From Halorubrum aquaticum (GTDB lineage Archaea; Halobacteriota; Halobacteria; Halobacteriales; Haloferacaceae): a stretch of 64,000 nucleotides of DNA. This document shows, piece by piece, positions 1 through 64,000 of this stretch. Location: the NCBI RefSeq assembly GCF_900113615.1, contig NZ_FOPZ01000013.1, positions 1 through 64,000 on the forward strand. Direction: 5' to 3'. Position 1 is the first letter of the stretch. The number at the start of each line of letters is the position of its first letter. Below the pieces are notes generated by a model, which was not told where the DNA came from, did not search any database, and saw nothing but the letters and a program-made list of their open reading frames with translations. The position numbers were made by a program, and so were the translations under genes.

Positions 1-176
1 CGATCGGGGTCGGCCGAGCGGTCCGGGTCGTCGACGGCCTCGGCGAGGTCGAGCAGGTACGAGAGGACCTCCTCGGTGCCGACCGTCGCGTACGGGCCGG
101 CGTGTCGGTCCGCCAGTTCCTCGCGCAGGCGCTCGATGCGTTCTCGGTGGTCGTCGGTGATCTCAAGCGGTGGCAT
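1..176 (-). CDS. Hypothetical haloarchaeal protein, 3' end outside window
   Basis: This is the 5' part (58 residues) of a gene that runs off the left edge. It opens MPPLEITDDHRERIERLREE and continues as a charged, predicted helical segment with no motif I recognise. The ATG lies 3 nt after the stop codon of the zinc-finger gene, and that gene's Glu-rich 3' end supplies a GAGGAG stretch just upstream that could act as a ribosome binding site. The two genes are therefore probably co-transcribed and translationally coupled. The function is unknown. The N-terminal part resembles short DNA-binding or antitoxin-like haloarchaeal proteins only in general composition, so I do not assign a role. Confidence 0.6.
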   Translation of the reverse strand, partial: MPPLEITDDHRERIERLREELADRHAGPYATVGTEEVLSYLLDLAEAVDDPDRSADPD

Positions 177-179
177 TCG

Positions 180-467
180 TTACTCCTCTCCGTCCGCTTC
201 CTCGTCCTTCTCCTCTCCGTCCGCTTCCTCGTCCTTCTCCTCTCCGTCCGCTTCCTCGTCCTTCTCCTCTCCGTCCGCTTCCTCGTCCTTCTCTTCTTCC
301 CTGCCGAACCGTTCGAGCGCCTCCTCCCAGCTCTCGACGAGGCGGGGCTCGCCGGAGTGGTCGACCTCGACGCCGGCGTAGCCGCAGGCGTCACAGCCGA
401 CGGCCTCGGCCCCGCCGAGCGTGAACGTCGTCAGCGCGGATCCACAGCGCGGGCACTCGGTCGACAC
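180..467 (-). CDS. Small zinc-finger protein with tandem acidic repeats
   Basis: The product is about 95 residues. A GTG start at 467 is chosen because it puts the first zinc knuckle (CPRCG) at residues 4-8, as in other haloarchaeal zinc-ribbon proteins. A second knuckle (CDACG) follows near residue 25, so one four-Cys zinc site is likely. After a short conserved linker (LVESWEEALERFG) the C-terminus consists of four copies of a nine-residue unit, EEKDEEADG, encoded by 27-bp DNA repeats. The acidic tail is likely disordered and its copy number probably varies between strains. It sits upstream of, and is coupled to, the partial gene at the left edge. Its target is unknown; a nucleic-acid or protein-binding role is inferred from the zinc ribbon only. 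Confidence 0.75.
   Translation of the reverse strand: MSTECPRCGSALTTFTLGGAEAVGCDACGYAGVEVDHSGEPRLVESWEEALERFGREEEKDEEADGEEKDEEADGEEKDEEADGEEKDEEADGEE
183..294. repeat. 27-bp tandem repeat, four copies, coding
   Basis: Four near-identical 27-bp units lie inside the 3' end of the zinc-finger gene. Each encodes EEKDEEADG on the minus strand. Because the unit is a multiple of three, gain or loss of copies keeps the frame and only changes the length of the acidic tail. Confidence 0.85.
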
Positions 468-570
468 GGTCTCTCGGGTGGACGGTGGACGCCGGCCGTG
501 AAAAATACGGGGGTCACGGGGAACGCGCCGAGGGATCCCTCCGGAACGTTTCAGCCGCATGAACCGATAC

Positions 571-580
571 TAATATATTA
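571..580 (+). promoter_or_regulatory. TATA box for the 605 gene
   Basis: TAATATATTA lies in an AT-rich island centred about 29 nt upstream of the ATG at 605. Archaeal transcription would start within a few bases of the start codon, giving a nearly leaderless mRNA. Confidence 0.65.
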
Positions 581-604
581 ACTCGTTCTGTAGTACTATT
601 TGAA

Positions 605-835
605 ATGGGAGCGAACGGGGCCGACCTTCTTGGCGTGCTGGAAAGCGACACGGACACGATCACTGACGCGGTGACTTCGGGGCGGATCGACCTCGACGAC
701 CTGGATCGGTTCGTGGAGAGCGTCGATCGGGGGGACCTCGAGGCGGACCGCGGCGTCGACTCGGTGGTCTGGATCGTCGGATCGCTGTTGCGGGGCGACG
801 CGGCCGGCTGGGAGGAGATGGAGCCGGCGAGCTGA
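605..835 (+). CDS. Small acidic hypothetical protein
   Basis: This 76-residue protein (MGANGADLLGVLESDTDTIT...) is acidic, has no Cys and no membrane segment, and looks like a single helical domain ending in GSLLRGDAAGWEEME. I do not recognise the family. It has a good TATA box, an ATG start and haloarchaeal codon usage, so it is very probably expressed. It precedes the membrane protein gene at 886 by 50 nt in the same direction, which permits but does not prove co-transcription. Confidence 0.65.
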   Translation: MGANGADLLGVLESDTDTITDAVTSGRIDLDDLDRFVESVDRGDLEADRGVDSVVWIVGSLLRGDAAGWEEMEPAS

Positions 836-885
836 GTTCGGAACGCGGGGGCAACAATCATTAGACTCGGCGGAAACGTCGAGAC

Positions 886-1827
886 ATGAGCGATCCGAGC
901 GAGACGAACCCGCTTTTCGGCTACTACCGACGGTACATCGGCGACCCGGACCGGGCCGTCGACGTGTACGCCGGGTTCGGGCTCTTCTTCGCGGGGCTCG
1001 GCCTGGGGATCGTCGGGGTCGCCGTGTTCCTCTACAGCGCGACGTTGCCGGCGAACACCCTCTCGACGTACTCGGTCCGACAGGTGGCCGCGGTCGCCGC
1101 CGCGCTCGGACTCCCGGGGCTCCTCCTCGGCGTCGTCGTCCTCCTCCCCGTCGACCGCCGCATGCTGTATCTCGGGAGCGGCGGCGCGGCGGTCTGTCTC
1201 GTCGCGGTCGCGTGGTTCGTCCGGGTGTACCCCCACGACTGGAACGTCGCCGAGCCGCCGGACTACAGCGCGCAGGTCGTGGCGCTGTACAGCGTCGGAC
1301 TCGTCGCCGTCATCGGCGCGACCGGGGCGGCGCTCGTCGCCCACCGCGTCGAACAGGCGTCGGCTGCGGGGGCGGCCGGCGGGGCCGGATCCGCGGCCGC
1401 GGGGGGATCGGCCGGCGACGCCGGGGCGGCCGGGGAAGGTGGCACAGGGGGCGAGACCGTCACCGACGCGGAGGTCCGCGCCGACATCGAACGCGAGCTC
1501 GACGACGCCGAGCTCACCTGGGGCGGCGTCGAGCGATCGAAGGGTCGCCGGCTGGAATTGAACACCACCGCCGTCGACGACGCGGACATCGACAGCGACG
1601 CGCTCTCGGGGTCGGCCACCGAGACCCGGACCACCTCAGGCACCGTCAACGACGCGGTCTCCCAGCTCAAGGGGCTCCAGGGAGGCGAGAAGAAGACCGC
1701 GAGCGGCGAGGGAACCGACGACCAGGCCGCCGCGCTGCGCGAACTCCGCGAGCAGCAGCGCGCGGAGGAGCAGGCGGAAGCCGAGGAGTCCTCGGTCGTC
1801 GACCGGATCCGCGGGATCTTCGAGTAG
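886..1827 (+). CDS. Four-helix membrane protein with long acidic cytoplasmic tail
   Basis: The 313-residue product has four predicted membrane helices in its first half (about residues 25-50, 65-90, 93-112 and 126-150). A Gly/Ala-rich flexible linker follows (about 160-195), then an acidic, mostly disordered region, and finally a short terminal segment (SSVVDRIRGIFE) that could be an amphipathic helix. No transporter or enzyme motif is visible. The layout of N-terminal membrane domain, disordered linker and short conserved C-terminal motif resembles the haloarchaeal division-site protein CdpA. That comparison comes from memory and is a hypothesis only. Related proteins are often labelled as permeases, a name the sequence does not support. 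Confidence 0.7.
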   Translation: MSDPSETNPLFGYYRRYIGDPDRAVDVYAGFGLFFAGLGLGIVGVAVFLYSATLPANTLSTYSVRQVAAVAAALGLPGLLLGVVVLLPVDRRMLYLGSGGAAVCLVAVAWFVRVYPHDWNVAEPPDYSAQVVALYSVGLVAVIGATGAALVAHRVEQASAAGAAGGAGSAAAGGSAGDAGAAGEGGTGGETVTDAEVRADIERELDDAELTWGGVERSKGRRLELNTTAVDDADIDSDALSGSATETRTTSGTVNDAVSQLKGLQGGEKKTASGEGTDDQAAALRELREQQRAEEQAEAEESSVVDRIRGIFE

Positions 1828-1865
1828 CGGCGGTCGCGCTCGCTCCCGACCCACACATCGGTGCC

Positions 1866-1872
1866 TTATATA
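1866..1872 (+). promoter_or_regulatory. TATA box for the PHP-domain gene
   Basis: TTATATA ends 23 nt upstream of the GTG start at 1895, predicting a leaderless transcript and supporting that start. Confidence 0.65.
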
Positions 1873-1894
1873 CCGTCGCCCGCCTATTCGGGGC

Positions 1895-2791
1895 GTGTCC
1901 AGCGTCACCGTTCGGATCGACCCGCACGTCCACTCCGAGGACAGCTACGACGGTCACGAGCCGGTCGAGCTGATCCTGGAACACGCCGCGGACATCGGCC
2001 TCGACGCGGTGGTGATCACCGACCACGACACGATGGGCGAGTCGAAGCGGGCGGCCGAGATCGCCCCCGAGTACGGACTGATCGGGATCCCCGGCGTCGA
2101 GGTGTCGACCGCCGACGGTCACCTCCTCGCGATCGGCGTCGACCGGATGCCGCCGCGCGGGGAGTCGTACGCGACGACCGTGTCGTGGATCCACGACAGC
2201 GGCGGGGTCGCAGTCGTTCCGCACCCCTTCCAGCGGTCGCGACACGGCGTCCGAAGGCGCGACATCCCCGTTCCCGGGTCGAACGCCGACGATGATGACG
2301 GGAGCGACGAAGCCGACGATGGCGACGGGGTCATCGGGAGCGACACGGTCGACGAGGTCGACGCGATCGAGGTGTTCAACGCCTGGCTGTTCACCGGCTA
2401 CCGCAACCGGCGCGCCAGGCGCTTCGCGGCGATCCACGGCTACCCCGGCGTCGCCGCCAGCGACGCCCACCACCTGAACTACGTCGGCCGCGCGTTCACG
2501 GAGCTGACGGTCCGGGACCGGGCGTCGGTCGACGACGTGACCGCAGCGGACGTGCTCGCGGCGATCCGCGAGGGGACGACGAGCGCGAGCGGGAAGCGCG
2601 CGCCCGTCCCGATGGCGGCGAGACACTACCTGATCGCCGCCGGACGCAAGTCCGGATACTACGCCCGGACGGGAGCGAGACGAGGGGTCGCCACCACGGT
2701 TCGCGGGGCGGTCGAGGCCGTCACGATGGCGCGGGTCGGCCTCTCACAGGGCGCTCATCGGTTCGGACGGGCACTCTCGTGGTTCAGGTAG
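1895..2791 (+). CDS. PHP-domain metal-dependent phosphoesterase
   Basis: The 298-residue protein begins at a GTG placed just downstream of a TATA box. It carries the PHP metal-binding motifs: DPHVHSEDSYDG near the N-terminus, VITDHDTM around residue 45, PGVEVSTADGHLLAIGVD, and a late SDAHH near residue 190. PHP proteins of this type hydrolyse phosphoesters such as nucleoside 3',5'-bisphosphates or histidinol phosphate using two or three metal ions. Which substrate is used here cannot be read from the sequence. An acidic insertion (about residues 128-150, DDDDGSDEADDGDG) lies between the third and fourth motifs. The C-terminal 70 residues, rich in Arg and Ala, look helical and are outside the usual PHP core. 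Confidence 0.85.
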   Translation: MSSVTVRIDPHVHSEDSYDGHEPVELILEHAADIGLDAVVITDHDTMGESKRAAEIAPEYGLIGIPGVEVSTADGHLLAIGVDRMPPRGESYATTVSWIHDSGGVAVVPHPFQRSRHGVRRRDIPVPGSNADDDDGSDEADDGDGVIGSDTVDEVDAIEVFNAWLFTGYRNRRARRFAAIHGYPGVAASDAHHLNYVGRAFTELTVRDRASVDDVTAADVLAAIREGTTSASGKRAPVPMAARHYLIAAGRKSGYYARTGARRGVATTVRGAVEAVTMARVGLSQGAHRFGRALSWFR

Positions 2792-2881
2792 GCCCACCGA
2801 TCGGGAGGGCGGGAGGGCGATCGATCCGACGGAGCCTCCGGGGAAGCGGGGTTTTTGCCCGCGGAGGCGAAACGGGCGAGC

Positions 2882-4165
2882 ATGAGCCACGACAGACACG
2901 AGGCCGGGTTCAAACGGCGGACCCGCGTCGCGGAGGCGCGGGCGACGCTGCTCGATTCCGCCGAGCCCCACGGCCGGACCGAGACGGTCCCCCTCGCCGA
3001 CGCCGACGGCCGGGTCCTCGCCGAGCCGATCGACGCGCCCGCGCCGGTTCCGGGCTACGACCGGGCGGCGATGGACGGGTACGCGGTCCGCGCCGAGGAC
3101 ACCTTCGGCGCGTCCGACCGGTCGCCCGCCGTCCTCCGGGAACGGGACCACGAGGACGGATCGATCGCCCCCGGCGAAGCCGCCCGAGTCCACACGGGGA
3201 GCGCGCTCCCGGAGGGCGCGGACGCGGTCGTGATGATCGAGCACGTCGAGACGGTCGGCGACGAGGTCGAGACGTTCGACGCGGTCGCCAGCGGCGAGAA
3301 CGTCGGCGCGGCCGGCGAGGACGTGGCGGACGGACAGCGGCTCTACGAGGCGGGCGAGACGCTTCGTCCGTCCGATCTGGGGCTGTGTAAGTCGGTCGGC
3401 CTCGAGGAGGTCGCCGTCCGCGATCGTCCCACCGTCGCCGTGATCCCGACCGGCGAGGAGCTGGTCCAGTCCGATCCGGACCCCGGCGAGGTGATCGAGA
3501 CGAACGGCCTGACGGTCTCCAGACTGGTCGAGCGCTGGGGCGGCGAGCCGCGATACCGCGAGGTCGTCACCGACGACGAGGACGCGCTCGCGGCCGCCAT
3601 CGAGGCGGACCTCGACGCGGACGTCGTCGTCACGACCGGCGGCTCCTCCGTCGGCGAGCGCGACCTCCTCCCGGAGGTCGTCGACGGCCTCGGCGAGGTG
3701 TTGGTCCACGGCGTCGCGCTCAAACCCGGCCACCCGGTGTGTCTCGGCCGGGTTGACGGGACCCCCGTGGTCTCGCTTCCGGGCTACCCGGTGGCGTGTA
3801 TCGTGAACGCGGTCCAGTTCCTCCGTCCCGTCCAGAAGCGCGTGGCGGGAACGATCGCCGACCCGTTCCCGACCCGGCGTGCGCGACTCGACCGCAAGGT
3901 GGCGAGCGAGCCCGGAACGCGGACGTTCGCCCGGGTGAAACTGTCGCATGAGGGATCAGACGCCGAGGACGGCGAGAACGGGGGGGACGACCCCCACCAC
4001 GACCCGGACGACGCCCCGTACGTCGCGACTCCCACCCGCGCGAGCGGGTCGGGCGTCCTCTCGAGCGTCGCGCTCGCGGACGGCTGGGTCGTCGTGCCGG
4101 AGCCGCGCGAGGGCCTCGACGCCGGCGACGTCGTCGACGTCGAGCTCTGGGAGGTGACCGAATGA
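2882..4165 (+). CDS. moeA: Molybdopterin molybdenumtransferase MoeA
   Basis: This 427-residue MoeA/gephyrin-E-domain protein inserts molybdate (or tungstate) into molybdopterin from its adenylylated form. The MoeA N-terminal region contains the signature PVPGYDRAAMDGYAVRAED. The MoCF-binding domain contains VVTTGGSSVGERDLLPE, the usual active-site loop, followed by HGVALKPGHPVCLG and PGYPVACIVN. The C-terminal beta-barrel domain follows, interrupted by an acidic insertion. ATG 2882 is preferred over an in-frame upstream start because it gives the usual N-terminus. The stop overlaps the start of the next moeA by 4 nt (ATGA), so the two are one operon with coupled translation. Confidence 0.92.
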   Translation: MSHDRHEAGFKRRTRVAEARATLLDSAEPHGRTETVPLADADGRVLAEPIDAPAPVPGYDRAAMDGYAVRAEDTFGASDRSPAVLRERDHEDGSIAPGEAARVHTGSALPEGADAVVMIEHVETVGDEVETFDAVASGENVGAAGEDVADGQRLYEAGETLRPSDLGLCKSVGLEEVAVRDRPTVAVIPTGEELVQSDPDPGEVIETNGLTVSRLVERWGGEPRYREVVTDDEDALAAAIEADLDADVVVTTGGSSVGERDLLPEVVDGLGEVLVHGVALKPGHPVCLGRVDGTPVVSLPGYPVACIVNAVQFLRPVQKRVAGTIADPFPTRRARLDRKVASEPGTRTFARVKLSHEGSDAEDGENGGDDPHHDPDDAPYVATPTRASGSGVLSSVALADGWVVVPEPREGLDAGDVVDVELWEVTE

Positions 4166-6189
4166 CGGAGCGCAAGGAGTTCCGCGACCTCGCCGAGCCC
4201 GACGCCGCCCGCGAGGCGATCGCGTCGTTGGACCTCGTGCCCGAACCGGAGTCGGTCCCGCTCGAGGAGGCCCGCGGGCGGGTGCTCGCCGAGCGCGTCG
4301 ACGCCGCGATCGACGTGCCGGGGTTCGACCGGGCGTCGATGGACGGGTACGCGGTCCGCGCCCGCGACACGTTCGGGGCCGACGAGGCCGACCCCGTCGA
4401 ACTCGACCTCGTCGGCGCGGTCCACGCGGGGGCGACCCCCGAGGTGACCGTCGAGCCCGGGACCTGCGCGGAGGTGTCGACCGGGGCGGTGATGCCGGAC
4501 GGCGCGGACGCGGTGGTGATGGTCGAGCGCACGGACGAGCGGCCGGCGGACGGAAGCGGGACTGGCGGAAACGACGGAGGCGACGATGGAGGCGACGACC
4601 GACCGGCCCGGATCGCGTTCCGCACGTCGGTCGCGCCGGGCGACCACGTGATGGCCGCGGGCGCGGACATCGCCGCCGGGGCCCGCGCGCTCGGCCCCGG
4701 AACCCGGCTGACCCCCCGCGAGATCGGGCTGCTCTCGGCGCTCGGCGTCGACGAGGTCCCGGTCCGCGGCCGGCCCACGGTGGGGATCGTCTCCACGGGC
4801 GACGAGCTGGTCCGCCCCGGCGACGACCTCGACCCCTCCCGCGGGGAGATCTACGACGTGAACTCGACGACGATCGCCGCGGGGGTCACCGAGGCGGGCG
4901 GCGAGCCCGTCCTCTACCCGCACGCCGGCGACGACTACGCGGAGATGGAGCGGCTGCTCCGGGAGGCCGCCGACGAGTGCGACCTGGTCCTCTCGTCGGG
5001 GTCGACCTCCGCGAGCGCGGTCGACGTGATCTACCGGGTGATCGAGGAGCGCGGCGAGCTCCTCCTCCACGGCGTCGCCGTCAAGCCGGGCAAGCCGATG
5101 CTGATCGGGCGGCTCGACCGCGCCGACGGGGGCGAGTCCGCCTACGTCGGGCTCCCCGGCTATCCCGTCTCCGCGCTCACGATCTTCCGGACGTTCGTCG
5201 CGCCGGCGGTCCGCGAGGCAGCCGGCCTCCCGGAACCGCGGACCGCGACCGTCGAGGGGCGGATGGCCGTCCGCGAGCGCTACGGCGAGGGGCGGCTCCG
5301 GTTGATGCCGGTCGGCCTGCTCGATCTGGGAGACGGCGGGACGACTGGCGGCGGGGCGGCTGACGGCGCGGCCGCGGACGGCCCCGCGGGCGACCGGGAC
5401 CTCCCGCTCGTCTACCCCGTCGACAAGGGGTCCGGTGCGACGACGAGCCTCGTCGAGGCCGACGGCGTCGTCGCCGTCGACCCGGACACGGAGTACCTGG
5501 AGGCGGGCGAGCCCGTCACGGTCCAGTTGTTCTCGCCGGACGTCCGTCCGCCGACCCTGCTCGGCGTCGGCGAGGACGACCCCGCGGTCAACCGCCTCCT
5601 CGACCGGCTCGAGAACCCGCGGTACCTCCCGGTCGGCTCGCGCGAGGGGCTGCGGCGGCTCCGCGACGGCGTCCCGGACGTCGCCGTGGTCGCCGGCCCG
5701 ACCGACCGCGACGTCGACAGCGTCGTCCTCGGCGAGTGGAGCCGCGAGTGGGGCCTCGTCGTACCCGACGGAAACCCCGAGGGCGTCGAGGGGGTCGCGG
5801 ACCTCGTCGACCGGGACCTCCGGTTCGTCAACCGACCGACGGAGACGGGGCTCCGCCGGAGCCTCGACGACGATATCGGGGACCTCGCGACGGAGCGCGG
5901 GGGCTCCCGGGCCGACCTGACCGACCGCATCGACGGCTACGGGCTGACGCTCCGCGCGTTCGAGAGCCCGGTCCGTCGGGTGCTCGCGGGCGACGCCGAC
6001 GCCGGACTGGGGCTCCGCGAGACCGCCGAGCGGCTCGGCTGCGGGTTCGTTCCGCTCGGCGAACAGCGGGTCGTCGTCCGCGCGGCGACCGACCGGGCCG
6101 ACCGCGAGGCGGTGGCGTCGCTCGCGGCGGAACTCGACGACGACGGGACAGAGCGGCTGCTCGCGGGGCTCGCGGGCTACTCGGCCTGA
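4162..6189 (+). CDS. moeA: MoeA fused to a periplasmic-binding-like domain
   Basis: The 675-residue protein has two parts. Residues 1 to about 430 form a MoeA core (VPGFDRASMDGYAVRARD, HGVAVKPGKPMLIG, LPGYPVSAL). Residues about 450-675 form a PBP-like domain (LLGVGEDDPAVNRLLDRLEN..., ADAGLGLRETAERLGCGFVP) of the kind found fused to the second MoeA paralogue in many archaea. The active-site loop reads SSGSTSASAVDVIYRV, whereas the upstream paralogue keeps the classical GGSSVG sequence. This suggests the two enzymes differ in metal (Mo or W) or step, with the binding-protein-like domain possibly sensing molybdate or the cofactor. That division of labour is inference. Its start overlaps the previous gene by 4 nt. 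Confidence 0.9.
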   Translation: MTERKEFRDLAEPDAAREAIASLDLVPEPESVPLEEARGRVLAERVDAAIDVPGFDRASMDGYAVRARDTFGADEADPVELDLVGAVHAGATPEVTVEPGTCAEVSTGAVMPDGADAVVMVERTDERPADGSGTGGNDGGDDGGDDRPARIAFRTSVAPGDHVMAAGADIAAGARALGPGTRLTPREIGLLSALGVDEVPVRGRPTVGIVSTGDELVRPGDDLDPSRGEIYDVNSTTIAAGVTEAGGEPVLYPHAGDDYAEMERLLREAADECDLVLSSGSTSASAVDVIYRVIEERGELLLHGVAVKPGKPMLIGRLDRADGGESAYVGLPGYPVSALTIFRTFVAPAVREAAGLPEPRTATVEGRMAVRERYGEGRLRLMPVGLLDLGDGGTTGGGAADGAAADGPAGDRDLPLVYPVDKGSGATTSLVEADGVVAVDPDTEYLEAGEPVTVQLFSPDVRPPTLLGVGEDDPAVNRLLDRLENPRYLPVGSREGLRRLRDGVPDVAVVAGPTDRDVDSVVLGEWSREWGLVVPDGNPEGVEGVADLVDRDLRFVNRPTETGLRRSLDDDIGDLATERGGSRADLTDRIDGYGLTLRAFESPVRRVLAGDADAGLGLRETAERLGCGFVPLGEQRVVVRAATDRADREAVASLAAELDDDGTERLLAGLAGYSA

Positions 6190-6219
6190 CGGGGCGGTGA
6201 AGGGCTCCCGGGTCCCGCC

Positions 6220-6975
6220 TCAATCCCGGACGATCCGCTCCTCGCCGTCCTCGACGACGACGTCGAGGCCGTGCTCGTGGACGAACGCGGCGGTGTAGTC
6301 GGGAACGATCCGCTCGGCGGCGAAGCGCGCCCGGAGCAGCGGGATCGTGTCGAGGAGGTCGGCGCGCGTCTCGAGGGAGGGGAGCGACTGGACGAACTCC
6401 ACGTCGAGCCCGGCGTCGCGGCCGCGGGCGGCGAGCGTCGGAAGCGCGGGGGAATCGAACGCGCCCTCGAAGTCGATCGGCTCGGTGAAGCCCGCGTAGT
6501 ACGCCCGCCCGCGGGTCGACGGGCCGATCACGACCTCGTTGGTCCGGAGCTTCATCGCCGCGGAGTCGACGACCGTCCGCGAGAACAGCGGCGCGGTCGG
6601 CCTCACGACCGCGACCGAGTCCGCGTCCTCCTCGCGGAGCAGGTGCGTGACGGTGTTGCCCGCGCGTGCGCCGAACGTCGACCCGACCTGCCGCTCGAAG
6701 CGGACGTCGCCGGTCCCGCCGAGCGTGTCGGCGACGACCGTGCGGAGTTCGGCCTCCGGCGGCGTGTCGGTTCGATGAGGTTCGGGAAGGGCCTCCTCGT
6801 CGGGGTAGTTGACGAGCAGGTCGCCGCCGGAGCGGTCGACCGCGAGCACGGCGTCGCGGAGGGCGGCCTCGTACAGTTCGGCGGCCTCGGCGGTCGACAG
6901 CGGCGTCGACTCCGCCAGCCCGGTCGCGACGAGCCCCTCGCGGGGCGGGTTCGCAAACACGACGACGACGGTCAT
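6220..6975 (-). CDS. DUF2064-type glycosyltransferase-like protein
   Basis: The start is ATG 6975, giving 251 residues beginning MTVVVVFANPPREGL. The protein matches the DUF2064 / TIGR04282 group, nucleotidyl- or glycosyltransferase-A-fold proteins related to an enzyme implicated in arsenosugar synthesis. Supporting segments are STAEAAELYEAALRDAV, FGARAGNTVTHLL, and VRPTAPLF followed by VIGPSTRGRAYYAGF, which matches the GP..DGGYYLIG loop of the family. It converges on the second moeA with a 30-nt gap and lies downstream of idi in the same direction. The true substrate is unknown; its position next to an isoprenoid gene might hint at lipid or cofactor glycosylation but proves nothing. Confidence 0.7.
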   Translation of the reverse strand: MTVVVVFANPPREGLVATGLAESTPLSTAEAAELYEAALRDAVLAVDRSGGDLLVNYPDEEALPEPHRTDTPPEAELRTVVADTLGGTGDVRFERQVGSTFGARAGNTVTHLLREEDADSVAVVRPTAPLFSRTVVDSAAMKLRTNEVVIGPSTRGRAYYAGFTEPIDFEGAFDSPALPTLAARGRDAGLDVEFVQSLPSLETRADLLDTIPLLRARFAAERIVPDYTAAFVHEHGLDVVVEDGEERIVRD

Positions 6976-7058
6976 ATCGGACCCAGTCGCGGCTCCGACT
7001 TCAACTCGCGGTTTCTCGCCGGCGGAACGGGAGCGGGAGGAAGCCGAAAAGCCGACTG

Positions 7059-7655
7059 CTACGAGAAGTCGCGCCGCATCGCGATCTCGAACCAGGGACA
7101 GAGCCGGAGCTGTCGGTACAGCGCGGGGTTCTCGTGGAGGTGGTCGTAGTCGACCCACATCCGGCCGCCGATCTCCGCCGGGTCGGGATCGAGGTCGGTG
7201 TCGGACAGGGTGACCTTCAGGACCGCACACACCTCCCACTCGACGCCCGCGTTGGGGTAGTAACGCTTGTACTCGAAGCGGTCGGTGACCCGGAGGTCGT
7301 CGTACTGATCGGGCGAGATCCCGAGTTCCTCCTCGAGCCGCGTCTCGGTCGCGTCCTCCTGTGACTGTCCCTCGACGGGATGGGAGGCGACGGTGCCGTC
7401 CCAGTGGCCGTCCCACAGCCGCTTGGTCGGGGCGCGCTGGGCCAGCAGGATCCGGCCGTCGCCGTCGAAGACGAGACAGGTGAACGCCCGGTGGCGGATC
7501 CCGTCGCCGGTGTGGGCGTCGAGCCGGTTGACGGTGCCCTGCGGGGCGTCGTCGGGATCGACGGCGACGACGTCCTGGGCGGCGTTCTCGTGGTCGATGT
7601 CGGCGTCAGCGCCCCCGCCGTCGGGATCGGGGGCCTCGGCGTCCTCGGAACTCAT
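7059..7655 (-). CDS. idi: Type 1 (Nudix) isopentenyl-diphosphate delta-isomerase
   Basis: The 198-residue protein interconverts isopentenyl and dimethylallyl diphosphate, the first branch point of archaeal lipid and carotenoid synthesis. The first ~35 residues are an acidic extension. The catalytic domain shows HRAFTCLVFDGDGRILLAQR, W81-DGHWDGTVASHP and a Nudix box (G96 to I113) with REUxEE-type Glu residues. The EWEVC segment supplies Glu139 and Glu141, equivalent to the metal/acid Glu pair of type 1 enzymes. Oddly, the position of the catalytic Cys (Cys67 in E. coli, within xxVCGHP) is Ala90 here. The family assignment is strong but the catalytic set is not canonical. It is divergent from the AAA ATPase gene at 7765. 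Confidence 0.82.
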   Translation of the reverse strand: MSSEDAEAPDPDGGGADADIDHENAAQDVVAVDPDDAPQGTVNRLDAHTGDGIRHRAFTCLVFDGDGRILLAQRAPTKRLWDGHWDGTVASHPVEGQSQEDATETRLEEELGISPDQYDDLRVTDRFEYKRYYPNAGVEWEVCAVLKVTLSDTDLDPDPAEIGGRMWVDYDHLHENPALYRQLRLCPWFEIAMRRDFS

Positions 7656-7764
7656 ACGTCACCGTCTCACACCGAGACTAATAAGGGTTCGATACGGCGC
7701 GAGGGGGACGAAGACGACCCGCGCTTCGACGCGCTTAAACGCGTGCCACGGCTACCTAACGGGG

Positions 7765-9201
7765 ATGAGTGACCCGGCGCTCGACGTTGTCGAGTTCGTT
7801 CTGACCACGCACTTCTACAGCGAGAACCGCGACCTCGACGAGAACGACCTCCCGCCCCGGTTCCGGCGGGTGTTCTGGTCGGACGACGCCGCCGAGGACG
7901 CCCCCGGCGGCGTCGAGCGTCCGCTGAAGGCGACGGACGCCAGCACCCGCACGGCGACCGGCGTCGAGCGGCCCTGGGACGCGGTCTCGGACCTGCTATT
8001 CACCCAACACACCGAGTTCTCCGGCGAGATCACGCTCACCCAACCCGAGATGGGCCTGGAGTGGTACCGCGATCACGCCGACGACGACCGGATCGCCTCG
8101 AACCCGACGCTCGTCGCGGCGCTCGCGGCCGCCGACGGCCTCGAGGCACCCGTCTCCCACGAAGAGGCGCGCGACAGCGTCCGGCCGATCCAGGCGGACC
8201 GCGTCTGGATCGACGCGCTCCTCGAGGAGTACTTCGACGAGGACGAGGACGGCGAGATGCTCGACCTCGTCAACGTCCGCGCGCCCGAGGAGATCGAGAC
8301 CACGCTCGCCGACCTCGTGTTGACCGGCGACCAGGAGGAGGAGATCCAGAAGATCGTCAAGGCGATCGAACACCGCGAGTACCTCGCGAGCATCGGGCTC
8401 CGCGAGATCGGGAAGCTGCTCTTCGTCGGCCCGCCGGGCACCGGGAAGACCACGGTCTCGCGGGCGCTCGCCCACCAGCTCGGGATCCCGCTCGTCGAGG
8501 TGAAGATGTCGATGATCACGAGCCAGTACCTCGGCGAGACGGCGAAGAACGTCGAGAAGACCTTCGAGGTCGCGAAGCGGCTCTCGCCGTGTATCCTCTT
8601 CATCGACGAGTTCGACTCGGTCGCGAAGACGCGCCGGTCGGACGAACACGCCGCCCTGAAGCGCGCCGTCAACACCCTGCTCAAGTCGATCGACGAGGTG
8701 TCGCTCGTCCGCGACGAGGTGCTCCTCATCGGCGCGACGAACCACCCGGACCAGCTCGACGCGGCCGCGTGGCGACGCTTCGACGAGATCGTCAACTTCC
8801 CCAAACCCGACCGCGACATGCGCGCGGACATCCTCCGGGTCGTCACCCGCGAGATGAAGATCGCCGACTTCGACCCCGAGGAGGTCGCCGACCGGACCAC
8901 CGGACTCACGGGATCGGACCTCCGGATGGTGCTTCGGGAGGCGGTGCTCGGCGCGCTGACCGAGGACCGCATGACCATCACCCAGGAGGACGTGATGGAG
9001 GCCGTCGCCGACTTCGAGGAGCGGGATAACCTCAAGAACATGGATATGATCGACGGCGAGGGCGCGGAGGTACTCGGCCAGACCGACGACAGCGGACCCG
9101 ATCACGGGGGCGGCCACGACCACGGCGAGGGTCACGACCACGGAGACGGTCACGATCACGACGGCGACGACGCCCACGCGCACGGCCACCCGCAGGACTA
9201 G
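7765..9201 (+). CDS. AAA ATPase with C-terminal His-rich tail
   Basis: The 478-residue protein starts at ATG 7765; the open frame extends upstream but the family begins at MSDPALDVVEFVLTTHFYS. Residues 1 to about 190 are an N-terminal domain specific to halophilic archaea. One AAA module follows, with Walker [10 protein letters not shown] (Lys228), Walker B ILFIDEFD (Asp281, Glu282), sensor-1 IGATNH and the arginine-rich RRFDEIVNFP segment. A helical lid domain completes it. The last ~35 residues are His/Asp/Gly-rich, with repeated HDHGEGHDHGDG, and would bind divalent metal. Cdc48-like unfolding or chaperone activity is inferred; partners are unknown. The stop overlaps the convergent methyltransferase by 4 nt. 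Confidence 0.85.
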   Translation: MSDPALDVVEFVLTTHFYSENRDLDENDLPPRFRRVFWSDDAAEDAPGGVERPLKATDASTRTATGVERPWDAVSDLLFTQHTEFSGEITLTQPEMGLEWYRDHADDDRIASNPTLVAALAAADGLEAPVSHEEARDSVRPIQADRVWIDALLEEYFDEDEDGEMLDLVNVRAPEEIETTLADLVLTGDQEEEIQKIVKAIEHREYLASIGLREIGKLLFVGPPGTGKTTVSRALAHQLGIPLVEVKMSMITSQYLGETAKNVEKTFEVAKRLSPCILFIDEFDSVAKTRRSDEHAALKRAVNTLLKSIDEVSLVRDEVLLIGATNHPDQLDAAAWRRFDEIVNFPKPDRDMRADILRVVTREMKIADFDPEEVADRTTGLTGSDLRMVLREAVLGALTEDRMTITQEDVMEAVADFEERDNLKNMDMIDGEGAEVLGQTDDSGPDHGGGHDHGEGHDHGDGHDHDGDDAHAHGHPQD

Positions 9202-9791
9202 GCCGTCCCGTCCCGATCGAGGCGCACCCCCGCGACGGTGTAGCCGAATCCCCGGTCGACGACCGCCGGGTCGAACCCGGCGGCCTCCATGTCGTCCGCG
9301 AGCGCGTCGGGCGTCGAGAACCGCGACCCCATGCCGATCGCGTGCTCGCCGGCGACGAGGAGCCGGCCGAGCGGATGCGTGGGATCGAACTCGCGAACGA
9401 CGAGAACGCCGCCGGGCGCGATCACGCGCGCGGCCTCCCGGAGCGCGGCCTCGCGGTCCGGCAGGTGGTGGAACGCGTCGACGACCATGGCGGCGTCGAC
9501 GCCGTCGTCGCGGAACGGGAGCCGCCCCGCGTCGCCGACGACCGCCGACAGCCCGCGGGCGGTCCGCGCCCGACGGAGCATCCCGGACGAGACGTCGACG
9601 ACGGTGATCTCGGGTCCGGTCAGCGCGGCCGACGCGCGCCCGGAGCCGCCGCCGACGTCGAGCAGCCGGTCGATCGGCCGCTCCGCGCGGTCGAACCCCG
9701 CCGAGAGCGCCGCGCCGTTCGCGGACGGCATGACGAGGTCGTAAAGCGGCGCGATCCGGTCGAAGAAGCGAACGTCGCCGAGGCCGTACAT
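9198..9791 (-). CDS. Class I SAM-dependent methyltransferase
   Basis: The start is ATG 9791, giving 197 residues. The SAM-binding motif I is DRLLDVGGGSGRASAAL, motif II contains VVDVSSGMLRRAR, and motif III/post-I is the AMVVDAFHHLPDREAAL stretch typical of UbiE/Coq5-like enzymes. The opening MYGLGDVRFFDRIAPLYDLV also resembles UbiE/MenG-type quinone methyltransferases. A role in menaquinone or another lipid methylation is plausible, but the substrate cannot be fixed without context, and the neighbours give none. It overlaps the AAA ATPase gene tail to tail by 4 nt. Confidence 0.85.
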   Translation of the reverse strand: MYGLGDVRFFDRIAPLYDLVMPSANGAALSAGFDRAERPIDRLLDVGGGSGRASAALTGPEITVVDVSSGMLRRARTARGLSAVVGDAGRLPFRDDGVDAAMVVDAFHHLPDREAALREAARVIAPGGVLVVREFDPTHPLGRLLVAGEHAIGMGSRFSTPDALADDMEAAGFDPAVVDRGFGYTVAGVRLDRDGTA

Positions 9792-9852
9792 GGCGTCCGC
9801 TGCGGTCGGCGCGGAGTTATAACCCCGGTCGACGCCAGGATCACCGGGACCG

Positions 9853-9858
9853 TTTATT
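9853..9858 (+). promoter_or_regulatory. TATA box for the GNAT gene
   Basis: TTTATT sits about 27 nt upstream of ATG 9882, predicting a leaderless mRNA. This supports the internal ATG over longer in-frame starts. Confidence 0.6.
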
Positions 9859-9881
9859 CGTTTCCGCCCGTATCGGCTCGC

Positions 9882-10577
9882 ATGGAGTTCACGGTCGCGG
9901 GCGCGCCGGGCGAGGGAGCGACGTGCCGGCTCGACTACCGGGCGTTCGCGTACGCCGGGAAGTTCGTCGTCGGCGACACCGGGAAGGCGTTTCTGCGAAC
10001 CGACGACGGCTCCGCCGCGGTCCCCGAGTGGGAACCCGAGGAGCCGCTCCCCGAGAGCGTCGACCCGGCCGAGTTCGAGGACGACGTCCTCGCGGCGGTC
10101 TCCTTTTCGCCGGACCGCACCGACCCCGCGTGCTGTCGGCTCCGCTACGTCACCGTCCACGCCGCGCGCCGCGGCGAGGGGCTCGGTCCCGAACTGGTCC
10201 GTCGGACCGTCTCGTGGCTCGCGGACACGGGATACGATCGCGTTCGGATCGCGGTCAACAACCCGTTCGCCTACGAGGCGCTCTACAAGTGCGGGTTCGC
10301 CTACACCGGGGAGGAGACGGGCCTCGCGGAACTGGAACTGGAGCGGCCCGCCGACGCACCCGCATCGGCCCGCGACGACGCCGAGCGATACCGCTCCGGG
10401 CTGGCCGTCTTCCGCGACCGCGACGACGACCCCCCGGAAGCGGTCCGACGGTTCCTCGCGGACCGTCTCGGCGACGAGGGAGGCGAGCCCGCCGACCCCG
10501 CCGGTCCGCCCGGCCCGTCCGACCCACCCAGCCAGTCCGATCCCCGCAACACACTTACCGACGACGGCCCGTCCTAG
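9882..10577 (+). CDS. GNAT-family N-acetyltransferase
   Basis: The 231-residue protein starts at ATG 9882 behind a TATA box. The GNAT core lies around residues 80-150: CRLRYVTVHAARRGEGLGPELV contains the acetyl-CoA-binding R/Q-x-x-G-x-G/A segment, here RRGEGLG, and VNNPFAYEALYKCGFAYTGEE is the usual beta5-alpha4 part. The C-terminal 60 residues are Pro/Gly/Asp-rich and probably disordered. The substrate is unknown. The following FAD oxidoreductase starts 5 nt after the stop, so the two are likely co-transcribed. Confidence 0.82.
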   Translation: MEFTVAGAPGEGATCRLDYRAFAYAGKFVVGDTGKAFLRTDDGSAAVPEWEPEEPLPESVDPAEFEDDVLAAVSFSPDRTDPACCRLRYVTVHAARRGEGLGPELVRRTVSWLADTGYDRVRIAVNNPFAYEALYKCGFAYTGEETGLAELELERPADAPASARDDAERYRSGLAVFRDRDDDPPEAVRRFLADRLGDEGGEPADPAGPPGPSDPPSQSDPRNTLTDDGPS

Positions 10578-10582
10578 ACGGT

Positions 10583-12010
10583 ATGTACGGCGTCGTCGGC
10601 GGCGGGCTCGCCGGGCTCTCGGCGGCCGTCAGGCTCCGGGAGGCGGGCCACGCGGTCCGGGTGTTCGAGGCGAGCGACGCGGTCGGCGGCCGCGCGCGTA
10701 CGGTCGACACCGCCGGCGACCCGGTGGCGCGGTTCCCGCACTACCTCTCGCCGACGGACGACGCCCTCCAGTCGCTCGCGACCGACCTCGGACTCGGCGA
10801 GCGGATCGTCCGGGGGCGCGGCCGAACCGCTCGATACCGCGACGGGGTCGTCCACCGGATCGACGCCCCGTGGGAGCGGCTGGCGTATCCGGGGACCGGC
10901 CTCGTCGACGCCGCACGAGCGAGGCGGCTCGCCCGCGCGGTTCGGAGCCTCGGCGGCGCCCCCGCCGACCTCGACGCGACGACGGTCGAGGCGTTCGTCG
11001 CCGACCGGGCGTCGCGGGCGACCTACGAGGGGTACGTCGAGCCGGTCCTTCGAGCCGAGTTCGGCGACCGCGCCGGCGACGTCTCCGCAGCATGGCTCGC
11101 GGAGTGGCTCCGATCGCGCGAGGCGCGCGGCCGGAGCGGAACGTCGGTCGGCCACGTCGACGGCTCGACGGCCCGTCTCGTGGACGCGCTCGTCGAGTCG
11201 ATCGGCGAGGAGGCGGTTCGGACCGGGAGCCGCGTCGCCGGGATCGGTCTCGGCGTCGGCGACGACGCCGGTTCCGGCGGGCCGGTCTCGCTGGCCGTCG
11301 AGACGCCGACCGGCCGCCGAGTCGTCGAGTGTGCGGGCGTCGTCGTCGCCGAAGGCCCGGCCGTCCTCGAGGACCTGACGGGAATCGATCCCGGCGTCGA
11401 GGCGATCCCCGGGGCGTCCGCGCTCGTCACGACGGACGACCCGATCGTCGACTCGTGGCGGGTGACGGTCGAGCCGGGGGCGCTCTCCGGCGGCGAGGAC
11501 GCCCCGTTCGGAACGCTGTTCGGACACACGAACCTGGTCCCGCCCGAGCGGTACGGCAGCGACCACCTGACGTATCTGGTCGGCCGCGGCGGATCGCTCG
11601 CCGGCGGGAGTGACGGAGACGAGGACGATGGAAGCGACGGAGACGACGTGGACGACGAGCGCCTCCGGGATCGCTGGCTGTCGGCGCTCGCGGACCTGTT
11701 CCCGTCGGTCTCACGGGAGGACGTTCGGTCGGTCCGCGTCGCTCGCGATCCCGCCGCGGCCGTGGCGGCTCCGCCCGGCGAGGTCCTGTCGGTCGACCTC
11801 GGTGAAGTCGGGGTTCCGGGCGTCGCGTACGCCGGTCCGGGGAGCCGCCTCGACCGCTTCGGCGGGTCGCTCGACGCACGGGTCGCCGCGGGAGTCGCGG
11901 CCGCGGAGGCAGTGGCGGGCGTCGGAACGACGGGTTCGGGAGCGACCGACGACGGAACGACGGCGGACCCGGCGAGCGATCCGGACGGGGCAGGCTTCGA
12001 GTGGGAGTAA
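10583..12010 (+). CDS. FAD-dependent amine/protoporphyrinogen-oxidase-like oxidoreductase
   Basis: The 475-residue protein opens with a Rossmann dinucleotide-binding motif, VVGGGLAGLSAAVRLREAG, and the following FEASDAVGGRARTV, typical of the NAD(P)/FAD amine oxidase superfamily (protoporphyrinogen oxidase, phytoene desaturase). The middle carries a substrate-domain segment FVADRASRATYEGYVEPVLR, and the C-terminus a second FAD motif-like GVAYAGPG...GVAAAEAVAG. An acidic insertion near residue 345 and an acidic tail look like halophilic adaptations. The substrate could be a carotenoid, a tetrapyrrole or another isoprenoid; the sequence does not decide. It follows the GNAT gene with a 5-nt gap. 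Confidence 0.8.
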   Translation: MYGVVGGGLAGLSAAVRLREAGHAVRVFEASDAVGGRARTVDTAGDPVARFPHYLSPTDDALQSLATDLGLGERIVRGRGRTARYRDGVVHRIDAPWERLAYPGTGLVDAARARRLARAVRSLGGAPADLDATTVEAFVADRASRATYEGYVEPVLRAEFGDRAGDVSAAWLAEWLRSREARGRSGTSVGHVDGSTARLVDALVESIGEEAVRTGSRVAGIGLGVGDDAGSGGPVSLAVETPTGRRVVECAGVVVAEGPAVLEDLTGIDPGVEAIPGASALVTTDDPIVDSWRVTVEPGALSGGEDAPFGTLFGHTNLVPPERYGSDHLTYLVGRGGSLAGGSDGDEDDGSDGDDVDDERLRDRWLSALADLFPSVSREDVRSVRVARDPAAAVAAPPGEVLSVDLGEVGVPGVAYAGPGSRLDRFGGSLDARVAAGVAAAEAVAGVGTTGSGATDDGTTADPASDPDGAGFEWE

Positions 12011-12036
12011 GGGAAGGGGCGGAGGGTCGTGGCCCC

Positions 12037-12633
12037 TCAGGCGCTCGCTTCGTCCTCGTCGAGCCCGGGCGCTGCCGCGGGGTCGACCTCCTCGGGCTCC
12101 TCGGTGTCGCCGCCGACGACGGTCTCGCCGTCGTCGGTCTCGACGTACACGTCGTCGGCGAAGCCGGCGAGGGCGTTCTCGTACTCCGCCGTCTCGAGCC
12201 GCTCCGGAGTCTCCGGCGCGTCCGCGACCCCGGCCGCCGGGCGGAACTCGCCGAGCGGGTCGTCGATCGTGATCCCGTGTTCCGAGAAGAACGAGTCGTA
12301 CCGGCGGTAGTGCTCCTCGAGTTCGTCGCCCGGGATCTCCATCATCTCCGTCCAGCCGTGGTTGAAGAAGTCGAAGTTGGCCTGAATGTGGGTGATCTCG
12401 CGGGCCTCGGCCTCCGGGAAGCCGGCCTCGAGGGCGGCGACGTACGCGTCCATCGTCGCGTCGAAGAAGTCGTCGAGGTGCGCTCTGCGCTCCTCGCGAC
12501 GCTCCTCGTCGGCCTTGTTGAGGAAGATGCTCGTGTGGAGGTCGACGAGCTTGTCGTTGGCGACGTCGCCGACCACCGGGGTCGTGAGCGCCTTCTTGGC
12601 GGCCCAGTGGCGGATGTTCTGCCGGATCTTCAT
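12037..12633 (-). CDS. DUF6149 family protein
   Basis: The 198-residue protein begins MKIRQNIRHWAAKKALTTP, the signature opening of a conserved haloarchaeal family I recall as DUF6149. The N-terminal 130 residues are mostly helical and well conserved in appearance (HTSIFLNKADEERREERRAH, HIQANFDFFNHGWTEMMEIP). The last ~65 residues are acidic and Pro/Asp-rich, likely disordered. No catalytic or metal motif is evident and the function is unknown. It is convergent with the FAD oxidoreductase (26-nt gap) and divergent from the NirB-like gene. Confidence 0.75.
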   Translation of the reverse strand: MKIRQNIRHWAAKKALTTPVVGDVANDKLVDLHTSIFLNKADEERREERRAHLDDFFDATMDAYVAALEAGFPEAEAREITHIQANFDFFNHGWTEMMEIPGDELEEHYRRYDSFFSEHGITIDDPLGEFRPAAGVADAPETPERLETAEYENALAGFADDVYVETDDGETVVGGDTEEPEEVDPAAAPGLDEDEASA

Positions 12634-12820
12634 ACGCCGTGTTGGGCCGGGACGACCTTGAATCTGTGGCGACGACGGCGACGACGACCCGGTCGATCGG
12701 GCTCGCGTCCCCCGTGACAGGGGCGATCGCTCTCCTTACGACCGGCCGAACGCCCCGCGGACGCGGGAACGACCGGGCGAGCGAGGGACTATCACGATTC
12801 TGAACGCGGATGACAATCCA

Positions 12821-12827
12821 CATTAAC
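12821..12827 (+). promoter_or_regulatory. TATA box for the NirB-like gene
   Basis: CATTAAC lies about 25 nt upstream of ATG 12849. An in-frame ATG at 12810 lies upstream of this box, so 12849 is the better start. Confidence 0.6.
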
Positions 12828-12848
12828 CCCGAATCCGAAGGGCCGCTC

Positions 12849-14087
12849 ATGAGCGATTCGTACGTGATCGTCGGGGACGGGATCGCGGGGGCCTCTGCGG
12901 CCGAAACCCTCCGGGAGGAAGCGCCTGACGCCGAGATCACGGTCATCACCGAGGAGGGGGAGTCCCTCTACAACCGGATCCTGATAAAGGAGTTCGCGAA
13001 GGGGAAGCTCCCGGAAGCGCCGATCTCGATCCACGACGAGTCGTGGTACGACGACCACGACGTCGACCTCCGATTGAACACGCTGGTCGTCGACATCGAC
13101 GTCGAAAACGACGCGATCCGGACCCACGAGGGCGAGACGATCGAGTACGACTCGCTGCTCTTGGCGATCGGCGGGACCCCCCAGCAGCTGCCGGTGGAGA
13201 ACGCCGACGCCGAAGGGGTCCACCACTTCTGGACGTTCCAGGACGCCCGGAAGATCAAGGAGAGCGTGGAGGACGCCGAACGGGGCGTCATCGTCGGCGC
13301 GGGGCTGCTCGGCATCGACTTCGCGGCGATCTGCGGCGAGCAGGACGTGGAGGCGAAGTACCTGATGCGCGGCGACTCCTGGTGGCGATACGCCCTCTCG
13401 AACGAGGGCGCCGAGATCATGCACGAGGCGATGCGCGAACGCGGCGTCGAGCCCGTCTTCGACTCCGGCGTGGATCGCTTCGAGGTCGACGACGACGGCC
13501 ACGTGGAGGCGGCCGTCGACCCGAACGGCGAGCGATACGAGTGCGACTTCGCGGGCGTGGCCATCGGGCTGGACTTCAACACGGAGATCGTCGAGGACAC
13601 GCCGATCGAGACCGACTCCGGGATCGTCGTCGACGAGCACATGCGGACGAACGTCGACAACGTGTTCGCCGCCGGCGACATCACGGAGTTCCACGACGTC
13701 GTCCTCGGCGAGCGCGCGCAGAACGGCGCGTGGGGGTCGGCCAAAGAGCAGGGGACGATCGCCGCACACAACATGATCGAGTACGGCAGCGAGCCCTTCG
13801 AGTGGGTCTCCTCGTACTCCATCACGCACTTCGACTTCCCGTTCCTCTCGTTCGGGCACCCGACGCTCGGCGACGACTCGGTCGAGGCCACCACCGACGA
13901 GGGCGAGTGGCGTCGCGTCGCGTTGAAGGACGGCCGGGTCGTCGGCGGCGTGCTCATCGGCGACCTCTCGCCGCAGTCCGCGTTCAAACAGCTGATGCGC
14001 GAGAAACGGGACGTGAGCGGTCAGAAGGAGCTCCTGATGGAGCCCGGCTTCGCCGTCGACGACCTCGCCGCGTCGACCGAACACTGA
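12849..14087 (+). CDS. NAD(P)/FAD-dependent oxidoreductase, NirB/rubredoxin-reductase type
   Basis: The 412-residue protein has two Rossmann dinucleotide motifs: YVIVGDGIAGASAAETLRE at the N-terminus for FAD and GVIVGAGLLGIDFAAICG near residue 155 for NAD(P)H. A late FAD-contacting segment, NVFAAGDITEF, follows. This arrangement is that of pyridine-nucleotide-disulfide oxidoreductases of the nitrite reductase large-subunit / rubredoxin reductase type. No redox-active CxxC pair is visible, and none of the siroheme/Fe-S domain of NirB is present, so it is not a nitrite reductase by itself. The C-terminal 120 residues include the conserved ALKDGRVVGGVLIGDL. The electron acceptor is unknown. Confidence 0.82.
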   Translation: MSDSYVIVGDGIAGASAAETLREEAPDAEITVITEEGESLYNRILIKEFAKGKLPEAPISIHDESWYDDHDVDLRLNTLVVDIDVENDAIRTHEGETIEYDSLLLAIGGTPQQLPVENADAEGVHHFWTFQDARKIKESVEDAERGVIVGAGLLGIDFAAICGEQDVEAKYLMRGDSWWRYALSNEGAEIMHEAMRERGVEPVFDSGVDRFEVDDDGHVEAAVDPNGERYECDFAGVAIGLDFNTEIVEDTPIETDSGIVVDEHMRTNVDNVFAAGDITEFHDVVLGERAQNGAWGSAKEQGTIAAHNMIEYGSEPFEWVSSYSITHFDFPFLSFGHPTLGDDSVEATTDEGEWRRVALKDGRVVGGVLIGDLSPQSAFKQLMREKRDVSGQKELLMEPGFAVDDLAASTEH

Positions 14088-14181
14088 TCGGCCGGCGCGC
14101 CGGGTTTCGTCCCGGAGCGCGTTCCCGGTCTCCGAGGGGAGCCAGTACCTTTTCACGTCGCCCTCGCTTGACGTATCAGTA

Positions 14182-16425
14182 ATGACGCGTCACACCCCCG
14201 GTGACCGGCCGGACTCGTCCGACGACGGGTTCCTCGCGTCGTTCGTCGAGGGGAGTTCCGACCCGGTGGTCTCGCTCGACGGCGACGGCACGGTCGTCTA
14301 CGCGAACCCGGCGGTCGAATCGGTCCTCGGGTACGCCGCGAGCGACCTCCTCGGTCGGCGAATCGCGTCGCTGGTCCCGGAGGCGACCGCCGAGAAGCGC
14401 GCCCGGTCCCTCCGCGCACGCCTCGGGGACCCCGAGCGACTCGTCGGCGAGGGGAACGTCACGATCCCGCTCGCGTCCGCCGACGGCGACGTTCACACCT
14501 TCTCGGTCCGGTTTCACGACCACGAGAGCGAGGGGAGACGCGTCTACACCGGCAGCTTCCGGGAGCGTACCGAGGGCGACAGGGGCCGGGAGCTCCGGAC
14601 GTTCCGGAACCTGATCGAGCAGGCCGGTCACGCGATCTACGTCACGGACACCGACGGGACGATCGAGTACGTCAACCCGGCGTTCACCGAACACACCGGC
14701 TACGAGGCCGAGGAGGCCATCGGCGAGACGCCGGCGATACTCAACTCCGGAGAGATGCCCGAGGAGTACTTCGCGTCGCTGTGGGAGACGATCCGCGCGG
14801 GCGAGGTGTGGGAGGAGGAGATCGTCGACCGTCACAAGGACGGCGAATCGTACCACGCCCACCAGACGATCGCGCCGGTGCTGGACGACGCCGGGACCGT
14901 CTCGCGGTTCGTCGCCATCCAGACGGACATCACCGAGCGGAAGGCGGCGGTAGGGCGGTTGAAGCAGTACCGCGACATCGTCGAGCAGCTGGACGAACCC
15001 ATCCTGTTACAGAACCGCGACGGCGAGTTCGAACTGCTCAACGAGGCCGTGAGCGAGTTCGCGGGCGTGCCGCGCGAGGAACTGTACGGCGACGACGAGT
15101 TCGCGTTCATGGACCCGGAGACGGCCGCGACGATCGACGAGCGGCGGGAGGAAGTGCTCGAGACGGGTGAGATCGCCGAATACGAGGTCTCTCCGACGTT
15201 CGAGCGGAGCGAGCGAGAGGCGACCTTCAGCACGCGTCGGTACCCGTACTACGACGCCGACGGCGAGCTGTCGGGGACCTTCGCGATCTGCCGGGACGTG
15301 ACCGACATCAAGGCCCGCGAGCGGGAGTTGGAGCGGTTCGAGCGCGCCATCGACGGCGCGACGGACCTGATAGCCGCCGTCGACCGCGAGGGGCAGTTCC
15401 TGTTCGCCAACCGGCAGTATCGGACGTATCACGGCATCGAAGAGGCGGACGTGCGCGGACTCACGCTCGACGACGTCGTCGACGACGAGCAGTACCCGGA
15501 CGTGAAACGCCACGTCGACCGCGCGCTCCGGGGACACTCGATCGAGTACCGGACGACGCGGACCCATCCGGATCGGGGAACCCGAACGTTCGACGTGCGC
15601 TACTACCCGCTCGAGGCCTCGGACGAGGAGGACGGAGTGGCGGGCGTCGTGGGCGTCCTCCGGGACGTGACCGACAGCGAGAACCGGGCCACCCAGCTCC
15701 GGGTGGTCGACCGGGTGCTCCAGCACAACCTCCGGAACGCCATGACCGTGATCCGCGGCCGGGCGGAACAGATCGCCGACGGAAACGTGGAGGGGTTCGA
15801 CGCTCCGGAGGGCGGTTCCGCGGCCCCCGCCGACCCCGCCGACGCGGCGTCCTACATCGTCTCGCGCGCCGACGAACTCCTGACGACGAGCGAGAAGGCC
15901 CACCACATCACCGAGGTCCTGAGCGACCCGCCGAACACGGAGCCGGTCGACGTCGGTCGGACGGTCGACCAGCTCGTCGAGGCGACCGCCGAGGGGTTTC
16001 CGGAGGCGTCGATCTCGGCGTCGACGCCGGCCGCGGGCGAGGCGGTCGCGTCGGCGACCGGCTGGATCGATCGGGCGATCGAGGAGCTGCTTCACAACGC
16101 GATCGTCCATCACGACCGGGACCGACCCTCGGTCGAGGTCGCCGTGGAGACGACGGCGGAGACGGTGACGATCGAGGTCACGGACGACGGCCCCGGACTG
16201 AACGGCATGAACCGCGACGTGTTGGAGACCGGCCGGGCGGTCGACGCGCTGTATCACGGCAGCGGGCTCGGGCTGTGGCTCGTGTACTGGGTGCTCCAGC
16301 AGTCGGGCGGGTCGGCGACCGTCGCGGACGTCGAGCCCCGCGGTACCGTCGTGACCGTCACGCTGCCGCGCCGCGACGGTCGGACGCTCGACCCGTCCCG
16401 CGACGACCGCGCGTTCGAAGGGTGA
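14182..16425 (+). CDS. Soluble multi-PAS sensor histidine kinase
   Basis: The 747-residue protein has four PAS-like domains in series (about residues 15-125, 145-255, 260-375 and 385-500). The second and fourth carry the clearest sensory cores (YVTDTDGTIEYVNPAFTEHTG; IAAVDREGQFLFANRQYRTY). The phosphoacceptor His515 is in the haloarchaeal-style box LQHNLRNAMTVIRGRAEQI. The ATPase domain shows the N-box LLHNAIVHH, a G1 box DDGPGLNG and a G2 box GSGLGLWLVYW. There is no membrane helix and no receiver domain, so it senses a cytoplasmic signal and must phosphorylate a regulator encoded elsewhere. No response regulator gene is adjacent. Confidence 0.92.
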   Translation: MTRHTPGDRPDSSDDGFLASFVEGSSDPVVSLDGDGTVVYANPAVESVLGYAASDLLGRRIASLVPEATAEKRARSLRARLGDPERLVGEGNVTIPLASADGDVHTFSVRFHDHESEGRRVYTGSFRERTEGDRGRELRTFRNLIEQAGHAIYVTDTDGTIEYVNPAFTEHTGYEAEEAIGETPAILNSGEMPEEYFASLWETIRAGEVWEEEIVDRHKDGESYHAHQTIAPVLDDAGTVSRFVAIQTDITERKAAVGRLKQYRDIVEQLDEPILLQNRDGEFELLNEAVSEFAGVPREELYGDDEFAFMDPETAATIDERREEVLETGEIAEYEVSPTFERSEREATFSTRRYPYYDADGELSGTFAICRDVTDIKARERELERFERAIDGATDLIAAVDREGQFLFANRQYRTYHGIEEADVRGLTLDDVVDDEQYPDVKRHVDRALRGHSIEYRTTRTHPDRGTRTFDVRYYPLEASDEEDGVAGVVGVLRDVTDSENRATQLRVVDRVLQHNLRNAMTVIRGRAEQIADGNVEGFDAPEGGSAAPADPADAASYIVSRADELLTTSEKAHHITEVLSDPPNTEPVDVGRTVDQLVEATAEGFPEASISASTPAAGEAVASATGWIDRAIEELLHNAIVHHDRDRPSVEVAVETTAETVTIEVTDDGPGLNGMNRDVLETGRAVDALYHGSGLGLWLVYWVLQQSGGSATVADVEPRGTVVTVTLPRRDGRTLDPSRDDRAFEG

Positions 16426-16478
16426 CGATCGGCCGATTCGAGACGTCGCGACCGACCCGTCCGATCCGCTCGAAAGAG

Positions 16479-16511
16479 TTAACAAATACCATGGTAAATA
16501 GTACCATATGG
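16479..16511 (+). promoter_or_regulatory. Promoter with overlapping palindromes
   Basis: TTAACAAAT (16479-16487) acts as a TATA-like element 21-29 nt before ATG 16508. Immediately after it come TACCATGGTA (16487-16496, a perfect palindrome) and a second TACCAT at 16502, 15 nt downstream of the first. The ATG itself lies in CCATATGG (16504-16511), also palindromic. The spacing and symmetry suggest an operator covering the transcription and translation start. Confidence 0.5.
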
Positions 16512-16723
16512 CGCTCCGAGACGAGGGACGACGGATGCGACTGCGTCGCACCGGGAGGGTACCGCCCGACGCGCGGGTCCGCCACTACGACGAGCTCGAG
16601 GAGGCGACGCAGGCGGCCGTCGCCGAGCTGGCGGGGCGACCGCGGACCGCTCCGGAGTCCGCGGACCTCGAGGACGGCGACGTCGTGAAGTTCACCGACT
16701 ACTACCGGATCCGGGCCCGCTGA
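16508..16723 (+). CDS. Small basic hypothetical protein
   Basis: The 71-residue product is MALRDEGRRMRLRRTGRVPP... ending DVVKFTDYYRIRAR. The basic first 25 residues are unusual for a halophile and the C-terminal half is an acidic alpha/beta segment. A later in-frame ATG (about 16535) could be the true start. I recognise no family. The conserved-looking end (VVKFTDYYRIR) and the AT-rich promoter with palindromes support it as a real gene, possibly an autoregulated DNA-binding protein, though that is a guess. Confidence 0.55.
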   Translation: MALRDEGRRMRLRRTGRVPPDARVRHYDELEEATQAAVAELAGRPRTAPESADLEDGDVVKFTDYYRIRAR

Positions 16724-16833
16724 CCCGGCGGCGACCGTCGCCGGCCGTTCGACCCCGTCTCCCGTCCGGACTCACCGTCGGCGGTTCACGCGAGAAGCGA
16801 AGTCGTTTTCGCCCGCGGCGCGAAACGCTACGC

Positions 16834-17247
16834 ATGGACAGCGGCGGATCAAGCGACATGACGCTGGCGTTCGAACTCGAGGCACTGAAGACACTCGCCG
16901 ATCCGAACGCCGTGTTCAGCGGCGCTCGACAGTGGACGGAGTACGTCGGGGTCGTAAGCGAGAAGCCCACGTACGTCGTCACGAACTTCACCCGGAAACA
17001 CCGCGTGCGCCAGGACTTCTTCTCCGGGCCGCGCGGCGTCGAGGAGAGCCTGGAGAACATCAAGAGCCAGTTCGACACCGACCGGCACGTCTTCGTCGGC
17101 GTCGACGACGACGACGCGGCGGTCGCCGAGGCGACCGGCTGGGAGTTCCTCGATATCGAGGACGCCGCCGAGGCCGCCGGCTGGACTCTCGCGGCGCCGG
17201 AGGAGGCCGAGGAAGTCGAGGAGCCGTCCCGCGACGATTGGCCCTGA
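16834..17247 (+). CDS. DUF7124 family protein
   Basis: The 137-residue protein contains the strongly conserved haloarchaeal segments MTLAFELEALKTLADPNAV, YVVTNFTRKHRVRQDFFSGP and FDTDRHVFVGVDDDD. I recall the family as DUF7124. It looks like a single alpha/beta domain followed by an acidic tail. ATG 16834 is used; an internal ATG at 16858 would trim eight residues. No catalytic motif is visible and the function is unknown. It sits 72 nt upstream of the MoaB gene on the same strand. Confidence 0.72.
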   Translation: MDSGGSSDMTLAFELEALKTLADPNAVFSGARQWTEYVGVVSEKPTYVVTNFTRKHRVRQDFFSGPRGVEESLENIKSQFDTDRHVFVGVDDDDAAVAEATGWEFLDIEDAAEAAGWTLAAPEEAEEVEEPSRDDWP

Positions 17248-17319
17248 TCCCGCCTTTTCCTCGAGAGAGATCCGCTCGCGACGAGTGGTGTTTTCACTCG
17301 TCCGGACGAACGGGCGACC

Positions 17320-18057
17320 ATGAGCGACGACGCCCACGACGAAGGTCACCGCGACGAGGGTCACCACGACGACCACGACAGTCACGGTCACGAGGATCAC
17401 GAGCACGACCACGACGGTCAGGACGACCACGACCATGACCGCCACCACGACCACCACGGCCACGACCACCATCACGCCCACGACGCCGAGACGATCGCCG
17501 TCGCGGTCGTCACGGTCTCCTCGTCCCGGTCCCTGGAGGAGGACGCCTCCGGCGACCGGCTCGTCGAGACGTTCGAGGACGCGGGCCACGAGGTCGTCGT
17601 CCGCGAACTCGTCGACGACGAGTTCGACGGGGTTCAGGGCGCCGTGGACCAGCTCGCGCGACGCGAGGACACCGACGCGATCGTGACGACCGGCGGCACG
17701 GGCGTGACTCCCGACGACGTCACGCCCGAGGCGGTCGACCCCCTCTTCCAGAAGGAACTACCCGGCTTCGGCGAGCTGTTCCGCCGGCTCTCCGCCGAGG
17801 AGGTCGGCACGCGAACGATCGGCTCCCGCGCGACGGCGGGGGTGATCGACGGAACCATCGTCTGTTGTCTCCCCGGCTCGGAGAACGCGGTTCGGCTCGG
17901 CGTCGAGGAGATCGTCCTGCCCGAGATCGGCCACCTCGCCGGGTTGGCCGACCGAGGTTCGGAATCGTCGGACGGCAGCGACGGTGACGACGACAGCGAC
18001 GGCGGTGACGACGACAGTGACGGCAGCGACGGTGACGGCCACGGCGACGATCACTGA
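17320..18057 (+). CDS. moaB: MoaB/MogA molybdenum cofactor protein with His-rich N-terminus
   Basis: The 245-residue protein has three parts. Residues 1 to about 55 are dominated by His, Asp and Gly ([20 protein letters not shown]), a likely metal-binding arm. Residues about 56-205 are the MoaB/Mog fold, with [10 protein letters not shown] at the start, the phosphate loop [17 protein letters not shown], and [23 protein letters not shown]. The last ~40 residues are Asp/Ser/Gly repeats. Members of this family adenylylate molybdopterin before the MoeA step, so it would supply the substrate for the two MoeA proteins at 2.9-6.2 kb. The His-rich arm is not part of the usual fold. Confidence 0.9.
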
Positions 18058-18083
18058 GGCCGCGTCGCGTCCGCTCCGCGGCG

Positions 18084-18290
18084 TCAGTCCCGCTTCCGAC
18101 CCGCGGCCCACCCGCCGAGCGCGATCAGCCCGCCGTTCATCACGAGGAACGCGACCACGACGAGGCCGAACGCGGGGTCGACCCGGCTCGCCCGGAGGTA
18201 CGCCCCGGCGAGAAAGAGGAGGGCGAAAAGCGCCACAACCGGCCGGGAGGCGTCTCCGAGCCGCTCGAGCGCGGAGGGCGACGGCGACAT
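18084..18290 (-). CDS. Small membrane protein, two helices
   Basis: Start ATG 18290 gives 68 residues beginning MSPSPSALERLGD. Two hydrophobic segments follow: VVALFALLFLAGAYL and FGLVVVAFLVMNGGLIALGG. The protein ends with the basic AAGRKRD. It is a typical small two-helix membrane protein with no enzymatic motif. Its function is unknown. It is convergent with moaB (26-nt gap) and lies downstream of the BolA gene on the same strand. Confidence 0.65.
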   Translation of the reverse strand: MSPSPSALERLGDASRPVVALFALLFLAGAYLRASRVDPAFGLVVVAFLVMNGGLIALGGWAAGRKRD

Positions 18291-18355
18291 GTCCGTGGCG
18301 ACGGCCGCGGGGACCGAAAAGCTCCCGGACGAGGTGCGCACGACCCCGCTCGACC

Positions 18356-18673
18356 CTACTCGACGGGAAGCAACCCGGCCGTCCGGAGGTCGTCCTCGAG
18401 GGTCCCGTCGCCGTGTTCGGCGTACGCCTCGGGGGTGTACGTCTTGATCTCCAGCGCGTGGACCGACCGGGTCATGTGGTCGCCGACGGCGTCGTACACC
18501 CGCTGGTGCTGGTCGACGAGCGACTCACCCTCGAATGCGGGCGAGACGACGACCGCCGCGAAGTGGGCGTCCTCGTCCTCGTCGTCGTGGATCCGGGGCG
18601 TGCTCACCCGCGCGACCGACTCCGGGATCCCGGACTCGATCAGTTCCTCGATCGTGGCCGTGTCGATGGTCAT
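18356..18673 (-). CDS. BolA family protein
   Basis: Start ATG 18673 gives 105 residues. The BolA fold is indicated by EELIESGIPESVARVS, the loop DEDAHFAAVVVSPAFEGESLVDQHQRVYDAVGD and MTRSVHALEIKTYTPE. The HQRVYDAVGDHM helix contains the conserved His of the family, which helps coordinate a [2Fe-2S] cluster with monothiol glutaredoxins in other organisms. A role in iron-sulfur trafficking is therefore expected, but no glutaredoxin lies nearby. It is divergent from the transporter gene, with about 160 nt between the starts. Confidence 0.85.
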   Translation of the reverse strand: MTIDTATIEELIESGIPESVARVSTPRIHDDEDEDAHFAAVVVSPAFEGESLVDQHQRVYDAVGDHMTRSVHALEIKTYTPEAYAEHGDGTLEDDLRTAGLLPVE

Positions 18674-18801
18674 GGTGGTCGTCCGACGCGGACGGGCAAA
18701 AACGGACCGGGAGCGGACGGAACCGACCCGAAACGGACGCTCGAGGGAATCCCACGGGCACCGGACGGACGGTTCCAGCGCCCGAGCGACGAACGAACCG
18801 C

Positions 18802-18807
18802 CTAAAT
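18802..18807 (+). promoter_or_regulatory. TATA box for leader ORF and transporter
   Basis: CTAAAT lies about 26 nt upstream of ATG 18831, but 94 nt upstream of the transporter GTG at 18899. This means the transcript should include the short ORF at 18831. Confidence 0.5.
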
Positions 18808-18830
18808 CCCTTGCCGAGAGAGTGTGCTCC

Positions 18831-18902
18831 ATGACTCCGCGTAGTTCGAAGCGAGTCGTGTCGATCGTCGACGACGACGTCACGACGGAGGGCCGCTCGT
18901 GA
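18831..18902 (+). CDS. Putative 23-residue leader peptide
   Basis: ATG 18831 opens a 23-codon ORF ([20 protein letters not shown] then GRS). Its TGA overlaps the GTG start of the downstream transporter as GTGA. A TATA-like box at the right distance makes it the first ORF of a leaderless transcript, so ribosomes reaching its end could reinitiate at the transporter start. It is not an N-terminal extension of the transporter, because the frames differ. Leader peptides of this kind can regulate downstream translation; whether this one does is untested. Confidence 0.45.
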
Positions 18903-21304
18903 GCGGCGACGAGGAACTGGCGAAGGACCTCGGCCCCCTCGCGGCGCTCACGATCGGTATCGGCACCATGATCGGTGCCGGGATCTTCGTGCTTCCCGGG
19001 ACCGCGGTCGCGCGGGCCGGCCCGCTCGCCGCGGCCACGTTCGTCCTCGGCGGCGTGATCGCGCTGTTCACGGCGCTATCCGCCTCGGAACTCGGCACGG
19101 CGATGCCCAAATCCGGCGGGGCGTACTTCTACGTCAACCGGGCGCTCGGCCCGATGTTCGGCTCGATCGCCGGCTGGGCCAACTGGCTCGGGCTCGCGTT
19201 CGCCTCCGCGTTCTACATGTACGGCTTCGGCGAGTACGTCAACGCGCTCGTCGGGCTCGGCCCGGTCGGCCTCGGGCCGCTCACGCTGGAGGCCGCACAG
19301 GTGATCGGGCTCGCGGGCGCGCTGCTTTTCATCGCGGTCAACTACTTCGGCGCGAAGGAGACCGGCGGCCTCCAGATCGTCATCGTGATGTCGCTTCTCG
19401 GCATCCTCGCCGTCTTCACCGTCGTCGGCCTGCTGAACGCCGACATGGACTCCCTGCGGCCGATCGCGCCGCCGGGGACGCCGGGCGAGGTGCTTCCCGT
19501 CACCGGGATCATCTTCGTCTCGTATCTCGGATTCGTCCAGATCACCTCGGTCGCCGAGGAGATCAAGAACCCCGGGCGGAACCTCCCGCTCGCGGTCCTC
19601 GGCTCGGTCGTCATCGTCACGGTCGTGTACGCGCTGTTCCTCGTCGTGTTGCTCGCGGCGGTGCCGAACGAACTGGTCGCGAACAACGAGACCGCGGTCG
19701 TCGACGCCGCGAGGTTGCTGTTCGGCAACTACGAGGTGTTCGGCTACTCGCTGGGCGCGGTCGGTGCCGGCATGCTGCTCATCGGCGGGCTCCTCGCGAC
19801 CGCCTCGTCGGCGAACGCCTCCATCCTCTCGTCGTCGCGGATCAACTTCGCGATGGGTCGCGAGAAGATCGTCACCCCGAAGCTCAACGAGATCCACGAG
19901 CGGTTCGGCACGCCGTACAAGTCGATCGCGCTCACCGGCGCGCTTATCCTCGTGTTCCTCGTCGCCGGCGGCGTCGAGTCGCTGTCGACGATGGGGTCCG
20001 TGCTCCACCTCATCGTCTACGGCCTGCTCAACCTCGCGCTCATCGTGATGCGCGAATCGGGCGTCGAGGGGTACGACCCCGACTTCGAGGTCCCCTTCTA
20101 TCCGGTCGTCCCGATCATCGGGACGCTGTCGTCGTTCGCGCTGATCGTCTACATCGAGCCGACGATCATCCTGATCTCGTTCGGCCTCGTCGCCTTCGCC
20201 GTGCTCTGGTACCTGCTGTACGCCCGCTCGCGGGTGGAGGCGCGCGGCGTGCTGGGGACGTGGGTCCTCGACCGCTCGGAAGAGCTGCCCAAGCCCGCGG
20301 TGTCGGCGGCCACCTCGGTCCAGCCGAGCGGCGGCGACTACCGGGTGATGGTGCCGCTCGCGAACCCGGCGACCGAGGAGCACCTGATCACGCTGGCGTC
20401 GGCGATCGCGAAACAGCGGGACGGGACCGTCGTCGCGGTCAACATCGCGAACGTCCCCGACCAGACCTCCCTCGAGGCCGCGCGGGACCGGGGGGCTCAC
20501 GAGGCGGCACACGGCCTGTTGGACCAGGCCCGGGACGACGCCGAGACGTTCGGCGTCGACGTGGAGACCCACGTCGTCCTCTCACACCGCGTCTTCGAGG
20601 AGGTCTTCGACGCCGCGCGGACCTACGGCGCGGACCTGACGGTGATGGGTTGGGGCGAGAACTCCCACGGCGCGCCCGGCCGGGCCGAGTCGGCGGTCGA
20701 CGAACTCGCCCACTCGCTGCCGTGTGACTTCCTCGTGTTCCGGGACCGCGGCTTCGACGCCTCCCGGATCCTGATTCCGACCGCGGGCGGTCCCGACTCC
20801 GAGCTGTCGGCGGCGGTCGCGCGGACCCTCAAGGTCGAGTTCGGCTCCGAGATCACGCTGCTCCACGTCGCCGACGACCGCGCCGAGGGGGAGGCGTTCC
20901 TCGAGTCGTGGGCCGCGGACAACGGCCTCGCTGACGCGGAACTCCGCGTCGAGTCCGGCGACGTGGAGTCGCGGATCGCCGAGGCGGCCCGCGACGCGAC
21001 CCTGCTCGTGATCGGCGCGACGGAGAAGGGGCTGCTCTCGCGGCTGGTCCGCGGCTCGCTCGTGCTCGACGTGCTCTACGACGTGGAGTGTTCCGTGCTT
21101 CTGGCGGAGAAGCGCCACGATCGCGGTATCGTCGACCGACTGTTCGGCTCCGGCTCCCGCGACCGAGACGACTCGTACGCGGACGTCGGCGTCGAGACCG
21201 AACCGACGACCCCGGCGGTGGAGGAGGGATCCGACGGCGATGTGGTGGAATCCGACGACGCCGACAACGACGACCGCGACGGCGACCGCAACGCCGACCG
21301 CTAA
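18899..21304 (+). CDS. APC-family amino acid transporter fused to two universal stress domains
   Basis: The 801-residue protein begins at GTG 18899 ([20 protein letters not shown]). Residues 1 to about 450 are an amino acid-polyamine-organocation transporter with about 12 helices, including the family signature [13 protein letters not shown] in helix 1 and [16 protein letters not shown]. Two universal stress protein domains follow, about 475-615 ([20 protein letters not shown]) and 620-740 ([20 protein letters not shown]). A Gly-rich nucleotide loop ([17 protein letters not shown]) is seen in the second. The tail is acidic. Such fusions are common in haloarchaea; nucleotide binding by the stress domains probably tunes transport. 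The amino acid substrate is not predictable here. Confidence 0.9.
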
Positions 21305-21323
21305 CCGCCCCGCTTCTCCGCGT

Positions 21324-21962
21324 TCACTCCGGCGACTCTTCGACGATCGCGACCCCCGAGGACGCGCCGATCCGCTCCGCGCCGACCTCGAACATCGCCA
21401 TCGCCTCCTCGTAGGAGCCGACCCCGCCGGAGGCCTTCACCGGGAGGTACTCGCTCATCAGCTCCACGTCCGGGACGGTCGCGCCGCCGTCGGCGAAGCC
21501 GGTCGACGTCTTCACCATGTCGGCGTCGGCGCCGACCGCGGCCTCGCACGCCCGATGCTTCTCGGCGTCGGTCAGGAGCGCGGTCTCGATGATGACCTTC
21601 ACCGGGACCGGGACGGCCGCGACGACCTCGGCGATCTCGGCTTCGACGGCGTCGTCCTCGCCGGCCTTCAGCCGCCCGACGTTGATCACGAGGTCGATCT
21701 CGTCGGCCCCGTCGTCCCAGGCGTTCACCGCCTCGTCGCGTTTGGCGTCCATCGACGACTGCCCGTGCGGGAACCCCACGACGGTCGCGATCGCGTTCGG
21801 TGCCGCGTCGTGGTCGGTCGCCTCCGTGAGGTAACACGGCGGGATACAGGCGTTCATCCCGTGCGTGTCGGCCTCCTCGAGGACCGTCTCGACGTCGTCC
21901 CAGGTCGTCGTCGGGCCGAGCACGGTGTGGTCGATCCGGGCGGCGAGCTCCTTGCGGTTCAT
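21324..21962 (-). CDS. deoC: Deoxyribose-phosphate aldolase
   Basis: The 212-residue protein is a DeoC TIM barrel that cleaves 2-deoxyribose 5-phosphate to glyceraldehyde 3-phosphate and acetaldehyde. Visible family motifs are [18 protein letters not shown] at the N-terminus, [25 protein letters not shown], and [16 protein letters not shown], in which the Lys of VKTSTG is the Schiff-base residue. [17 protein letters not shown] carries the second active-site Lys, and a phosphate loop [10 protein letters not shown] ends the protein. Length is normal. It is convergent with the transporter (19-nt gap) and follows the DMT gene on the same strand after 66 nt. Confidence 0.94.
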
Positions 21963-22028
21963 ATCGGCGACTCGTGTGGACGCGACAAAGGCCTGCTGGG
22001 TCGACGTGGCGGGATCGGTCCCGCCGGC

Positions 22029-22949
22029 CTACGCCACCACGCCCTTCCGTCGGAGTTCCTCGCGGATCGTCGCTCGCTTGACGAGCGCGAACCCACAACA
22101 GATGAGGAGGAAGCCGGCGATCGTGTTCGGGGTGAGCCCCTCGTCCAACACGAGCCAGCCGGAGAGCGCCGCGAACACGGGCGCGACGTAGGAGACGAGG
22201 TTGATCTCGATCGGTCCGAGCCGGTCGAGGAGGTCGAAGTAGATGAGGTAGCCGAGGCCGCTCGCGAACACCGCGAGGTAGCCGAGCGCGAGGACCGCGT
22301 CGGTCGTCCAGACGACCTCCGCCATCGACTCGCCGAGCCCGAACGCGATCGCGTGCATGATCGCCGCGCCGAACAGCATCGACCACGCCTCCATGGTCTC
22401 TATCTCCATGCCCACGTCGAGCGCGCGGGTGAGGACGGACCCGAGCGCGAACGCCGCGGCCGCGAGGAGCACGAGGAACTTCGCGACGGTCCCGCCGGCG
22501 GTCAGGTTCGCGGGGTCGGGCGCGGCCAGCACGCCGGCACCGGCGAGCCCGACGAGCAGGCCGACGACGCCGAGGAGCGTCAGGCGCTCGGAGGGGAGGA
22601 ACGCCCGCGCGAACACCGTCGTCAACACCGGCGAGAGGCCGACGGTGACCGACGCGACCGCGCTCGTCACCTCGGGATCGGTCTGGCCGATGAACAGGAA
22701 GGCGTGGTAGGCGGCGATGAGGAGCACCGCGCCGACGGCGACGAGCTTCCACTCGCCGCGGCCGCGGGGGATCGGGTCGTCGACGACGTAGGCGGCGTAC
22801 CCGAGCACGACCACGCCCGCGATGTCGTACCGGAGGGCGGCGAACAGCACCGGCGGGAAGTACGCCAACCCGGCGTTGATCGCCATGAACGCCGAGCCCC
22901 ACACCGCGGCGAGGACCAAGAACAACGAGAGGTTTCGATAACGGCTCAC
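22029..22949 (-). CDS. EamA/DMT-family transporter
   Basis: The 306-residue protein has about ten hydrophobic helices arranged as two EamA repeats. The first repeat includes AAVWGSAFMAINAGL and the second FALGSVLTRALDVG followed by a late YVAPVFAALSGWLVLDEGL, the classical DMT end-of-repeat motif. Such proteins export metabolites, amino acids or drugs; the substrate is unknown. It lies between a winged-helix regulator gene and deoC, all on the minus strand, and might be under that regulator's control, although the 120-nt gap leaves room for its own promoter. Confidence 0.9.
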   Translation of the reverse strand: MSRYRNLSLFLVLAAVWGSAFMAINAGLAYFPPVLFAALRYDIAGVVVLGYAAYVVDDPIPRGRGEWKLVAVGAVLLIAAYHAFLFIGQTDPEVTSAVASVTVGLSPVLTTVFARAFLPSERLTLLGVVGLLVGLAGAGVLAAPDPANLTAGGTVAKFLVLLAAAAFALGSVLTRALDVGMEIETMEAWSMLFGAAIMHAIAFGLGESMAEVVWTTDAVLALGYLAVFASGLGYLIYFDLLDRLGPIEINLVSYVAPVFAALSGWLVLDEGLTPNTIAGFLLICCGFALVKRATIREELRRKGVVA

Positions 22950-23072
22950 GTCGGTGCTTGGGTCAGCCGAGGGTCAAAAGCTTCCGAAAGCGGCCGACGC
23001 CGCCGGCTGCTCGAACGGGCCGTTGCGGCCGGCGAGCCGGCTCGTGGGGCCGGACGCGGGGGAGGAACGGCC

Positions 23073-23732
23073 TCACCGGATCCGGAACCGTTCGCCCTCG
23101 CGAGTGACGACCCCGACGTCCGCGAGCCGTCGGAGGGCGTCGACGACCGCGTCCTCGGGCGCGCCGACCTCGTCGACGATCGCCCCGACGGAGCCGTCGG
23201 TCTCGGCCAGCGCTGCGAGCACGGCGGCGTAGAACCGGCTGTCGGCCTCGGTGCCGAGCCGCTCGTCGATCTCCGCGAGCGCGTCCTCGACGCGGCCGTG
23301 GACCCACCGCTTGGCGACCGACAGCTCCCGGTCGAGCTCGCGGAGCCGACCGTACTCGGCGGCGAGGTCGGCTATCTCGTCCCCGCCCTCTCCCCCGTCG
23401 GGTACCTCTATCGAGAGGTGCGGACACCGGCCGGACATGTCGAGGCTGTTGCTGGCGGGGTAGGCGCTCTTCGCGCCGAAGCCGTAGGGGGAGACGCTCA
23501 CCTCGAGCCGCAGGCTCCGGGTGATCCGGAAGTACTTCCGTCGCTGGTCGTCGGTGGTCGACTCGATCAGCCCGGCCTCCTCGAGCTTGCGGAGGTGGTC
23601 GATGACCGCCTTGGGGCTCACGCCGAGGTACTCCGAGATCTCCGTGACGTAACAGGGTTTCTCGGCGAGCAGACGGAGGATGCGTCGCCGGTTCTCGTTC
23701 CCGAGGAGATCGAGCAGTACCGCGGAGTCCAT
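23073..23732 (-). CDS. ArsR-like winged-helix transcriptional regulator
   Basis: The 219-residue protein has an N-terminal winged helix (residues about 1-75: LLDLLGNENRRRILRLLAEK, YVTEISEYLGVSPKAVIDHLRKLEEAGLI, and a wing with RRKYFRITRS). A middle segment contains SGRCPHLSIEVPD. It ends with a coiled-coil-like region and a second small helical wing (GSVGAIVDEVGAPEDAVVDALRRLADVGVVTREGE). It is longer than simple ArsR repressors, so a ligand domain is likely. An inverted motif overlaps its own start (TTAACGTGTGGTTA), which suggests autoregulation. Targets might be the adjacent DMT or MFS transporter genes on the same strand. Confidence 0.82.
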   Translation of the reverse strand: MDSAVLLDLLGNENRRRILRLLAEKPCYVTEISEYLGVSPKAVIDHLRKLEEAGLIESTTDDQRRKYFRITRSLRLEVSVSPYGFGAKSAYPASNSLDMSGRCPHLSIEVPDGGEGGDEIADLAAEYGRLRELDRELSVAKRWVHGRVEDALAEIDERLGTEADSRFYAAVLAALAETDGSVGAIVDEVGAPEDAVVDALRRLADVGVVTREGERFRIR

Positions 23733-23778
23733 TAACGTGTGGTTAGCGTCGGACGGACAAAAGGTTGGCTTCCGCGGG

Positions 23779-25104
23779 TCACTCGGCGTCGGCCCGTTCG
23801 GTCCCAGCGGGATCGACGTAGACGCTGTCCGACAACAACAGCGCGATGGGGACCGCGGACAGGACGACGAGCCCCGAGATCAACAGGAACGCGCGACGGA
23901 GTCCCGCCGCATCCCCGATCCAGCCGACGACGGCGGGCGAGGCCGACGAGAGGACGAGCGCCCCGGTCCAGAGGTATCCGAACGTGCGACCCTCGCTCTC
24001 GGCCGGCGCGATCTCCGAGACGATCGCGTCCCGCGCCGGGTTGAGCCCCCAGAGGCTGCCGCCCAGGACGACGAGGACGAGAAACAGGACCGGGGGAGAG
24101 AGGACCGTCTCGGAGAGAACGGCCAACGTGGACGCTCCGACCGCGAGGAACCCGAGCAGCACGTGCCGCGGGTCGTACCGGTCGATGAGTTTGCCCGTCC
24201 CGATCTGAACGCCGCCCGCGGTCAACAGCAACACCGAGTAGTAGAAGCTCGCCGTCGACTCCGGGGTCACGGCGAACCCGCCGACCGAAAAGGAGTAGCC
24301 GTACTCGCTGGTGACGAACTCCGGGAGGAACACGGTCGTCCCGGCCGTCGCCACGAGCTGGAGGACGAACGCGACGAAGACGGCCAGGATCGGGTACAGG
24401 AACAGTCGACGGTCCGCGTCCCGGATCGAGGACCGGCCGGCGGGTTCCGTCCCGGTCGACGACTCCGGAGCCGATGACGTCGGCGGGCGCGTCTCGAACG
24501 CGCCGAGCGTGACGAAGAGGTACGCGGCGTACAGCACCCCGACGACCCCGAAGACGACGAGGATCGTCTCCCATCCGGTGAGGAGCAGTCCGACGCCGAC
24601 GAACGCTGGTGCGACGCCCTCCCCGAACGACCGGGCGGAGCCCCACATGCCGAGAACCGTCCCCTTGCGCCGTTCGGGGACGTTCTGACTGATGAGTGGA
24701 TACCCGATCGGGTGGAGCGTGCTCGACCCGAGTCCGACGACGAGCATCACGGCCAACATGCCGACGAACTGGCCGTTCAGCGTCGTCCCCGCGATCGAGG
24801 TCTCGAACCCGAGGAAGCCCATCGCCGGGAGCACGGGGAAGACGGCGAAGCTCGCGCCCATCAGGGCGATCCCCGTCGGAAGCATGAGCCGACGGTCGTA
24901 CCGGTCCGAGAGGTGTCCCATCGGTGCCTGTCCGACGGCGGAACCGAACGTCTGCGCGCCGAGCAGCACCCCGAGTTGCCACAGCGGAAACCCGAACGCG
25001 GCCGCCCATACGGGTATCAGCGGAGGGAACGACCGCTTCAGGAAGTGATCCATCCCGTGAGCTCCGCTGATCACGAACGCGAAGCGACGCTCCTCGGTCT
25101 CCAT
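23779..25104 (-). CDS. MFS transporter
   Basis: Start ATG 25104 gives 441 residues (METEERRFAFVISGAHGMDH). About twelve membrane helices are visible. The loop 2-3 motif GHLSDRYDRRLMLPTG is the major facilitator signature, and the second half repeats it as GKLIDRYDPRHVLLG. A hydrophilic central loop (residues about 205-235, Ser/Pro/Thr-rich) separates the halves. A leaderless start is supported by a TATA-like TTATGTA about 28 nt upstream. The substrate is unknown. The winged-helix regulator gene follows downstream after 46 nt and is probably co-transcribed. Confidence 0.9.
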   Translation of the reverse strand: METEERRFAFVISGAHGMDHFLKRSFPPLIPVWAAAFGFPLWQLGVLLGAQTFGSAVGQAPMGHLSDRYDRRLMLPTGIALMGASFAVFPVLPAMGFLGFETSIAGTTLNGQFVGMLAVMLVVGLGSSTLHPIGYPLISQNVPERRKGTVLGMWGSARSFGEGVAPAFVGVGLLLTGWETILVVFGVVGVLYAAYLFVTLGAFETRPPTSSAPESSTGTEPAGRSSIRDADRRLFLYPILAVFVAFVLQLVATAGTTVFLPEFVTSEYGYSFSVGGFAVTPESTASFYYSVLLLTAGGVQIGTGKLIDRYDPRHVLLGFLAVGASTLAVLSETVLSPPVLFLVLVVLGGSLWGLNPARDAIVSEIAPAESEGRTFGYLWTGALVLSSASPAVVGWIGDAAGLRRAFLLISGLVVLSAVPIALLLSDSVYVDPAGTERADAE

Positions 25105-25287
25105 TCGGTATCCGGGTGTCTCGACATCGATACATAACGCCTCCGGTCTCACCGACGATCCGCCGGCGTCCGTTACACGATCGAACCGCCTCCGCGATCG
25201 ATCGGTCGGCTCGGTCGGCCCGGTCGATTCGGTCGCCCCTTCGGACCGGAGCGAAGGGTAATTACGCCGCCGCGGGCAGGGATACGT

Positions 25288-26865
<1,578 letters not shown>

Positions 26866-26905
26866 AACGATAAACGGCGGGAGGATTCTTCCCGGTTCCA
26901 CGCCG

Positions 26906-26912
26906 TTTTATG
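26906..26912 (+). promoter_or_regulatory. TATA box for the thiolase gene
   Basis: TTTTATG lies about 27 nt before ATG 26937. It overlaps an upstream in-frame ATG (26910), which therefore cannot be the start of the main leaderless transcript. Confidence 0.6.
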
Positions 26913-26936
26913 TCCGTCACGGGCCTCCGTTCGGAC

Positions 26937-28079
26937 ATGAGCGACGACACGACGCCAGTGATCGCGGCCGCGTACCGAACGCCACAGGGACGAGACGGGG
27001 GCGTCTTCGCCGACGTCCGGAGCGAGGACCTCTCGATCCGGCTCATCGACCACGCGCTCGCGGAGACGGGGCTCTCGAGCGACCACGTCGACGACCTGAT
27101 GTGGGGGGTCGCCCAGCAGCGGACCGAACAGGACAACAACGTGGCGCGGGTGATCGCGCTCCTCTCCGAGCTCGGCGAGTCGGTGCCCGCGACCTCGATC
27201 AACCGGTGGTGCGCCTCCTCGATGCAGGCGACCATCTCCGCGGCCGACGCGGTCGCCGCGGGCAACCGCGACTGCGTGATCGCCGGCGGCGTCGAGAACA
27301 TGAGCCGCGTCCCGATGGACGGCGACTCCTACCAGCACCTCCACCCGGAGCTCTCCGAGCGGTACAACGTCTTCCAGCTCCAGATGGGAATGACCGCCGA
27401 GAAGGTCGCCGAGGAGTACGACGTGAGCCGGGAGGCCCAGGACGAGTACGCCGCCCGGAGCCATCAGCGGGCCGCGGCGGCGACCGAGTCGGGCCGCTTC
27501 GACGACGAGATCGTTCCCGTCGAGACCGAGGAGGGGACCGTCACCGAGGACGAGGGGATCCGCCCGGACACGACCTCGGAGAAGCTCGCGGAGCTGTCCC
27601 CGGCGTTCACGGGCGACGGGACGGTCACCGCCGGGAACGCCTCGCAGATCTCCGACGGCGCGGCGCTGACGCTCGTCACCAGCAGGGCGTTCGCCGAGGA
27701 CCACGGGCTGGACGTGCTCGCGGAGGTGGGAACGAACGCGGTCGCCGGCGTTGACCCCACGGTGATGGGGATCGGACCGGTTCCCGCGACCCGCAGCCTG
27801 CTCGAGCGGGCGGGGACGACGGTCGACGACTACGACCTCGTCGAGCTCAACGAGGCGTTCGCCTCCCAGTGTGAGTACGCCCGCCGCGAGCTCGGCGTCG
27901 ACGAGGCGGTCTACAACGTCAACGGCGGCGCGATCGCGCTCGGCCACCCGCTCGGGGCCTCCGGCGCGCGCCTCCCCGTGACGCTGCTCCACGAGATGGA
28001 GAAACGCGACGCCGAGCGCGGGCTCGCGACGCTCTGTGTCGGGTTCGGGCAGGGAGCCGCGATCGAGTTCCTGCGTTAG
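26937..28079 (+). CDS. Acetyl-CoA C-acyltransferase (thiolase)
   Basis: The 380-residue thiolase starts at ATG 26937. The catalytic set is complete: nucleophile Cys92 in [12 protein letters not shown], His337 in [13 protein letters not shown] and Cys367 in [11 protein letters not shown]. The middle contains [20 protein letters not shown] and [15 protein letters not shown], typical of degradative or biosynthetic thiolases. It condenses acetyl-CoA or cleaves 3-ketoacyl-CoA, so it could serve polyhydroxyalkanoate precursor formation, mevalonate entry or fatty acid breakdown. No dehydrogenase or hydratase gene is adjacent to decide between these. Confidence 0.92.
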
Positions 28080-28112
28080 CTCGCCGCCCCGTCCGACGGT
28101 ACCGCTTATCGC

Positions 28113-29153
28113 CTACCGCTCGACCGCGCCGGTTCCGGCGCGGTCGGCGTCGGCGAGCGGGATCGATCCGCCGGTCAGATCCGTCCCCTCGAAGGGGTCC
28201 TCCGCGAGCAGCAGCGAGCCGTCGAGGTCGGCGTAATCCAGAAGCGGCGCGAGGTGCGTCGCGGCCGCGATGGAGGCGTTCGACTCAACCATACAGCCGA
28301 GCATGACCTCGAGGCCGTGCGAGCGCGCGGTCGCGATCGCCCGGCGCGCCTCCAACAGTCCGCCCGTCTTCATCAGCTTCAGGTTCGCGATGTCACACCG
28401 GTCGGCGATCGCGGGGACGTCGGAGGCGGTCACACACGACTCGTCGGCCGCGATCGGCAGCGCCGATCGCTCGTAGGCGAACTTCAGGCCCTCAGGGTCC
28501 TCGGCCGGCACCGGCTGTTCGATGAACTCCACGCCCAGGTCCGCGAGCCACTCGCTCTTCTCGACGGTCTCGTGGGGCGTCCACGCCTCGTTGGCGTCGA
28601 CGCGGACCGTCGCCTCGGGGGCGGCCTCCCGGACCGTCTCGACGATCTCGCGGTCGCGGTCGCCGCCGAGTTTCACCTTCAGGATCGGGTAGCCGGCGTC
28701 GGCCGCGTCCGCGGCCTTCTCGCGGATCCGCTCCGTGGTGTCGATCCCGACGGTGAAGGAGGTGTCGGGCGTCGCCGTCGCGTCGAGTCCCCACAGCCGG
28801 TACAGCGGGACGTCGAGCCGCTTGGCGGCCAGGTCGTGGAGCGCGATCGAGACCGCACAGCGGGCGGCCGGGTTGTCGCGGACGACCTCCTTCATCCGCG
28901 CTTCGATCGTCGTCAGCGCGTGCGGGTCGCCGACCTCCTCGACGACCGAGAGGAGTTCGGGCAACACCGCCTCCACCGTGTCGGCGGTCTCGCCGTAGTG
29001 TCGCGCGGGGGCCGCGCCGCCCACGCCGGTCGTCCCCTCGTCGTCGGTCACGCGGACGATCAGGTTCTCGGCTTCCGTCTGGGTCCCCCGCGAGATCGTG
29101 AACGGCTCCTCGAGCTCCATCGCGACCCGCTCGAAGGAGGCCTCGAGGCTCAT
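28113..29153 (-). CDS. dgcA: Enolase-superfamily racemase, probable N-acetyl-D-glutamate racemase
   Basis: The 346-residue protein is of the muconate-lactonizing/dipeptide-epimerase branch of the enolase superfamily. The first base pair is ILKVKLGG (Lys159, Lys161). Metal ligands are Asp186 (VRVDANEAW), Glu212 (FIEQPVP) and Asp237 (IAADESC). The second base lies in NLKLMKTGG (Lys259/262). It would normally be labelled L-Ala-D/L-Glu epimerase, but peptidoglycan dipeptides are absent in archaea. It follows a DUF1611 gene with a 4-nt ATGA overlap. The same pairing is known from the D-glutamate pathway in marine bacteria and haloarchaea, where DgcA racemises N-acetyl-D-glutamate. The specific name is inferred from context. 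Confidence 0.82.
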   Translation of the reverse strand: MSLEASFERVAMELEEPFTISRGTQTEAENLIVRVTDDEGTTGVGGAAPARHYGETADTVEAVLPELLSVVEEVGDPHALTTIEARMKEVVRDNPAARCAVSIALHDLAAKRLDVPLYRLWGLDATATPDTSFTVGIDTTERIREKAADAADAGYPILKVKLGGDRDREIVETVREAAPEATVRVDANEAWTPHETVEKSEWLADLGVEFIEQPVPAEDPEGLKFAYERSALPIAADESCVTASDVPAIADRCDIANLKLMKTGGLLEARRAIATARSHGLEVMLGCMVESNASIAAATHLAPLLDYADLDGSLLLAEDPFEGTDLTGGSIPLADADRAGTGAVER

Positions 29154-30205
29154 TCCTCGAGCACCCCGTCGACGATGCCGTCGACGATCCGGTCGGCCCC
29201 GTGGCGGACCGGATCCGCGGCCGGAACGTCCACCTCCTCGCCGAACGCGTCGACGATCGACGCCGCCTCGTCGTCGTCGTCGACGTCCTTCGTGTTGACC
29301 GCGCCGGCGACGACCTCGGTCTCGTGGACCGGCTCCGCGAGGTCCTCGTAGAGGTCGACGTAGTCGGAAAAGGGCGGGAGCTCGAAGGACTCGTAGCCGT
29401 GGATCGCCTCGCGGCCGGCGGCGTGACAGAGCACGAGCCCGTCGGCCATCGAGCCGTGGAGGATCCCGCAGGTGACCGCCGAGTAGGCCGGATGGATGAT
29501 CGTTCCCTGTCCCTCGACGACGAGCAGGTCGTGTTCGTCGCCCTTCTCGAGGATCAGGTCCTCGACCGCGCCCGCGGTGAAGTCGGATATCACGCGGTCG
29601 ATCGGGTTCCCCCAGCCCGCGATCATGATGCCCGTCTGCCCCGTGGGGACGAACGCGGCGTCGATCCCCCGCTCGCGGGCCGCCTCGACGATCTCCAGCG
29701 AGGCCGTCATCTTGCCCACCGAGCAGTCCGTCCCGACCGTGAGCACCACGTCGGCGTCGACGTCGGCCGAGTGGCCGGTCGCGACCCCGAGGTCCTCCGG
29801 CGGCTTGCGAACGTCGCGCAGCTCGACGCCGTGTTCGGCCGCCAGCTCGACGAACTCCTCGTCCTCGTTGAGGAAGTAGTGGAGCCCGCTCACGACGTCA
29901 CAGCCCGCCGCGATCGCGGCGCGCACGTCGTCGCGCCAGGTCTCGTCGAAGCCGCCGCCGATCGGCGCGATGCCGATGTAGAGGGCGTCGACGCCGCCCT
30001 CGGCCGCGGCGAGCGCCTCCTCGAAGGAGTCGACGATCGGCGCGTCCGGGAGGCTGGCGTCGTGGTCGGCGACGCGGTCGCCGGCGCGGTCGCGGTCGAG
30101 GACGGCCTCGATCGTCTGGTCGCCGTAGCGCATCACGCCGAGGGCGGTCTTCGCTTCGTCGGGAAACTTCTCGTGGGCGAGAACGACTATGCGTTCGCTA
30201 CTCAT
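29150..30205 (-). CDS. dgcN: DUF1611 protein, probable D-glutamate N-acetyltransferase
   Basis: The 351-residue protein combines an N-terminal Rossmann-like domain (about residues 5-130) with a P-loop NTPase-like domain containing TVGTDCSVGKMTASLEI (Lys165), the DUF1611 architecture. FVPTGQTGIMIAGWG and LLVVEGQGTIIHPAYS are further family landmarks. In the D-glutamate catabolic pathway DgcN acetylates D-glutamate and DgcA then racemises the product to N-acetyl-L-glutamate. The overlap with the enolase-superfamily gene and a good TATA element (TTTAAG, about 28 nt upstream of ATG 30205) indicate a two-gene operon. The reaction is inferred from gene pairing and recalled literature, not shown by the sequence. 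Confidence 0.8.
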   Translation of the reverse strand: MSSERIVVLAHEKFPDEAKTALGVMRYGDQTIEAVLDRDRAGDRVADHDASLPDAPIVDSFEEALAAAEGGVDALYIGIAPIGGGFDETWRDDVRAAIAAGCDVVSGLHYFLNEDEEFVELAAEHGVELRDVRKPPEDLGVATGHSADVDADVVLTVGTDCSVGKMTASLEIVEAARERGIDAAFVPTGQTGIMIAGWGNPIDRVISDFTAGAVEDLILEKGDEHDLLVVEGQGTIIHPAYSAVTCGILHGSMADGLVLCHAAGREAIHGYESFELPPFSDYVDLYEDLAEPVHETEVVAGAVNTKDVDDDDEAASIVDAFGEEVDVPAADPVRHGADRIVDGIVDGVLEE

Positions 30206-30229
30206 GCTCGGTCGGTCATCGCGGGGTGG

Positions 30230-30236
30230 CTTAAAT
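30230..30236 (-). promoter_or_regulatory. TATA box for the dgcNA pair
   Basis: On the minus strand ATTTAAG lies about 28 nt upstream of ATG 30205. This fits a leaderless mRNA for the overlapping gene pair. Confidence 0.6.
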
Positions 30237-30295
30237 GGGACGGAGCCGGATCGTGAGCGTCGTCGGGAGCGCCGAGCCGCCGACGAAGCGCGCGG

Positions 30296-30613
30296 CTACG
30301 CCGAGCCGCCGACGAAGCGCTCCGCGCCCTCGTAGAACCAGTAGCCGTTCTCGCGCATCGCGCGCCCGAGCTCCTGGTGGAACTCGACGAAGTCCGCGAA
30401 CTCGTCCTTCTCGACGCCCTCGAAGATCTCCTCGACGGAGACGACCGTCTCGTAGTCGATCCGGATCGGGTGGTCGCCGTACTCCTCGACGTAGTCGGCC
30501 GCCGAGAGCGGGAAGTCCTCCTCCTCGTCGATCTTCTTCGCGAGCACCGCGTGACCGTACTGTCGCATGCCCTCGCTCCCCTGTTCGCCGTCGGGGTCGT
30601 GTGGCCAGTCCAT
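30296..30613 (-). CDS. DUF5785 family protein
   Basis: Start ATG 30613 gives 105 residues beginning MDWPHDPDGEQGSEGMRQYG, the hallmark opening of a haloarchaeal family I recall as DUF5785. DFPLSAADYVEEYGDHPIRI and VVSVEEIFEGVEKDEFADF follow. It is a small, acidic, single-domain protein with no known catalytic motif; the function is unknown. Its promoter region holds three 24-bp tandem repeats. It is downstream of nothing on its strand and divergent from the chemotaxis transducer. Confidence 0.78.
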   Translation of the reverse strand: MDWPHDPDGEQGSEGMRQYGHAVLAKKIDEEEDFPLSAADYVEEYGDHPIRIDYETVVSVEEIFEGVEKDEFADFVEFHQELGRAMRENGYWFYEGAERFVGGSA

Positions 30614-30640
30614 ACCGCCGGTTCGCCGAGCGCGGTCATA

Positions 30641-30709
30641 GTGGTTACGGACACGGCCCCATCGGTGGTTACGGACACGGCCCCATCGGTGGTTACGGAC
30701 ACGGCCCCA
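30641..30709. repeat. 24-bp tandem repeat, three copies, intergenic
   Basis: Two full units and one 21-bp unit of GTGGTTACGGACACGGCCCC plus ATCG repeat head to tail without mismatch. They end next to the likely TATA region of the DUF5785 gene (minus-strand ACTATG about 27 nt from ATG 30613). They lie between two divergent genes and code for no plausible protein. Confidence 0.85.
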
Positions 30710-30772
30710 CCCGTCCTCGCCGAGACGCCCGTGACCAACTCGATTATTCGATTTGATAACCCACCGAGTGTG

Positions 30773-30778
30773 TTTATA
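30773..30778 (+). promoter_or_regulatory. TATA box for the transducer gene
   Basis: TTTATA is centred 29 nt upstream of ATG 30805. An in-frame GTG at 30787 would fall upstream of the expected transcription start. Confidence 0.65.
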
Positions 30779-30804
30779 GCCCCCTTGTGAGAACCGCGAT
30801 AGCA

Positions 30805-33438
30805 ATGCCAACTGACGACGAATCGGGCGTCGCCCGGCGCCTCTACGACCGGCTCCGCGGCCGGTACTTCTTCAAGATCGCAGGCGTGATACTGGTCGTC
30901 TCGGCGGTGCTGCTCGGCGCGGGCGCGCTGACGTTCGACGAGGTCCAAGCCAGCGTCGAGTCGGACGCACGGAACACGCTGATCTCCTCCGCCGAGCGTG
31001 AGGCACAGGGGATCGAGGGGTTCATCGAGGAGGGTGAGGGTCACGCGGCGCGGATCTCCGACACGCGGCAGATCCGGACGTCGAACAAGCACACCATCCG
31101 ACAGGAGCTCCGCAGCAACGAACGCGCCCTCCCCGAGTACGTCGTCGACGTCCACTACTACGACCTCACGACCGACGAGATCCTGGTGAGCACCTCGCCG
31201 ATGAAGGAGGGAACCATACACACGATCTCCGACCGGCCGTGGGCGGTCAGCGCCAGCGCCTTCGGAAGCCACCAGTCCGCTCGCTCGTTCGAACCGTACG
31301 CGGTCGAGGGCGAGAAGCGACTCGGCTTCGTCAGCCCGGTCACCACCGATACCGACAAGGCGATCGTGGTCACGGCGGACCTCTCGGAGCGCGGCACCCT
31401 GTTGACGCCGCCGGTCGAGGGCGCGAACATGGAGATCGTCTCGACGCGGACCGGCCGGGTCGCGCTCGCCGCCGACGACGAGGCGATCCTGAACCAGTAC
31501 TTCCTCATCGAGGAGCTCTCACACCTGCGCTCCGACGTGACCGGGTCGCGCGTCGACGAGGTGTCCGACTCACAACAGACCGTCGTCGACGCGGACCGAC
31601 TCGTCGCGGCCACCGTCCCCGTCGAGGGCAAGCCCTGGGCGGTCGTCGTCGCCGCGCCCGAGGAAGCGGTCTACGGGACCGTCGGCGACGTGACCCGGAG
31701 CGTCCTGTTGCTGATCGGGATCGCGATCCTCGGACTGCTGGCGGTTGGACTGCTGATCTCCCGGGACGTGAACGGTTCCGTCGACGAGCTCCGAGGGTAC
31801 GCCGAGGCGATCGAGTCGGGCGATCTCGACGTCGACGTCGACCGGTCACGCGTCGACGAGTTCGGCCAGCTCTCCGCGCTCATCGACCGGATCCGGCTGA
31901 CGCTACGCGAGCAGATCGCGACCGCCGAGGAGGCCGCCGAGGAGGCCGCGACCGCGCGCGAGGAGGCGGAGGCGCTCTCGACGCACCTCGAGACGAAGGC
32001 GGACGACTACGGCGAGACGATCGACGCGGTCGCCGAGGGCGATCTCACCCGGCGGCTCGATCCCGAGAGCGAGAGCGAGGCGATGACGGAGATCGCGGAG
32101 TCGTTGAACGACATGCTCGACCGCGTGGAGGCGCTCGTCGTCGCCATCCAGGACGCCGCGGAGACGGTCGGCGAGCAGAGCTCGGAGGTGACCGCCTCCT
32201 CCGAGGAGGTGGAGTCGACGAGCGTCGACGTCGCCGAGAGCGTCGAGGAGATCTCCGTCGGCACCGAACGGCAGGAGGAACACCTCTCGAGTGCGGCCGC
32301 GGAGCTCAACGACCTCTCGGCGACCGTCGAGGAGATCGCCTCCTCGACCGACGAGCTGGCCCAGCGGTCGGCGACGACCGCGGAGAACGGCGAGGAGGGT
32401 CGCGAACGGGCGGGCGAGGCGATAGAGCACATGGACCGGATCGAATCGGAGATGGGGAGCACCGTCGAGGAGATGACGGCCCTTCGCGACGAGGTCGAGC
32501 GGATCGGCGAGGTGGTCGGGCTGATCGACGACATCGCCGAACAGACCAACATCCTCGCGCTCAACGCGTCGATCGAGGCCGCGCGGGCCGGCGAGGCCGG
32601 TTCGGGCTTCGCGGTCGTCGCCCGCGAGGTGAAAGACCTCGCCGAGGAGACCGCGGAGGCGACGACGGAGGTCGAGTCCCTCATCGAGGGCGTCGAGGAG
32701 TCGACCCACTCCGTGGCCGACGACATGTTCGCGATGGAGGCGGACGTCGAGCAGGGTCGCGACGTGGTCGACGAGACGGTCGACACGCTGGAGACGATAG
32801 TGGAGGACGTCTCCGACGTCAACGCCGGGATCCAGTCGATCAACGACGCGACCGACGACCAGGCGGACTCCACCCAGGAGGCGGTCTCGATGATCGACGA
32901 GGTCTCCGAGGTAAGCGTCGAGACCGCGAGCGAGGCACAGAACGTCTCGGCGGCGGCCGAAGAACAGACCGCGGCGCTCGCGCAGATCTCGACGAGCGCG
33001 GAGTCGCTCTCCTCGCGTGCCGACGAGCTCCGCATGCTGGCCGGGGAGTTCGAGGCGCGCGAGGACCGGGAGGTCGACTCGGAGTTCGAGGCGCGCGAGG
33101 ACCGGGAGGTCGACTCGGAGTTCGACGTCGACGCGGGGACGGACGGGGCGGACTCGCCGGTCGAGGTCGACGACGACCCGATCGAAATCGACGATTCGGC
33201 TGCCGAGGTCGACGACGCTCCGGCCGACGCCGGAAGCGATCCGGCGAGATCGGACGCGCCGCCGGCCTCCGGAAGCGCCCCGAGCTCCGCGGTCGAAACC
33301 GACGGCGGCGACGACGCGTTCCAGCCCGACGACGAGTTCAGACCCGACGATACGTTCCGATCGGATGACTCCTTCCAGCCCGACGACGAGTTCCGATCGG
33401 ACGACGGCACCGACGTGGCCGGCTCCGGAGACGACTGA
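30805..33438 (+). CDS. Methyl-accepting chemotaxis transducer
   Basis: The 877-residue transducer has a first membrane helix near residues 24-46, an extracellular sensory region (about 47-290, Cache-like), a second helix near 292-315 ([19 protein letters not shown]), then HAMP segments and a long coiled-coil signalling domain. The hairpin tip carries the conserved [20 protein letters not shown], which contacts CheA and CheW. Glu-rich heptads on both sides are likely methylation sites. The C-terminal ~140 residues are acidic, with a perfect 12-residue duplication ([12 protein letters not shown]) and several FQPDDEF-like units. The ligand is unknown. No che genes are in the window. Confidence 0.93.
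33046..33117 (+). repeat. 36-bp perfect tandem duplication, coding
   Basis: Two identical 36-bp copies (33046-33081 and 33082-33117) encode [12 protein letters not shown] twice in the tail of the chemotaxis transducer. Perfect identity points to a recent duplication. Confidence 0.85.
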
Positions 33439-33501
33439 GACCCGGCCCGGTTCCGGCGACTCCACACAAGACACTTGTCCGGTTCCCGCCGTGTTCCGCG
33501 C

Positions 33502-33969
33502 ATGCGACGCAGGGCCCTCCTCGCGGTCGCGGCGACCGTCCCCCTCGCCGGCTGCCCGACGCCCCCGTGGGGCGAGACACCCGAGAACGTCGACGGGGCC
33601 GAGGTGAGGGTCCGCCGCGAACACACCGGCGCGTTCGATCCGGCCGAACCAGAGTATCGGGACGCCGCCGTCCTGCTCCGCACGCTCGACGCCGACCCGT
33701 CGCGTCTCACGGTCAGAGGACAGTTGCTCGCCGGCGCGCGCGAGTGCTACCGCGTCGACCTCGTCGAGGCGGACCTGACCGAGTCCCGCCTCCTGATCCG
33801 CCTGACGACCGAGGACGATCCCGACTGGGAGGGCGGCGCGTGTCACGACGTCGGCGAGGCACACCCCTACGAGGTCGAGGTCGCGTTCACGGAGGCTCCC
33901 GTCCCCGACCGGGTCGAAGTTCGACACGACGACGAGACGGTGCTCGAGGAGACCGTGACGACCGACTGA
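33502..33969 (+). CDS. Haloarchaeal lipoprotein, unknown function
   Basis: Start ATG 33502 gives 155 residues with a basic N-terminus (MRRRALLAVAATVPLAGC), a short hydrophobic stretch and a lipobox LAGC with Cys18. Export and lipid anchoring to the outer face of the membrane are expected. Whether Tat or Sec is used is unclear, since the basic stretch is RRR without the full twin-arginine consensus. The mature domain looks like an all-beta fold (RLTVRGQLLAGARECYRVDLVEADL) with two further Cys residues that may form a disulfide. It follows the transducer by 63 nt but probably has its own promoter. Confidence 0.72.
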   Translation: MRRRALLAVAATVPLAGCPTPPWGETPENVDGAEVRVRREHTGAFDPAEPEYRDAAVLLRTLDADPSRLTVRGQLLAGARECYRVDLVEADLTESRLLIRLTTEDDPDWEGGACHDVGEAHPYEVEVAFTEAPVPDRVEVRHDDETVLEETVTTD

Positions 33970-34011
33970 TGTTCGAGTGTGGACGATTCACCGACGATCG
34001 ATCCGTCGTCG

Positions 34012-35559
34012 TCACTCGTCCACGGCGGAGCGCGCAGCCACGCGGACCGCACCGTACAGGACGCTCGCGAGCGAGGTGGAGATCACGACGATGCTTTCGA
34101 TCACGGACAGCGACGGGAGCTCCCACCCGGAGTCGTCGGACGACGCCTCCGTCCCGTCCGCGGTCGAGGAGTCCCCGTCGGTCGTCGATCCGCCGCCGTC
34201 GTCTCCGGCGGTCGATCCCTCCGTGGACTCCGCGTCTTCCGGCGACGTGTCCTCCGACTCGGTGCCCGTCTCCGTCGAGTCCGAGTCCGTCGAATCCGAA
34301 TCCGTCGCGTCCGACTCCGCGGACGATCCCCCGTCGAACGTCTCGGCGGTGACCAGCCGCGAGGACGCGCCGTCGGGGACGAACAGCCCGCCGGGAACCG
34401 GCACGGGTCCGTACCCGATAGCCGGGTTGTCGACGTCGATGGAGAGCCGCTCGAGGCCGTCCTCCAAGCCGACGCCGACGACCCTCCCGCTTCGCGACCC
34501 CGTCGTCGCCACGAAGTACACCGTTCCGCCGGCGATCGTCGCGCCCCCGGTTCGCCGGCCGTCCTCCAGCGAGTACCGCCACGCGAGTTCCCCGGTTTCG
34601 AGGTCGTACGCGTTACAGCGAAGGGCCTCGAACGGGTCGTCGTCGACGACCGCGACGAGCCCGTTGCCGGCGGCCAGCGGGTGATGCGCCTCCCCCCGGA
34701 GGTCGACGGCCCACTGCTCGACGCCACCCGTCGCCGACACGAGCCGGAGGTGTTGCTGTGTCTTCACGACGACGCCGTGGTCCGTGACCGCCGGCGGGGA
34801 CAGGACGTCGGCCTCGATCGCGTACTCCCACTCGGGCTCGCCGTCGAACGAGAGCGCGACCAGGCGCGACGGGGGTGCCTGCGAGTCGGGAACGTTGACG
34901 TACAGCGAGTCATCGCCCACGGCGACCGTCGGGAGCAACAGCCCCGCGGCGTTGTTTCCGTCGGTTTCGAACCGCGCGTCCAGCGGCGTCGACCACTCCA
35001 GATCGCCGGACGACGCCGCGAACGCGTACACGGTCCCCTCCGAATCCGCCACGTACGCCGTTCCGTCGTGTATCGTCGGCGCACCCGGCCGCCCGCTCAC
35101 GCCCACCGACCACCGCTCCTCTCCGGAGTCCCGATCGACCGCGAGAACCGTCCCCTCGGTCGTGACCGCGATGACGGCCGCCGCGCCGACCGCCGGCGAA
35201 GCGGTGAGCGGTTCCTCGCCCCTGAACGCCCATCGTCCGGAACCGGACGCCAGATCGGTGGCGATCAGATCGCCGTCGCTGCCCGCGTACGCCGTCCCGT
35301 CGGCGACGGCCGGCACGGTCGTCCGCTCGTTCCCGCCGAGCGAGTACGCCGAGCCGGAGACCGAATCGATCCCCTCGACGGCCGTCGTGCCGGTGAGTCG
35401 CCGTCCCCCGTGTAACATCGGCCACGAGAACTCGTCGAGATCGCTCGATTCCTGGGCTGCGACCGGCGTCACGCTCCCGGCGGACGCCAACGCACCGCCC
35501 GCGGCAGCCGTCGACGCCAGTTGAAGTACCTTCCGGCGAGAAACGGACGTTCGATCCAT
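34012..35559 (-). CDS. Tat-exported PQQ-like beta-propeller protein, C-terminally anchored
   Basis: The 515-residue protein starts at ATG 35559, about 29 nt from a TATA box; an upstream in-frame ATG at 35589 overlaps that box. A twin-arginine signal (SVSRRKVLQLASTAAAGGAL) is followed by seven or so PQQ/BamB-like blades (for example DGTAYAGSDGDLIATDLASG and DGTAYVADSEGTVYAFAASS). The next ~70 residues are a Ser/Thr/Asp-rich linker (SDATDSDSTDSDSTETG) and a final hydrophobic segment (VIESIVVISTSLASVLYGAV) serves as membrane anchor. It is probably a cell-surface protein. No quinone cofactor or enzymatic activity can be claimed; such propellers often act as scaffolds. Confidence 0.85.
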   Translation of the reverse strand: MDRTSVSRRKVLQLASTAAAGGALASAGSVTPVAAQESSDLDEFSWPMLHGGRRLTGTTAVEGIDSVSGSAYSLGGNERTTVPAVADGTAYAGSDGDLIATDLASGSGRWAFRGEEPLTASPAVGAAAVIAVTTEGTVLAVDRDSGEERWSVGVSGRPGAPTIHDGTAYVADSEGTVYAFAASSGDLEWSTPLDARFETDGNNAAGLLLPTVAVGDDSLYVNVPDSQAPPSRLVALSFDGEPEWEYAIEADVLSPPAVTDHGVVVKTQQHLRLVSATGGVEQWAVDLRGEAHHPLAAGNGLVAVVDDDPFEALRCNAYDLETGELAWRYSLEDGRRTGGATIAGGTVYFVATTGSRSGRVVGVGLEDGLERLSIDVDNPAIGYGPVPVPGGLFVPDGASSRLVTAETFDGGSSAESDATDSDSTDSDSTETGTESEDTSPEDAESTEGSTAGDDGGGSTTDGDSSTADGTEASSDDSGWELPSLSVIESIVVISTSLASVLYGAVRVAARSAVDE

Positions 35560-35587
35560 CAACTGATCGAGAGTTACCGAGATACGC

Positions 35588-35594
35588 ATTAAAT
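35588..35594 (-). promoter_or_regulatory. TATA box for the beta-propeller gene
   Basis: Minus-strand ATTTAAT is centred about 32 nt from ATG 35559 and supports that start rather than 35589. Confidence 0.6.
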
Positions 35595-35808
35595 CGCTCG
35601 GACGAGGCAGAAACACGGAACGAATGGTTGCGACGCGGGGATTCCCGGGTTCGTGGACGGACGCACTCCGAAGGGACGTCGTCGGAACGCGCGTGTCGTT
35701 CGGCCTCCCCGCCGGACGGTGATACCGACGTTTCGCCGGCGGATCGGCGGCGTGCCGTCGAGTTCCGCCGTGCGTCTCGAGGACGGACCGGCGGAGCCGA
35801 GCCGACGC

Positions 35809-36309
35809 TCAGGGGACCTTCCCGTCCATCGACCCGCGATACCAGCGGCCGGTCTCCGAGCCGCACTCGACGCATCTGGCGACGACGGCCTCGCCGTCGA
35901 CGTCATCGATCCGGTTCAGATCCGTGTCGTTCTCGGCGTCGCAGTCCTCGCAGTACCGGAGCTTCGGCTGGGTTCCGTACGCCAGCGGCGCGCCGATCGC
36001 GAGGGCGCGAACCCGTTCGTCGCCGTGGTTCCAGCCGCGCTGGAACTCCTCGCGTCCGAACCGGACGAGTTCGTTCGGACCGACCTCGACCGGACCGTCC
36101 TCGGTCTCGAAGGTCGCCGTGCCCGAGAGGACGCAGAAGACCTCCTCCTGTACCTCGTGGCTGTGGTACGCGAACGCGAAGCTGTCGCCCGGTTCGAGCT
36201 CGTAGTAGTTGATCGCGACGTCGGTGAGTCCGAGCGGCTCGGTGAGCTTCCGCATCACTGCGGCGGGCTGTACGTCGTTCTCCACGTCGTCGATGCGGAC
36301 TCGGTCCAT
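35809..36309 (-). CDS. Cupin protein with C-terminal zinc ribbon
   Basis: Start ATG 36309 gives 166 residues. The cupin barrel spans about residues 25-115, with motif 1 FAYHSHEVQEEVFCVLSG (His and Glu metal ligands) and motif 2 VGPNELVRFGREEFQRGWN. A C-terminal zinc ribbon follows, with CEDC near residue 120 and CVEC near residue 148. Metal binding in the barrel is likely, but the enzymatic reaction is unknown. The combination with a zinc ribbon suggests a regulatory or binding role. It is convergent with nothing and has a 250-nt gap to the beta-propeller gene in which I see only that gene's promoter. Confidence 0.8.
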   Translation of the reverse strand: MDRVRIDDVENDVQPAAVMRKLTEPLGLTDVAINYYELEPGDSFAFAYHSHEVQEEVFCVLSGTATFETEDGPVEVGPNELVRFGREEFQRGWNHGDERVRALAIGAPLAYGTQPKLRYCEDCDAENDTDLNRIDDVDGEAVVARCVECGSETGRWYRGSMDGKVP

Positions 36310-36482
36310 GCTGCCCCTTTCGACGCCCCGCATCAAAACGGTGCGTGCCGGTGGATCGGTCGACGCGTTTGGGTGGCGTGCCGATCGTCGTCTGAAGCGT
36401 TCCATCCGCGTGAACGGCCGTCGGCGGCGCACTGAGCCGTCGGCTGGCCGTGAGGACGTCGAAGGAAAGCGACGGAGTTGGA

Positions 36483-36557
36483 TGCTCCGGCAGGGATTTG
36501 AACCCTGGTCCTTGCCGTGAGAGGGCAAGATGATTGGCCGGACTACACCACCAGAGC
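36483..36557 (-). tRNA. tRNA-Glu (anticodon CUC)
   Basis: Read on the minus strand the 75-nt sequence begins GCTCTGG and ends CCGGAGC plus discriminator A, forming a 7-bp acceptor with one G-U pair. The anticodon stem TTGCC/GGCAA encloses the loop CTCTCAC, giving anticodon CTC. The T loop is GTTCAAATC. No CCA is encoded and no intron is present. Confidence 0.95.
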
Positions 36558-36685
36558 GTGCGTCCGCGTTCCGTCGCAATTCCGGGTAGGACATTCCACA
36601 CTAAAACGGTTCCGTTTCGACCGCGCCGTGTCTCGGTTTGTCGCGATCCGCGCGGGTTCTCACGCCCGGCTTCGCCCGCTCGCGC

Positions 36686-37750
36686 TCAGAGGTCGACCGC
36701 GAACGAGTCGACGCCCGCGGCCGCCTCGGCGACCGCCGCGAGCAGGTCCGCGACGCGATCCAAGTCCTCGAGGTCGACGACCTCGACCGGCGTGTGCATG
36801 TACCGGTTCGGGATCGAGACGGTGAGCGACGGGACCCCGCCGCGGGCGGTGTAGAACGCGTCGGCGTCCGTGCCGGTTCGCGTCCCGGCCGCCTGATACT
36901 GGACGTCGATCCCGGCGTCGGCCGCGGCGTCGCGCGCGAGATCGACGAGGACGGGGTGGTTCGCGCTGCCGCGTGCGACGACCGGCCCGCCGCCGAGCTC
37001 GACGGGGCCGCGGCGCTCGGCGTCGACGTCCGGGTTGTCGGTCGCGTGGGTGACGTCGACGGCGACGAACGCGTCGACCGCCTCGAGGTCGTGGCCGACC
37101 ATCCGCGCGCCCTGGAGACCCAGCTCCTCCTGGACGGTCGAGACCGCGTAGACGGTGGCGTCGACGTCGGCCGCGGCGGCGCGGCGCAGCGCCTCCGCGG
37201 CGACCCAGATCCCGGTCCGGTCGTCGATCCCCCGGGCGGCGATCCGGGAGCCGACGAGCTCCTCGGTCCCGGTCGAGAACGTGACCGGGTCGCCCACGGA
37301 GACGTGTTCTCGGGCCTCCTCGGCGTCGGTCGCGCCCACGTCGACGAACTGCCCCTCGATCGCCTCGTACTCGTCGGCGTCGGGGTCGCGGAGATGGATC
37401 GCGGTCTGTCCGACGACGCCCTGGACGGGCTCGTCGGCGTGGACCGTCACGTGTTGGCCCTTCGAGACGGTGCGGTCGGAGCCGCCGACCGGGGCGATCC
37501 GGAGGAAGCCCTCCTCGAGCACGTCCCGGACGATGAACCCGATCTCGTCGGCGTGACCCGCCACGGCGACCGTCGGCGCCTCCGGGTCACCCTCGTGGAC
37601 GGCGACGGCGTTGCCGTACGCGTCGGTGGTGACGTCGTCGGCGAACGCCGAGACGTGGTCGATCCACACGCGCTGGGCCGCCGTCTCGAACCCGGAGGGG
37701 CTCGAAGTCGCGAGCAGGTCGTCGAGGAACGCACGGCGAGACTCGTCCAT
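36686..37750 (-). CDS. M42 family metalloaminopeptidase
   Basis: The 354-residue protein is a co-catalytic dizinc peptidase of the M42 (tetrahedral aminopeptidase / glutamyl aminopeptidase) family. Metal ligands and catalytic residues are visible: VAVAGHADEIGFIV with the first His, RGIDDRTGIWVA with the bridging Asp, VSTVQEELGLQGAR with the catalytic Glu pair, VAVDVTHATDNP and the final YMHTPVEVVDL. These enzymes assemble into 12-subunit particles and trim short peptides released by the proteasome or other proteases. Length and motif order are normal. It stands alone between tRNA-Glu and a divergent small gene. Confidence 0.93.
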   Translation of the reverse strand: MDESRRAFLDDLLATSSPSGFETAAQRVWIDHVSAFADDVTTDAYGNAVAVHEGDPEAPTVAVAGHADEIGFIVRDVLEEGFLRIAPVGGSDRTVSKGQHVTVHADEPVQGVVGQTAIHLRDPDADEYEAIEGQFVDVGATDAEEAREHVSVGDPVTFSTGTEELVGSRIAARGIDDRTGIWVAAEALRRAAAADVDATVYAVSTVQEELGLQGARMVGHDLEAVDAFVAVDVTHATDNPDVDAERRGPVELGGGPVVARGSANHPVLVDLARDAAADAGIDVQYQAAGTRTGTDADAFYTARGGVPSLTVSIPNRYMHTPVEVVDLEDLDRVADLLAAVAEAAAGVDSFAVDL

Positions 37751-37881
37751 GCGTTCCCGTTCGTATCGGGGAAAAAGAAGCTCGCGGTCCCGCCCGCGCG
37801 TCGAACGGGTCGCACAAGCGGCCGGGCGGTCCCGTCCGGGTCGACGCCACGGTTAAGCGGTCGGCGCGCGAACGACCGACC

Positions 37882-38190
37882 ATGACCGACACGTCGTTCA
37901 CGCTGTTCGAACTCCACCTGGAGGAGGGAGCGGTTCGGATCGGAGAACACGGGCTGTTCGGAGGCGGAGACTCCGACGAAAACGCGGACGAAGCGGTACC
38001 TGACGGGGCGGGATCGGTCGACTCGGCGGGCGCGGACGCCGGGACCCTCGGGTGCGGGCTCTCGGGAACGTCGATCCTCGGAGGGCTGGCGGTCGTCGCG
38101 CTCCTCGCGGCCCTCGGCGTCGCGGCCGCGCGCCTGCTCGGCGACGGCGACCTCGAGGACGACGAGGCGATCGACGATCTCGGCGCGTAA
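37882..38190 (+). CDS. Small single-helix membrane protein
   Basis: The 102-residue protein starts MTDTSFTLFELHLEEGAVRI. A Gly/Asp-rich stretch follows, then one membrane helix near residues 60-86 (GGLAVVALLAALGVAAARLL) and an acidic end. Proteins of this kind, with a conserved ELHL-type N-terminus and a single helix, occur widely in haloarchaea without a known role. It is followed by the zinc metalloprotease gene after 87 nt. Confidence 0.65.
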   Translation: MTDTSFTLFELHLEEGAVRIGEHGLFGGGDSDENADEAVPDGAGSVDSAGADAGTLGCGLSGTSILGGLAVVALLAALGVAAARLLGDGDLEDDEAIDDLGA

Positions 38191-38277
38191 CCCGGTCGCG
38201 CCGCCGCCATCACGCACCGCGACCGTCACGCGCCGCACCGACACAAGGGACTTGAGGCCGGCACGCCTCCGGTTCGT

Positions 38278-39237
38278 ATGGACATCCTCCGAAGCCTCCG
38301 TGCGGTCTCCGAGGCGTCCGGGACCGGCGTCGTCGACTGGGCGAAGGCCGGCGAGGCCGCGAGGGCGAGCACGGAGCCGGGGAGCCTCGACCTGACGCCC
38401 GCCGACCGGCGGGGCTACGCGACGGACGTGCGGGACGCGCGCGACCGGCTCCGGGAGGTCGCCGGCGTCGACTTCGCGGTCCCCGACGCGATCGAGGTCC
38501 AGAACCGCCACCACTGGATCGACGCGAACCTCGAGACGTTCCGGAACGTGATGGAGCCGATCGAGGCGGCGGCGACCCCGTCGATGCCGGAGCTCTCGCG
38601 GGTCGTCAACACCGGCTCGATGGCGTTCGCGCTCGGCTTCCTCGCACGGAACGTGCTCGGCCAGTACGACCCGCTGTTGCTCGCCGACGAGCCCGACGCC
38701 GACCACGGGCTCTACTTCGTCCACCCGAACGTCGTCGCGGTCGCCGACGACCTCGACGTGGCGTACCCGCGGTTCCGCCGCTGGATCGCCTTCCACGAGG
38801 TGACCCACGCCGCGGAGTTCGGCGCGGCTCCGTGGCTGTCGGGGTACCTGGAGTCGCGCGTCGAGCGCGGGATCGACGGACTGGGAGCGGGCGGGCTCGA
38901 CCCCGACGCGTTCGCCGAGCTCCAGACCGCGATGACCGCGGTCGAGGGATACGCCGAGCTGTTGATGGACCGCGCGTTCGACGACGAGTACGCCGACCTG
39001 CGCCGGAAGATCGACGAGCGGCGGGGCGGCGGCGGGCCGGTGACGCGTCTCGCGCGCCGGCTCCTCGGGCTCGGACTCAAACGTCGACAGTACGAGCGCG
39101 GAGCCGCCTTCTTCGAGCGGGTCGCGGACGAGCGCGGGCTGGCCGCCGCGAGCGCGGTGTGGGAGCGCCCGGAGCACCTCCCGACGGACCGGGAGATCGA
39201 CGACCCGGTCGCGTGGCTCGCGCGGGTCGACCCCTGA
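38278..39237 (+). CDS. Zinc-dependent metalloprotease, DUF2342 type
   Basis: The 319-residue protein carries a zincin motif HEVTHAAEF with His173, Glu174 and His177, and a downstream AVEGYAELLMDRAF that likely supplies the third zinc ligand. The family (DUF2342 / TIGR03624) is found in actinobacteria and haloarchaea and is sometimes labelled coenzyme-F420-biosynthesis-associated because of phylogenetic co-occurrence. No signal peptide or membrane helix is present, so it should act in the cytoplasm. Its substrate is unknown. The next gene, a flavin-fold oxidase, would also fit F420 chemistry, but is separated by 95 nt. Confidence 0.82.
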   Translation: MDILRSLRAVSEASGTGVVDWAKAGEAARASTEPGSLDLTPADRRGYATDVRDARDRLREVAGVDFAVPDAIEVQNRHHWIDANLETFRNVMEPIEAAATPSMPELSRVVNTGSMAFALGFLARNVLGQYDPLLLADEPDADHGLYFVHPNVVAVADDLDVAYPRFRRWIAFHEVTHAAEFGAAPWLSGYLESRVERGIDGLGAGGLDPDAFAELQTAMTAVEGYAELLMDRAFDDEYADLRRKIDERRGGGGPVTRLARRLLGLGLKRRQYERGAAFFERVADERGLAAASAVWERPEHLPTDREIDDPVAWLARVDP

Positions 39238-39332
39238 CCGTGTCCACGTTCGACCGATCTCCCGCCGAACGCCCCGCGTCGACCCCGCGAACCGGACGGT
39301 GGTTTTAGGCCGATTCCGCCCGGATCGATCGC

Positions 39333-39803
39333 ATGAACCTCACCGGCCCGTGGGACCGGTCACGCGTCGACGAGTTCCTCGCGGACGCGACGATCCCGAT
39401 CCGCATCGGCTGTCGGACGCCCGCGGACGACCCCTGGATGGTGTCGCTGTGGTTCCAGTGGGACGGGGCGGTCCACTGCGCGACCGGCGCGGACGCCGAC
39501 GTGGTCGACTTCCTCGCGGCCGACCATCGCGTCTCCTTCGAGGTCTCGACGAACGACCCGCCCTACATGGGCGTCCGCGGACGTGGTCGAGCGACGACGA
39601 CCGCGGACGAGGACAAACGGCTCCTCCGGTCGCTCCTCGAGCGATATCTCGGCGGGACCGACAACGAGCTCTCGGAACGGCTCCTGCGACCGGACCGCGA
39701 GGAGGTACACGTCCGGATCGAGCCGGAGCGGCTCCACTCGTGGGACTTCACGGGCCGGATGCCCGCCAAGCCGGATCCGGCCGACCCGGACCCGGCCGAG
39801 TGA
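39333..39803 (+). CDS. Pyridoxamine 5'-phosphate oxidase-fold protein
   Basis: The 156-residue protein has the split-barrel layout of the PNPOx-like flavin/F420-binding family: RIGCRTPADDPWMVSLWFQW followed by GADADVVDFLAADHRVSFEV and YMGVRGRGRATTT. The C-terminus is Pro/Asp-rich. Members bind FMN, F420 or heme, and the ligand cannot be told from sequence here. It is convergent with tgtA (6 nt between stops). Confidence 0.82.
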   Translation: MNLTGPWDRSRVDEFLADATIPIRIGCRTPADDPWMVSLWFQWDGAVHCATGADADVVDFLAADHRVSFEVSTNDPPYMGVRGRGRATTTADEDKRLLRSLLERYLGGTDNELSERLLRPDREEVHVRIEPERLHSWDFTGRMPAKPDPADPDPAE

Positions 39804-39809
39804 GAACGC

Positions 39810-41291
39810 CTACCGACCGAGTTCCCGGAGGTCGTCGACGGCGACGCGGTCGGGAACTCGGTCGATCGCCGTCTCCGCCCACCCGTCGTGGCCGAGCGTG
39901 ATCGCGGTCTCCGGGTTGGCCTCGGCGAGCCGGCGAACCCCCTCGGCGGCCGCGGTCTGGGCCGCGGCATCGACCCGCTCCGGGACCTCGGCGGTGAGCG
40001 GGTACGTCTCCGAGAGCGCCCGCGGGAAGGGGCCGAACGGCGGCTTGACCCGCCAGACGGCGTCGTGGTCGTGGCTCGAGGGCGGCTTCGACTCCGTGAG
40101 AAGCAGGTCGTCGGGCGTCTCGAGCCGCGCGAGCCGGTCGTGGTGGCGGCCGACCTCGGGGCGGCGCGCGGACTCGTGGGAGGTGTAGAAGAACGCGTCC
40201 TTCGAGACGGGGTCGGTCGCCTCGAGCTGCTCGGCGTGGTCCAGCAGGGCGCGGTAGCCGTCGAGCATCGCCGGGTGTCCCCGGGCGCGCCGGTCGACCA
40301 GTTCCATGAGCGTCCCCTCGCGGATGGCGGCTTTGATCCGACGGATCTCCTCGAAGGTGACGTGGAGGTTGTGCTCGGCGAGCAGCCACTCGGCCCGGTC
40401 GTCGTCGCCCTCGCGGAGGTCCGCGGGCGCGTGTTCGGCACACACGGGACACGAGCACGGGAAGTACGTCATCTCCTCGAGGTGGTCGGTCCCCGACACC
40501 GTGAGGTAGCGGCCGTCGCGCGCCATCAGCGCGTAGGCGGCCGAGTCGAACAGGTCACAGCCCATGGCGACCGCGAGCGCGAGCATCATCGGGTGGCCCG
40601 CGCCGAACAGGTGGACCGGACAGTCCGGGTCGAGCCCGCGTTTCGCGGCCGTCACCGCCTCGACGACGTCGGCGTAGCGATAGGCGTTCATCAGGGGGAC
40701 CATCGCGCCGACCGGGAACACGTCGAGGGTAGTCCCCGCAGCGTGTCGTCCGGCCGCCTCCCGGAGGTCCGGGTACGTCGACCCCTGAACGGGGGCGTTG
40801 AGCAGCATCTCGCCGGTCTCCACGGCCTCCGCGTCCGCGAGCGCCCGCTCGGTCGTCTCGAGCTCGCGCTCGGCGCGGTCGCGGTCGACGTCCGGCGGGG
40901 TGGGAACGTCGACGGGCGTCGCCACGTCGCTGCCGATCCGGCGCTGGAACTCGAGGATCTCCTCCGTGGTGACGTCGATGTCGCCGTACTCGGCGAGCTG
41001 GAACGATCCCGAGTCGGTCATGATCGCGCCGTCGAAGCCGAGGAACTCGTGGAGTCCCTCCTCGAGCACGCGGTCGCGGATCCGGTCGGTGCTCCGGATG
41101 ATGTAGGAGTTCGTGATCAGCATCTCCGCGCCGAACTCGGTCCGGAGCCGCTCGGGCTCGACCGTGAGCACGTTGGGGTTGACGACGGGCAGGAGCGCCG
41201 GCGTCTCGACGGTGACGCCGGCGCGGGGGACCTCGAGCCGACCGATCCGCCCGGCGGCGTCGTGGTCCCGGATCTCGAAGTGGTCGCGCAT
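39810..41291 (-). CDS. tgtA: Archaeosine tRNA-guanine transglycosylase
   Basis: The 493-residue enzyme exchanges guanine at position 15 of archaeal tRNAs for preQ0, the first step of archaeosine formation. The TGT barrel shows the catalytic Asp in [15 protein letters not shown], a nucleophile region [15 protein letters not shown] and the zinc site [33 protein letters not shown] belongs to the domain that follows. The length (about 490) fits the haloarchaeal form with catalytic and C1 domains but without the PUA part, which sits in the separate ArcS/TgtA2 protein. Neither arcS nor queuosine-precursor genes are adjacent. Short repeats lie just upstream. Confidence 0.95.
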
Positions 41292-41323
41292 ACCCCGACT
41301 GCGGGCAGCCGGGCGGTAAGGGT

Positions 41324-41374
41324 TGCGTTCGGCCGTAGGGCTGCGTTCGGCCGTACGGGCTGCGTCCGGCGGGG
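41324..41374. repeat. 18-bp spaced direct repeats upstream of tgtA
   Basis: TGCGTTCGGCCGTA occurs at 41324-41337 and 41342-41355, and a degenerate third copy (TGCGTCCGGCGGGG) begins at 41361. They lie just upstream of the tgtA promoter region (minus-strand CTTACC near 41317-41322) and code for nothing. Confidence 0.6.
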
Positions 41375-41425
41375 AGGGAACCGATTCCGTCGCCGTCCGG
41401 GACGGGCGACGCGTCCGGCCTCCGT

Positions 41426-42196
41426 CTACGCCTGCTCCGCTCCGAACACGACCCGAACCGAGACGGTCACGTCGACGTCGCCGACCTCGATCCCGGTTCC
41501 GGCCCCGCCCGCCGCGTCGTCTGCCTCGGCCCGGAGGGCCGTGCTCGTGTACGGGCTGGTCCGGACGTTCGTCGTCGAGACGGTGTAGACGCCGGTCACG
41601 TCGAGGTCGGCGTTGGCGGCGAGCGTGTCGGCCTCGGCGTGGGCGTTGCCCATCGCGTCGCCGAGCGCCTCCGACCGGAGCTCGTCGGCGCGCTCGTCGC
41701 TGAGTCCGAAGCGGACCTGCTGGACGCCGTCCGCGCCGGCGTCGACCGCGACGTCGATGACCTCACCGACCGCGTCCACGTCGTCGACGCTCACCGCGTA
41801 GACGTGGACGCCGACGTACTCGCTTCGGTTCACGTCGGGGCGAGTCTCGCGCGTCTGGCGGATGTCGTAGCGCTCGGTACGGACGTCGTCCTCGCTCAGC
41901 CCCCAGTCGTAGAGGGCGCTCCGGAGCGCGTCGTCGCTCTCAGCGAGGTCGCTACGGACGGTTCCCGCGTCGTCCGCGGTCGACTCGACCGCGACCAGCA
42001 CGGTCGCGCGGTCGGGCTCCGCGGACGCCTCGCCCTCGGCTGACACCTCGATGGACCGTTCGAGGTCGTTCGTCCCCGTCGTCTCCGGTTCGCTCGAACC
42101 GGTGTCACCCAGCGTTCCCGCCGCTCCCGAGCAGCCGGCGAGGAGGACGAGAAGCGCGATCCCGAGTCCGGCGACGAGTCGTCTCTGTCGTGGCAT
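41426..42196 (-). CDS. SIMPL-domain (DUF541) lipoprotein
   Basis: The 256-residue protein has a basic N-terminus, hydrophobic stretch and lipobox ([19 protein letters not shown]), so it is exported and lipid-anchored. The SIMPL/DUF541 domain begins at [20 protein letters not shown], continues with [15 protein letters not shown] and [20 protein letters not shown], and ends with a beta-strand [14 protein letters not shown]. The bacterial relatives are periplasmic proteins linked to oxidative stress or signalling; the role in archaea is unknown. It follows the Nif3-like gene by 121 nt on the same strand. Confidence 0.87.
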
Positions 42197-42317
42197 ACCA
42201 CGGAAGACGGCGGGAGACGGCTATAACGTAGCGAATACACAAAGAGCCGTTTGTCCGATCCGGTCACGGCTGCGGTCGCGACTTCCCGTCAGCCCGCCGG
42301 AATCCCGCCGCCCCCGG

Positions 42318-43082
42318 CTAGAGCCCCGTCGGGTGGCTCACGTACGTCGTCTCCAGTCCCCACTCCTCGGCGAGCGACTGGAGGGACCGAACCCCAAACG
42401 TCTCCGTCGCGTAGTGGCCGGCGAGAAAGACCGTGATCCCCGCCTCCCGCGCGTCGTGGTAGATCTGCTGTTTCCCCTCGCCGGTGACGAGCGCGTCCGC
42501 GCCCGCCGCGGCCGCCTCCTCGAGCCAGTCGGCCCCGGAGCCGGTGACGACCGCGACCCGTTCGATCCGGTCCGGCCCGAACTCGAGGACGCGGGTCCCG
42601 TTCGTGCTCCCCTCGAACCCGTCGAGCCGGTCGCGGATCGTCTCGGGCGGGAGCGGCTCGCCCGTCCCGCCGAGCGTCCCGATCGTGACCGGTCCGAGCG
42701 TCCCGAACGGCTCCCGATCCGAGACTCCTATCGCCTCGGCGACGCCGGCGGCGTTCCCCAGTTCCTGCTGTCCGTCGAGCGGGAGGTGTGAGACGTACAA
42801 CGCGAGGTCGTTCTCCACGAGCGAGGCGATCCGGTCGTACGTCTTCCCGGTCACGTGGTCGATCCCGCCCCAGGAGATCCCGTGGTGAGTGACGAGGGCG
42901 TCGGCCCCGGCGGCCGCCGCCTCCTCGATCGTCGCCGTCGCGGCGTCGACCGCGAACGCGACGTGCTCGACCGTCCCGCTCTCCGGTCCGACCTGGAGGC
43001 CGTTCGCGCTGGCGTCGACGTCGGCGTACGCGTCGGTGTCGAGCCGGTCGTCCAGCCGGTCGACGAAGGTCCGTAGCTCCAT
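42318..43082 (-). CDS. Nif3-like dinuclear metal-centre protein
   Basis: The 254-residue protein belongs to the Nif3/YbgI/DUF34 family, whose members form toroidal hexamers with two metal ions per subunit. Typical segments are NGLQVGPESGTVEHVAFAVD, ALVTHHGISWGGIDHVTGK with the first His pair, LALYVSHLPLDGQQELGNAA and the late EGKQQIYHDAREAGITVFLAGHYATET. The biochemical function of the family is unresolved; GTP cyclohydrolase-like and metal-insertion roles have been suggested. It lies 55 nt downstream of hemA and may be part of the tetrapyrrole operon. Confidence 0.9.
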   Translation of the reverse strand: MELRTFVDRLDDRLDTDAYADVDASANGLQVGPESGTVEHVAFAVDAATATIEEAAAAGADALVTHHGISWGGIDHVTGKTYDRIASLVENDLALYVSHLPLDGQQELGNAAGVAEAIGVSDREPFGTLGPVTIGTLGGTGEPLPPETIRDRLDGFEGSTNGTRVLEFGPDRIERVAVVTGSGADWLEEAAAAGADALVTGEGKQQIYHDAREAGITVFLAGHYATETFGVRSLQSLAEEWGLETTYVSHPTGL

Positions 43083-43137
43083 GCGCGTCCGTACGGACGC
43101 GGGAGAAAAAGCGTTCCCGTCACGAGAGCCGTTCCCG

Positions 43138-44493
43138 TCAGTCGTCGAGCTCCTCGGCCGCCGAGTCGGGGATCGCGCCGAACGGCGCGCCGGAGGGTGC
43201 CTCCGAGGGCTCGTCGGCGGACCCGTTTCCTCCCGGCGACTCCGGCGGCGCGTCGAACTCGGGGTCGAACAGCTGGAGGGCCGTCCGGATCGTCTCCCAG
43301 TCGTCCTCGCCGGCCGCGTCCCGCAGCGACCGGGTCGGGGCCGCGAGCAGCTGTCCGACCAGCGCGTCCGCCATCGCCTCGACGGTCTCGCGCTGGTCGT
43401 CGGTCAGCCCGCCCTGCGCCTCGAGCTTCGTGAGCGCGCGGTCGAGCTCGCGGGCCTTCGTCCGGTCCGCGCCGGCGTACATCGCCGAGATGGCGTCGTC
43501 GGCGCGCTTTCGCTTGTAGGACCGGAGGATCCGGTCGAGCTCCTCGTCGATGATCGACTCGACCTCGCGGGCCTCCGCCTCCCGCCGCTCGCGCGTCCGG
43601 CGGGTGACGTCCTCCAGGGCGTCGATGTCGTACAGCGAGACGCCCGACAGCTCCCCGGTTTCGGGGTCGACGTCGCGCGGCTGGGCGATGTCGATACAGA
43701 CGACCCGGTCCGCGCCCGCGAAGTCGGTCGGGTCGAGCACCGGCTCCGGGCTGCCGGTCGCCGTGATCACGAGGTCCGCCTCGGGGACCACGGCCGGCAG
43801 GTCGCTCAGGTGGACGACCGACGACTCGGTGTCCACCTCCTCGGCGACGTACGTCGCGTTCGGCACCGTCCGGTTCGCGACGACGATCTCCGAGACCGCC
43901 GTGTCGTCGAGCGTCCGCGCCGCGAGCGTGCCCATCTCGCCGGCCCCGACGACGACCGCGGTGCCGTCGGTCAGGTCGATCTCGCCGGCCGCGAGCCGGA
44001 CGGCCGCGGAGCCGAGCGAGACGACGCCCTCGTTTATCGACGTCTCCGTGCGGGCGCGCTCGCCGACGTGAAGCGCCTTCGTGACGGCGTCCTCCAGGAC
44101 CGGGCCGATCCCGCCGGCCGACCGGGACTCCTCGTAGGCCTCCCGCATCTGTCCGATGATCTGGTCCTCGCCGAGCACGAGCGATTCGAGACCGGAGGCG
44201 ACCCGCATCAGGTGTTCCAGGCTCCCCTCGTGGTCGAGCCGGCGGACCGCCGCGCCGCGAACCGACGGCGCGAACGACTCGAGCGCCTCGCGCCCCTCGA
44301 CGGTCCGGTCGGTGACGACGTACGCCTCCGAGCGGTTACACGTCCGGACCGCGAACGCCTCCTCGACCCCGTCGCGCGCGAGGAGGTCCGAGACGGTTCC
44401 CCGGACGCTCTCGCCGCCCGCAGAGTCGATCTCGTCGATCGTCGCGGCGCCGTGGGCGACGCTCACGCCCGTGATGGCACCCGGCTCCCTCAT
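43138..44493 (-). CDS. hemA: Glutamyl-tRNA reductase
   Basis: The 451-residue enzyme reduces glutamyl-tRNA to glutamate-1-semialdehyde with NADPH, the committed step of C5 tetrapyrrole synthesis. The catalytic domain contains the nucleophile Cys52 in VRTCNRSEAYVV, and ASGLESLVLGEDQIIGQMRE. The NADPH domain has AVVVGAGEMGTLAARTL. A dimerisation helix (SIIDEELDRILRSYKRKRAD) follows. The final 50 residues are an acidic, Pro-rich extension. The start overlaps the stop of the upstream precorrin-2 dehydrogenase gene by 4 nt, so expression of the two is coupled. Confidence 0.95.
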   Translation of the reverse strand: MREPGAITGVSVAHGAATIDEIDSAGGESVRGTVSDLLARDGVEEAFAVRTCNRSEAYVVTDRTVEGREALESFAPSVRGAAVRRLDHEGSLEHLMRVASGLESLVLGEDQIIGQMREAYEESRSAGGIGPVLEDAVTKALHVGERARTETSINEGVVSLGSAAVRLAAGEIDLTDGTAVVVGAGEMGTLAARTLDDTAVSEIVVANRTVPNATYVAEEVDTESSVVHLSDLPAVVPEADLVITATGSPEPVLDPTDFAGADRVVCIDIAQPRDVDPETGELSGVSLYDIDALEDVTRRTRERREAEAREVESIIDEELDRILRSYKRKRADDAISAMYAGADRTKARELDRALTKLEAQGGLTDDQRETVEAMADALVGQLLAAPTRSLRDAAGEDDWETIRTALQLFDPEFDAPPESPGGNGSADEPSEAPSGAPFGAIPDSAAEELDD

Positions 44494-45149
44494 CGGTCGA
44501 CGACCTCCTCGATCACGTTATTTGCCTCGTTTCGGCCCTTGGATCTCCCCTTTTGTAAACCCTTCCAAACCCCCTCGGATCGCACGACTCGACGGATCGC
44601 CTCCCGGCGGGTCGACGGGTCGACGCCCGCCTCGGACAGCTCCTCTCGCAGCGTTCCGGTGAGCTCGGCCATCGCGCCCGCCCCCTCGATCTCGGAGCCG
44701 ATCCGCTCGCGGAGCGTCTTCGAGAGCGCGGGGCTCCGCCCGCCCGTGGAGATCGCCACCCGGACCGGACCGTCCGCGACCGTCGCCGGGACGACGACGC
44801 TCCCCGGGTCGCGGCCGCCGGAGACGTCCGTCCGGTTGACTAAGAGCCCCGCCTCGAGCGCCGCGGCCTCCGCGGCCGCGTTCACCGCCCGGTCGTCGGT
44901 CGCGGCGACCACGAGCGCGGGAGAGACACGGTCGATCCACTCCGGGATCGTCTCCGTATCCGGGAGCGCCCGGACCAGTTCGATCGACGACGGAGCGGCG
45001 GCCGCCTCGCACAACTCGTCGTCGAACGCCGGACTGACGACGACGACGCGCGCCTCCTCGGCGAAGTTCAGGGCCTTCCGCCGGCCGACCGCCCCGCCGC
45101 CGACGACGAGGACGGTCTCGTCGGAGAGGTCGTGATACAGCGGGATCAT
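44490..45149 (-). CDS. Precorrin-2 dehydrogenase / siroheme synthase domain
   Basis: The 219-residue protein is the NAD-dependent precorrin-2 dehydrogenase (SirC / N-terminal CysG type) that makes sirohydrochlorin. The Rossmann motif is VLVVGGGAVGRRKALNF at the N-terminus, followed by VVAATDDRAVNAAAEAAAL and VNRTDVSGGRDPGSVVVPAT, which holds the family active-site region. A dimerisation part (VRVAISTGGRSPALSKTLRE) follows. The C-terminal 25 residues are basic and AT-rich in DNA, unlike the rest. It sits between the siroheme decarboxylase gene (25-nt gap) and hemA (4-nt overlap), which fits a supply role for siroheme and the alternative heme pathway. Confidence 0.9.
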   Translation of the reverse strand: MIPLYHDLSDETVLVVGGGAVGRRKALNFAEEARVVVVSPAFDDELCEAAAAPSSIELVRALPDTETIPEWIDRVSPALVVAATDDRAVNAAAEAAALEAGLLVNRTDVSGGRDPGSVVVPATVADGPVRVAISTGGRSPALSKTLRERIGSEIEGAGAMAELTGTLREELSEAGVDPSTRREAIRRVVRSEGVWKGLQKGRSKGRNEANNVIEEVVDR

Positions 45150-45174
45150 TCGGTGTGCCTCGCGAACACGCGTC

Positions 45175-46260
45175 TCACGCCGTGTTGCTGTCGGCGCGCT
45201 CGGCGAGCCGGATGCCGGTCTTCTTCAGGATCCGCGTCGAGAACAGCGTGTCCCAGTCGTCGGGGCCGACGTCCCAGTAGTCGGCCATCGTCTCCTTCAC
45301 CTCCCGCACCCGGCGCTCGCTTTCGGCCTCGGTCCGCCCGTGGGTCATCGCGAAGAAGTTGTACTCCCAGACGCCCTCGTGGCGGGGACGCTGGTAGCAG
45401 TGGGTGACGAACCCGAGGTCCGCCACGGCGGGACCGACCTCCTCGAGGACGTCCTCGGGCACGTCCCAGACGGTCATCCCGTTCTCCGTGTACCCGAGCG
45501 CGTAGTGGTTCGGGATGACGCCGACCCGGCGCACCTTCCCCTCGAGCCGGAACCGTTCGATCGTCTCGAGAACCCACTCGAGGTCGGCGTCGATCGCGGC
45601 CGCCACGTCCGCGTACGGCGTCTCCGTGACCGGCAGTCCGCCCTGTATCTCGACGACGAGGTCGCGCTCGGCGGGCGAGAGCGTCGACCGCCCGGACGGC
45701 TCGACGGTGGGAGCCAGATCCGAGAGGTCCACGTCGCCGTCGGGCACCGGCCCGTCGACGAGGAACTTCGCGCCGACGTGGAACTCCCGCAGCTTGGGGA
45801 GGTTGTACGTCTCCTGGCCGGTCGCCGCCTCGATCTCGGAGAGCACCTCCTCGACCCGGTCTCCCCCGTCCCTGTCGGGGTCGGGGTGGTCGGCGACGCT
45901 CACGACGAACCACATGTTGAGGTGCGGGTGCTCGCGCTCGTAGTTGTGTGCCACCGCGGTGAACTCGTTGACCGTCTCCGCGACCTCCTCGTAGCGGTCC
46001 TCGGGGGCGTGCATCGCGACGAGCGAGGCCGCGCCGCCGATCTCCTCGGCGTTGACGAGCGCGCCGAACCGCGAGAGCACGCCCGACTCGTCGAGCTCCC
46101 GGACGCGCCGACAGAGCTCCGAGCCGGTGACCGCCACCCCGTGGTCGCGGAGCGCGGCCGCGGCGGGCTCGAACGGACGCGCGGTCACGGGGAATCCCCC
46201 CTGGAACGCGTTGATGATCCCCCGGTCGAGCGCCGTCAGGTCCGCGTCGACCTCCTTCAT
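45175..46260 (-). CDS. ahbAB: Fused siroheme decarboxylase (AhbA-AhbB)
   Basis: Start ATG 46260 gives 361 residues. Two Lrp/AsnC-like modules are fused in tandem, each with a winged helix and a RAM-like domain. The first includes ELCRRVRELDESGVLSRFGA and HNYEREHPHLNMWFVVSV. The second includes VVEIQGGLPVTETPYADVAA, FRLEGKVRRVGVIPNHYALG and HCYQRPRHEGVWEYNFFAMT. In organisms that make heme from siroheme, AhbA and AhbB decarboxylate siroheme to didecarboxysiroheme. The hemA/sirC neighbourhood supports this over a transcription-factor role. The start is backed by a TATA box 26 nt upstream. Confidence 0.88.
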   Translation of the reverse strand: MKEVDADLTALDRGIINAFQGGFPVTARPFEPAAAALRDHGVAVTGSELCRRVRELDESGVLSRFGALVNAEEIGGAASLVAMHAPEDRYEEVAETVNEFTAVAHNYEREHPHLNMWFVVSVADHPDPDRDGGDRVEEVLSEIEAATGQETYNLPKLREFHVGAKFLVDGPVPDGDVDLSDLAPTVEPSGRSTLSPAERDLVVEIQGGLPVTETPYADVAAAIDADLEWVLETIERFRLEGKVRRVGVIPNHYALGYTENGMTVWDVPEDVLEEVGPAVADLGFVTHCYQRPRHEGVWEYNFFAMTHGRTEAESERRVREVKETMADYWDVGPDDWDTLFSTRILKKTGIRLAERADSNTA

Positions 46261-46283
46261 GCGGGAGGATCGGGGTCGCGAGA

Positions 46284-46290
46284 GAATAAG
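46284..46290 (-). promoter_or_regulatory. TATA box for the tetrapyrrole operon
   Basis: Minus-strand CTTATTC lies about 27 nt upstream of ATG 46260 and marks the start of the ahbAB-sirC-hemA unit as separate from the rps6e unit. Confidence 0.6.
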
Positions 46291-46305
46291 GGATCCGGCC
46301 CGCAC

Positions 46306-46773
46306 TCAGCCGTCGAGGTCCTCGGCGATGTCCGCGAGCGAGGACCGGGGGCCGCGACGGGTGTCGTAGACCGCGCGCTCGCCCGGGATCCGGAGTCCGT
46401 ACTGGTCGCCGGGAACCACCACGTCGAGGACGACGCCGTCGCCCGGCTCGCGGTCGTGTTCGGCGAGCCACTCGGTCAGTCGGTTCTCCCCCTCGCCGGG
46501 CGTCCGCGCTAACCGGCGGGAGTCGAACGCCCCGCGGATCAGCCGTCCGGTCGCGTCGGCGACGACTCGCGCGTGGTACTCCTCGCGGTCGATGACGACC
46601 CGGACGAGGTCCCCGTCCGCGAGCGAGAGGGACGCACACGACCCCGACTCGACGCGCCCTTCGAGGTCGGCGTCGTCGGGGAGCCGGACGCACGGCTGGC
46701 GGGTACCGCCGCTGCGGGCGAGCGTGACGCGGACGGACGCGACGCTCTCGTCGTCGGAGGGAACGCGAGGCAT
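46306..46773 (-). CDS. DUF7112-like haloarchaeal protein
   Basis: The 155-residue protein has a beta-rich core (VTLARSGGTRQPCVRLPDDA, LVRVVIDREEYHARVVADAT) and the conserved DSRRLARTPGEGENRLTEWL. I recall it as DUF7112 with moderate confidence. It lies 10 nt downstream of the ribosomal protein S6e gene on the same strand and is likely co-transcribed with it. The short beta segments could fit a double-psi or AbrB-like barrel, but no specific function can be given. Confidence 0.65.
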   Translation of the reverse strand: MPRVPSDDESVASVRVTLARSGGTRQPCVRLPDDADLEGRVESGSCASLSLADGDLVRVVIDREEYHARVVADATGRLIRGAFDSRRLARTPGEGENRLTEWLAEHDREPGDGVVLDVVVPGDQYGLRIPGERAVYDTRRGPRSSLADIAEDLDG

Positions 46774-46783
46774 GAAGGTCGGA

Positions 46784-47167
46784 TTACTCGTCGTCTTCGA
46801 ACGCGGCGGCGACGTCGCCCTCGCCGTCGACGACGGAGACGTTGATCTGGGCCACGTCGTCGGCGATCTCGCGACCGCGGACGGTGATCCGCTTGCGCTC
46901 GCCCTCGCGGGACGGCTTGAAGCCGACGCCGCCCTCCAAGAGCAGCTCCTTCAGGCGCGTGCCGGAGACGTCCTCCCGCATCGGGCGACCGGTCTCGTCG
47001 GAGCCGCCGGTGACCTCGACGGTGTGATCCGGGAGCCCGACGGCGTCGCCGCCGATCTCGTCGCCCACGTCTCGACCGAGGAATCGGTTCGCGTCCTGTC
47101 CGTCGATCTCTCGCTGGAACGTCTCGCCGGTCTCGGGATCGGCGACGACGACTTTGAATTCGGCCAT
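46784..47167 (-). CDS. rps6e: 30S ribosomal protein S6e
   Basis: Start ATG 47167 gives 127 residues, the usual archaeal length. The sequence AEFKVVVADPETGETFQREI, FLGRDVGDEIGGDAVGLPDH, EVTGGSDETGRPMREDVSG and GVGFKPSREGERKRITVRG matches S6e throughout. The acidic C-terminus is a halophilic feature. It heads a two-gene unit with the DUF7112-like gene. Confidence 0.96.
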   Translation of the reverse strand: MAEFKVVVADPETGETFQREIDGQDANRFLGRDVGDEIGGDAVGLPDHTVEVTGGSDETGRPMREDVSGTRLKELLLEGGVGFKPSREGERKRITVRGREIADDVAQINVSVVDGEGDVAAAFEDDE

Positions 47168-47288
47168 GCGCGGACCGAGACGCCCGCGAATAAAAAGCAC
47201 GTCGAAAGCGCGACACGCCGGATCCCGGGGAGCCGTCGCCGCGCTCCCTCCGATACCACGTCACCGGACACGCGTCAACCACGGCGCG

Positions 47289-47996
47289 TCACCGCGACTC
47301 GGGACCGACGCGCTCGATGCGCCACGAGCCGTCGTCTCCGGCGTCGGAGAGCGCGTTCTCGACGGCTCGAGCGATCCGTCCGGCGTCGTTCGAGCCCCCG
47401 GCGGCAGCGACGCTCCCGACCGAGTCCGGATCGAACGGGACGTCGAGCGCGTCGTACACCCCTTCGAGGACGGCCGCCAACTCGGCCGCGTCGTTCCGGG
47501 AGACCACGAGACAGCCCGCGACGAGCGCGGCGTCGGCACGGACCCGCTGGGCGATCCCCGCCAGCTTCCCGCCGTCGACGACGCGGAGCGAGCGTTCGCC
47601 CGGACAGAACGATCCGTGCGGTTCGCCGGCCGAGACGTCGGCCCCGACCCCTTCGAGCGCCGATCGGACCGCACGAGTGACCGTCGCGTAGCGTCCGTCG
47701 ATGCTCCCGCGGAGGTCCCTCGTCGGAACCGCGAGCGCGAACGCGAGGGTGTCCCCGGAGTACGCGACCGCCCGTCCGCCGACGTCGCGCGCGATCGGAG
47801 GGAATCCCGCCGTCTCGGCGACGCGGCGCGCCCGATCGTACCCCGGCTCCCGCGTGTCGCGCCGGCCGAACGCGACCTGTCGAGGCGGAGTCCAGACCCG
47901 GACGCCGGAGGTACCGTCGGCCGCGTCCGCGAGGAGACGGGCAGTGTGATCGTGATCGCGCCGCGGGGAACTTCCCCGTCCACGGAGGACCTGCAT
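47289..47996 (-). CDS. Lipoate-protein ligase A-like protein
   Basis: Start ATG 47996 gives 235 residues. The biotinyl/lipoyl ligase fold is indicated by VRVWTPPRQVAFGRRDTREP, the loop IARDVGGRAVAYSGDTLAFA, and VVDGGKLAGIAQRVRADAAL, in which the Lys of GGKLAGIAQ is the lipoyl-AMP-binding residue. In classical LplA the first loop reads RRxGGGxVxHD; here the GGG and His are replaced by VGGRAVAY, so a different acyl substrate or a transferase-like role is possible. It is divergent from the membrane histidine kinase, with about 100 nt between starts, and no lipoate-dependent dehydrogenase is adjacent. Confidence 0.78.
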   Translation of the reverse strand: MQVLRGRGSSPRRDHDHTARLLADAADGTSGVRVWTPPRQVAFGRRDTREPGYDRARRVAETAGFPPIARDVGGRAVAYSGDTLAFALAVPTRDLRGSIDGRYATVTRAVRSALEGVGADVSAGEPHGSFCPGERSLRVVDGGKLAGIAQRVRADAALVAGCLVVSRNDAAELAAVLEGVYDALDVPFDPDSVGSVAAAGGSNDAGRIARAVENALSDAGDDGSWRIERVGPESR

Positions 47997-48098
47997 GGGT
48001 TCGCGACGGGGCGGACGGAGAAACGGTTTGTGCCCGGAGACGGCCGCTGTGGGAATGGCGCAAAGGTTTTGCCGGTCCTTCGGTTGGTTCCGGTATCG

Positions 48099-49820
48099 AT
48101 GAGTGACCCGAGCGCGCTGCCGGTACAGGCGTATCTCCTCGCCTGCCTGCTCTCCGGAGCCGTCGGGCTCCTGCTCGGTCGCGTCGCGTGGACGGAGCGC
48201 GACGAGCCGGGCGGCCTCGAGGTCTCGCTCTACTTGGTCTGTGCGGGCGCCATCGCGATCCTGTACGCGGTCAGAGTCGCGAGCGCCGACCCCCTCGTGA
48301 TGGTCGGGGCGCTCCAGACCGCGACGCCCTTCCTCGCCGCCATGCCCGTGCTCTGGATCGCCTTCGCGTTCGCGTACGCCGGCCGAGACGAGTGGCGGAC
48401 CGAGCGACGACTCGTCGCGCTCGCGACGCCGGGGTTCCTCTGGGTCCTTCTGGCGTGGTCGAGCCGGACGCACGGACTGGCGCGGCTGTCCTTCGATCCC
48501 GTGGTCGAGGGACCGTTCACGCTCCTCGAGGGCGGGATCGGACCGGCGGGGATCGCGTTCCTCCTGTACGCCTACGGGCTGTACGTCGCGGGACTCCTCG
48601 TGATCGTCGACCTCTATCGCCGGACCGGGAACCGCTATCGGCTCCAGACGTTCGTCGCCCTCCTCGGAACGCTGTTCCCGCTTCTCGCGGGCGTCGCGAC
48701 GGTCGTCGACTTCGGAAGCTACTCGGCGGTCGACTGGACCCCGGCGGCGTTCGTCGTCCACGGCGTGTTCCTGTACGGCGTGGTGTTCTGGCTCGGGACC
48801 CTCGACGCCGCGGTCGTCGCGAGGGACACGGCGGTCGAGGTCATGCAGGACCCCGTGATCGTCGCAGGGTCGGACGGACGGATCCGGGACCTCAACCCCG
48901 CGGCGGAGCGGATCCTCCCCGACGACGCGGTCGGGGAGTCGCTGTCGACGGCGTTTCCCGGCTTGGAATCCGGCGACGAGCACCCGGTCACCATCGACGG
49001 TCGCCAGTTCGACATCCAGGAGGACCCGATCACCGACCCCCGCGGGACGGACCGCGGCCACGTCTTCCTCCTCCGGGACGTCACGGCACGGGAGCGCCGA
49101 CGGGCGGCGTTACAGCGCCGGGAGAGGCAGCTCGAACGGCAAAACGAGCGGCTCGAGGACTTCGCGGGCGTCGTCAGCCACGACCTCCGGAATCCCCTCG
49201 CGGCCGCGACCGCGGCCGTCGAGCTGGCGCGTCACGGCGACGGCGACGACGACGCGTTGGATCGGGCCGCGGACGCTCACGAACGGATGGACGAGCTGAT
49301 CGAGGGACTCCTCTCGCTCGCCACCGCGGGACGGGCGGTCGACGCGGTCGAACCGGTCTCGATCGAGGCGGCGGTTCGGACCGTCTGGTCCCGGCTCGAG
49401 ACCGGATCGGCGACGCTGGTCATCGAGGACGCCGACGAGACGGTGTTGGCGGACGGCGACCGGCTCCAGCAGCTCGTCGCGAACCTGTTCCGGAACAGCG
49501 TGGAACACGGTTCCACGAGCAGTCGGCCCGCGGCCGACGACAGCGTCGAACACGCCGGGTCGGACGTGACCGTCACCGTCGAGAGCGAGCGGACGGACGG
49601 AGAAGTCACGCTTCGGATCGCCGACGACGGTCCCGGGATCCCGGAGGAAGAGCGGGCCCGCGTCTTCGAGCGCGGCGTTTCACTCGATGACGGGACCGGG
49701 CTCGGGCTCGCGATCGTCGGCGACGTCGCCGAGGCGCACGGCTGGTCCGTGCGGGCCGTCGACGGCCCGGACGGCGGCGCGTGTTTCGAGATCGATGGGA
49801 TCGAGGTCGTAGCGGAGTGA
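48099..49820 (+). CDS. Membrane histidine kinase with 7TM-type sensor
   Basis: The 573-residue protein has an N-terminal region of about seven helices (residues 1-230: AYLLACLLSGAVGLLLGRVA, AAMPVLWIAFAFAYAG, GIAFLLYAYGLYVAGLLVIV) matching the histidine-kinase 7TM sensor domain. A PAS domain follows (about 235-340, DPVIVAGSDGRIRDLNPAAE). The HisKA helix has the phosphoacceptor His361 in VVSHDLRNPLAAATAAVELA. The ATPase domain shows an N-box (LFRNSVEHG), G1 (DDGPGIPEEE) and G2 (GTGLGLAIV). No response regulator is adjacent. Its TGA overlaps the GTG start of the M23-like gene, implying coupled synthesis. Confidence 0.92.
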   Translation: MSDPSALPVQAYLLACLLSGAVGLLLGRVAWTERDEPGGLEVSLYLVCAGAIAILYAVRVASADPLVMVGALQTATPFLAAMPVLWIAFAFAYAGRDEWRTERRLVALATPGFLWVLLAWSSRTHGLARLSFDPVVEGPFTLLEGGIGPAGIAFLLYAYGLYVAGLLVIVDLYRRTGNRYRLQTFVALLGTLFPLLAGVATVVDFGSYSAVDWTPAAFVVHGVFLYGVVFWLGTLDAAVVARDTAVEVMQDPVIVAGSDGRIRDLNPAAERILPDDAVGESLSTAFPGLESGDEHPVTIDGRQFDIQEDPITDPRGTDRGHVFLLRDVTARERRRAALQRRERQLERQNERLEDFAGVVSHDLRNPLAAATAAVELARHGDGDDDALDRAADAHERMDELIEGLLSLATAGRAVDAVEPVSIEAAVRTVWSRLETGSATLVIEDADETVLADGDRLQQLVANLFRNSVEHGSTSSRPAADDSVEHAGSDVTVTVESERTDGEVTLRIADDGPGIPEEERARVFERGVSLDDGTGLGLAIVGDVAEAHGWSVRAVDGPDGGACFEIDGIEVVAE

Positions 49821-50710
49821 CCGTGTCAGTCGATCTCCCCTCCGAGATCGTCTCGCGATACCGTCGGTTCTCGCGATTCAACTCCCCGTACCCCGCACAC
49901 GACGCCGGCCATGCGATCGATCTCTATCCGTCCGACGGAGACGGGATCTCGCCCGTCTCAGGGGTCGTGCGCGAGACGCACACCGTCGGCTGTCCCAACC
50001 GACCGTACGCTGCCTCGGAGGACCACCTGATCGTCGTCGAACTCGACGAGGAGTGGTGTCGCCGAGCGGGAGCGGCCCCGGGAACGGTCGCGCGGGTGCT
50101 CCACGTGATCCCGACCGTGGAGCCGGGCGATCGGGTCGCAGTCGGGGACTCCCTCGGACCCACGACGCGCTCCGGCTTCTTCGGCCGGTGGGTCGACGAT
50201 CACGTCCACCTCGGATTCCGGTCGTCCGGGACGAACGCGCTCCGAGCGAGCGGATCGCTTCCGGTCGGCGTGGACGTGAACGTCGCGAGCGTTCCCTGGG
50301 ACGGCACCGGGACGGTCATCGAGTGCGGGCCGAGCCACGTCACGCTGGACGCACCGACCCATCCGGATCCGGGCGAGCGGTTCGCGGCGATCGCGAGCGA
50401 CGACGGCGTCCCGATCGACGGCGGGCTCGCGCACTACGCGGGCGGCGGCGCGTTCGCGACGCTCGACGCCGGTGAAACCGTTTCGTTGTGGGGAACGCGC
50501 GTCGGGATCGCTCGCGATCGAGGGATCGAGTGGGAGCCGATCGACGTGACCGCGAACGGGGAGCGCGTCACCGGACTGTCGCTGTTCGCGGCCCGCGACG
50601 GCGACTACGGCGCGAAGATCGTCACCCCGGATCACGACCTCGCGGTCGGGGACGTGGTCTCCGTCGGAGTCGAACCGAGCGACGATCCGATCCGACTCGG
50701 CGTCGGCTGA
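49817..50710 (+). CDS. M23/lysostaphin-fold protein, cytoplasmic
   Basis: GTG 49817 overlaps the kinase stop (GTGA) and gives 297 residues. The first ~140 residues follow the M23 peptidase layout. HDAGHAIDLYPSDGDGISPV (His28, His32, Asp35) matches the first metal motif, and VIPTVEPGDRVAVGDSLG the glycine-turn strand. WVDDHVHLGFR (His129, His131) matches the HxH motif. The spacing of the first His to Asp differs by one from the classical HxxxD, so catalysis is uncertain. The remaining ~150 residues are a second beta-rich domain. No signal peptide or lipobox exists, so it is cytoplasmic, and haloarchaea have no peptidoglycan to cut. A ligand-binding role with the kinase is inferred. Confidence 0.65.
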   Translation: MTVSVDLPSEIVSRYRRFSRFNSPYPAHDAGHAIDLYPSDGDGISPVSGVVRETHTVGCPNRPYAASEDHLIVVELDEEWCRRAGAAPGTVARVLHVIPTVEPGDRVAVGDSLGPTTRSGFFGRWVDDHVHLGFRSSGTNALRASGSLPVGVDVNVASVPWDGTGTVIECGPSHVTLDAPTHPDPGERFAAIASDDGVPIDGGLAHYAGGGAFATLDAGETVSLWGTRVGIARDRGIEWEPIDVTANGERVTGLSLFAARDGDYGAKIVTPDHDLAVGDVVSVGVEPSDDPIRLGVG

Positions 50711-50893
50711 GCGTCCGGTGACGTAGGGCGGTTTCGATCGGACGCGTCTGGCGAACAGCCGGCGTGCGCAGTCGTGCTCCGCGGCGGTGTGCCGGGCACC
50801 CGCCTCGACCGCCGCGGGCGGCTCGTCAGGTCACGGGGAGGCTGCTTCGGGATGGCGTATGAACCCACGGATCGGTCTCGTGGATCCCCGGGA

Positions 50894-50900
50894 TACAAAC
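50894..50900 (+). promoter_or_regulatory. TATA box for the thioesterase gene
   Basis: TACAAAC lies about 26 nt upstream of ATG 50923. The 212-nt gap from the M23-like gene otherwise shows nothing recognisable. Confidence 0.5.
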
Positions 50901-50922
50901 GGGTCGGGGGCGACCTCGGGAC

Positions 50923-51381
50923 ATGGACGAGGAGGACATCTCGGAGATGGAACCGCTTCCAGAGGAGGCGGTGTCGCTCATCGAACGCCGGATAGAGGAG
51001 GACCACGAGTACCTCTCGTGGCTGAACACGTCGGTCGACGTCGTCGAGCGCGGGCGAATGGTGCTGTCGATCCCGTTCGATCGGAAGCTGACGAACGCGG
51101 ACGGACGGACGATCCACGGCGGCGTCGCGGCGACGCTCATCGACACGGCGGGCGGGCTCGCCCAGCGGACCGCCTTCGAGGACCCGCTCTCCGGCGGGGT
51201 GGCGACGGTGAACCTCAACACGAACTACCTCCGACCCGCGAACGGCGACCTCGAGGCGGAGGCGACCGTCGTCCGGTCGGGGGGATCCATCGGCGTCAGC
51301 GAGATGTCGGTGACGAGTACGACCGAGAACGGTTCCTCGGAGGTCGTCGTCGGGCAGGGGTCGTTCCGGCTCTTCCGGTGA
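50923..51381 (+). CDS. PaaI-family hotdog thioesterase
   Basis: The 152-residue protein has the hotdog-fold PaaI layout: a charged N-terminal helix, VVERGRMVLSIPFDRKLTNA, then the signature RTIHGGVAATLIDTAGGLAQ with the central helix carrying the active-site region. It continues with VATVNLNTNYLRPANGDLEA and VRSGGSIGVSEMSVTSTTEN. It would hydrolyse an acyl-CoA or aryl-CoA thioester in the cytoplasm; the acyl group is unknown. It precedes the tRNA-Ser gene by 65 nt. Confidence 0.87.
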   Translation: MDEEDISEMEPLPEEAVSLIERRIEEDHEYLSWLNTSVDVVERGRMVLSIPFDRKLTNADGRTIHGGVAATLIDTAGGLAQRTAFEDPLSGGVATVNLNTNYLRPANGDLEAEATVVRSGGSIGVSEMSVTSTTENGSSEVVVGQGSFRLFR

Positions 51382-51446
51382 ACGTCCCGACGGGACCGAG
51401 CCACACCGACATCCCTTAGTCGGGGGGTCACGACACGTGAACTCGA

Positions 51447-51530
51447 GGTGGGGTGGCAGAGCGGCCCATTGCGCCGGTCTTGAAAACCGGTAGCCTCACG
51501 GCTTCCTGGGTTCGAATCCCAGCCCCACCG
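51447..51530 (+). tRNA. tRNA-Ser (anticodon UGA)
   Basis: This 84-nt class II tRNA has the acceptor GGTGGGG/CCCCACC with discriminator G. The anticodon stem GCCGGT/ACCGGT encloses CTTGAAA, giving TGA. A variable arm (TAGCCTCACGGCTTCC) precedes the T arm CTGGG-TTCGAAT-CCCAG. No CCA is encoded. Its last 22 nt plus 10 nt downstream are repeated at 51632-51663. Confidence 0.95.
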
Positions 51531-51663
51531 TGAGCGCGCGACGCAGTTCGCGTCGTGCGCGTCTCGTGACGTGGATTCGAATCAGAGAGCGAGAGGTGAG
51601 CGAGCCTCGGCGAGCGAACGGGAGCGACCGTGGTTCGAATCCCAGCCCCACCGTGAGCGCGCG
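51509..51663. repeat. 32-bp direct repeat of the tRNA-Ser 3' end (attachment-site-like)
   Basis: GGTTCGAATCCCAGCCCCAC and the following CGTGAGCGCGCG occur identically at 51509-51540 and 51632-51663, 123 nt apart. The first copy is the T-arm and acceptor end of tRNA-Ser and the second has no tRNA around it. This is the arrangement left at a tRNA used as an integration site, though no element lies between the copies. Confidence 0.8.
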
Positions 51664-51901
51664 GTGTCGTTCCGCGGTACCGTCGTCGTGGAGATCCGGC
51701 GTAACCGATCGTGATTACTTCCGTCGGGGTGAACCTGCCGACCCGCCATCGTCCGTCGATCGGCCGTTTCGACCTGAACCGCGAACACACCGTTTCCGTT
51801 CGGCCGAGTTCGGTGACGCTCGGGTCCGGTGGCCCGTGGTATCACGTGCCGCATTATCTTTAACAGGAATCCGACCCATTACCGTGATAGGTGATACAGT
51901 C
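51531..51901. other. 371-nt gap between tRNA-Ser and sod
   Basis: This is the only gap above 300 nt without a gene. It holds the second copy of the tRNA 3' end (51632-51663) and a segment rich in GAGCGA-like words between the copies. The remainder up to the sod promoter is anonymous. No credible ORF or RNA gene is visible. Confidence 0.7.
51853..51864 (+). promoter_or_regulatory. TATA box for sod
   Basis: ATTATCTTTAAC lies about 44 nt upstream of ATG 51902. Transcription would start near 51884 and leave a short leader of roughly 18 nt, longer than for most genes here. Confidence 0.55.
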
Positions 51902-52501
51902 ATGAGCTACGAACTCGATCCGCTTCCGTACGACTACGACGCGCTTGAACCCCACATCTCCGAACAGGTGCTCGAATGGCACCACGACACCCACCACCAG
52001 GGCTACGTAAACGGCTGGAACTCGGCCGAGGAGACGCTCGAGGCCAACCGCGAGGAGGGCGACTTCTCCTCGTCGGGCGGCGCGATCCGCAACGTGACCC
52101 ACAACTCCTCGGGTCACATCCTCCACGACCTGTTCTGGCAGAACATGTCGCCGGAGGGCGGCGACGAGCCCGAGGGCGACCTCGCCGACCGCATCGAGGA
52201 GGACTTCGGCTCGTATGACGCCTGGAAGGGCGAGTTCGAGGCCGCGGCCTCCGCGGCGGGCGGCTGGGCGCTCCTCGTCTACGACACGTTCTCGAACCAG
52301 CTCCGCAACGTCGTGGTCGACAAACACGACCAGGGAGCGATCTGGGGCGGCCACCCGATCCTCGCGCTGGACGTCTGGGAGCACTCCTACTACCACGACT
52401 ACGGCCCGGCCCGCGGCGAGTTCGTCGACAACTTCTTCGAGGTCGTCGACTGGGAGGAGCCGTCCACCCGCTACGAGCAGGCCGTCGAGCTGTTCGAGTA
52501 A
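51902..52501 (+). CDS. sod: Manganese/iron superoxide dismutase
   Basis: The 199-residue enzyme disproportionates superoxide. The metal ligands are visible in the usual places: His27 in EWHHDTHHQGYVNGW, a His in NSSGHILHDLFWQNMSP, and the Asp/His pair in LALDVWEHSYYHDYG. The GGWALLVYD segment and the overall length are those of the Fe/Mn family; haloarchaeal members are usually manganese enzymes. ATG 51902 is the only start that keeps the conserved N-terminus SYELDPLPYDYDALEPHIS. A hairpin and T-run follow the gene. Confidence 0.95.
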   Translation: MSYELDPLPYDYDALEPHISEQVLEWHHDTHHQGYVNGWNSAEETLEANREEGDFSSSGGAIRNVTHNSSGHILHDLFWQNMSPEGGDEPEGDLADRIEEDFGSYDAWKGEFEAAASAAGGWALLVYDTFSNQLRNVVVDKHDQGAIWGGHPILALDVWEHSYYHDYGPARGEFVDNFFEVVDWEEPSTRYEQAVELFE

Positions 52502-52511
52502 CGACTCGGAT

Positions 52512-52546
52512 CGCGCGAAGTTCGCGCGTCGAATCCCGACGTTTTT
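52512..52546 (+). terminator. Hairpin and T-run after sod
   Basis: CGCGCGAA (52512-52519) and TTCGCGCG (52521-52528) form an 8-bp inverted repeat with one central base. It lies 10 nt after the sod stop and is followed by T5 at 52542-52546. This resembles an archaeal terminator signal; T-runs are rare in this GC-rich DNA. Confidence 0.45.
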
Positions 52547-52649
52547 CGCACCGTCGCATCCGCCAGCGACGACCGTCCGGTCGACCTCCCGATCGCCGAC
52601 TGCGCCGAAATCGCCAGCGTTTACGGAACCGCGGGCGTAGCCGACTGAC

Positions 52650-52967
52650 ATGCCCGAACCGAGATCCGCCTTCGAGGAGACGTTCCCGTGTGACTTCTAC
52701 GAGCCGGCCGAGCTGTTCGAGCCCGACCTGCTGTACACGATCCCGGAGATCGGGCGGCTGCTCCAGGGGCTCGAGCCCGACGCCGAGATCGACGCCGACA
52801 CCGAGGCCGTGCTGATCGACTGGGCGATCCCGTGGGTGATGGTCCACGCCGACGACATGGTCGTCGCCGAGCCGCCGACCGACGACAGCCCCGGCTACTA
52901 CGGACTGGCGGAGGACGCAGTCGACGATACCGCCGCTGGCGACGACGCCGACGCCGACGAACGGTGA
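52650..52967 (+). CDS. DUF5827 family protein
   Basis: The 105-residue protein begins MPEPRSAFEETFPCDFYEPA and contains LLYTIPEIGRLLQGLEPDAE, VLIDWAIPWVMVHADDMVVA and SPGYYGLAEDA. I recall the family as DUF5827, restricted to haloarchaea. It is acidic, helical and without catalytic motifs. Its stop codon overlaps the GTG start of the P-loop gene (GTGA), so the two are made together and may act together. The function is unknown. Confidence 0.75.
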   Translation: MPEPRSAFEETFPCDFYEPAELFEPDLLYTIPEIGRLLQGLEPDAEIDADTEAVLIDWAIPWVMVHADDMVVAEPPTDDSPGYYGLAEDAVDDTAAGDDADADER

Positions 52968-53911
52968 GCGCGAACGCACGCGGCGAGGGCCCGTCGGATC
53001 CGCCGACCCTGCTCGTCGCCGGCGGCACACGCGTCGACGCCGGGAAGACGACGTTCTCGACGGGGTTGCTCGCGACGCTCGCTCGACGGACCGGCGACGC
53101 GGTCGGCGTGAAACCCCGCGCCGGCAACGACTACTGGTTCGACCACGACGACTTCCGGATCGCCGCCGGTTCCGGACGGCTGTACGGGAAGGACGCCCGG
53201 AAACTGGCGGCCGCGAGCACGCGCCCGCTGGACGCGTCGGGTGACGCGTCGGACGACGATCCTGCGACAGCCCGCGGGGCGGTCACGCCGGAGTCGATCA
53301 ACCCCCTCCACCGGCTGTGGCGACCGACGCCCGGCCGGACCGGTATGCTCGGGGAATCCGATCGAACCTTCCTCTGTGACCGTATCACGTCTCCGGCCGT
53401 CGCCGACGGGGTCGGCTCGCGGTTCGTGCTCAACGGCGCGGCCGCGGACGCCGGGCTGGTCCCGGAGGCGCTCCGCGATCACCTTCCGCTCTCCGACGCG
53501 GTCCGCGTCGACGACGTGAGCGAACTCGACGAGGTGACCGCCGAGACGTACCTTCCCGCGTTCGAGGCGCTCGCGGACCGCGTCGACGCCGCGACCGTCC
53601 CGGTCGTCGTCGAGTCCTACGGGGACGTCGCCGCGCCGCTGTCCGCCGAGTACGACGCGGTGGCCGTCGTCGAGCCGGGGAGAGCCCGGATCTACGCCGG
53701 CGACCGCTACCGCAAGGCCCGCGCGGTCGCCTCCGGGAGCCCTCGGGAGGGGAGCCTCGAGGAGCACACCGAGAGGATGACGGAGATGATCGATCCGCTC
53801 TCGACGACGCGGTTGCCCGCGCTGTCCGGCGAGGAACGCGGCGACCCGACGCTCGTCGCGGACCGATACGAGCCGGCGTACGGGGCGCTCCTCGACGCGG
53901 TATCGGTGTGA
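52964..53911 (+). CDS. BioD-like P-loop ATPase
   Basis: GTG 52964 gives 315 residues. The P-loop is LLVAGGTRVDAGKTTFSTGL, which has the G-x5-GKT spacing of dethiobiotin synthetase-like and cobyrinate-synthase-like proteins rather than classical Walker A. AVGVKPRAGNDYWFDHDDFR follows, where such proteins bind their substrate, and VVVESYGDVAAPL matches the late Walker-B-like region. It is not dethiobiotin synthetase: the protein is longer and no bio genes are adjacent. A ligase- or GTPase-like role is possible, and the coupled DUF5827 protein may be a partner. Confidence 0.75.
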   Translation: MSANARGEGPSDPPTLLVAGGTRVDAGKTTFSTGLLATLARRTGDAVGVKPRAGNDYWFDHDDFRIAAGSGRLYGKDARKLAAASTRPLDASGDASDDDPATARGAVTPESINPLHRLWRPTPGRTGMLGESDRTFLCDRITSPAVADGVGSRFVLNGAAADAGLVPEALRDHLPLSDAVRVDDVSELDEVTAETYLPAFEALADRVDAATVPVVVESYGDVAAPLSAEYDAVAVVEPGRARIYAGDRYRKARAVASGSPREGSLEEHTERMTEMIDPLSTTRLPALSGEERGDPTLVADRYEPAYGALLDAVSV

Positions 53912-53947
53912 ACTGAATAATAACGCGGATCGCGGGGAGGCCGACTC

Positions 53948-55252
53948 CTACGGCTCCAGCCGGTTCGGGTCGCGCGGGAACATGATCGCCTCCTTGATGT
54001 TGTCGAGGTCGGCGACCTGCTGGACGAGCCGATCGATCCCGAGCCCGTACCCGCCGTGCGGGGGCGTCCCGAAGCTCAGCGCCTCGATGTAGAACTCGAA
54101 GTTCGCCTGCTCGACGCCCTCCGCCTCCATGACCTCGACCATGCGGTCGACGTCGTGTTCGCGCTGGCCGCCCGAGGAGAGTTCCTGACCCTCGTAGATG
54201 AGGTCGAACTTCCGGGAGGCGATCTCGTCGCCCTCGACGTCCTGCATGTAGTAGAACTTCTCGTCGGGGTAGCCGACGACGAAGAACGCGGGGTGGCCCT
54301 GCTCGGCGAAGTGCTCGCCGAGCAGCTTCTCGCCTTTGGTGTCGAGGTCCGTCGGGTCCTCCGGGAAGTGGCCGAACTCGGTCTCGAGGAGGTCGAGCGC
54401 CTCCTCGAAGGTGATCCGCGGGAAGTCCTCCTCGGGGACCGTCAGGTCGACGTCGAGCAGGCCGAGCTCGCGTTCGGCCTCCTCGGCGACCGTCCGGATC
54501 GCGTGCCGAAGCGACTCCTCCTGGACGTCCATCACGTCGTGGTGGTCCTCGATGTAGGCCAACTCGACGTCGAACATCGCGATCTCGGAGACGTGTCGGG
54601 AGGTCGCGAAGTCCTCGGCGCGGAACGCGGTGCCGGTCTCGTAGACGGCCTCGTAGCCGGCCGCCATCAGGATCTGTTTGTACAGCTGCGGGCTCTGTGA
54701 GAGGAACGCGTCCCGGTCGTAGTAGAGGATCGGGAACAGCTCCGCGCCGCCCTCGGCACCGCCCTTCGAGATCAGCGGCGTCTTGATGTCGACGAAGCCC
54801 TCGTCATCGAACCACTCCTCCATCGCGGTCATCAGCTTCGAGCGCAGCGAGAACACCGCGAGCGTCTCGGGCTTGCGGAGGTCGAGTGCCCGGTTGTCGA
54901 GACGCGTCGAGAGGTCGACGTCGACGTCCTTCGAGATCTCGAGCGGGAGCGGCGAGTCCGCCTCGTCGAGCACCTCGTAGGCCGTCGGCGCGAGTTCGAC
55001 CCCGCCAGGGGCCTGGTCGCTCTCGAGCGGCTCGCCGACGACCCGGACGACGTCCTCGGAGTTCGCGTCCCCGACGGCCTCGAACAGCTCCGGCTCTCGC
55101 TCCTCCTTGAAGACGACCTGGATGAGTCCCTCTCGGTCGCGCACGATGAGGAACACCAGCCCGCCGAGGTCCCGGATCTCGTGGACGTGGCCCGCGATCG
55201 CGACCTCGTCCGCGTCCGGGTCGACCTCCGACGTGTGGATACGCTCGATCAT
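53948..55252 (-). CDS. aspS: Aspartyl-tRNA synthetase, archaeal type
   Basis: The 434-residue enzyme charges tRNA-Asp. An N-terminal OB-fold anticodon domain (residues 1 to about 105) precedes the class II core: motif 1 [20 protein letters not shown], motif 2 [18 protein letters not shown] and motif 3 [17 protein letters not shown]. His22 (in [12 protein letters not shown]) replaces the Trp typical of discriminating archaeal AspRS. That fits a non-discriminating enzyme that also charges tRNA-Asn for later amidation. This last point is inference from recalled mutational work. The gene has no partner on its strand. Confidence 0.95.
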
Positions 55253-55403
55253 AGGTTAGCTTACCTCCGAGTGGCCGGGCGTCGGTCATAGGCCTGTCGT
55301 CTTCGCGTCGGCGGCCCGGCTCTTCGTGCCGATGAACCGATCTACTCGTGGATCCGGGGCGTCCCTCGCGGGCCACGAGGGGCTCGCGGTCGACCCGTCC
55401 GCT

Positions 55404-56837
55404 TCAGTCGCCGCCGTCGCCGAGTCCGTCGTGAACGCTCGTCTCCGCCCGACGGAGCACCTCACGGGTCGGGAGGTCCGTCTCGGCGGCGACCGCCGCC
55501 GCCTCGTCGTACTCGGCGCTCACGTCGTAGACGTCGCCGTCGGCGGTCGCGGCCACCTTCACCGACACCGCGTGGTCGACCCCGTCGATCGAGAGCGTCG
55601 CGGTCTCGAAGGAGCGCTCGGCGATCCAGCGATGGCTCGCCCCCGCCTGCCGCACGCCGAGGGTGCCGGTCTCCCGGGCGAGCCGCTCGGCCACCGCCGC
55701 CGCGTCCGCCGGCTTACAGACCACCTTCACGAGATGTCCGGGACGGGACTTCTTCATCGTCGTCGGCACGACCGTCACGTCGCGAGCGCCCGCCTCCGCG
55801 AGCGACTCCTGGAGCCCGCCGAGCACCTCCGGCGCGGCGTCGTCGAGGTTGGTCTCCAACACCACGATGTCGTCGTGAACGAGCCCCTCGGAACCGGTAT
55901 CGGGGCCGTGCCCGTGGACGTGCCCCGTCTCTTCATCGTCGTTTCCCGTCGTCTCCACGCCGTCGCCGACGACCGCGCGGAGCACGTTCGGGTGGCGCTC
56001 GAAGGTCGCGTCGCCGGCCCCGTACCCCGCGCCCTCGACGCGGAGTTCCGGGAGCGCGTCGACGCCCTCGGCGACGGCCCCGAGGATCGCCGCGCCGGTC
56101 GGCGTCAGGAGTTCGCGGTCGATCGGACCGCCGACGAGCGTGAGACCGGCACGTTCGGCGATCCCGACGACCGCCGGAGCCGGGACCGGGTAGACGCCGT
56201 GGGCCATCTCCACCTCCCCGCCGCCGACCGCCAGGGGCGTGGTGACGACCCGGTCGACGTCGAGGTCGTCGAGGAGCAGCGCCGCGCCGACGACGTCGGC
56301 GACGGCGTCGTCCGCGCCCACCTCGTGAAAGGCGGTGTCCTCGAGGTCGGTTCCGTGCGTCGACGCCTCCGCCCGCCCGAGCAGTTCGAAGGCCTCGAGC
56401 GCGGTCGCCTCGACCGCCGCGGGGAGCCCCATCGACTCGACGACGTCGACGACCTCCGGGTAGGTTCGATGGATGCCGGCCCCCTCGGCGTGGGTGTGGT
56501 CGTGGTCGTGATCGTGTCCGTGGTCGTGATCGTGTCCGTGGTCGTGATCGTGTCCGTGGTCGTGATCGTGTCCGTGTCCGTGACTGTGACCGTGTCCCGA
56601 CTCGTGGTCGTGAGCGTGAGCGTCGCGATCGGCGTCGTCTCCGCCGTCCTCCTCGAGGAGCACGTCGACGGTCGTCGCCCGGATCCCGTTTTTCACCGTC
56701 TCACCGACCTCGTAACGGACCGGGAGGCGTTCCTCGACCGGGTCGAGCACCGCGGCGTCGGCACCGGCCGCGATCAGCGCGGCACAGGTCATGTCGCCGG
56801 CCGCGCCGGTCCGACCGTCGAAAGCGAGCGTACGCAT
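55404..56837 (-). CDS. larC: LarC-type nickel-pincer cofactor nickel insertion protein
   Basis: Start ATG 56837 gives 477 residues (MRTLAFDGRTGAAGDMTCAA). LarC inserts nickel into the pyridinium bis-thiocarboxylate cofactor of lactate-racemase-like enzymes. The N-terminal part FDGRTGAAGDMTCAALIAAG and the region AFHEVGADDAVADVVGAALL belong to LarC1. NLDDAAPEVLGGLQESLAEA and TMKKSRPGHLVKVVCKP belong to the LarC2 part. Bacterial larC may be split by programmed frameshifting; here it is one continuous frame. A His/Asp-rich insertion (residues about 77-118, HGHDHDHGHDHDHGHD) is a probable nickel store. A second His-rich patch lies near 313. larA, larB and larE are not in the window. Confidence 0.88.
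   Translation of the reverse strand: MRTLAFDGRTGAAGDMTCAALIAAGADAAVLDPVEERLPVRYEVGETVKNGIRATTVDVLLEEDGGDDADRDAHAHDHESGHGHSHGHGHDHDHGHDHDHGHDHDHGHDHDHDHTHAEGAGIHRTYPEVVDVVESMGLPAAVEATALEAFELLGRAEASTHGTDLEDTAFHEVGADDAVADVVGAALLLDDLDVDRVVTTPLAVGGGEVEMAHGVYPVPAPAVVGIAERAGLTLVGGPIDRELLTPTGAAILGAVAEGVDALPELRVEGAGYGAGDATFERHPNVLRAVVGDGVETTGNDDEETGHVHGHGPDTGSEGLVHDDIVVLETNLDDAAPEVLGGLQESLAEAGARDVTVVPTTMKKSRPGHLVKVVCKPADAAAVAERLARETGTLGVRQAGASHRWIAERSFETATLSIDGVDHAVSVKVAATADGDVYDVSAEYDEAAAVAAETDLPTREVLRRAETSVHDGLGDGGD
56497..56580. repeat. His-coding 18-bp repeats within larC
   Basis: GTGGTCGTGATCGTGTCC repeats about four times head to tail, encoding the HDHDHG array on the minus strand. The regular unit suggests slippage-driven copy variation. 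Confidence 0.7.
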
Positions 56838-56858
56838 GGGGACACGCACACGGTCGAG

Positions 56859-56866
56859 AGATAAAG
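56859..56866 (-). promoter_or_regulatory. TATA box for larC
   Basis: Minus-strand CTTTATCT lies about 26 nt upstream of ATG 56837, favouring that start over the in-frame ATG 12 nt earlier. Confidence 0.6.
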
Positions 56867-57091
56867 AGCCGTCCCACTCGTCCCGTCCCGGCCCCGGTCG
56901 CCAACCGGGGGCGTGGGGACGGATCGGCGGCCACTACACCGGGTATCAATCAGATCTCGAGAACGATCCGGGATCCGTGAGCGTCGCGGAAACGCCGAAG
57001 GAAGTCCCTCTCGACGCGTCGATCGATCAGGGACGTTCAGTATGTCTGTCCGTTGTGATTTCCGAACACCTAAGCCCGAAGTGGCCGAGTC

Positions 57092-57097
57092 GGGAGG
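57092..57097 (+). promoter_or_regulatory. Shine-Dalgarno of the amylase-family gene
   Basis: GGAGGT sits 5 nt before ATG 57103. A clear Shine-Dalgarno site like this is unusual among the mostly leaderless genes here and fixes the start. Confidence 0.6.
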
Positions 57098-57102
57098 TAA
57101 CG

Positions 57103-59079
57103 ATGGACCACCCAGGCCCGCCGCAGTTCGCCGCCGTCGGCGACGTGGTACAGTTAGCGCCTCGCGATCCGGACCCCGAGGCCACCTACCGGTGGACGGT
57201 CACCGAGGCCCCGATAGCGAGCGAAGCGACCGTCGGCGACGGGGCGGTCGAGGAGTTCGTTCCGGACGCGCCCGGCCGATACAGGGTGACGCTCGAGACT
57301 CCCGCGGAGCGCCACCACCTGACGGTCAGGGCGTTCCCGGGCGATCGCCGCCCGACCGGCGAGGGCGCCGGGACCGGCATCGCCGGCCGGAGCGGGTACA
57401 GCGGGCAGAGCGGATACAGCGGACGGAGCGGCTCCGCCCGCAAGAGCGGCGGGCAGAGCGGCTTCGCCTCGGGTTCCGGGTCGGGCGCACGAGAGGATCC
57501 GTCCGGGCACGACGAGGGGCGGCCGCGCGTCCGGCTCGACGCCGAGATCGACGGCGAGGTGGCGGTCGTCCGCGCGACCCCGACGCCGCACCCGGACTCG
57601 TCACGGAACGCCGCCGACCTCGACGTGGAGTTCCTCCTCGACGACCGCGACGGCGTGACCCGCGGCGACGTGACGGTCGAGGGCCGCGAGCTTCGCGTCC
57701 CGCTCGCGGCGATCGACGATCGGGTCCGCGTCCACGGGGTCGCCGTCGGCGCGAGCTACAGCGTCGCCGACGCGGTGAGCGTCGATCGGCTCGGAGACGG
57801 GGAGGACCTCGGCGTCACGCGGCTCAACGACCCGCCGGAGTGGGCAGGGGACGCCACCCTCTACGAGATATACGTCCGCGGCTACGCGGCCGACGACGAG
57901 GCGGCGGAAACCACCTTCGAGGCGCTCGAGAACCGGCTCGACTACCTCGAGGACCTCGGCGTGGACACGCTGTGGCTCACGCCGGTGCTCCAACACGACG
58001 GCGCCCCCCACGGATACAACATCACGGACTTCTTCTCGATCGCCGACGACCTCGGCGACCGCGACGACTACGAGGCGTTCGTCGACGCGGCCCACGACCG
58101 CGGGATGCGGGTGCTCTTCGACCTGGTGTTGAACCACTCCGCGCGCGATCACGAGTGGTTCCAGGACGCCTACCGGAACCCGGAGTCGCCGTACCGCGAC
58201 CGCTACGAGTGGCAGGAGTCCGGCGAACCGGGCACCTACTTCGACTGGGAGCTGATCGCCAACTTCGATTTCACCAGCCTCGAGGTCCGCCGACACCTGC
58301 TCGACGCGGCCGACACGTGGGCGTCGGTCGCCGACGGCTTCCGGTGTGACATGGCGTGGGCTGTCCCCGAATCGTTCTGGAGGGAACTCAGAGAGCGTCT
58401 CAAGGCGGAGGACCCCGAGTTCCTGCTGTTGGACGAGACGATCCCGTACATCGCCGACTTCCACGAGGGGATGTTCGACGTCCACTTCGACACCACGCTG
58501 TATTTCACCCTGCGACAGGTCGGTCGTGGGCACGAACCCGCCGAATCGGTTCTCGACGCGGTCGAGGGGCGAGCACGCTCCGGCTTCCCGGACCACGCCG
58601 CGTTCATGCTGTATCTGGAGAACCACGACGAGACCCGGTACATCGTCGAGTGCGGCGACGACGCCGCGAAGGCCGCCGCCGGCGCGCTGTTCACCCTCCC
58701 GGGGGTACCGATGCTCTACGGCGGCCAGGAGCTCGGACAGCGGGGCAACCGCGACCCGCTCGCGTGGGACCACGCTCGCGAGGACGTCCGGGCCCACTAC
58801 GACGACCTCCTCGCGCTTCGAGAGGAGCACCCGGTCCTCGGGTCCGCCGGGGACCTCGCTCGCGTCGACTACGAGACGGACGCCCCCGACGACGTCGTCG
58901 CCTTCGCTCGCGAGAGCGAGGACGCGAGCTACGTCGTCCTGCTCAACTTCGGGACCGAACCGACCACCGTCGGGATCGACGAGACGGTGGACGCGACCGA
59001 CCTCGTCTCCGGCGAGTCGCGGGCGGCGGCTGGCGGACTGACCGTCGAGGACGTGGCGGTCTTCGAGGTCGCGGACTGA
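57103..59079 (+). CDS. Alpha-amylase family (GH13) glycosidase
   Basis: The 658-residue protein has an N-terminal Ig/PKD-like domain (residues about 1-85), a Gly/Ser-rich spacer with GYSGQSGYSGRSG units, a second beta domain (about 145-240) and a GH13 barrel (about 250-570). The four GH13 regions are intact: DLVLNHS (Asp340 to His345), GFRCDMAWAVP (nucleophile Asp416), LLDETIP (acid/base Glu445) and LENHDETR (Asp509). A small C-terminal beta domain completes it. No signal peptide is present, so it works inside the cell, probably on maltodextrins, trehalose-like or glycogen-derived sugars. The exact specificity is unclear. Confidence 0.88.
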   Translation: MDHPGPPQFAAVGDVVQLAPRDPDPEATYRWTVTEAPIASEATVGDGAVEEFVPDAPGRYRVTLETPAERHHLTVRAFPGDRRPTGEGAGTGIAGRSGYSGQSGYSGRSGSARKSGGQSGFASGSGSGAREDPSGHDEGRPRVRLDAEIDGEVAVVRATPTPHPDSSRNAADLDVEFLLDDRDGVTRGDVTVEGRELRVPLAAIDDRVRVHGVAVGASYSVADAVSVDRLGDGEDLGVTRLNDPPEWAGDATLYEIYVRGYAADDEAAETTFEALENRLDYLEDLGVDTLWLTPVLQHDGAPHGYNITDFFSIADDLGDRDDYEAFVDAAHDRGMRVLFDLVLNHSARDHEWFQDAYRNPESPYRDRYEWQESGEPGTYFDWELIANFDFTSLEVRRHLLDAADTWASVADGFRCDMAWAVPESFWRELRERLKAEDPEFLLLDETIPYIADFHEGMFDVHFDTTLYFTLRQVGRGHEPAESVLDAVEGRARSGFPDHAAFMLYLENHDETRYIVECGDDAAKAAAGALFTLPGVPMLYGGQELGQRGNRDPLAWDHAREDVRAHYDDLLALREEHPVLGSAGDLARVDYETDAPDDVVAFARESEDASYVVLLNFGTEPTTVGIDETVDATDLVSGESRAAAGGLTVEDVAVFEVAD

Positions 59080-59208
59080 CCGATCGGCCCGCCAACGGAA
59101 CCACGACCCGCCGGCCGGACGTGTCCGCTTCCCCGGCGAAAACGCACGGTGGCGACGGGGTTTTAAACGCAGGGCGTATACCATGACATAAGATGACATG
59201 CCGCACTA

Positions 59209-59230
59209 CGGGCGGCCGACGGGCCGCCCG
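59209..59230. other. Perfect GC hairpin upstream of cdc48
   Basis: CGGGCGGCC (59209-59217) and GGCCGCCCG (59222-59230) form a perfect 9-bp stem with loop GACG. It lies between the amylase-family gene and the cdc48 TATA box. It could terminate the former or influence the latter; no T-run follows. Confidence 0.5.
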
Positions 59231-59261
59231 GCCGGTGGAGCGGACCCCTCGGAGCAACAGG

Positions 59262-59268
59262 CTTATTC
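59262..59268 (+). promoter_or_regulatory. TATA box for cdc48
   Basis: CTTATTC lies about 44 nt upstream of ATG 59309, predicting a short leader of roughly 18 nt that includes GAGGA at 59301-59305, a possible ribosome binding site. Confidence 0.5.
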
Positions 59269-59308
59269 CCGAACCGAGTGCAGGTACGGCTATCCCCCGC
59301 GAGGAACC

Positions 59309-61531
59309 ATGAACGAAGTCCAACTCGAAGTGGCGAAGGCGTACCCGAACGACTCGGGGCGCGGCATCGCACGGCTCGACCCCGACACGCTGTTACACCT
59401 CAAGCTCTCGCCCGGCGACATCATCGAGATCGAGGGCGCGGAGACGACCGCCGCGAAGGTGTGGCGCGCGGACCGGCAGGACTGGAACACCGACACGGTC
59501 CGCGTCGACGGATTCACCCGCCAGAACGCCGACGTGGGTATCGGCGAGCGCGTCACCATCCGGAAGGCCGAAGCCGAGAAGGCCGACAAGCTCGTGCTGG
59601 CCCCGCCCGAGGAGGCGTCCGTCCAGTTCGGCTCCGACGCCGCCGGCATGGTGAAACGCCAGATCCTCAAGCGGCCGGTCGTCGAGCGCGACATCGTCCC
59701 CGTGATGTCCTCGACGAACCACCCGTTCATGCGCTCGCCGGGCCAAGCGATCCCGCTCATCGCCGTCGAGACCGAGCCCGACGGCGTCTGTCTGATCACG
59801 GAGGACACCGAGGTCGAGCTCCGCGAGGAGCCGATATCCGGCTTCGAGAAGACCGGTAGCGGGATCACCTACGAGGACATCGGCGGGCTCCAGAGCGAGA
59901 TCCAGCGCGTCCGCGAGATGGTCGAGCTCCCGATGAAACACCCGCAGATCTTCTCGAAGCTCGGGATCGAGCCCCCGCAGGGCGTGCTGCTCCACGGCCC
60001 GCCGGGCACCGGGAAGACCCTCCTGGCCAAGGCGGTCGCCAACGAGACCAGCGCCTCGTTCTTCTCGATCGCCGGCCCGGAGATCATCTCGAAGTACTAC
60101 GGCGAGTCCGAACAGCAGCTCCGGGAGATCTTCGAGGACGCCAAGGAGGAGTCGCCCTCGATCGTCTTCATCGACGAGCTCGACTCCATCGCGCCGAAAC
60201 GCGAGGACGTGACCGGCGAGGTCGAACGCCGCGTCGTCGCCCAGCTCCTGACGATGATGGACGGGCTGGAGACCCGCGGACAGGTGGTCGTGATCGGCGC
60301 GACCAACCGCGTCGACAGCGTCGACCCCGCGCTCCGCCGCCCGGGGCGGTTCGACCGCGAGATCGAGATCGGCGTCCCCGACGAGGTCGGCCGCAAGGAG
60401 ATCCTCCAGATCCACACCCGCGGCATGCCGCTCTCGGACGACGTCTCGTTGGACCACCTCGCCGACGAGACCCACGGCTTCGTCGGTGCCGACGTCGAGA
60501 GCCTCACCAAGGAGGCCGCGATGAAGGCGCTCCGGCGGTACCTCCCCGAGATCGACCTCGACGAGGAGGAGGTCCCGCCGAGCCTCATCGACCGAATGAT
60601 CGTCAAACGCGACGACTTCGCGGGCGCGCTCACGGAGGTCGAACCCTCCGCGATGCGGGAGGTCCTCGTCGAGCTTCCGAAGGTCTCCTGGGACGACGTG
60701 GGCGGGTTAACCGACGCGAAACAGCAGGTCCAGGAGTCCGTCGAGTGGCCGCTCACGTCCCCCGAGAAGTTCGAACGAATGGGCGTGGAGGCGCCGAAGG
60801 GGGTGCTGTTGTACGGACCGCCGGGGACCGGAAAGACGCTGATGGCGAAGGCGGTCGCCAACGAGACGAACGCGAACTTCATCTCGGTCCGCGGGCCGCA
60901 GCTGCTCTCGAAGTGGGTCGGGGAAAGCGAGAAGGCGATCCGCCAGACCTTCCGGAAGGCCCGGCAGGTGAGTCCGACGGTCATCTTCTTCGACGAGCTC
61001 GACAGCCTCGCGCCCTCGCGCGGTCAGGAGATGGGCAACAACGTCTCCGAGCGGGTCGTCAACCAGCTCCTGACCGAGCTCGACGGGTTGGAGGAGATGG
61101 GCGACGTGATGGTGATCGGCGCGACCAACCGGCCGGACATGATCGACCCCGCGCTGATCCGCTCGGGTCGGTTCGACCGGCTCGTGATGATCGGCCAGCC
61201 CGACCAGGAGGGTCGCGAGCGGATCCTCGAGATACACACGCATGACACCCCGCTCGCGCCGGACGTCAGCCTGCGGGAGGTCGCGGAGATCACCGACGGC
61301 TACGTCGGCTCCGACCTCGAGGGGATCGCCCGAGAGGCCGCCATCGAGGCGCTGCGAGACGACGACGACGCCGAGGAGGTGGAGATGAAACACTTCCGGC
61401 GGGCGATGGAGTCGGTTCGCCCGACCATCACCGAGGACATCCTGTCCTACTACGAGGAGGTCGAACGCGAGTTCAAGGGCGGCGGTCGCGACGCGCTCCG
61501 GGACACCGGCGGTCGAGTCGGGTTCCAGTAG
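59309..61531 (+). CDS. cdc48: Cdc48/VAT-type double AAA ATPase
   Basis: The 740-residue unfoldase has the Cdc48 N-domain (residues 1 to about 190, [20 protein letters not shown]) and two AAA modules. D1 has Walker [14 protein letters not shown] (Lys236), Walker [13 protein letters not shown] and [19 protein letters not shown]2 has Walker [14 protein letters not shown] (Lys509), Walker [13 protein letters not shown] and [17 protein letters not shown]. It forms hexamers that unfold proteins and feed the archaeal proteasome. ATG 59309 is chosen because the N-domain begins there; an in-frame ATG at 59198 would add 37 low-complexity residues. Confidence 0.96.
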
Positions 61532-61581
61532 GACCCGGACGCGCCACTCGTCGTCGACGCGATCCGGCCCGTTTCCGCGCC

Positions 61582-61588
61582 TTTTAAC
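61582..61588 (+). promoter_or_regulatory. TATA box for the DUF5815 gene
   Basis: TTTTAAC lies about 27 nt upstream of ATG 61612 and implies a leaderless mRNA. Confidence 0.6.
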
Positions 61589-61611
61589 CGCCACAATGGC
61601 CAAGACGTTCC

Positions 61612-62145
61612 ATGGCCCAGCCGCGCGTTCCCGGTGGCGACGACCACACGCTGGAGCTCCCGTGCGGCGAGACCGTCGGCCTCGGCGAGTTGGACCTCGG
61701 GATGCGGGAGTTCGAGTGCGACTGCGGCGAGACGCACGCGGTCGTGATGGACGTCCACCCCCCCGAGCGCTTCCTCCCCGATTTCCTCGTCGACGTCCTC
61801 CGGGAGGCGATAGAGACGACGAGCGAGGAGATGCCCGAGTTCGACACGCCGCACCTCCTCGGCGTCGTCTTGGAGGAGTTCCCCGAATCGGTCGTCACAC
61901 ACGACGCCAGCGGCGACGGCGAGGTCGGCTACGCGATGCTGTGGGTCGCCGATTTCGACTCCCGCCGGCTCCACGAGGTGATCGTCGAACTCGTCGTCGA
62001 GTTGATGGAACACGCCGTGAGTCACGCCGAGGACGACGACGCCCTCTCCCGGTTCGAACGGGAGATGATGGAGTTCGACGTCGCCGAGTTCGTCGACCAG
62101 TATCGCGCGGAACGCGACCTCGAGGCCGAGGACCCGTACGCCTGA
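61612..62145 (+). CDS. DUF5815 family protein
   Basis: The 177-residue protein opens MAQPRVPGGDDHTLELPCGE and has a CDCGETHAVVMDVHPPERFL segment with two closely spaced Cys residues plus an earlier one (PCGE), possibly a metal site. FDTPHLLGVVLEEFPESVV, YAMLWVADFDSRRLHEVIVE and EHAVSHAEDDDALSRFEREM follow. I recall the family as DUF5815, conserved across Halobacteria. The function is unknown. It follows cdc48 but has its own promoter. Confidence 0.75.
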   Translation: MAQPRVPGGDDHTLELPCGETVGLGELDLGMREFECDCGETHAVVMDVHPPERFLPDFLVDVLREAIETTSEEMPEFDTPHLLGVVLEEFPESVVTHDASGDGEVGYAMLWVADFDSRRLHEVIVELVVELMEHAVSHAEDDDALSRFEREMMEFDVAEFVDQYRAERDLEAEDPYA

Positions 62146-62235
62146 TCGGCCCCGAACCCGCCGAGACGAATCGGGCGGATCGGTCGGTAGCGAGGCCGTG
62201 TGTCCGACACACGTCCGACTCGTGTCTCACTGAAG

Positions 62236-62243
62236 CCTATACC
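62236..62243 (+). promoter_or_regulatory. TATA box for the small winged-helix gene
   Basis: CCTATACC is centred about 28 nt upstream of ATG 62267. Confidence 0.5.
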
Positions 62244-62266
62244 GTCGGCGGCCGTACGTAAGACAC

Positions 62267-62473
62267 ATGCACACCCACGAGTACGAGCGGATCCGCGGTG
62301 TGCTCGCCGACGCCGAGGAGCCGTTGACGGCGCGGGAGATCCTGGCGCTCCTGGAGGAGACCGAAGGGATCGACAGCCCGCATCGCGTCGCGACCGTGTT
62401 GGGACGGTGGGCGAAGCGCGGGGAAGTGGACGTGATCGCCGGGCGACCGTACCGCTACGAGTTGAACACGTAG
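62267..62473 (+). CDS. Small winged-helix-like protein
   Basis: The 68-residue protein (MHTHEYERIRGVLADAEEPL...) has the helix pattern of a winged-helix domain: YERIRGVLADAEEPLTAREI, LLEETEGIDSPHRVATVLGR as the recognition region, and a wing KRGEVDVIAGRPYRYEL. It consists of this domain only. It may bind DNA, or act as an RNA- or protein-binding module. The next gene in the same direction is carB, 161 nt away with its own promoter. Confidence 0.65.
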   Translation: MHTHEYERIRGVLADAEEPLTAREILALLEETEGIDSPHRVATVLGRWAKRGEVDVIAGRPYRYELNT

Positions 62474-62557
62474 CGGTCGACTCGTTCTCCCGACCGGTCT
62501 CGACACGATACCGAGGACCAGCCGAGGCGACACCATGACGTATGCGGACGTGTGTCT

Positions 62558-62572
62558 TGCGAAAATCGCAAA
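62558..62572. promoter_or_regulatory. Inverted repeat upstream of carB
   Basis: TTGCGA-AAA-TCGCAA is a perfect 6-bp inverted repeat with a 3-nt spacer in an AT-rich patch, about 32 nt upstream of the carB TATA box. It has the form of an operator for a dimeric regulator. Confidence 0.5.
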
Positions 62573-62603
62573 TAGCCTGCGAGATTCGTACTTTATCGTC
62601 GAC

Positions 62604-62610
62604 CTTATTA
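62604..62610 (+). promoter_or_regulatory. TATA box for carB
   Basis: CTTATTA lies about 28 nt upstream of ATG 62635, consistent with a leaderless mRNA. Confidence 0.6.
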
Positions 62611-62634
62611 CGATGAGCGTACTCCGTCGCGATA

Positions 62635-64000
62635 ATGAGCGAGGACCGCACCATACTGCTCATCGGTAGCGGGCCGATCCAGATCGGACAGGCGGCGGAG
62701 TTCGACTACTCCGGGGCGCAGGCGTGTCGCGCGCTCCAGGAAGAGGGCGCGCGAGTCGTCCTCGTGAACTCGAACCCGGCGACGATCATGACCGATCCCG
62801 AGACCGCCGACCGGGTGTACATCGAACCGATCACCCCCGAGGCGATCGCGGAGGTCATCCGGCTCGAGGAACCGGACGGCGTCATCGCCGGGCTCGGCGG
62901 ACAGACCGGACTCAACGTCACCGCCGAGCTGGCCGAACAGGGGATTCTGGAGGAACACGACGTCGACGTGATGGGGACGCCGCTCGACACCATCTACGCG
63001 ACGGAGGACCGCGACCTCTTCCGCCAGCGGATGGAGAACCTCGGCCAGCCCGTCCCGAAGTCGACGACCATCTCGCTCGACGATGACGAGTCGGTCACCG
63101 ACTTCGACGAGGGTGCGCTCCGGGAGCGCGTCCAGGCGGCCGTCGACGAGGTCGGCGGACTGCCCGTCATCGCACGGACGACCTACACCCTGGGCGGGTC
63201 CGGTTCCGGCGTCGTCGACGACTTCGAGGAACTCGTCGAGCGCGTCCGCAAGGGACTCAGGCTCTCGCGGAACGCCGAGGTGCTGATCACCGAGTCGATC
63301 TCCGGGTGGGTCGAACTGGAGTACGAGGTGATGCGGGACGCCGACGACTCCTGTATCATCATCTGTAACATGGAGAACATCGATCCGATGGGGATCCACA
63401 CCGGCGAGTCGACGGTCGTCACCCCCTCACAAGTCATTCCGGACGACGGTCACCAGGAGATGCGGGACGCGGCGCTCGAGGTCATCCGCGATCTGGGCAT
63501 TCAGGGCGGGTGTAACATCCAGTTCGCGTGGCACGACGACGGCACTCCGGGCGGCGAGTATCGCGTCGTCGAGGTGAACCCGCGCGTCTCACGCTCCTCC
63601 GCGCTGGCCTCGAAGGCGACGGGCTACCCGATCGCCCGCGTCACCGCGAAGGTCGCGCTCGGCAAGCGGCTCCACGAGATCGACAACGAGATCACCGGCG
63701 AGACGACCGCCGCCTTCGAGCCCGCCATCGACTACGTGGTGACGAAGGTGCCACGGTGGCCCATCGACAAGTTCGATGACGTCGATTTCGAGCTCGGAAC
63801 GGCGATGAAATCGACCGGCGAGGCGATGTCGATCGGCCGGACGTTCGAGGAGAGCCTCACGAAGGCGCTACGCTCCTCGGAGTACGACCCCGCCGTCGAC
63901 TTCGCGGAGGTCTCCGACGGGAAACTCGAAACGGAGTACCTCGAGCGGCCGAGTCCGGACCGCCCGTACGCGATGTTCGAGGCGTTCGACCGTGGCTACA
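62635..64000 (+). CDS. carB: Carbamoyl-phosphate synthase large subunit, 5' part
   Basis: 455 residues of the large subunit are present before the window ends; the full protein is about 1,050-1,080. It makes carbamoyl phosphate for pyrimidines and arginine from bicarbonate, ammonia and two ATP. The first ATP-grasp half is seen: LLIGSGPIQIGQAAEFDYSG, NSNPATIMTDPETADRVYIE, PDGVIAGLGGQTGLNVTAEL, TTYTLGGSGSG, ICNMENIDPMGIHTGESTVV and VEVNPRVSRSSALASKATGY. All the usual carboxyphosphate-domain motifs are intact. carA, the glutaminase subunit, is not immediately upstream, so the subunits are either encoded apart or carA lies beyond. Confidence 0.97.
   Translation, partial: MSEDRTILLIGSGPIQIGQAAEFDYSGAQACRALQEEGARVVLVNSNPATIMTDPETADRVYIEPITPEAIAEVIRLEEPDGVIAGLGGQTGLNVTAELAEQGILEEHDVDVMGTPLDTIYATEDRDLFRQRMENLGQPVPKSTTISLDDDESVTDFDEGALRERVQAAVDEVGGLPVIARTTYTLGGSGSGVVDDFEELVERVRKGLRLSRNAEVLITESISGWVELEYEVMRDADDSCIIICNMENIDPMGIHTGESTVVTPSQVIPDDGHQEMRDAALEVIRDLGIQGGCNIQFAWHDDGTPGGEYRVVEVNPRVSRSSALASKATGYPIARVTAKVALGKRLHEIDNEITGETTAAFEPAIDYVVTKVPRWPIDKFDDVDFELGTAMKSTGEAMSIGRTFEESLTKALRSSEYDPAVDFAEVSDGKLETEYLERPSPDRPYAMFEAFDRGY

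Follow-up and report, generated by a model that had tools for sequence, protein, structure and literature searches.

The region between positions 48,099 and 50,710 of a 64,000-nucleotide stretch of the Halorubrum aquaticum genome (the whole of which is referred to here as the window) raises the question of whether a protein encoded directly behind a membrane histidine kinase works with this kinase or belongs to a different system. The original prediction had described a GTGA overlap between a seven-transmembrane (7TM) histidine kinase gene and a gene for a 297-residue protein, had assigned an M23 peptidase fold to the latter, and had proposed that it acts as a ligand or metal sensor, or as a peptidase, linked to the kinase. 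The gene arrangement was borne out by the reading frames and by Pfam. An ATG at 48099 opens the 573-amino-acid kinase (48099-49820, plus strand; HisKA_7TM with 3.2e-35, followed by PAS, HisKA and HATPase_c), its TGA stop occupies 49818-49820, and the GTG at 49817-49819 is a possible start of the downstream frame, giving the GTGA overlap and a product of 297 amino acids that ends at 50710. The start of this gene (49817-50710, plus strand), which is single-copy in the H. aquaticum genome, is uncertain given a second GTG at 49823.

Searched alone, the protein from the window had no Pfam, NCBIfam or PDB match. In its family, the commonest Pfam match was PF01551 (Peptidase_M23), found in 39 of 48 homologues with a best value of 4e-5 and always weak, the best homologue examined reaching 24.2 bits against a gathering cut-off of 28.7; the sole PDB profile match of the family was to an endolysin of a staphylococcal phage, in its M23 domain (0.012). 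An AlphaFold2 model built from a shallow alignment of 30 haloarchaeal sequences had a pLDDT of 64, higher in the M23 part, and a wide spread between models. Comparison of modelled residues 3-147 (approximately 49817-50260, plus strand) with known structures gave VIA Z scores of 9.6 for EnpA (rmsd 3.0 over 110 aligned residues), 9.4 for lysostaphin and 8.9 for LytM. Altogether about 20 M23 structures were matched with Z scores of 9.6 to 8.0, almost all structural matches of this domain were M23 enzymes, and the related PTS IIA fold scored lower (Z 6.4). The predicted structure, with which the family's PF01551 and endolysin profile matches agree, indicates an M23/lysostaphin-type fold of the N-terminal domain, with a match to M23 beyond chance. 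A simple hydropathy scan of 109 homologues (not SignalP) detected no signal-like or transmembrane stretch, in agreement with the predicted absence of a signal peptide, and the M23-like protein is apparently cytoplasmic.

The residues of a putative metal site were examined in the same 109 homologues, which comprise 75 haloarchaeal loci, some of them representing the same species drawn from two collections, and 34 loci from another class of Halobacteriota. H28, H32, D35, the stretch EPGDRVAVGDSLG, H129 and H131 were all located where they had been predicted. Of these, H28, D35 and H131 show no exception in the alignment (109/109), which spans two classes sharing only about 25% identity. H32 is not conserved; it is replaced by cysteine in 43 and by arginine in 24 of the 75 haloarchaeal homologues and was therefore rejected as a metal ligand. 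A fourth invariant histidine, H96 (50102-50104, plus strand; 109/109), had been missed. It occupies the position of the upstream catalytic histidine of M23 enzymes (His260 of LytM) and precedes H129 by 33 residues; in M23 enzymes the upstream catalytic histidine lies about 30 residues before the HxH motif, whose second histidine binds zinc (PMC9662197). Two further elements are H28-x6-D35 (49898-49921, plus strand), which corresponds to the H(x)nD motif of M23 enzymes and supplies candidate zinc ligands, and H129-V-H131 (50201-50209, plus strand), the HxH motif; both are present in all 75 haloarchaeal homologues. Judged from these alignments, H28, D35 and H131 correspond to the M23 metal triad and are candidate ligands. 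In non-enzymatic M23 proteins, by comparison, part of the set formed here by these three residues and H96 is described as missing (PMC9662197). R135, R143, W125 and D201-G202 are likewise invariant. H129, in contrast, is conserved in 75/75 haloarchaeal sequences but in only 11 of the 34 from the other class, the remaining 23 carrying valine or proline. Since H129 would be the water-activating histidine, the classical M23 mechanism cannot be complete in these 23 proteins.

Compared with M23 peptidases such as LytM, lysostaphin and EnpA (PF01551), the protein therefore has a similar predicted fold in residues 3-147 and, in haloarchaea, the same order of H(x)nD, upstream histidine and HxH, but it falls below the Pfam cut-off, its H-x6-D spacing differs from the Hx3D of M23B, it has no export signal, many members of the other class have lost H129, and it carries an additional C-terminal beta domain. 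This domain (residues 149-297; 50261-50707, plus strand) contains the invariant D201-G202 and a nearly invariant K267. When it was predicted alone from one homologue (L055), a pLDDT of 72.6 and a pTM of 0.71 were obtained, and its structural matches were weak (VIA Z of 4.9 or less) and limited to small beta-barrels such as the N-terminal domains of riboflavin synthase and F1-ATPase. The N-terminal domain has no lysine that is invariant in the 109 homologues. A carrier-type lipoyl domain was considered and rejected, the lone Biotin_lipoyl match (PF00364, 0.0016) occurring in one homologue and being weaker than the M23 match of that same protein.

A partnership with the kinase was not supported by the gene neighborhoods. 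A kinase lies upstream of the M23-like gene in 27 of the 75 haloarchaeal loci, all of Halorubrum type; this arrangement is seen, at 83% identity, in a record titled Halobellus captivus (L034). Close relatives of the window have 0-9 nt between the two genes, but other Halorubrum loci about 48-120 nt (leaving aside L046, with a broken kinase), so the GTGA overlap is not general even among loci of this type. In 43 of the 75 loci the M23-like gene and a LipL-like gene are arranged head to head, usually about 50 bp apart (mostly 40-60 bp), and the remaining 5 had neither kinase nor LipL-like gene within the flanks examined or at the search threshold. Halorubrum-type loci with sufficient flanking sequence have the same LipL-like gene on the other side of the kinase. 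Since the usual head-to-head neighbor is found beyond the kinase in Halorubrum, the kinase appears to have been inserted between the two genes. It is thus probably a Halorubrum-specific insertion outside the conserved system, which may have placed the Halorubrum M23-like gene under new transcription. No kinase adjoins the gene in any of the 34 loci of the other class, and a functional unit with the 7TM kinase was not sustained by these counts: homologues located away from kinases, which the original prediction had listed among the refuting observations, are the rule in most haloarchaea and in all 34 of these loci. In one other haloarchaeal genus, a different HisKA_7TM-PAS-GAF kinase of 797 amino acids immediately follows the M23-like gene (L070, 2602-4995, minus strand; likewise in L025); we treat this as a coincidence, a recurring regulatory link being conceivable. 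The H. aquaticum genome encodes seven HisKA_7TM kinases, one of which (L085, 3224-5488, minus strand) lies, probably by chance, about 3 kb from lipA (8637-9806, minus strand).

The usual divergent neighbor outside Halorubrum is represented in the window by the gene at 47289-47996 (minus strand). Its product is a member of the LplA/LipB catalytic family (PF21948, 1.2e-13) and is closest to LipL-type GcvH acyltransferases. It contains a conserved cysteine and a conserved lysine and shares the CPG and GKxAGxAQR motifs with PDB entries 2p0l and 2p5i and with LipL, the octanoyl/lipoyl-GcvH transferase. However, it remains well below the NCBIfam cut-offs (OctGcvHOcttfase, 1.5e-17, 64 bits against a cut-off of 400), and this motif-level similarity suggests an assignment as LipL-like only. 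The other LplA/LipB-family member of the genome is a separate LipM/LplA-like protein on contig C3.

Homologues of the M23-like protein were found in nearly all Halobacteria sampled, and their distribution follows that of lipoate genes. Among 76 Halobacteria genomes, 65 contain both the M23-like and the LipL-like gene, two only the former, one only the latter and eight neither (Fisher 2e-8, a value that ignores shared ancestry and overstates independence). Similarly, in 51 Halobacteria genomes LipA was present in 42 of 42 carriers of the M23-like gene and in 2 of 9 non-carriers (Fisher 3e-7, which again ignores the relatedness of the genomes and overstates their independence). Losses occurred in four or more lineages that are separate in taxonomy, and in two cases the affected lineage belongs to a genus whose other members retain the genes. 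LipS1 was absent from the 26 Halobacteria genomes tested. One haloarchaeon (G351) has LipA and a LipL-like gene (L158, 4942-5670, minus strand) but no M23-like gene; its LipL-like gene faces a long open reading frame that may resemble an M29-type aminopeptidase.

A comparable association was found in the other class (the class of genome G192), in which the M23-like protein, at about 25% identity to the haloarchaeal ones, occurs in 40 of 238 genomes. At all 34 loci analyzed there, a gene of the LipS1 family of radical SAM proteins lies directly upstream of the M23-like gene; GcvH-like genes are found downstream at many loci, and at many the upstream genes include LipS2, LplB, LplA and another LipS1. 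Genome searches detected LipS1 or LipA in 39 of the 40 carriers compared with 13 of the 198 non-carriers, and in the fortieth carrier a LipS1 fragment at a contig end adjoins the M23-like gene. The converse case is formed by 13 genomes with LipS1 but without the M23-like protein, one of which retains just a remnant of the gene (L151, 4735-4854, plus strand), and in G432, which was counted among the carriers, an internal deletion has removed the catalytic half of the gene (L155, 4213-4737, plus strand). These two degraded copies, each beside an intact LipS1-type gene, point to recent decay of the M23-like gene. LipS1 genes without an M23-like neighbor had no obvious replacement gene alongside. 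Searches of plasmids gave no match to the M23-like protein, and a scan of genome contigs returned haloarchaeal loci only. At one of the operons (L060), the LipS1-family gene next to the M23-like gene (6055-7020, plus strand) exceeds the NCBIfam LipS1 cut-off (254 bits), the copy adjoining LipS2 is below this cut-off (208), and tandem GcvH-like carriers follow 3' of the M23-like gene (7956-8381 and 8458-8880, plus strand), the first of them with the unusual lysine motif AYETIKAVSQ. The second LipS1-family gene beside the M23-like gene may be what Neti and coworkers in 2022 reportedly called 'another RS protein'.

In summary, the M23-like gene shows conserved linkage to genes for lipoyl synthases or transferases and occurs together with them. 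A role in lipoate assembly best fits the linkage to two different lipoate gene sets in two classes, the joint loss, the apparently cytoplasmic location and the invariance of the metal-site residues. We consider it likely, from these sequence comparisons, that the M23-like protein is a cytoplasmic M23-fold component of Halobacteriota lipoate assembly bearing a candidate metal site; two carriers without a LipL-like gene speak against this link. In the other class the homologues reside within operons of the LipS1/LipS2-Lpl(AB) type (Tanabe 2023; Neti 2022), behind a LipS1-family gene and often before GcvH, whereas the haloarchaeal carriers use LipA and lack LipS1. Since it is retained in both settings, the M23-like protein appears to track lipoate assembly as such and not one type of synthase. 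At the same time, the LipS1 genomes without the protein, together with the decayed copies beside intact LipS1-type genes, indicate that lipoylation does not strictly require it.

What the protein might do within lipoate assembly is less certain. M23 enzymes hydrolyze amide bonds with the aid of zinc, and the lipoyl group is linked to lysine by an amide bond as well. A role in cleaving this bond or in moving the acyl group is therefore favored, and we tentatively suggest, by analogy, a zinc-dependent amidase/deacylase or an acyltransferase acting on octanoyl- or lipoyl-lysine of carrier proteins. M23 zinc chemistry would then cleave the octanoyl-, thiooctanoyl- or lipoyl-lysine amide of carriers such as GcvH or E2, and the amidase could have an editing or recycling function; alternatively, the protein could help to move the acyl group from one carrier to another. 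Its nearest functional analogues would be the lipoamidases (Lpa of Enterococcus and sirtuins such as CobB/SIRT4), whose folds and chemistry differ from those of M23 enzymes. The main rival within the lipoate assignment, a non-catalytic adaptor that binds lipoyl carriers or the synthase or transferase and presents substrates, is likewise a possibility to be held with reserve. It would explain why many homologues of the other class have lost H129 and why the gene is dispensable in some LipS1 genomes, and it has precedents in the degenerate M23 proteins EnvC and NlpD, which act by protein contacts (PMC9662197). Moreover, the carrier domain and the M23 domain have related hybrid folds, as reflected in the PF00364 cross-match of the one homologue mentioned above. 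An adaptor would, however, not need the triad and H96, which are invariant throughout. A rather improbable alternative is that the protein, in organisms that have no acyl carrier protein, helps to supply or handle either the octanoyl donor or the intermediate of sulfur insertion; it could then be, for instance, a thioesterase or acyltransferase that depends on a metal. Its occurrence in both LipA-based and LipS1/S2-based genomes would fit a step common to both, and the archaeal octanoyl donor has been described as unresolved (PMC10332631), but no sequence feature of a thioesterase or acyl-CoA enzyme was found and this alternative is drawn by inference only.

Explanations outside lipoate metabolism are much harder to reconcile with the data. 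The sensor or peptidase working with the 7TM kinase could draw on the GTGA overlap, seen in the window and in the loci most closely related to it, and on the different HisKA_7TM kinase downstream in one other genus; yet the adjacency counts in both classes, the presence of seven such kinases in the genome and the unconserved overlap led us to reject it as the general function, and it is very unlikely. A secreted peptidoglycan hydrolase directed against bacteria is scarcely credible. Archaeal M23 peptidoglycan hydrolases do exist, and those of haloarchaea show a patchy distribution and wall-binding domains (2025, PMC12352652), but the protein described here is near-universal in Halobacteria, occurs in a lipoate context and had no detectable wall-binding domain; this reading was rejected on the missing export signal in the hydropathy scan of the 109 homologues. 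The suggestion that the M23 fold has been repurposed away from peptidoglycan is, by contrast, supported by the conserved metal-site pattern in an apparently cytoplasmic protein.

Our literature search found no M23-fold lipoamidase, and among open-licence papers neither an M23 protein linked with lipoate or lipoyl groups nor a description of this one. The survey of Tanabe 2023 (PMC10332631) maps LipA, LipS1/S2 and the ligases, leaves open the archaeal octanoyl donor for LipM homologues and suspects additional amidotransferases in archaeal lipoate assembly; the word 'peptidase' is absent from its main text, and an M23-like component is apparently unmentioned there. LipM and E2 are widely retained in Halobacteriales (Borziak 2014, PMC3904984). 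A previously unlinked conserved protein whose retention and loss parallel those of lipoyl synthase represents a concrete candidate for an open step of archaeal lipoate assembly. If the tentative amidase or acyl-moving reading is true, it would constitute an additional kind of enzyme that cleaves lipoamide or moves acyl groups, a missing archaeal component operating with LipA and LipS1/S2. A wall-cutting fold has thus probably been reused in cofactor metabolism, which, if true, would give a fold known chiefly from the degradation of bacterial cell walls a further role, inside the cell and connected with a cofactor.
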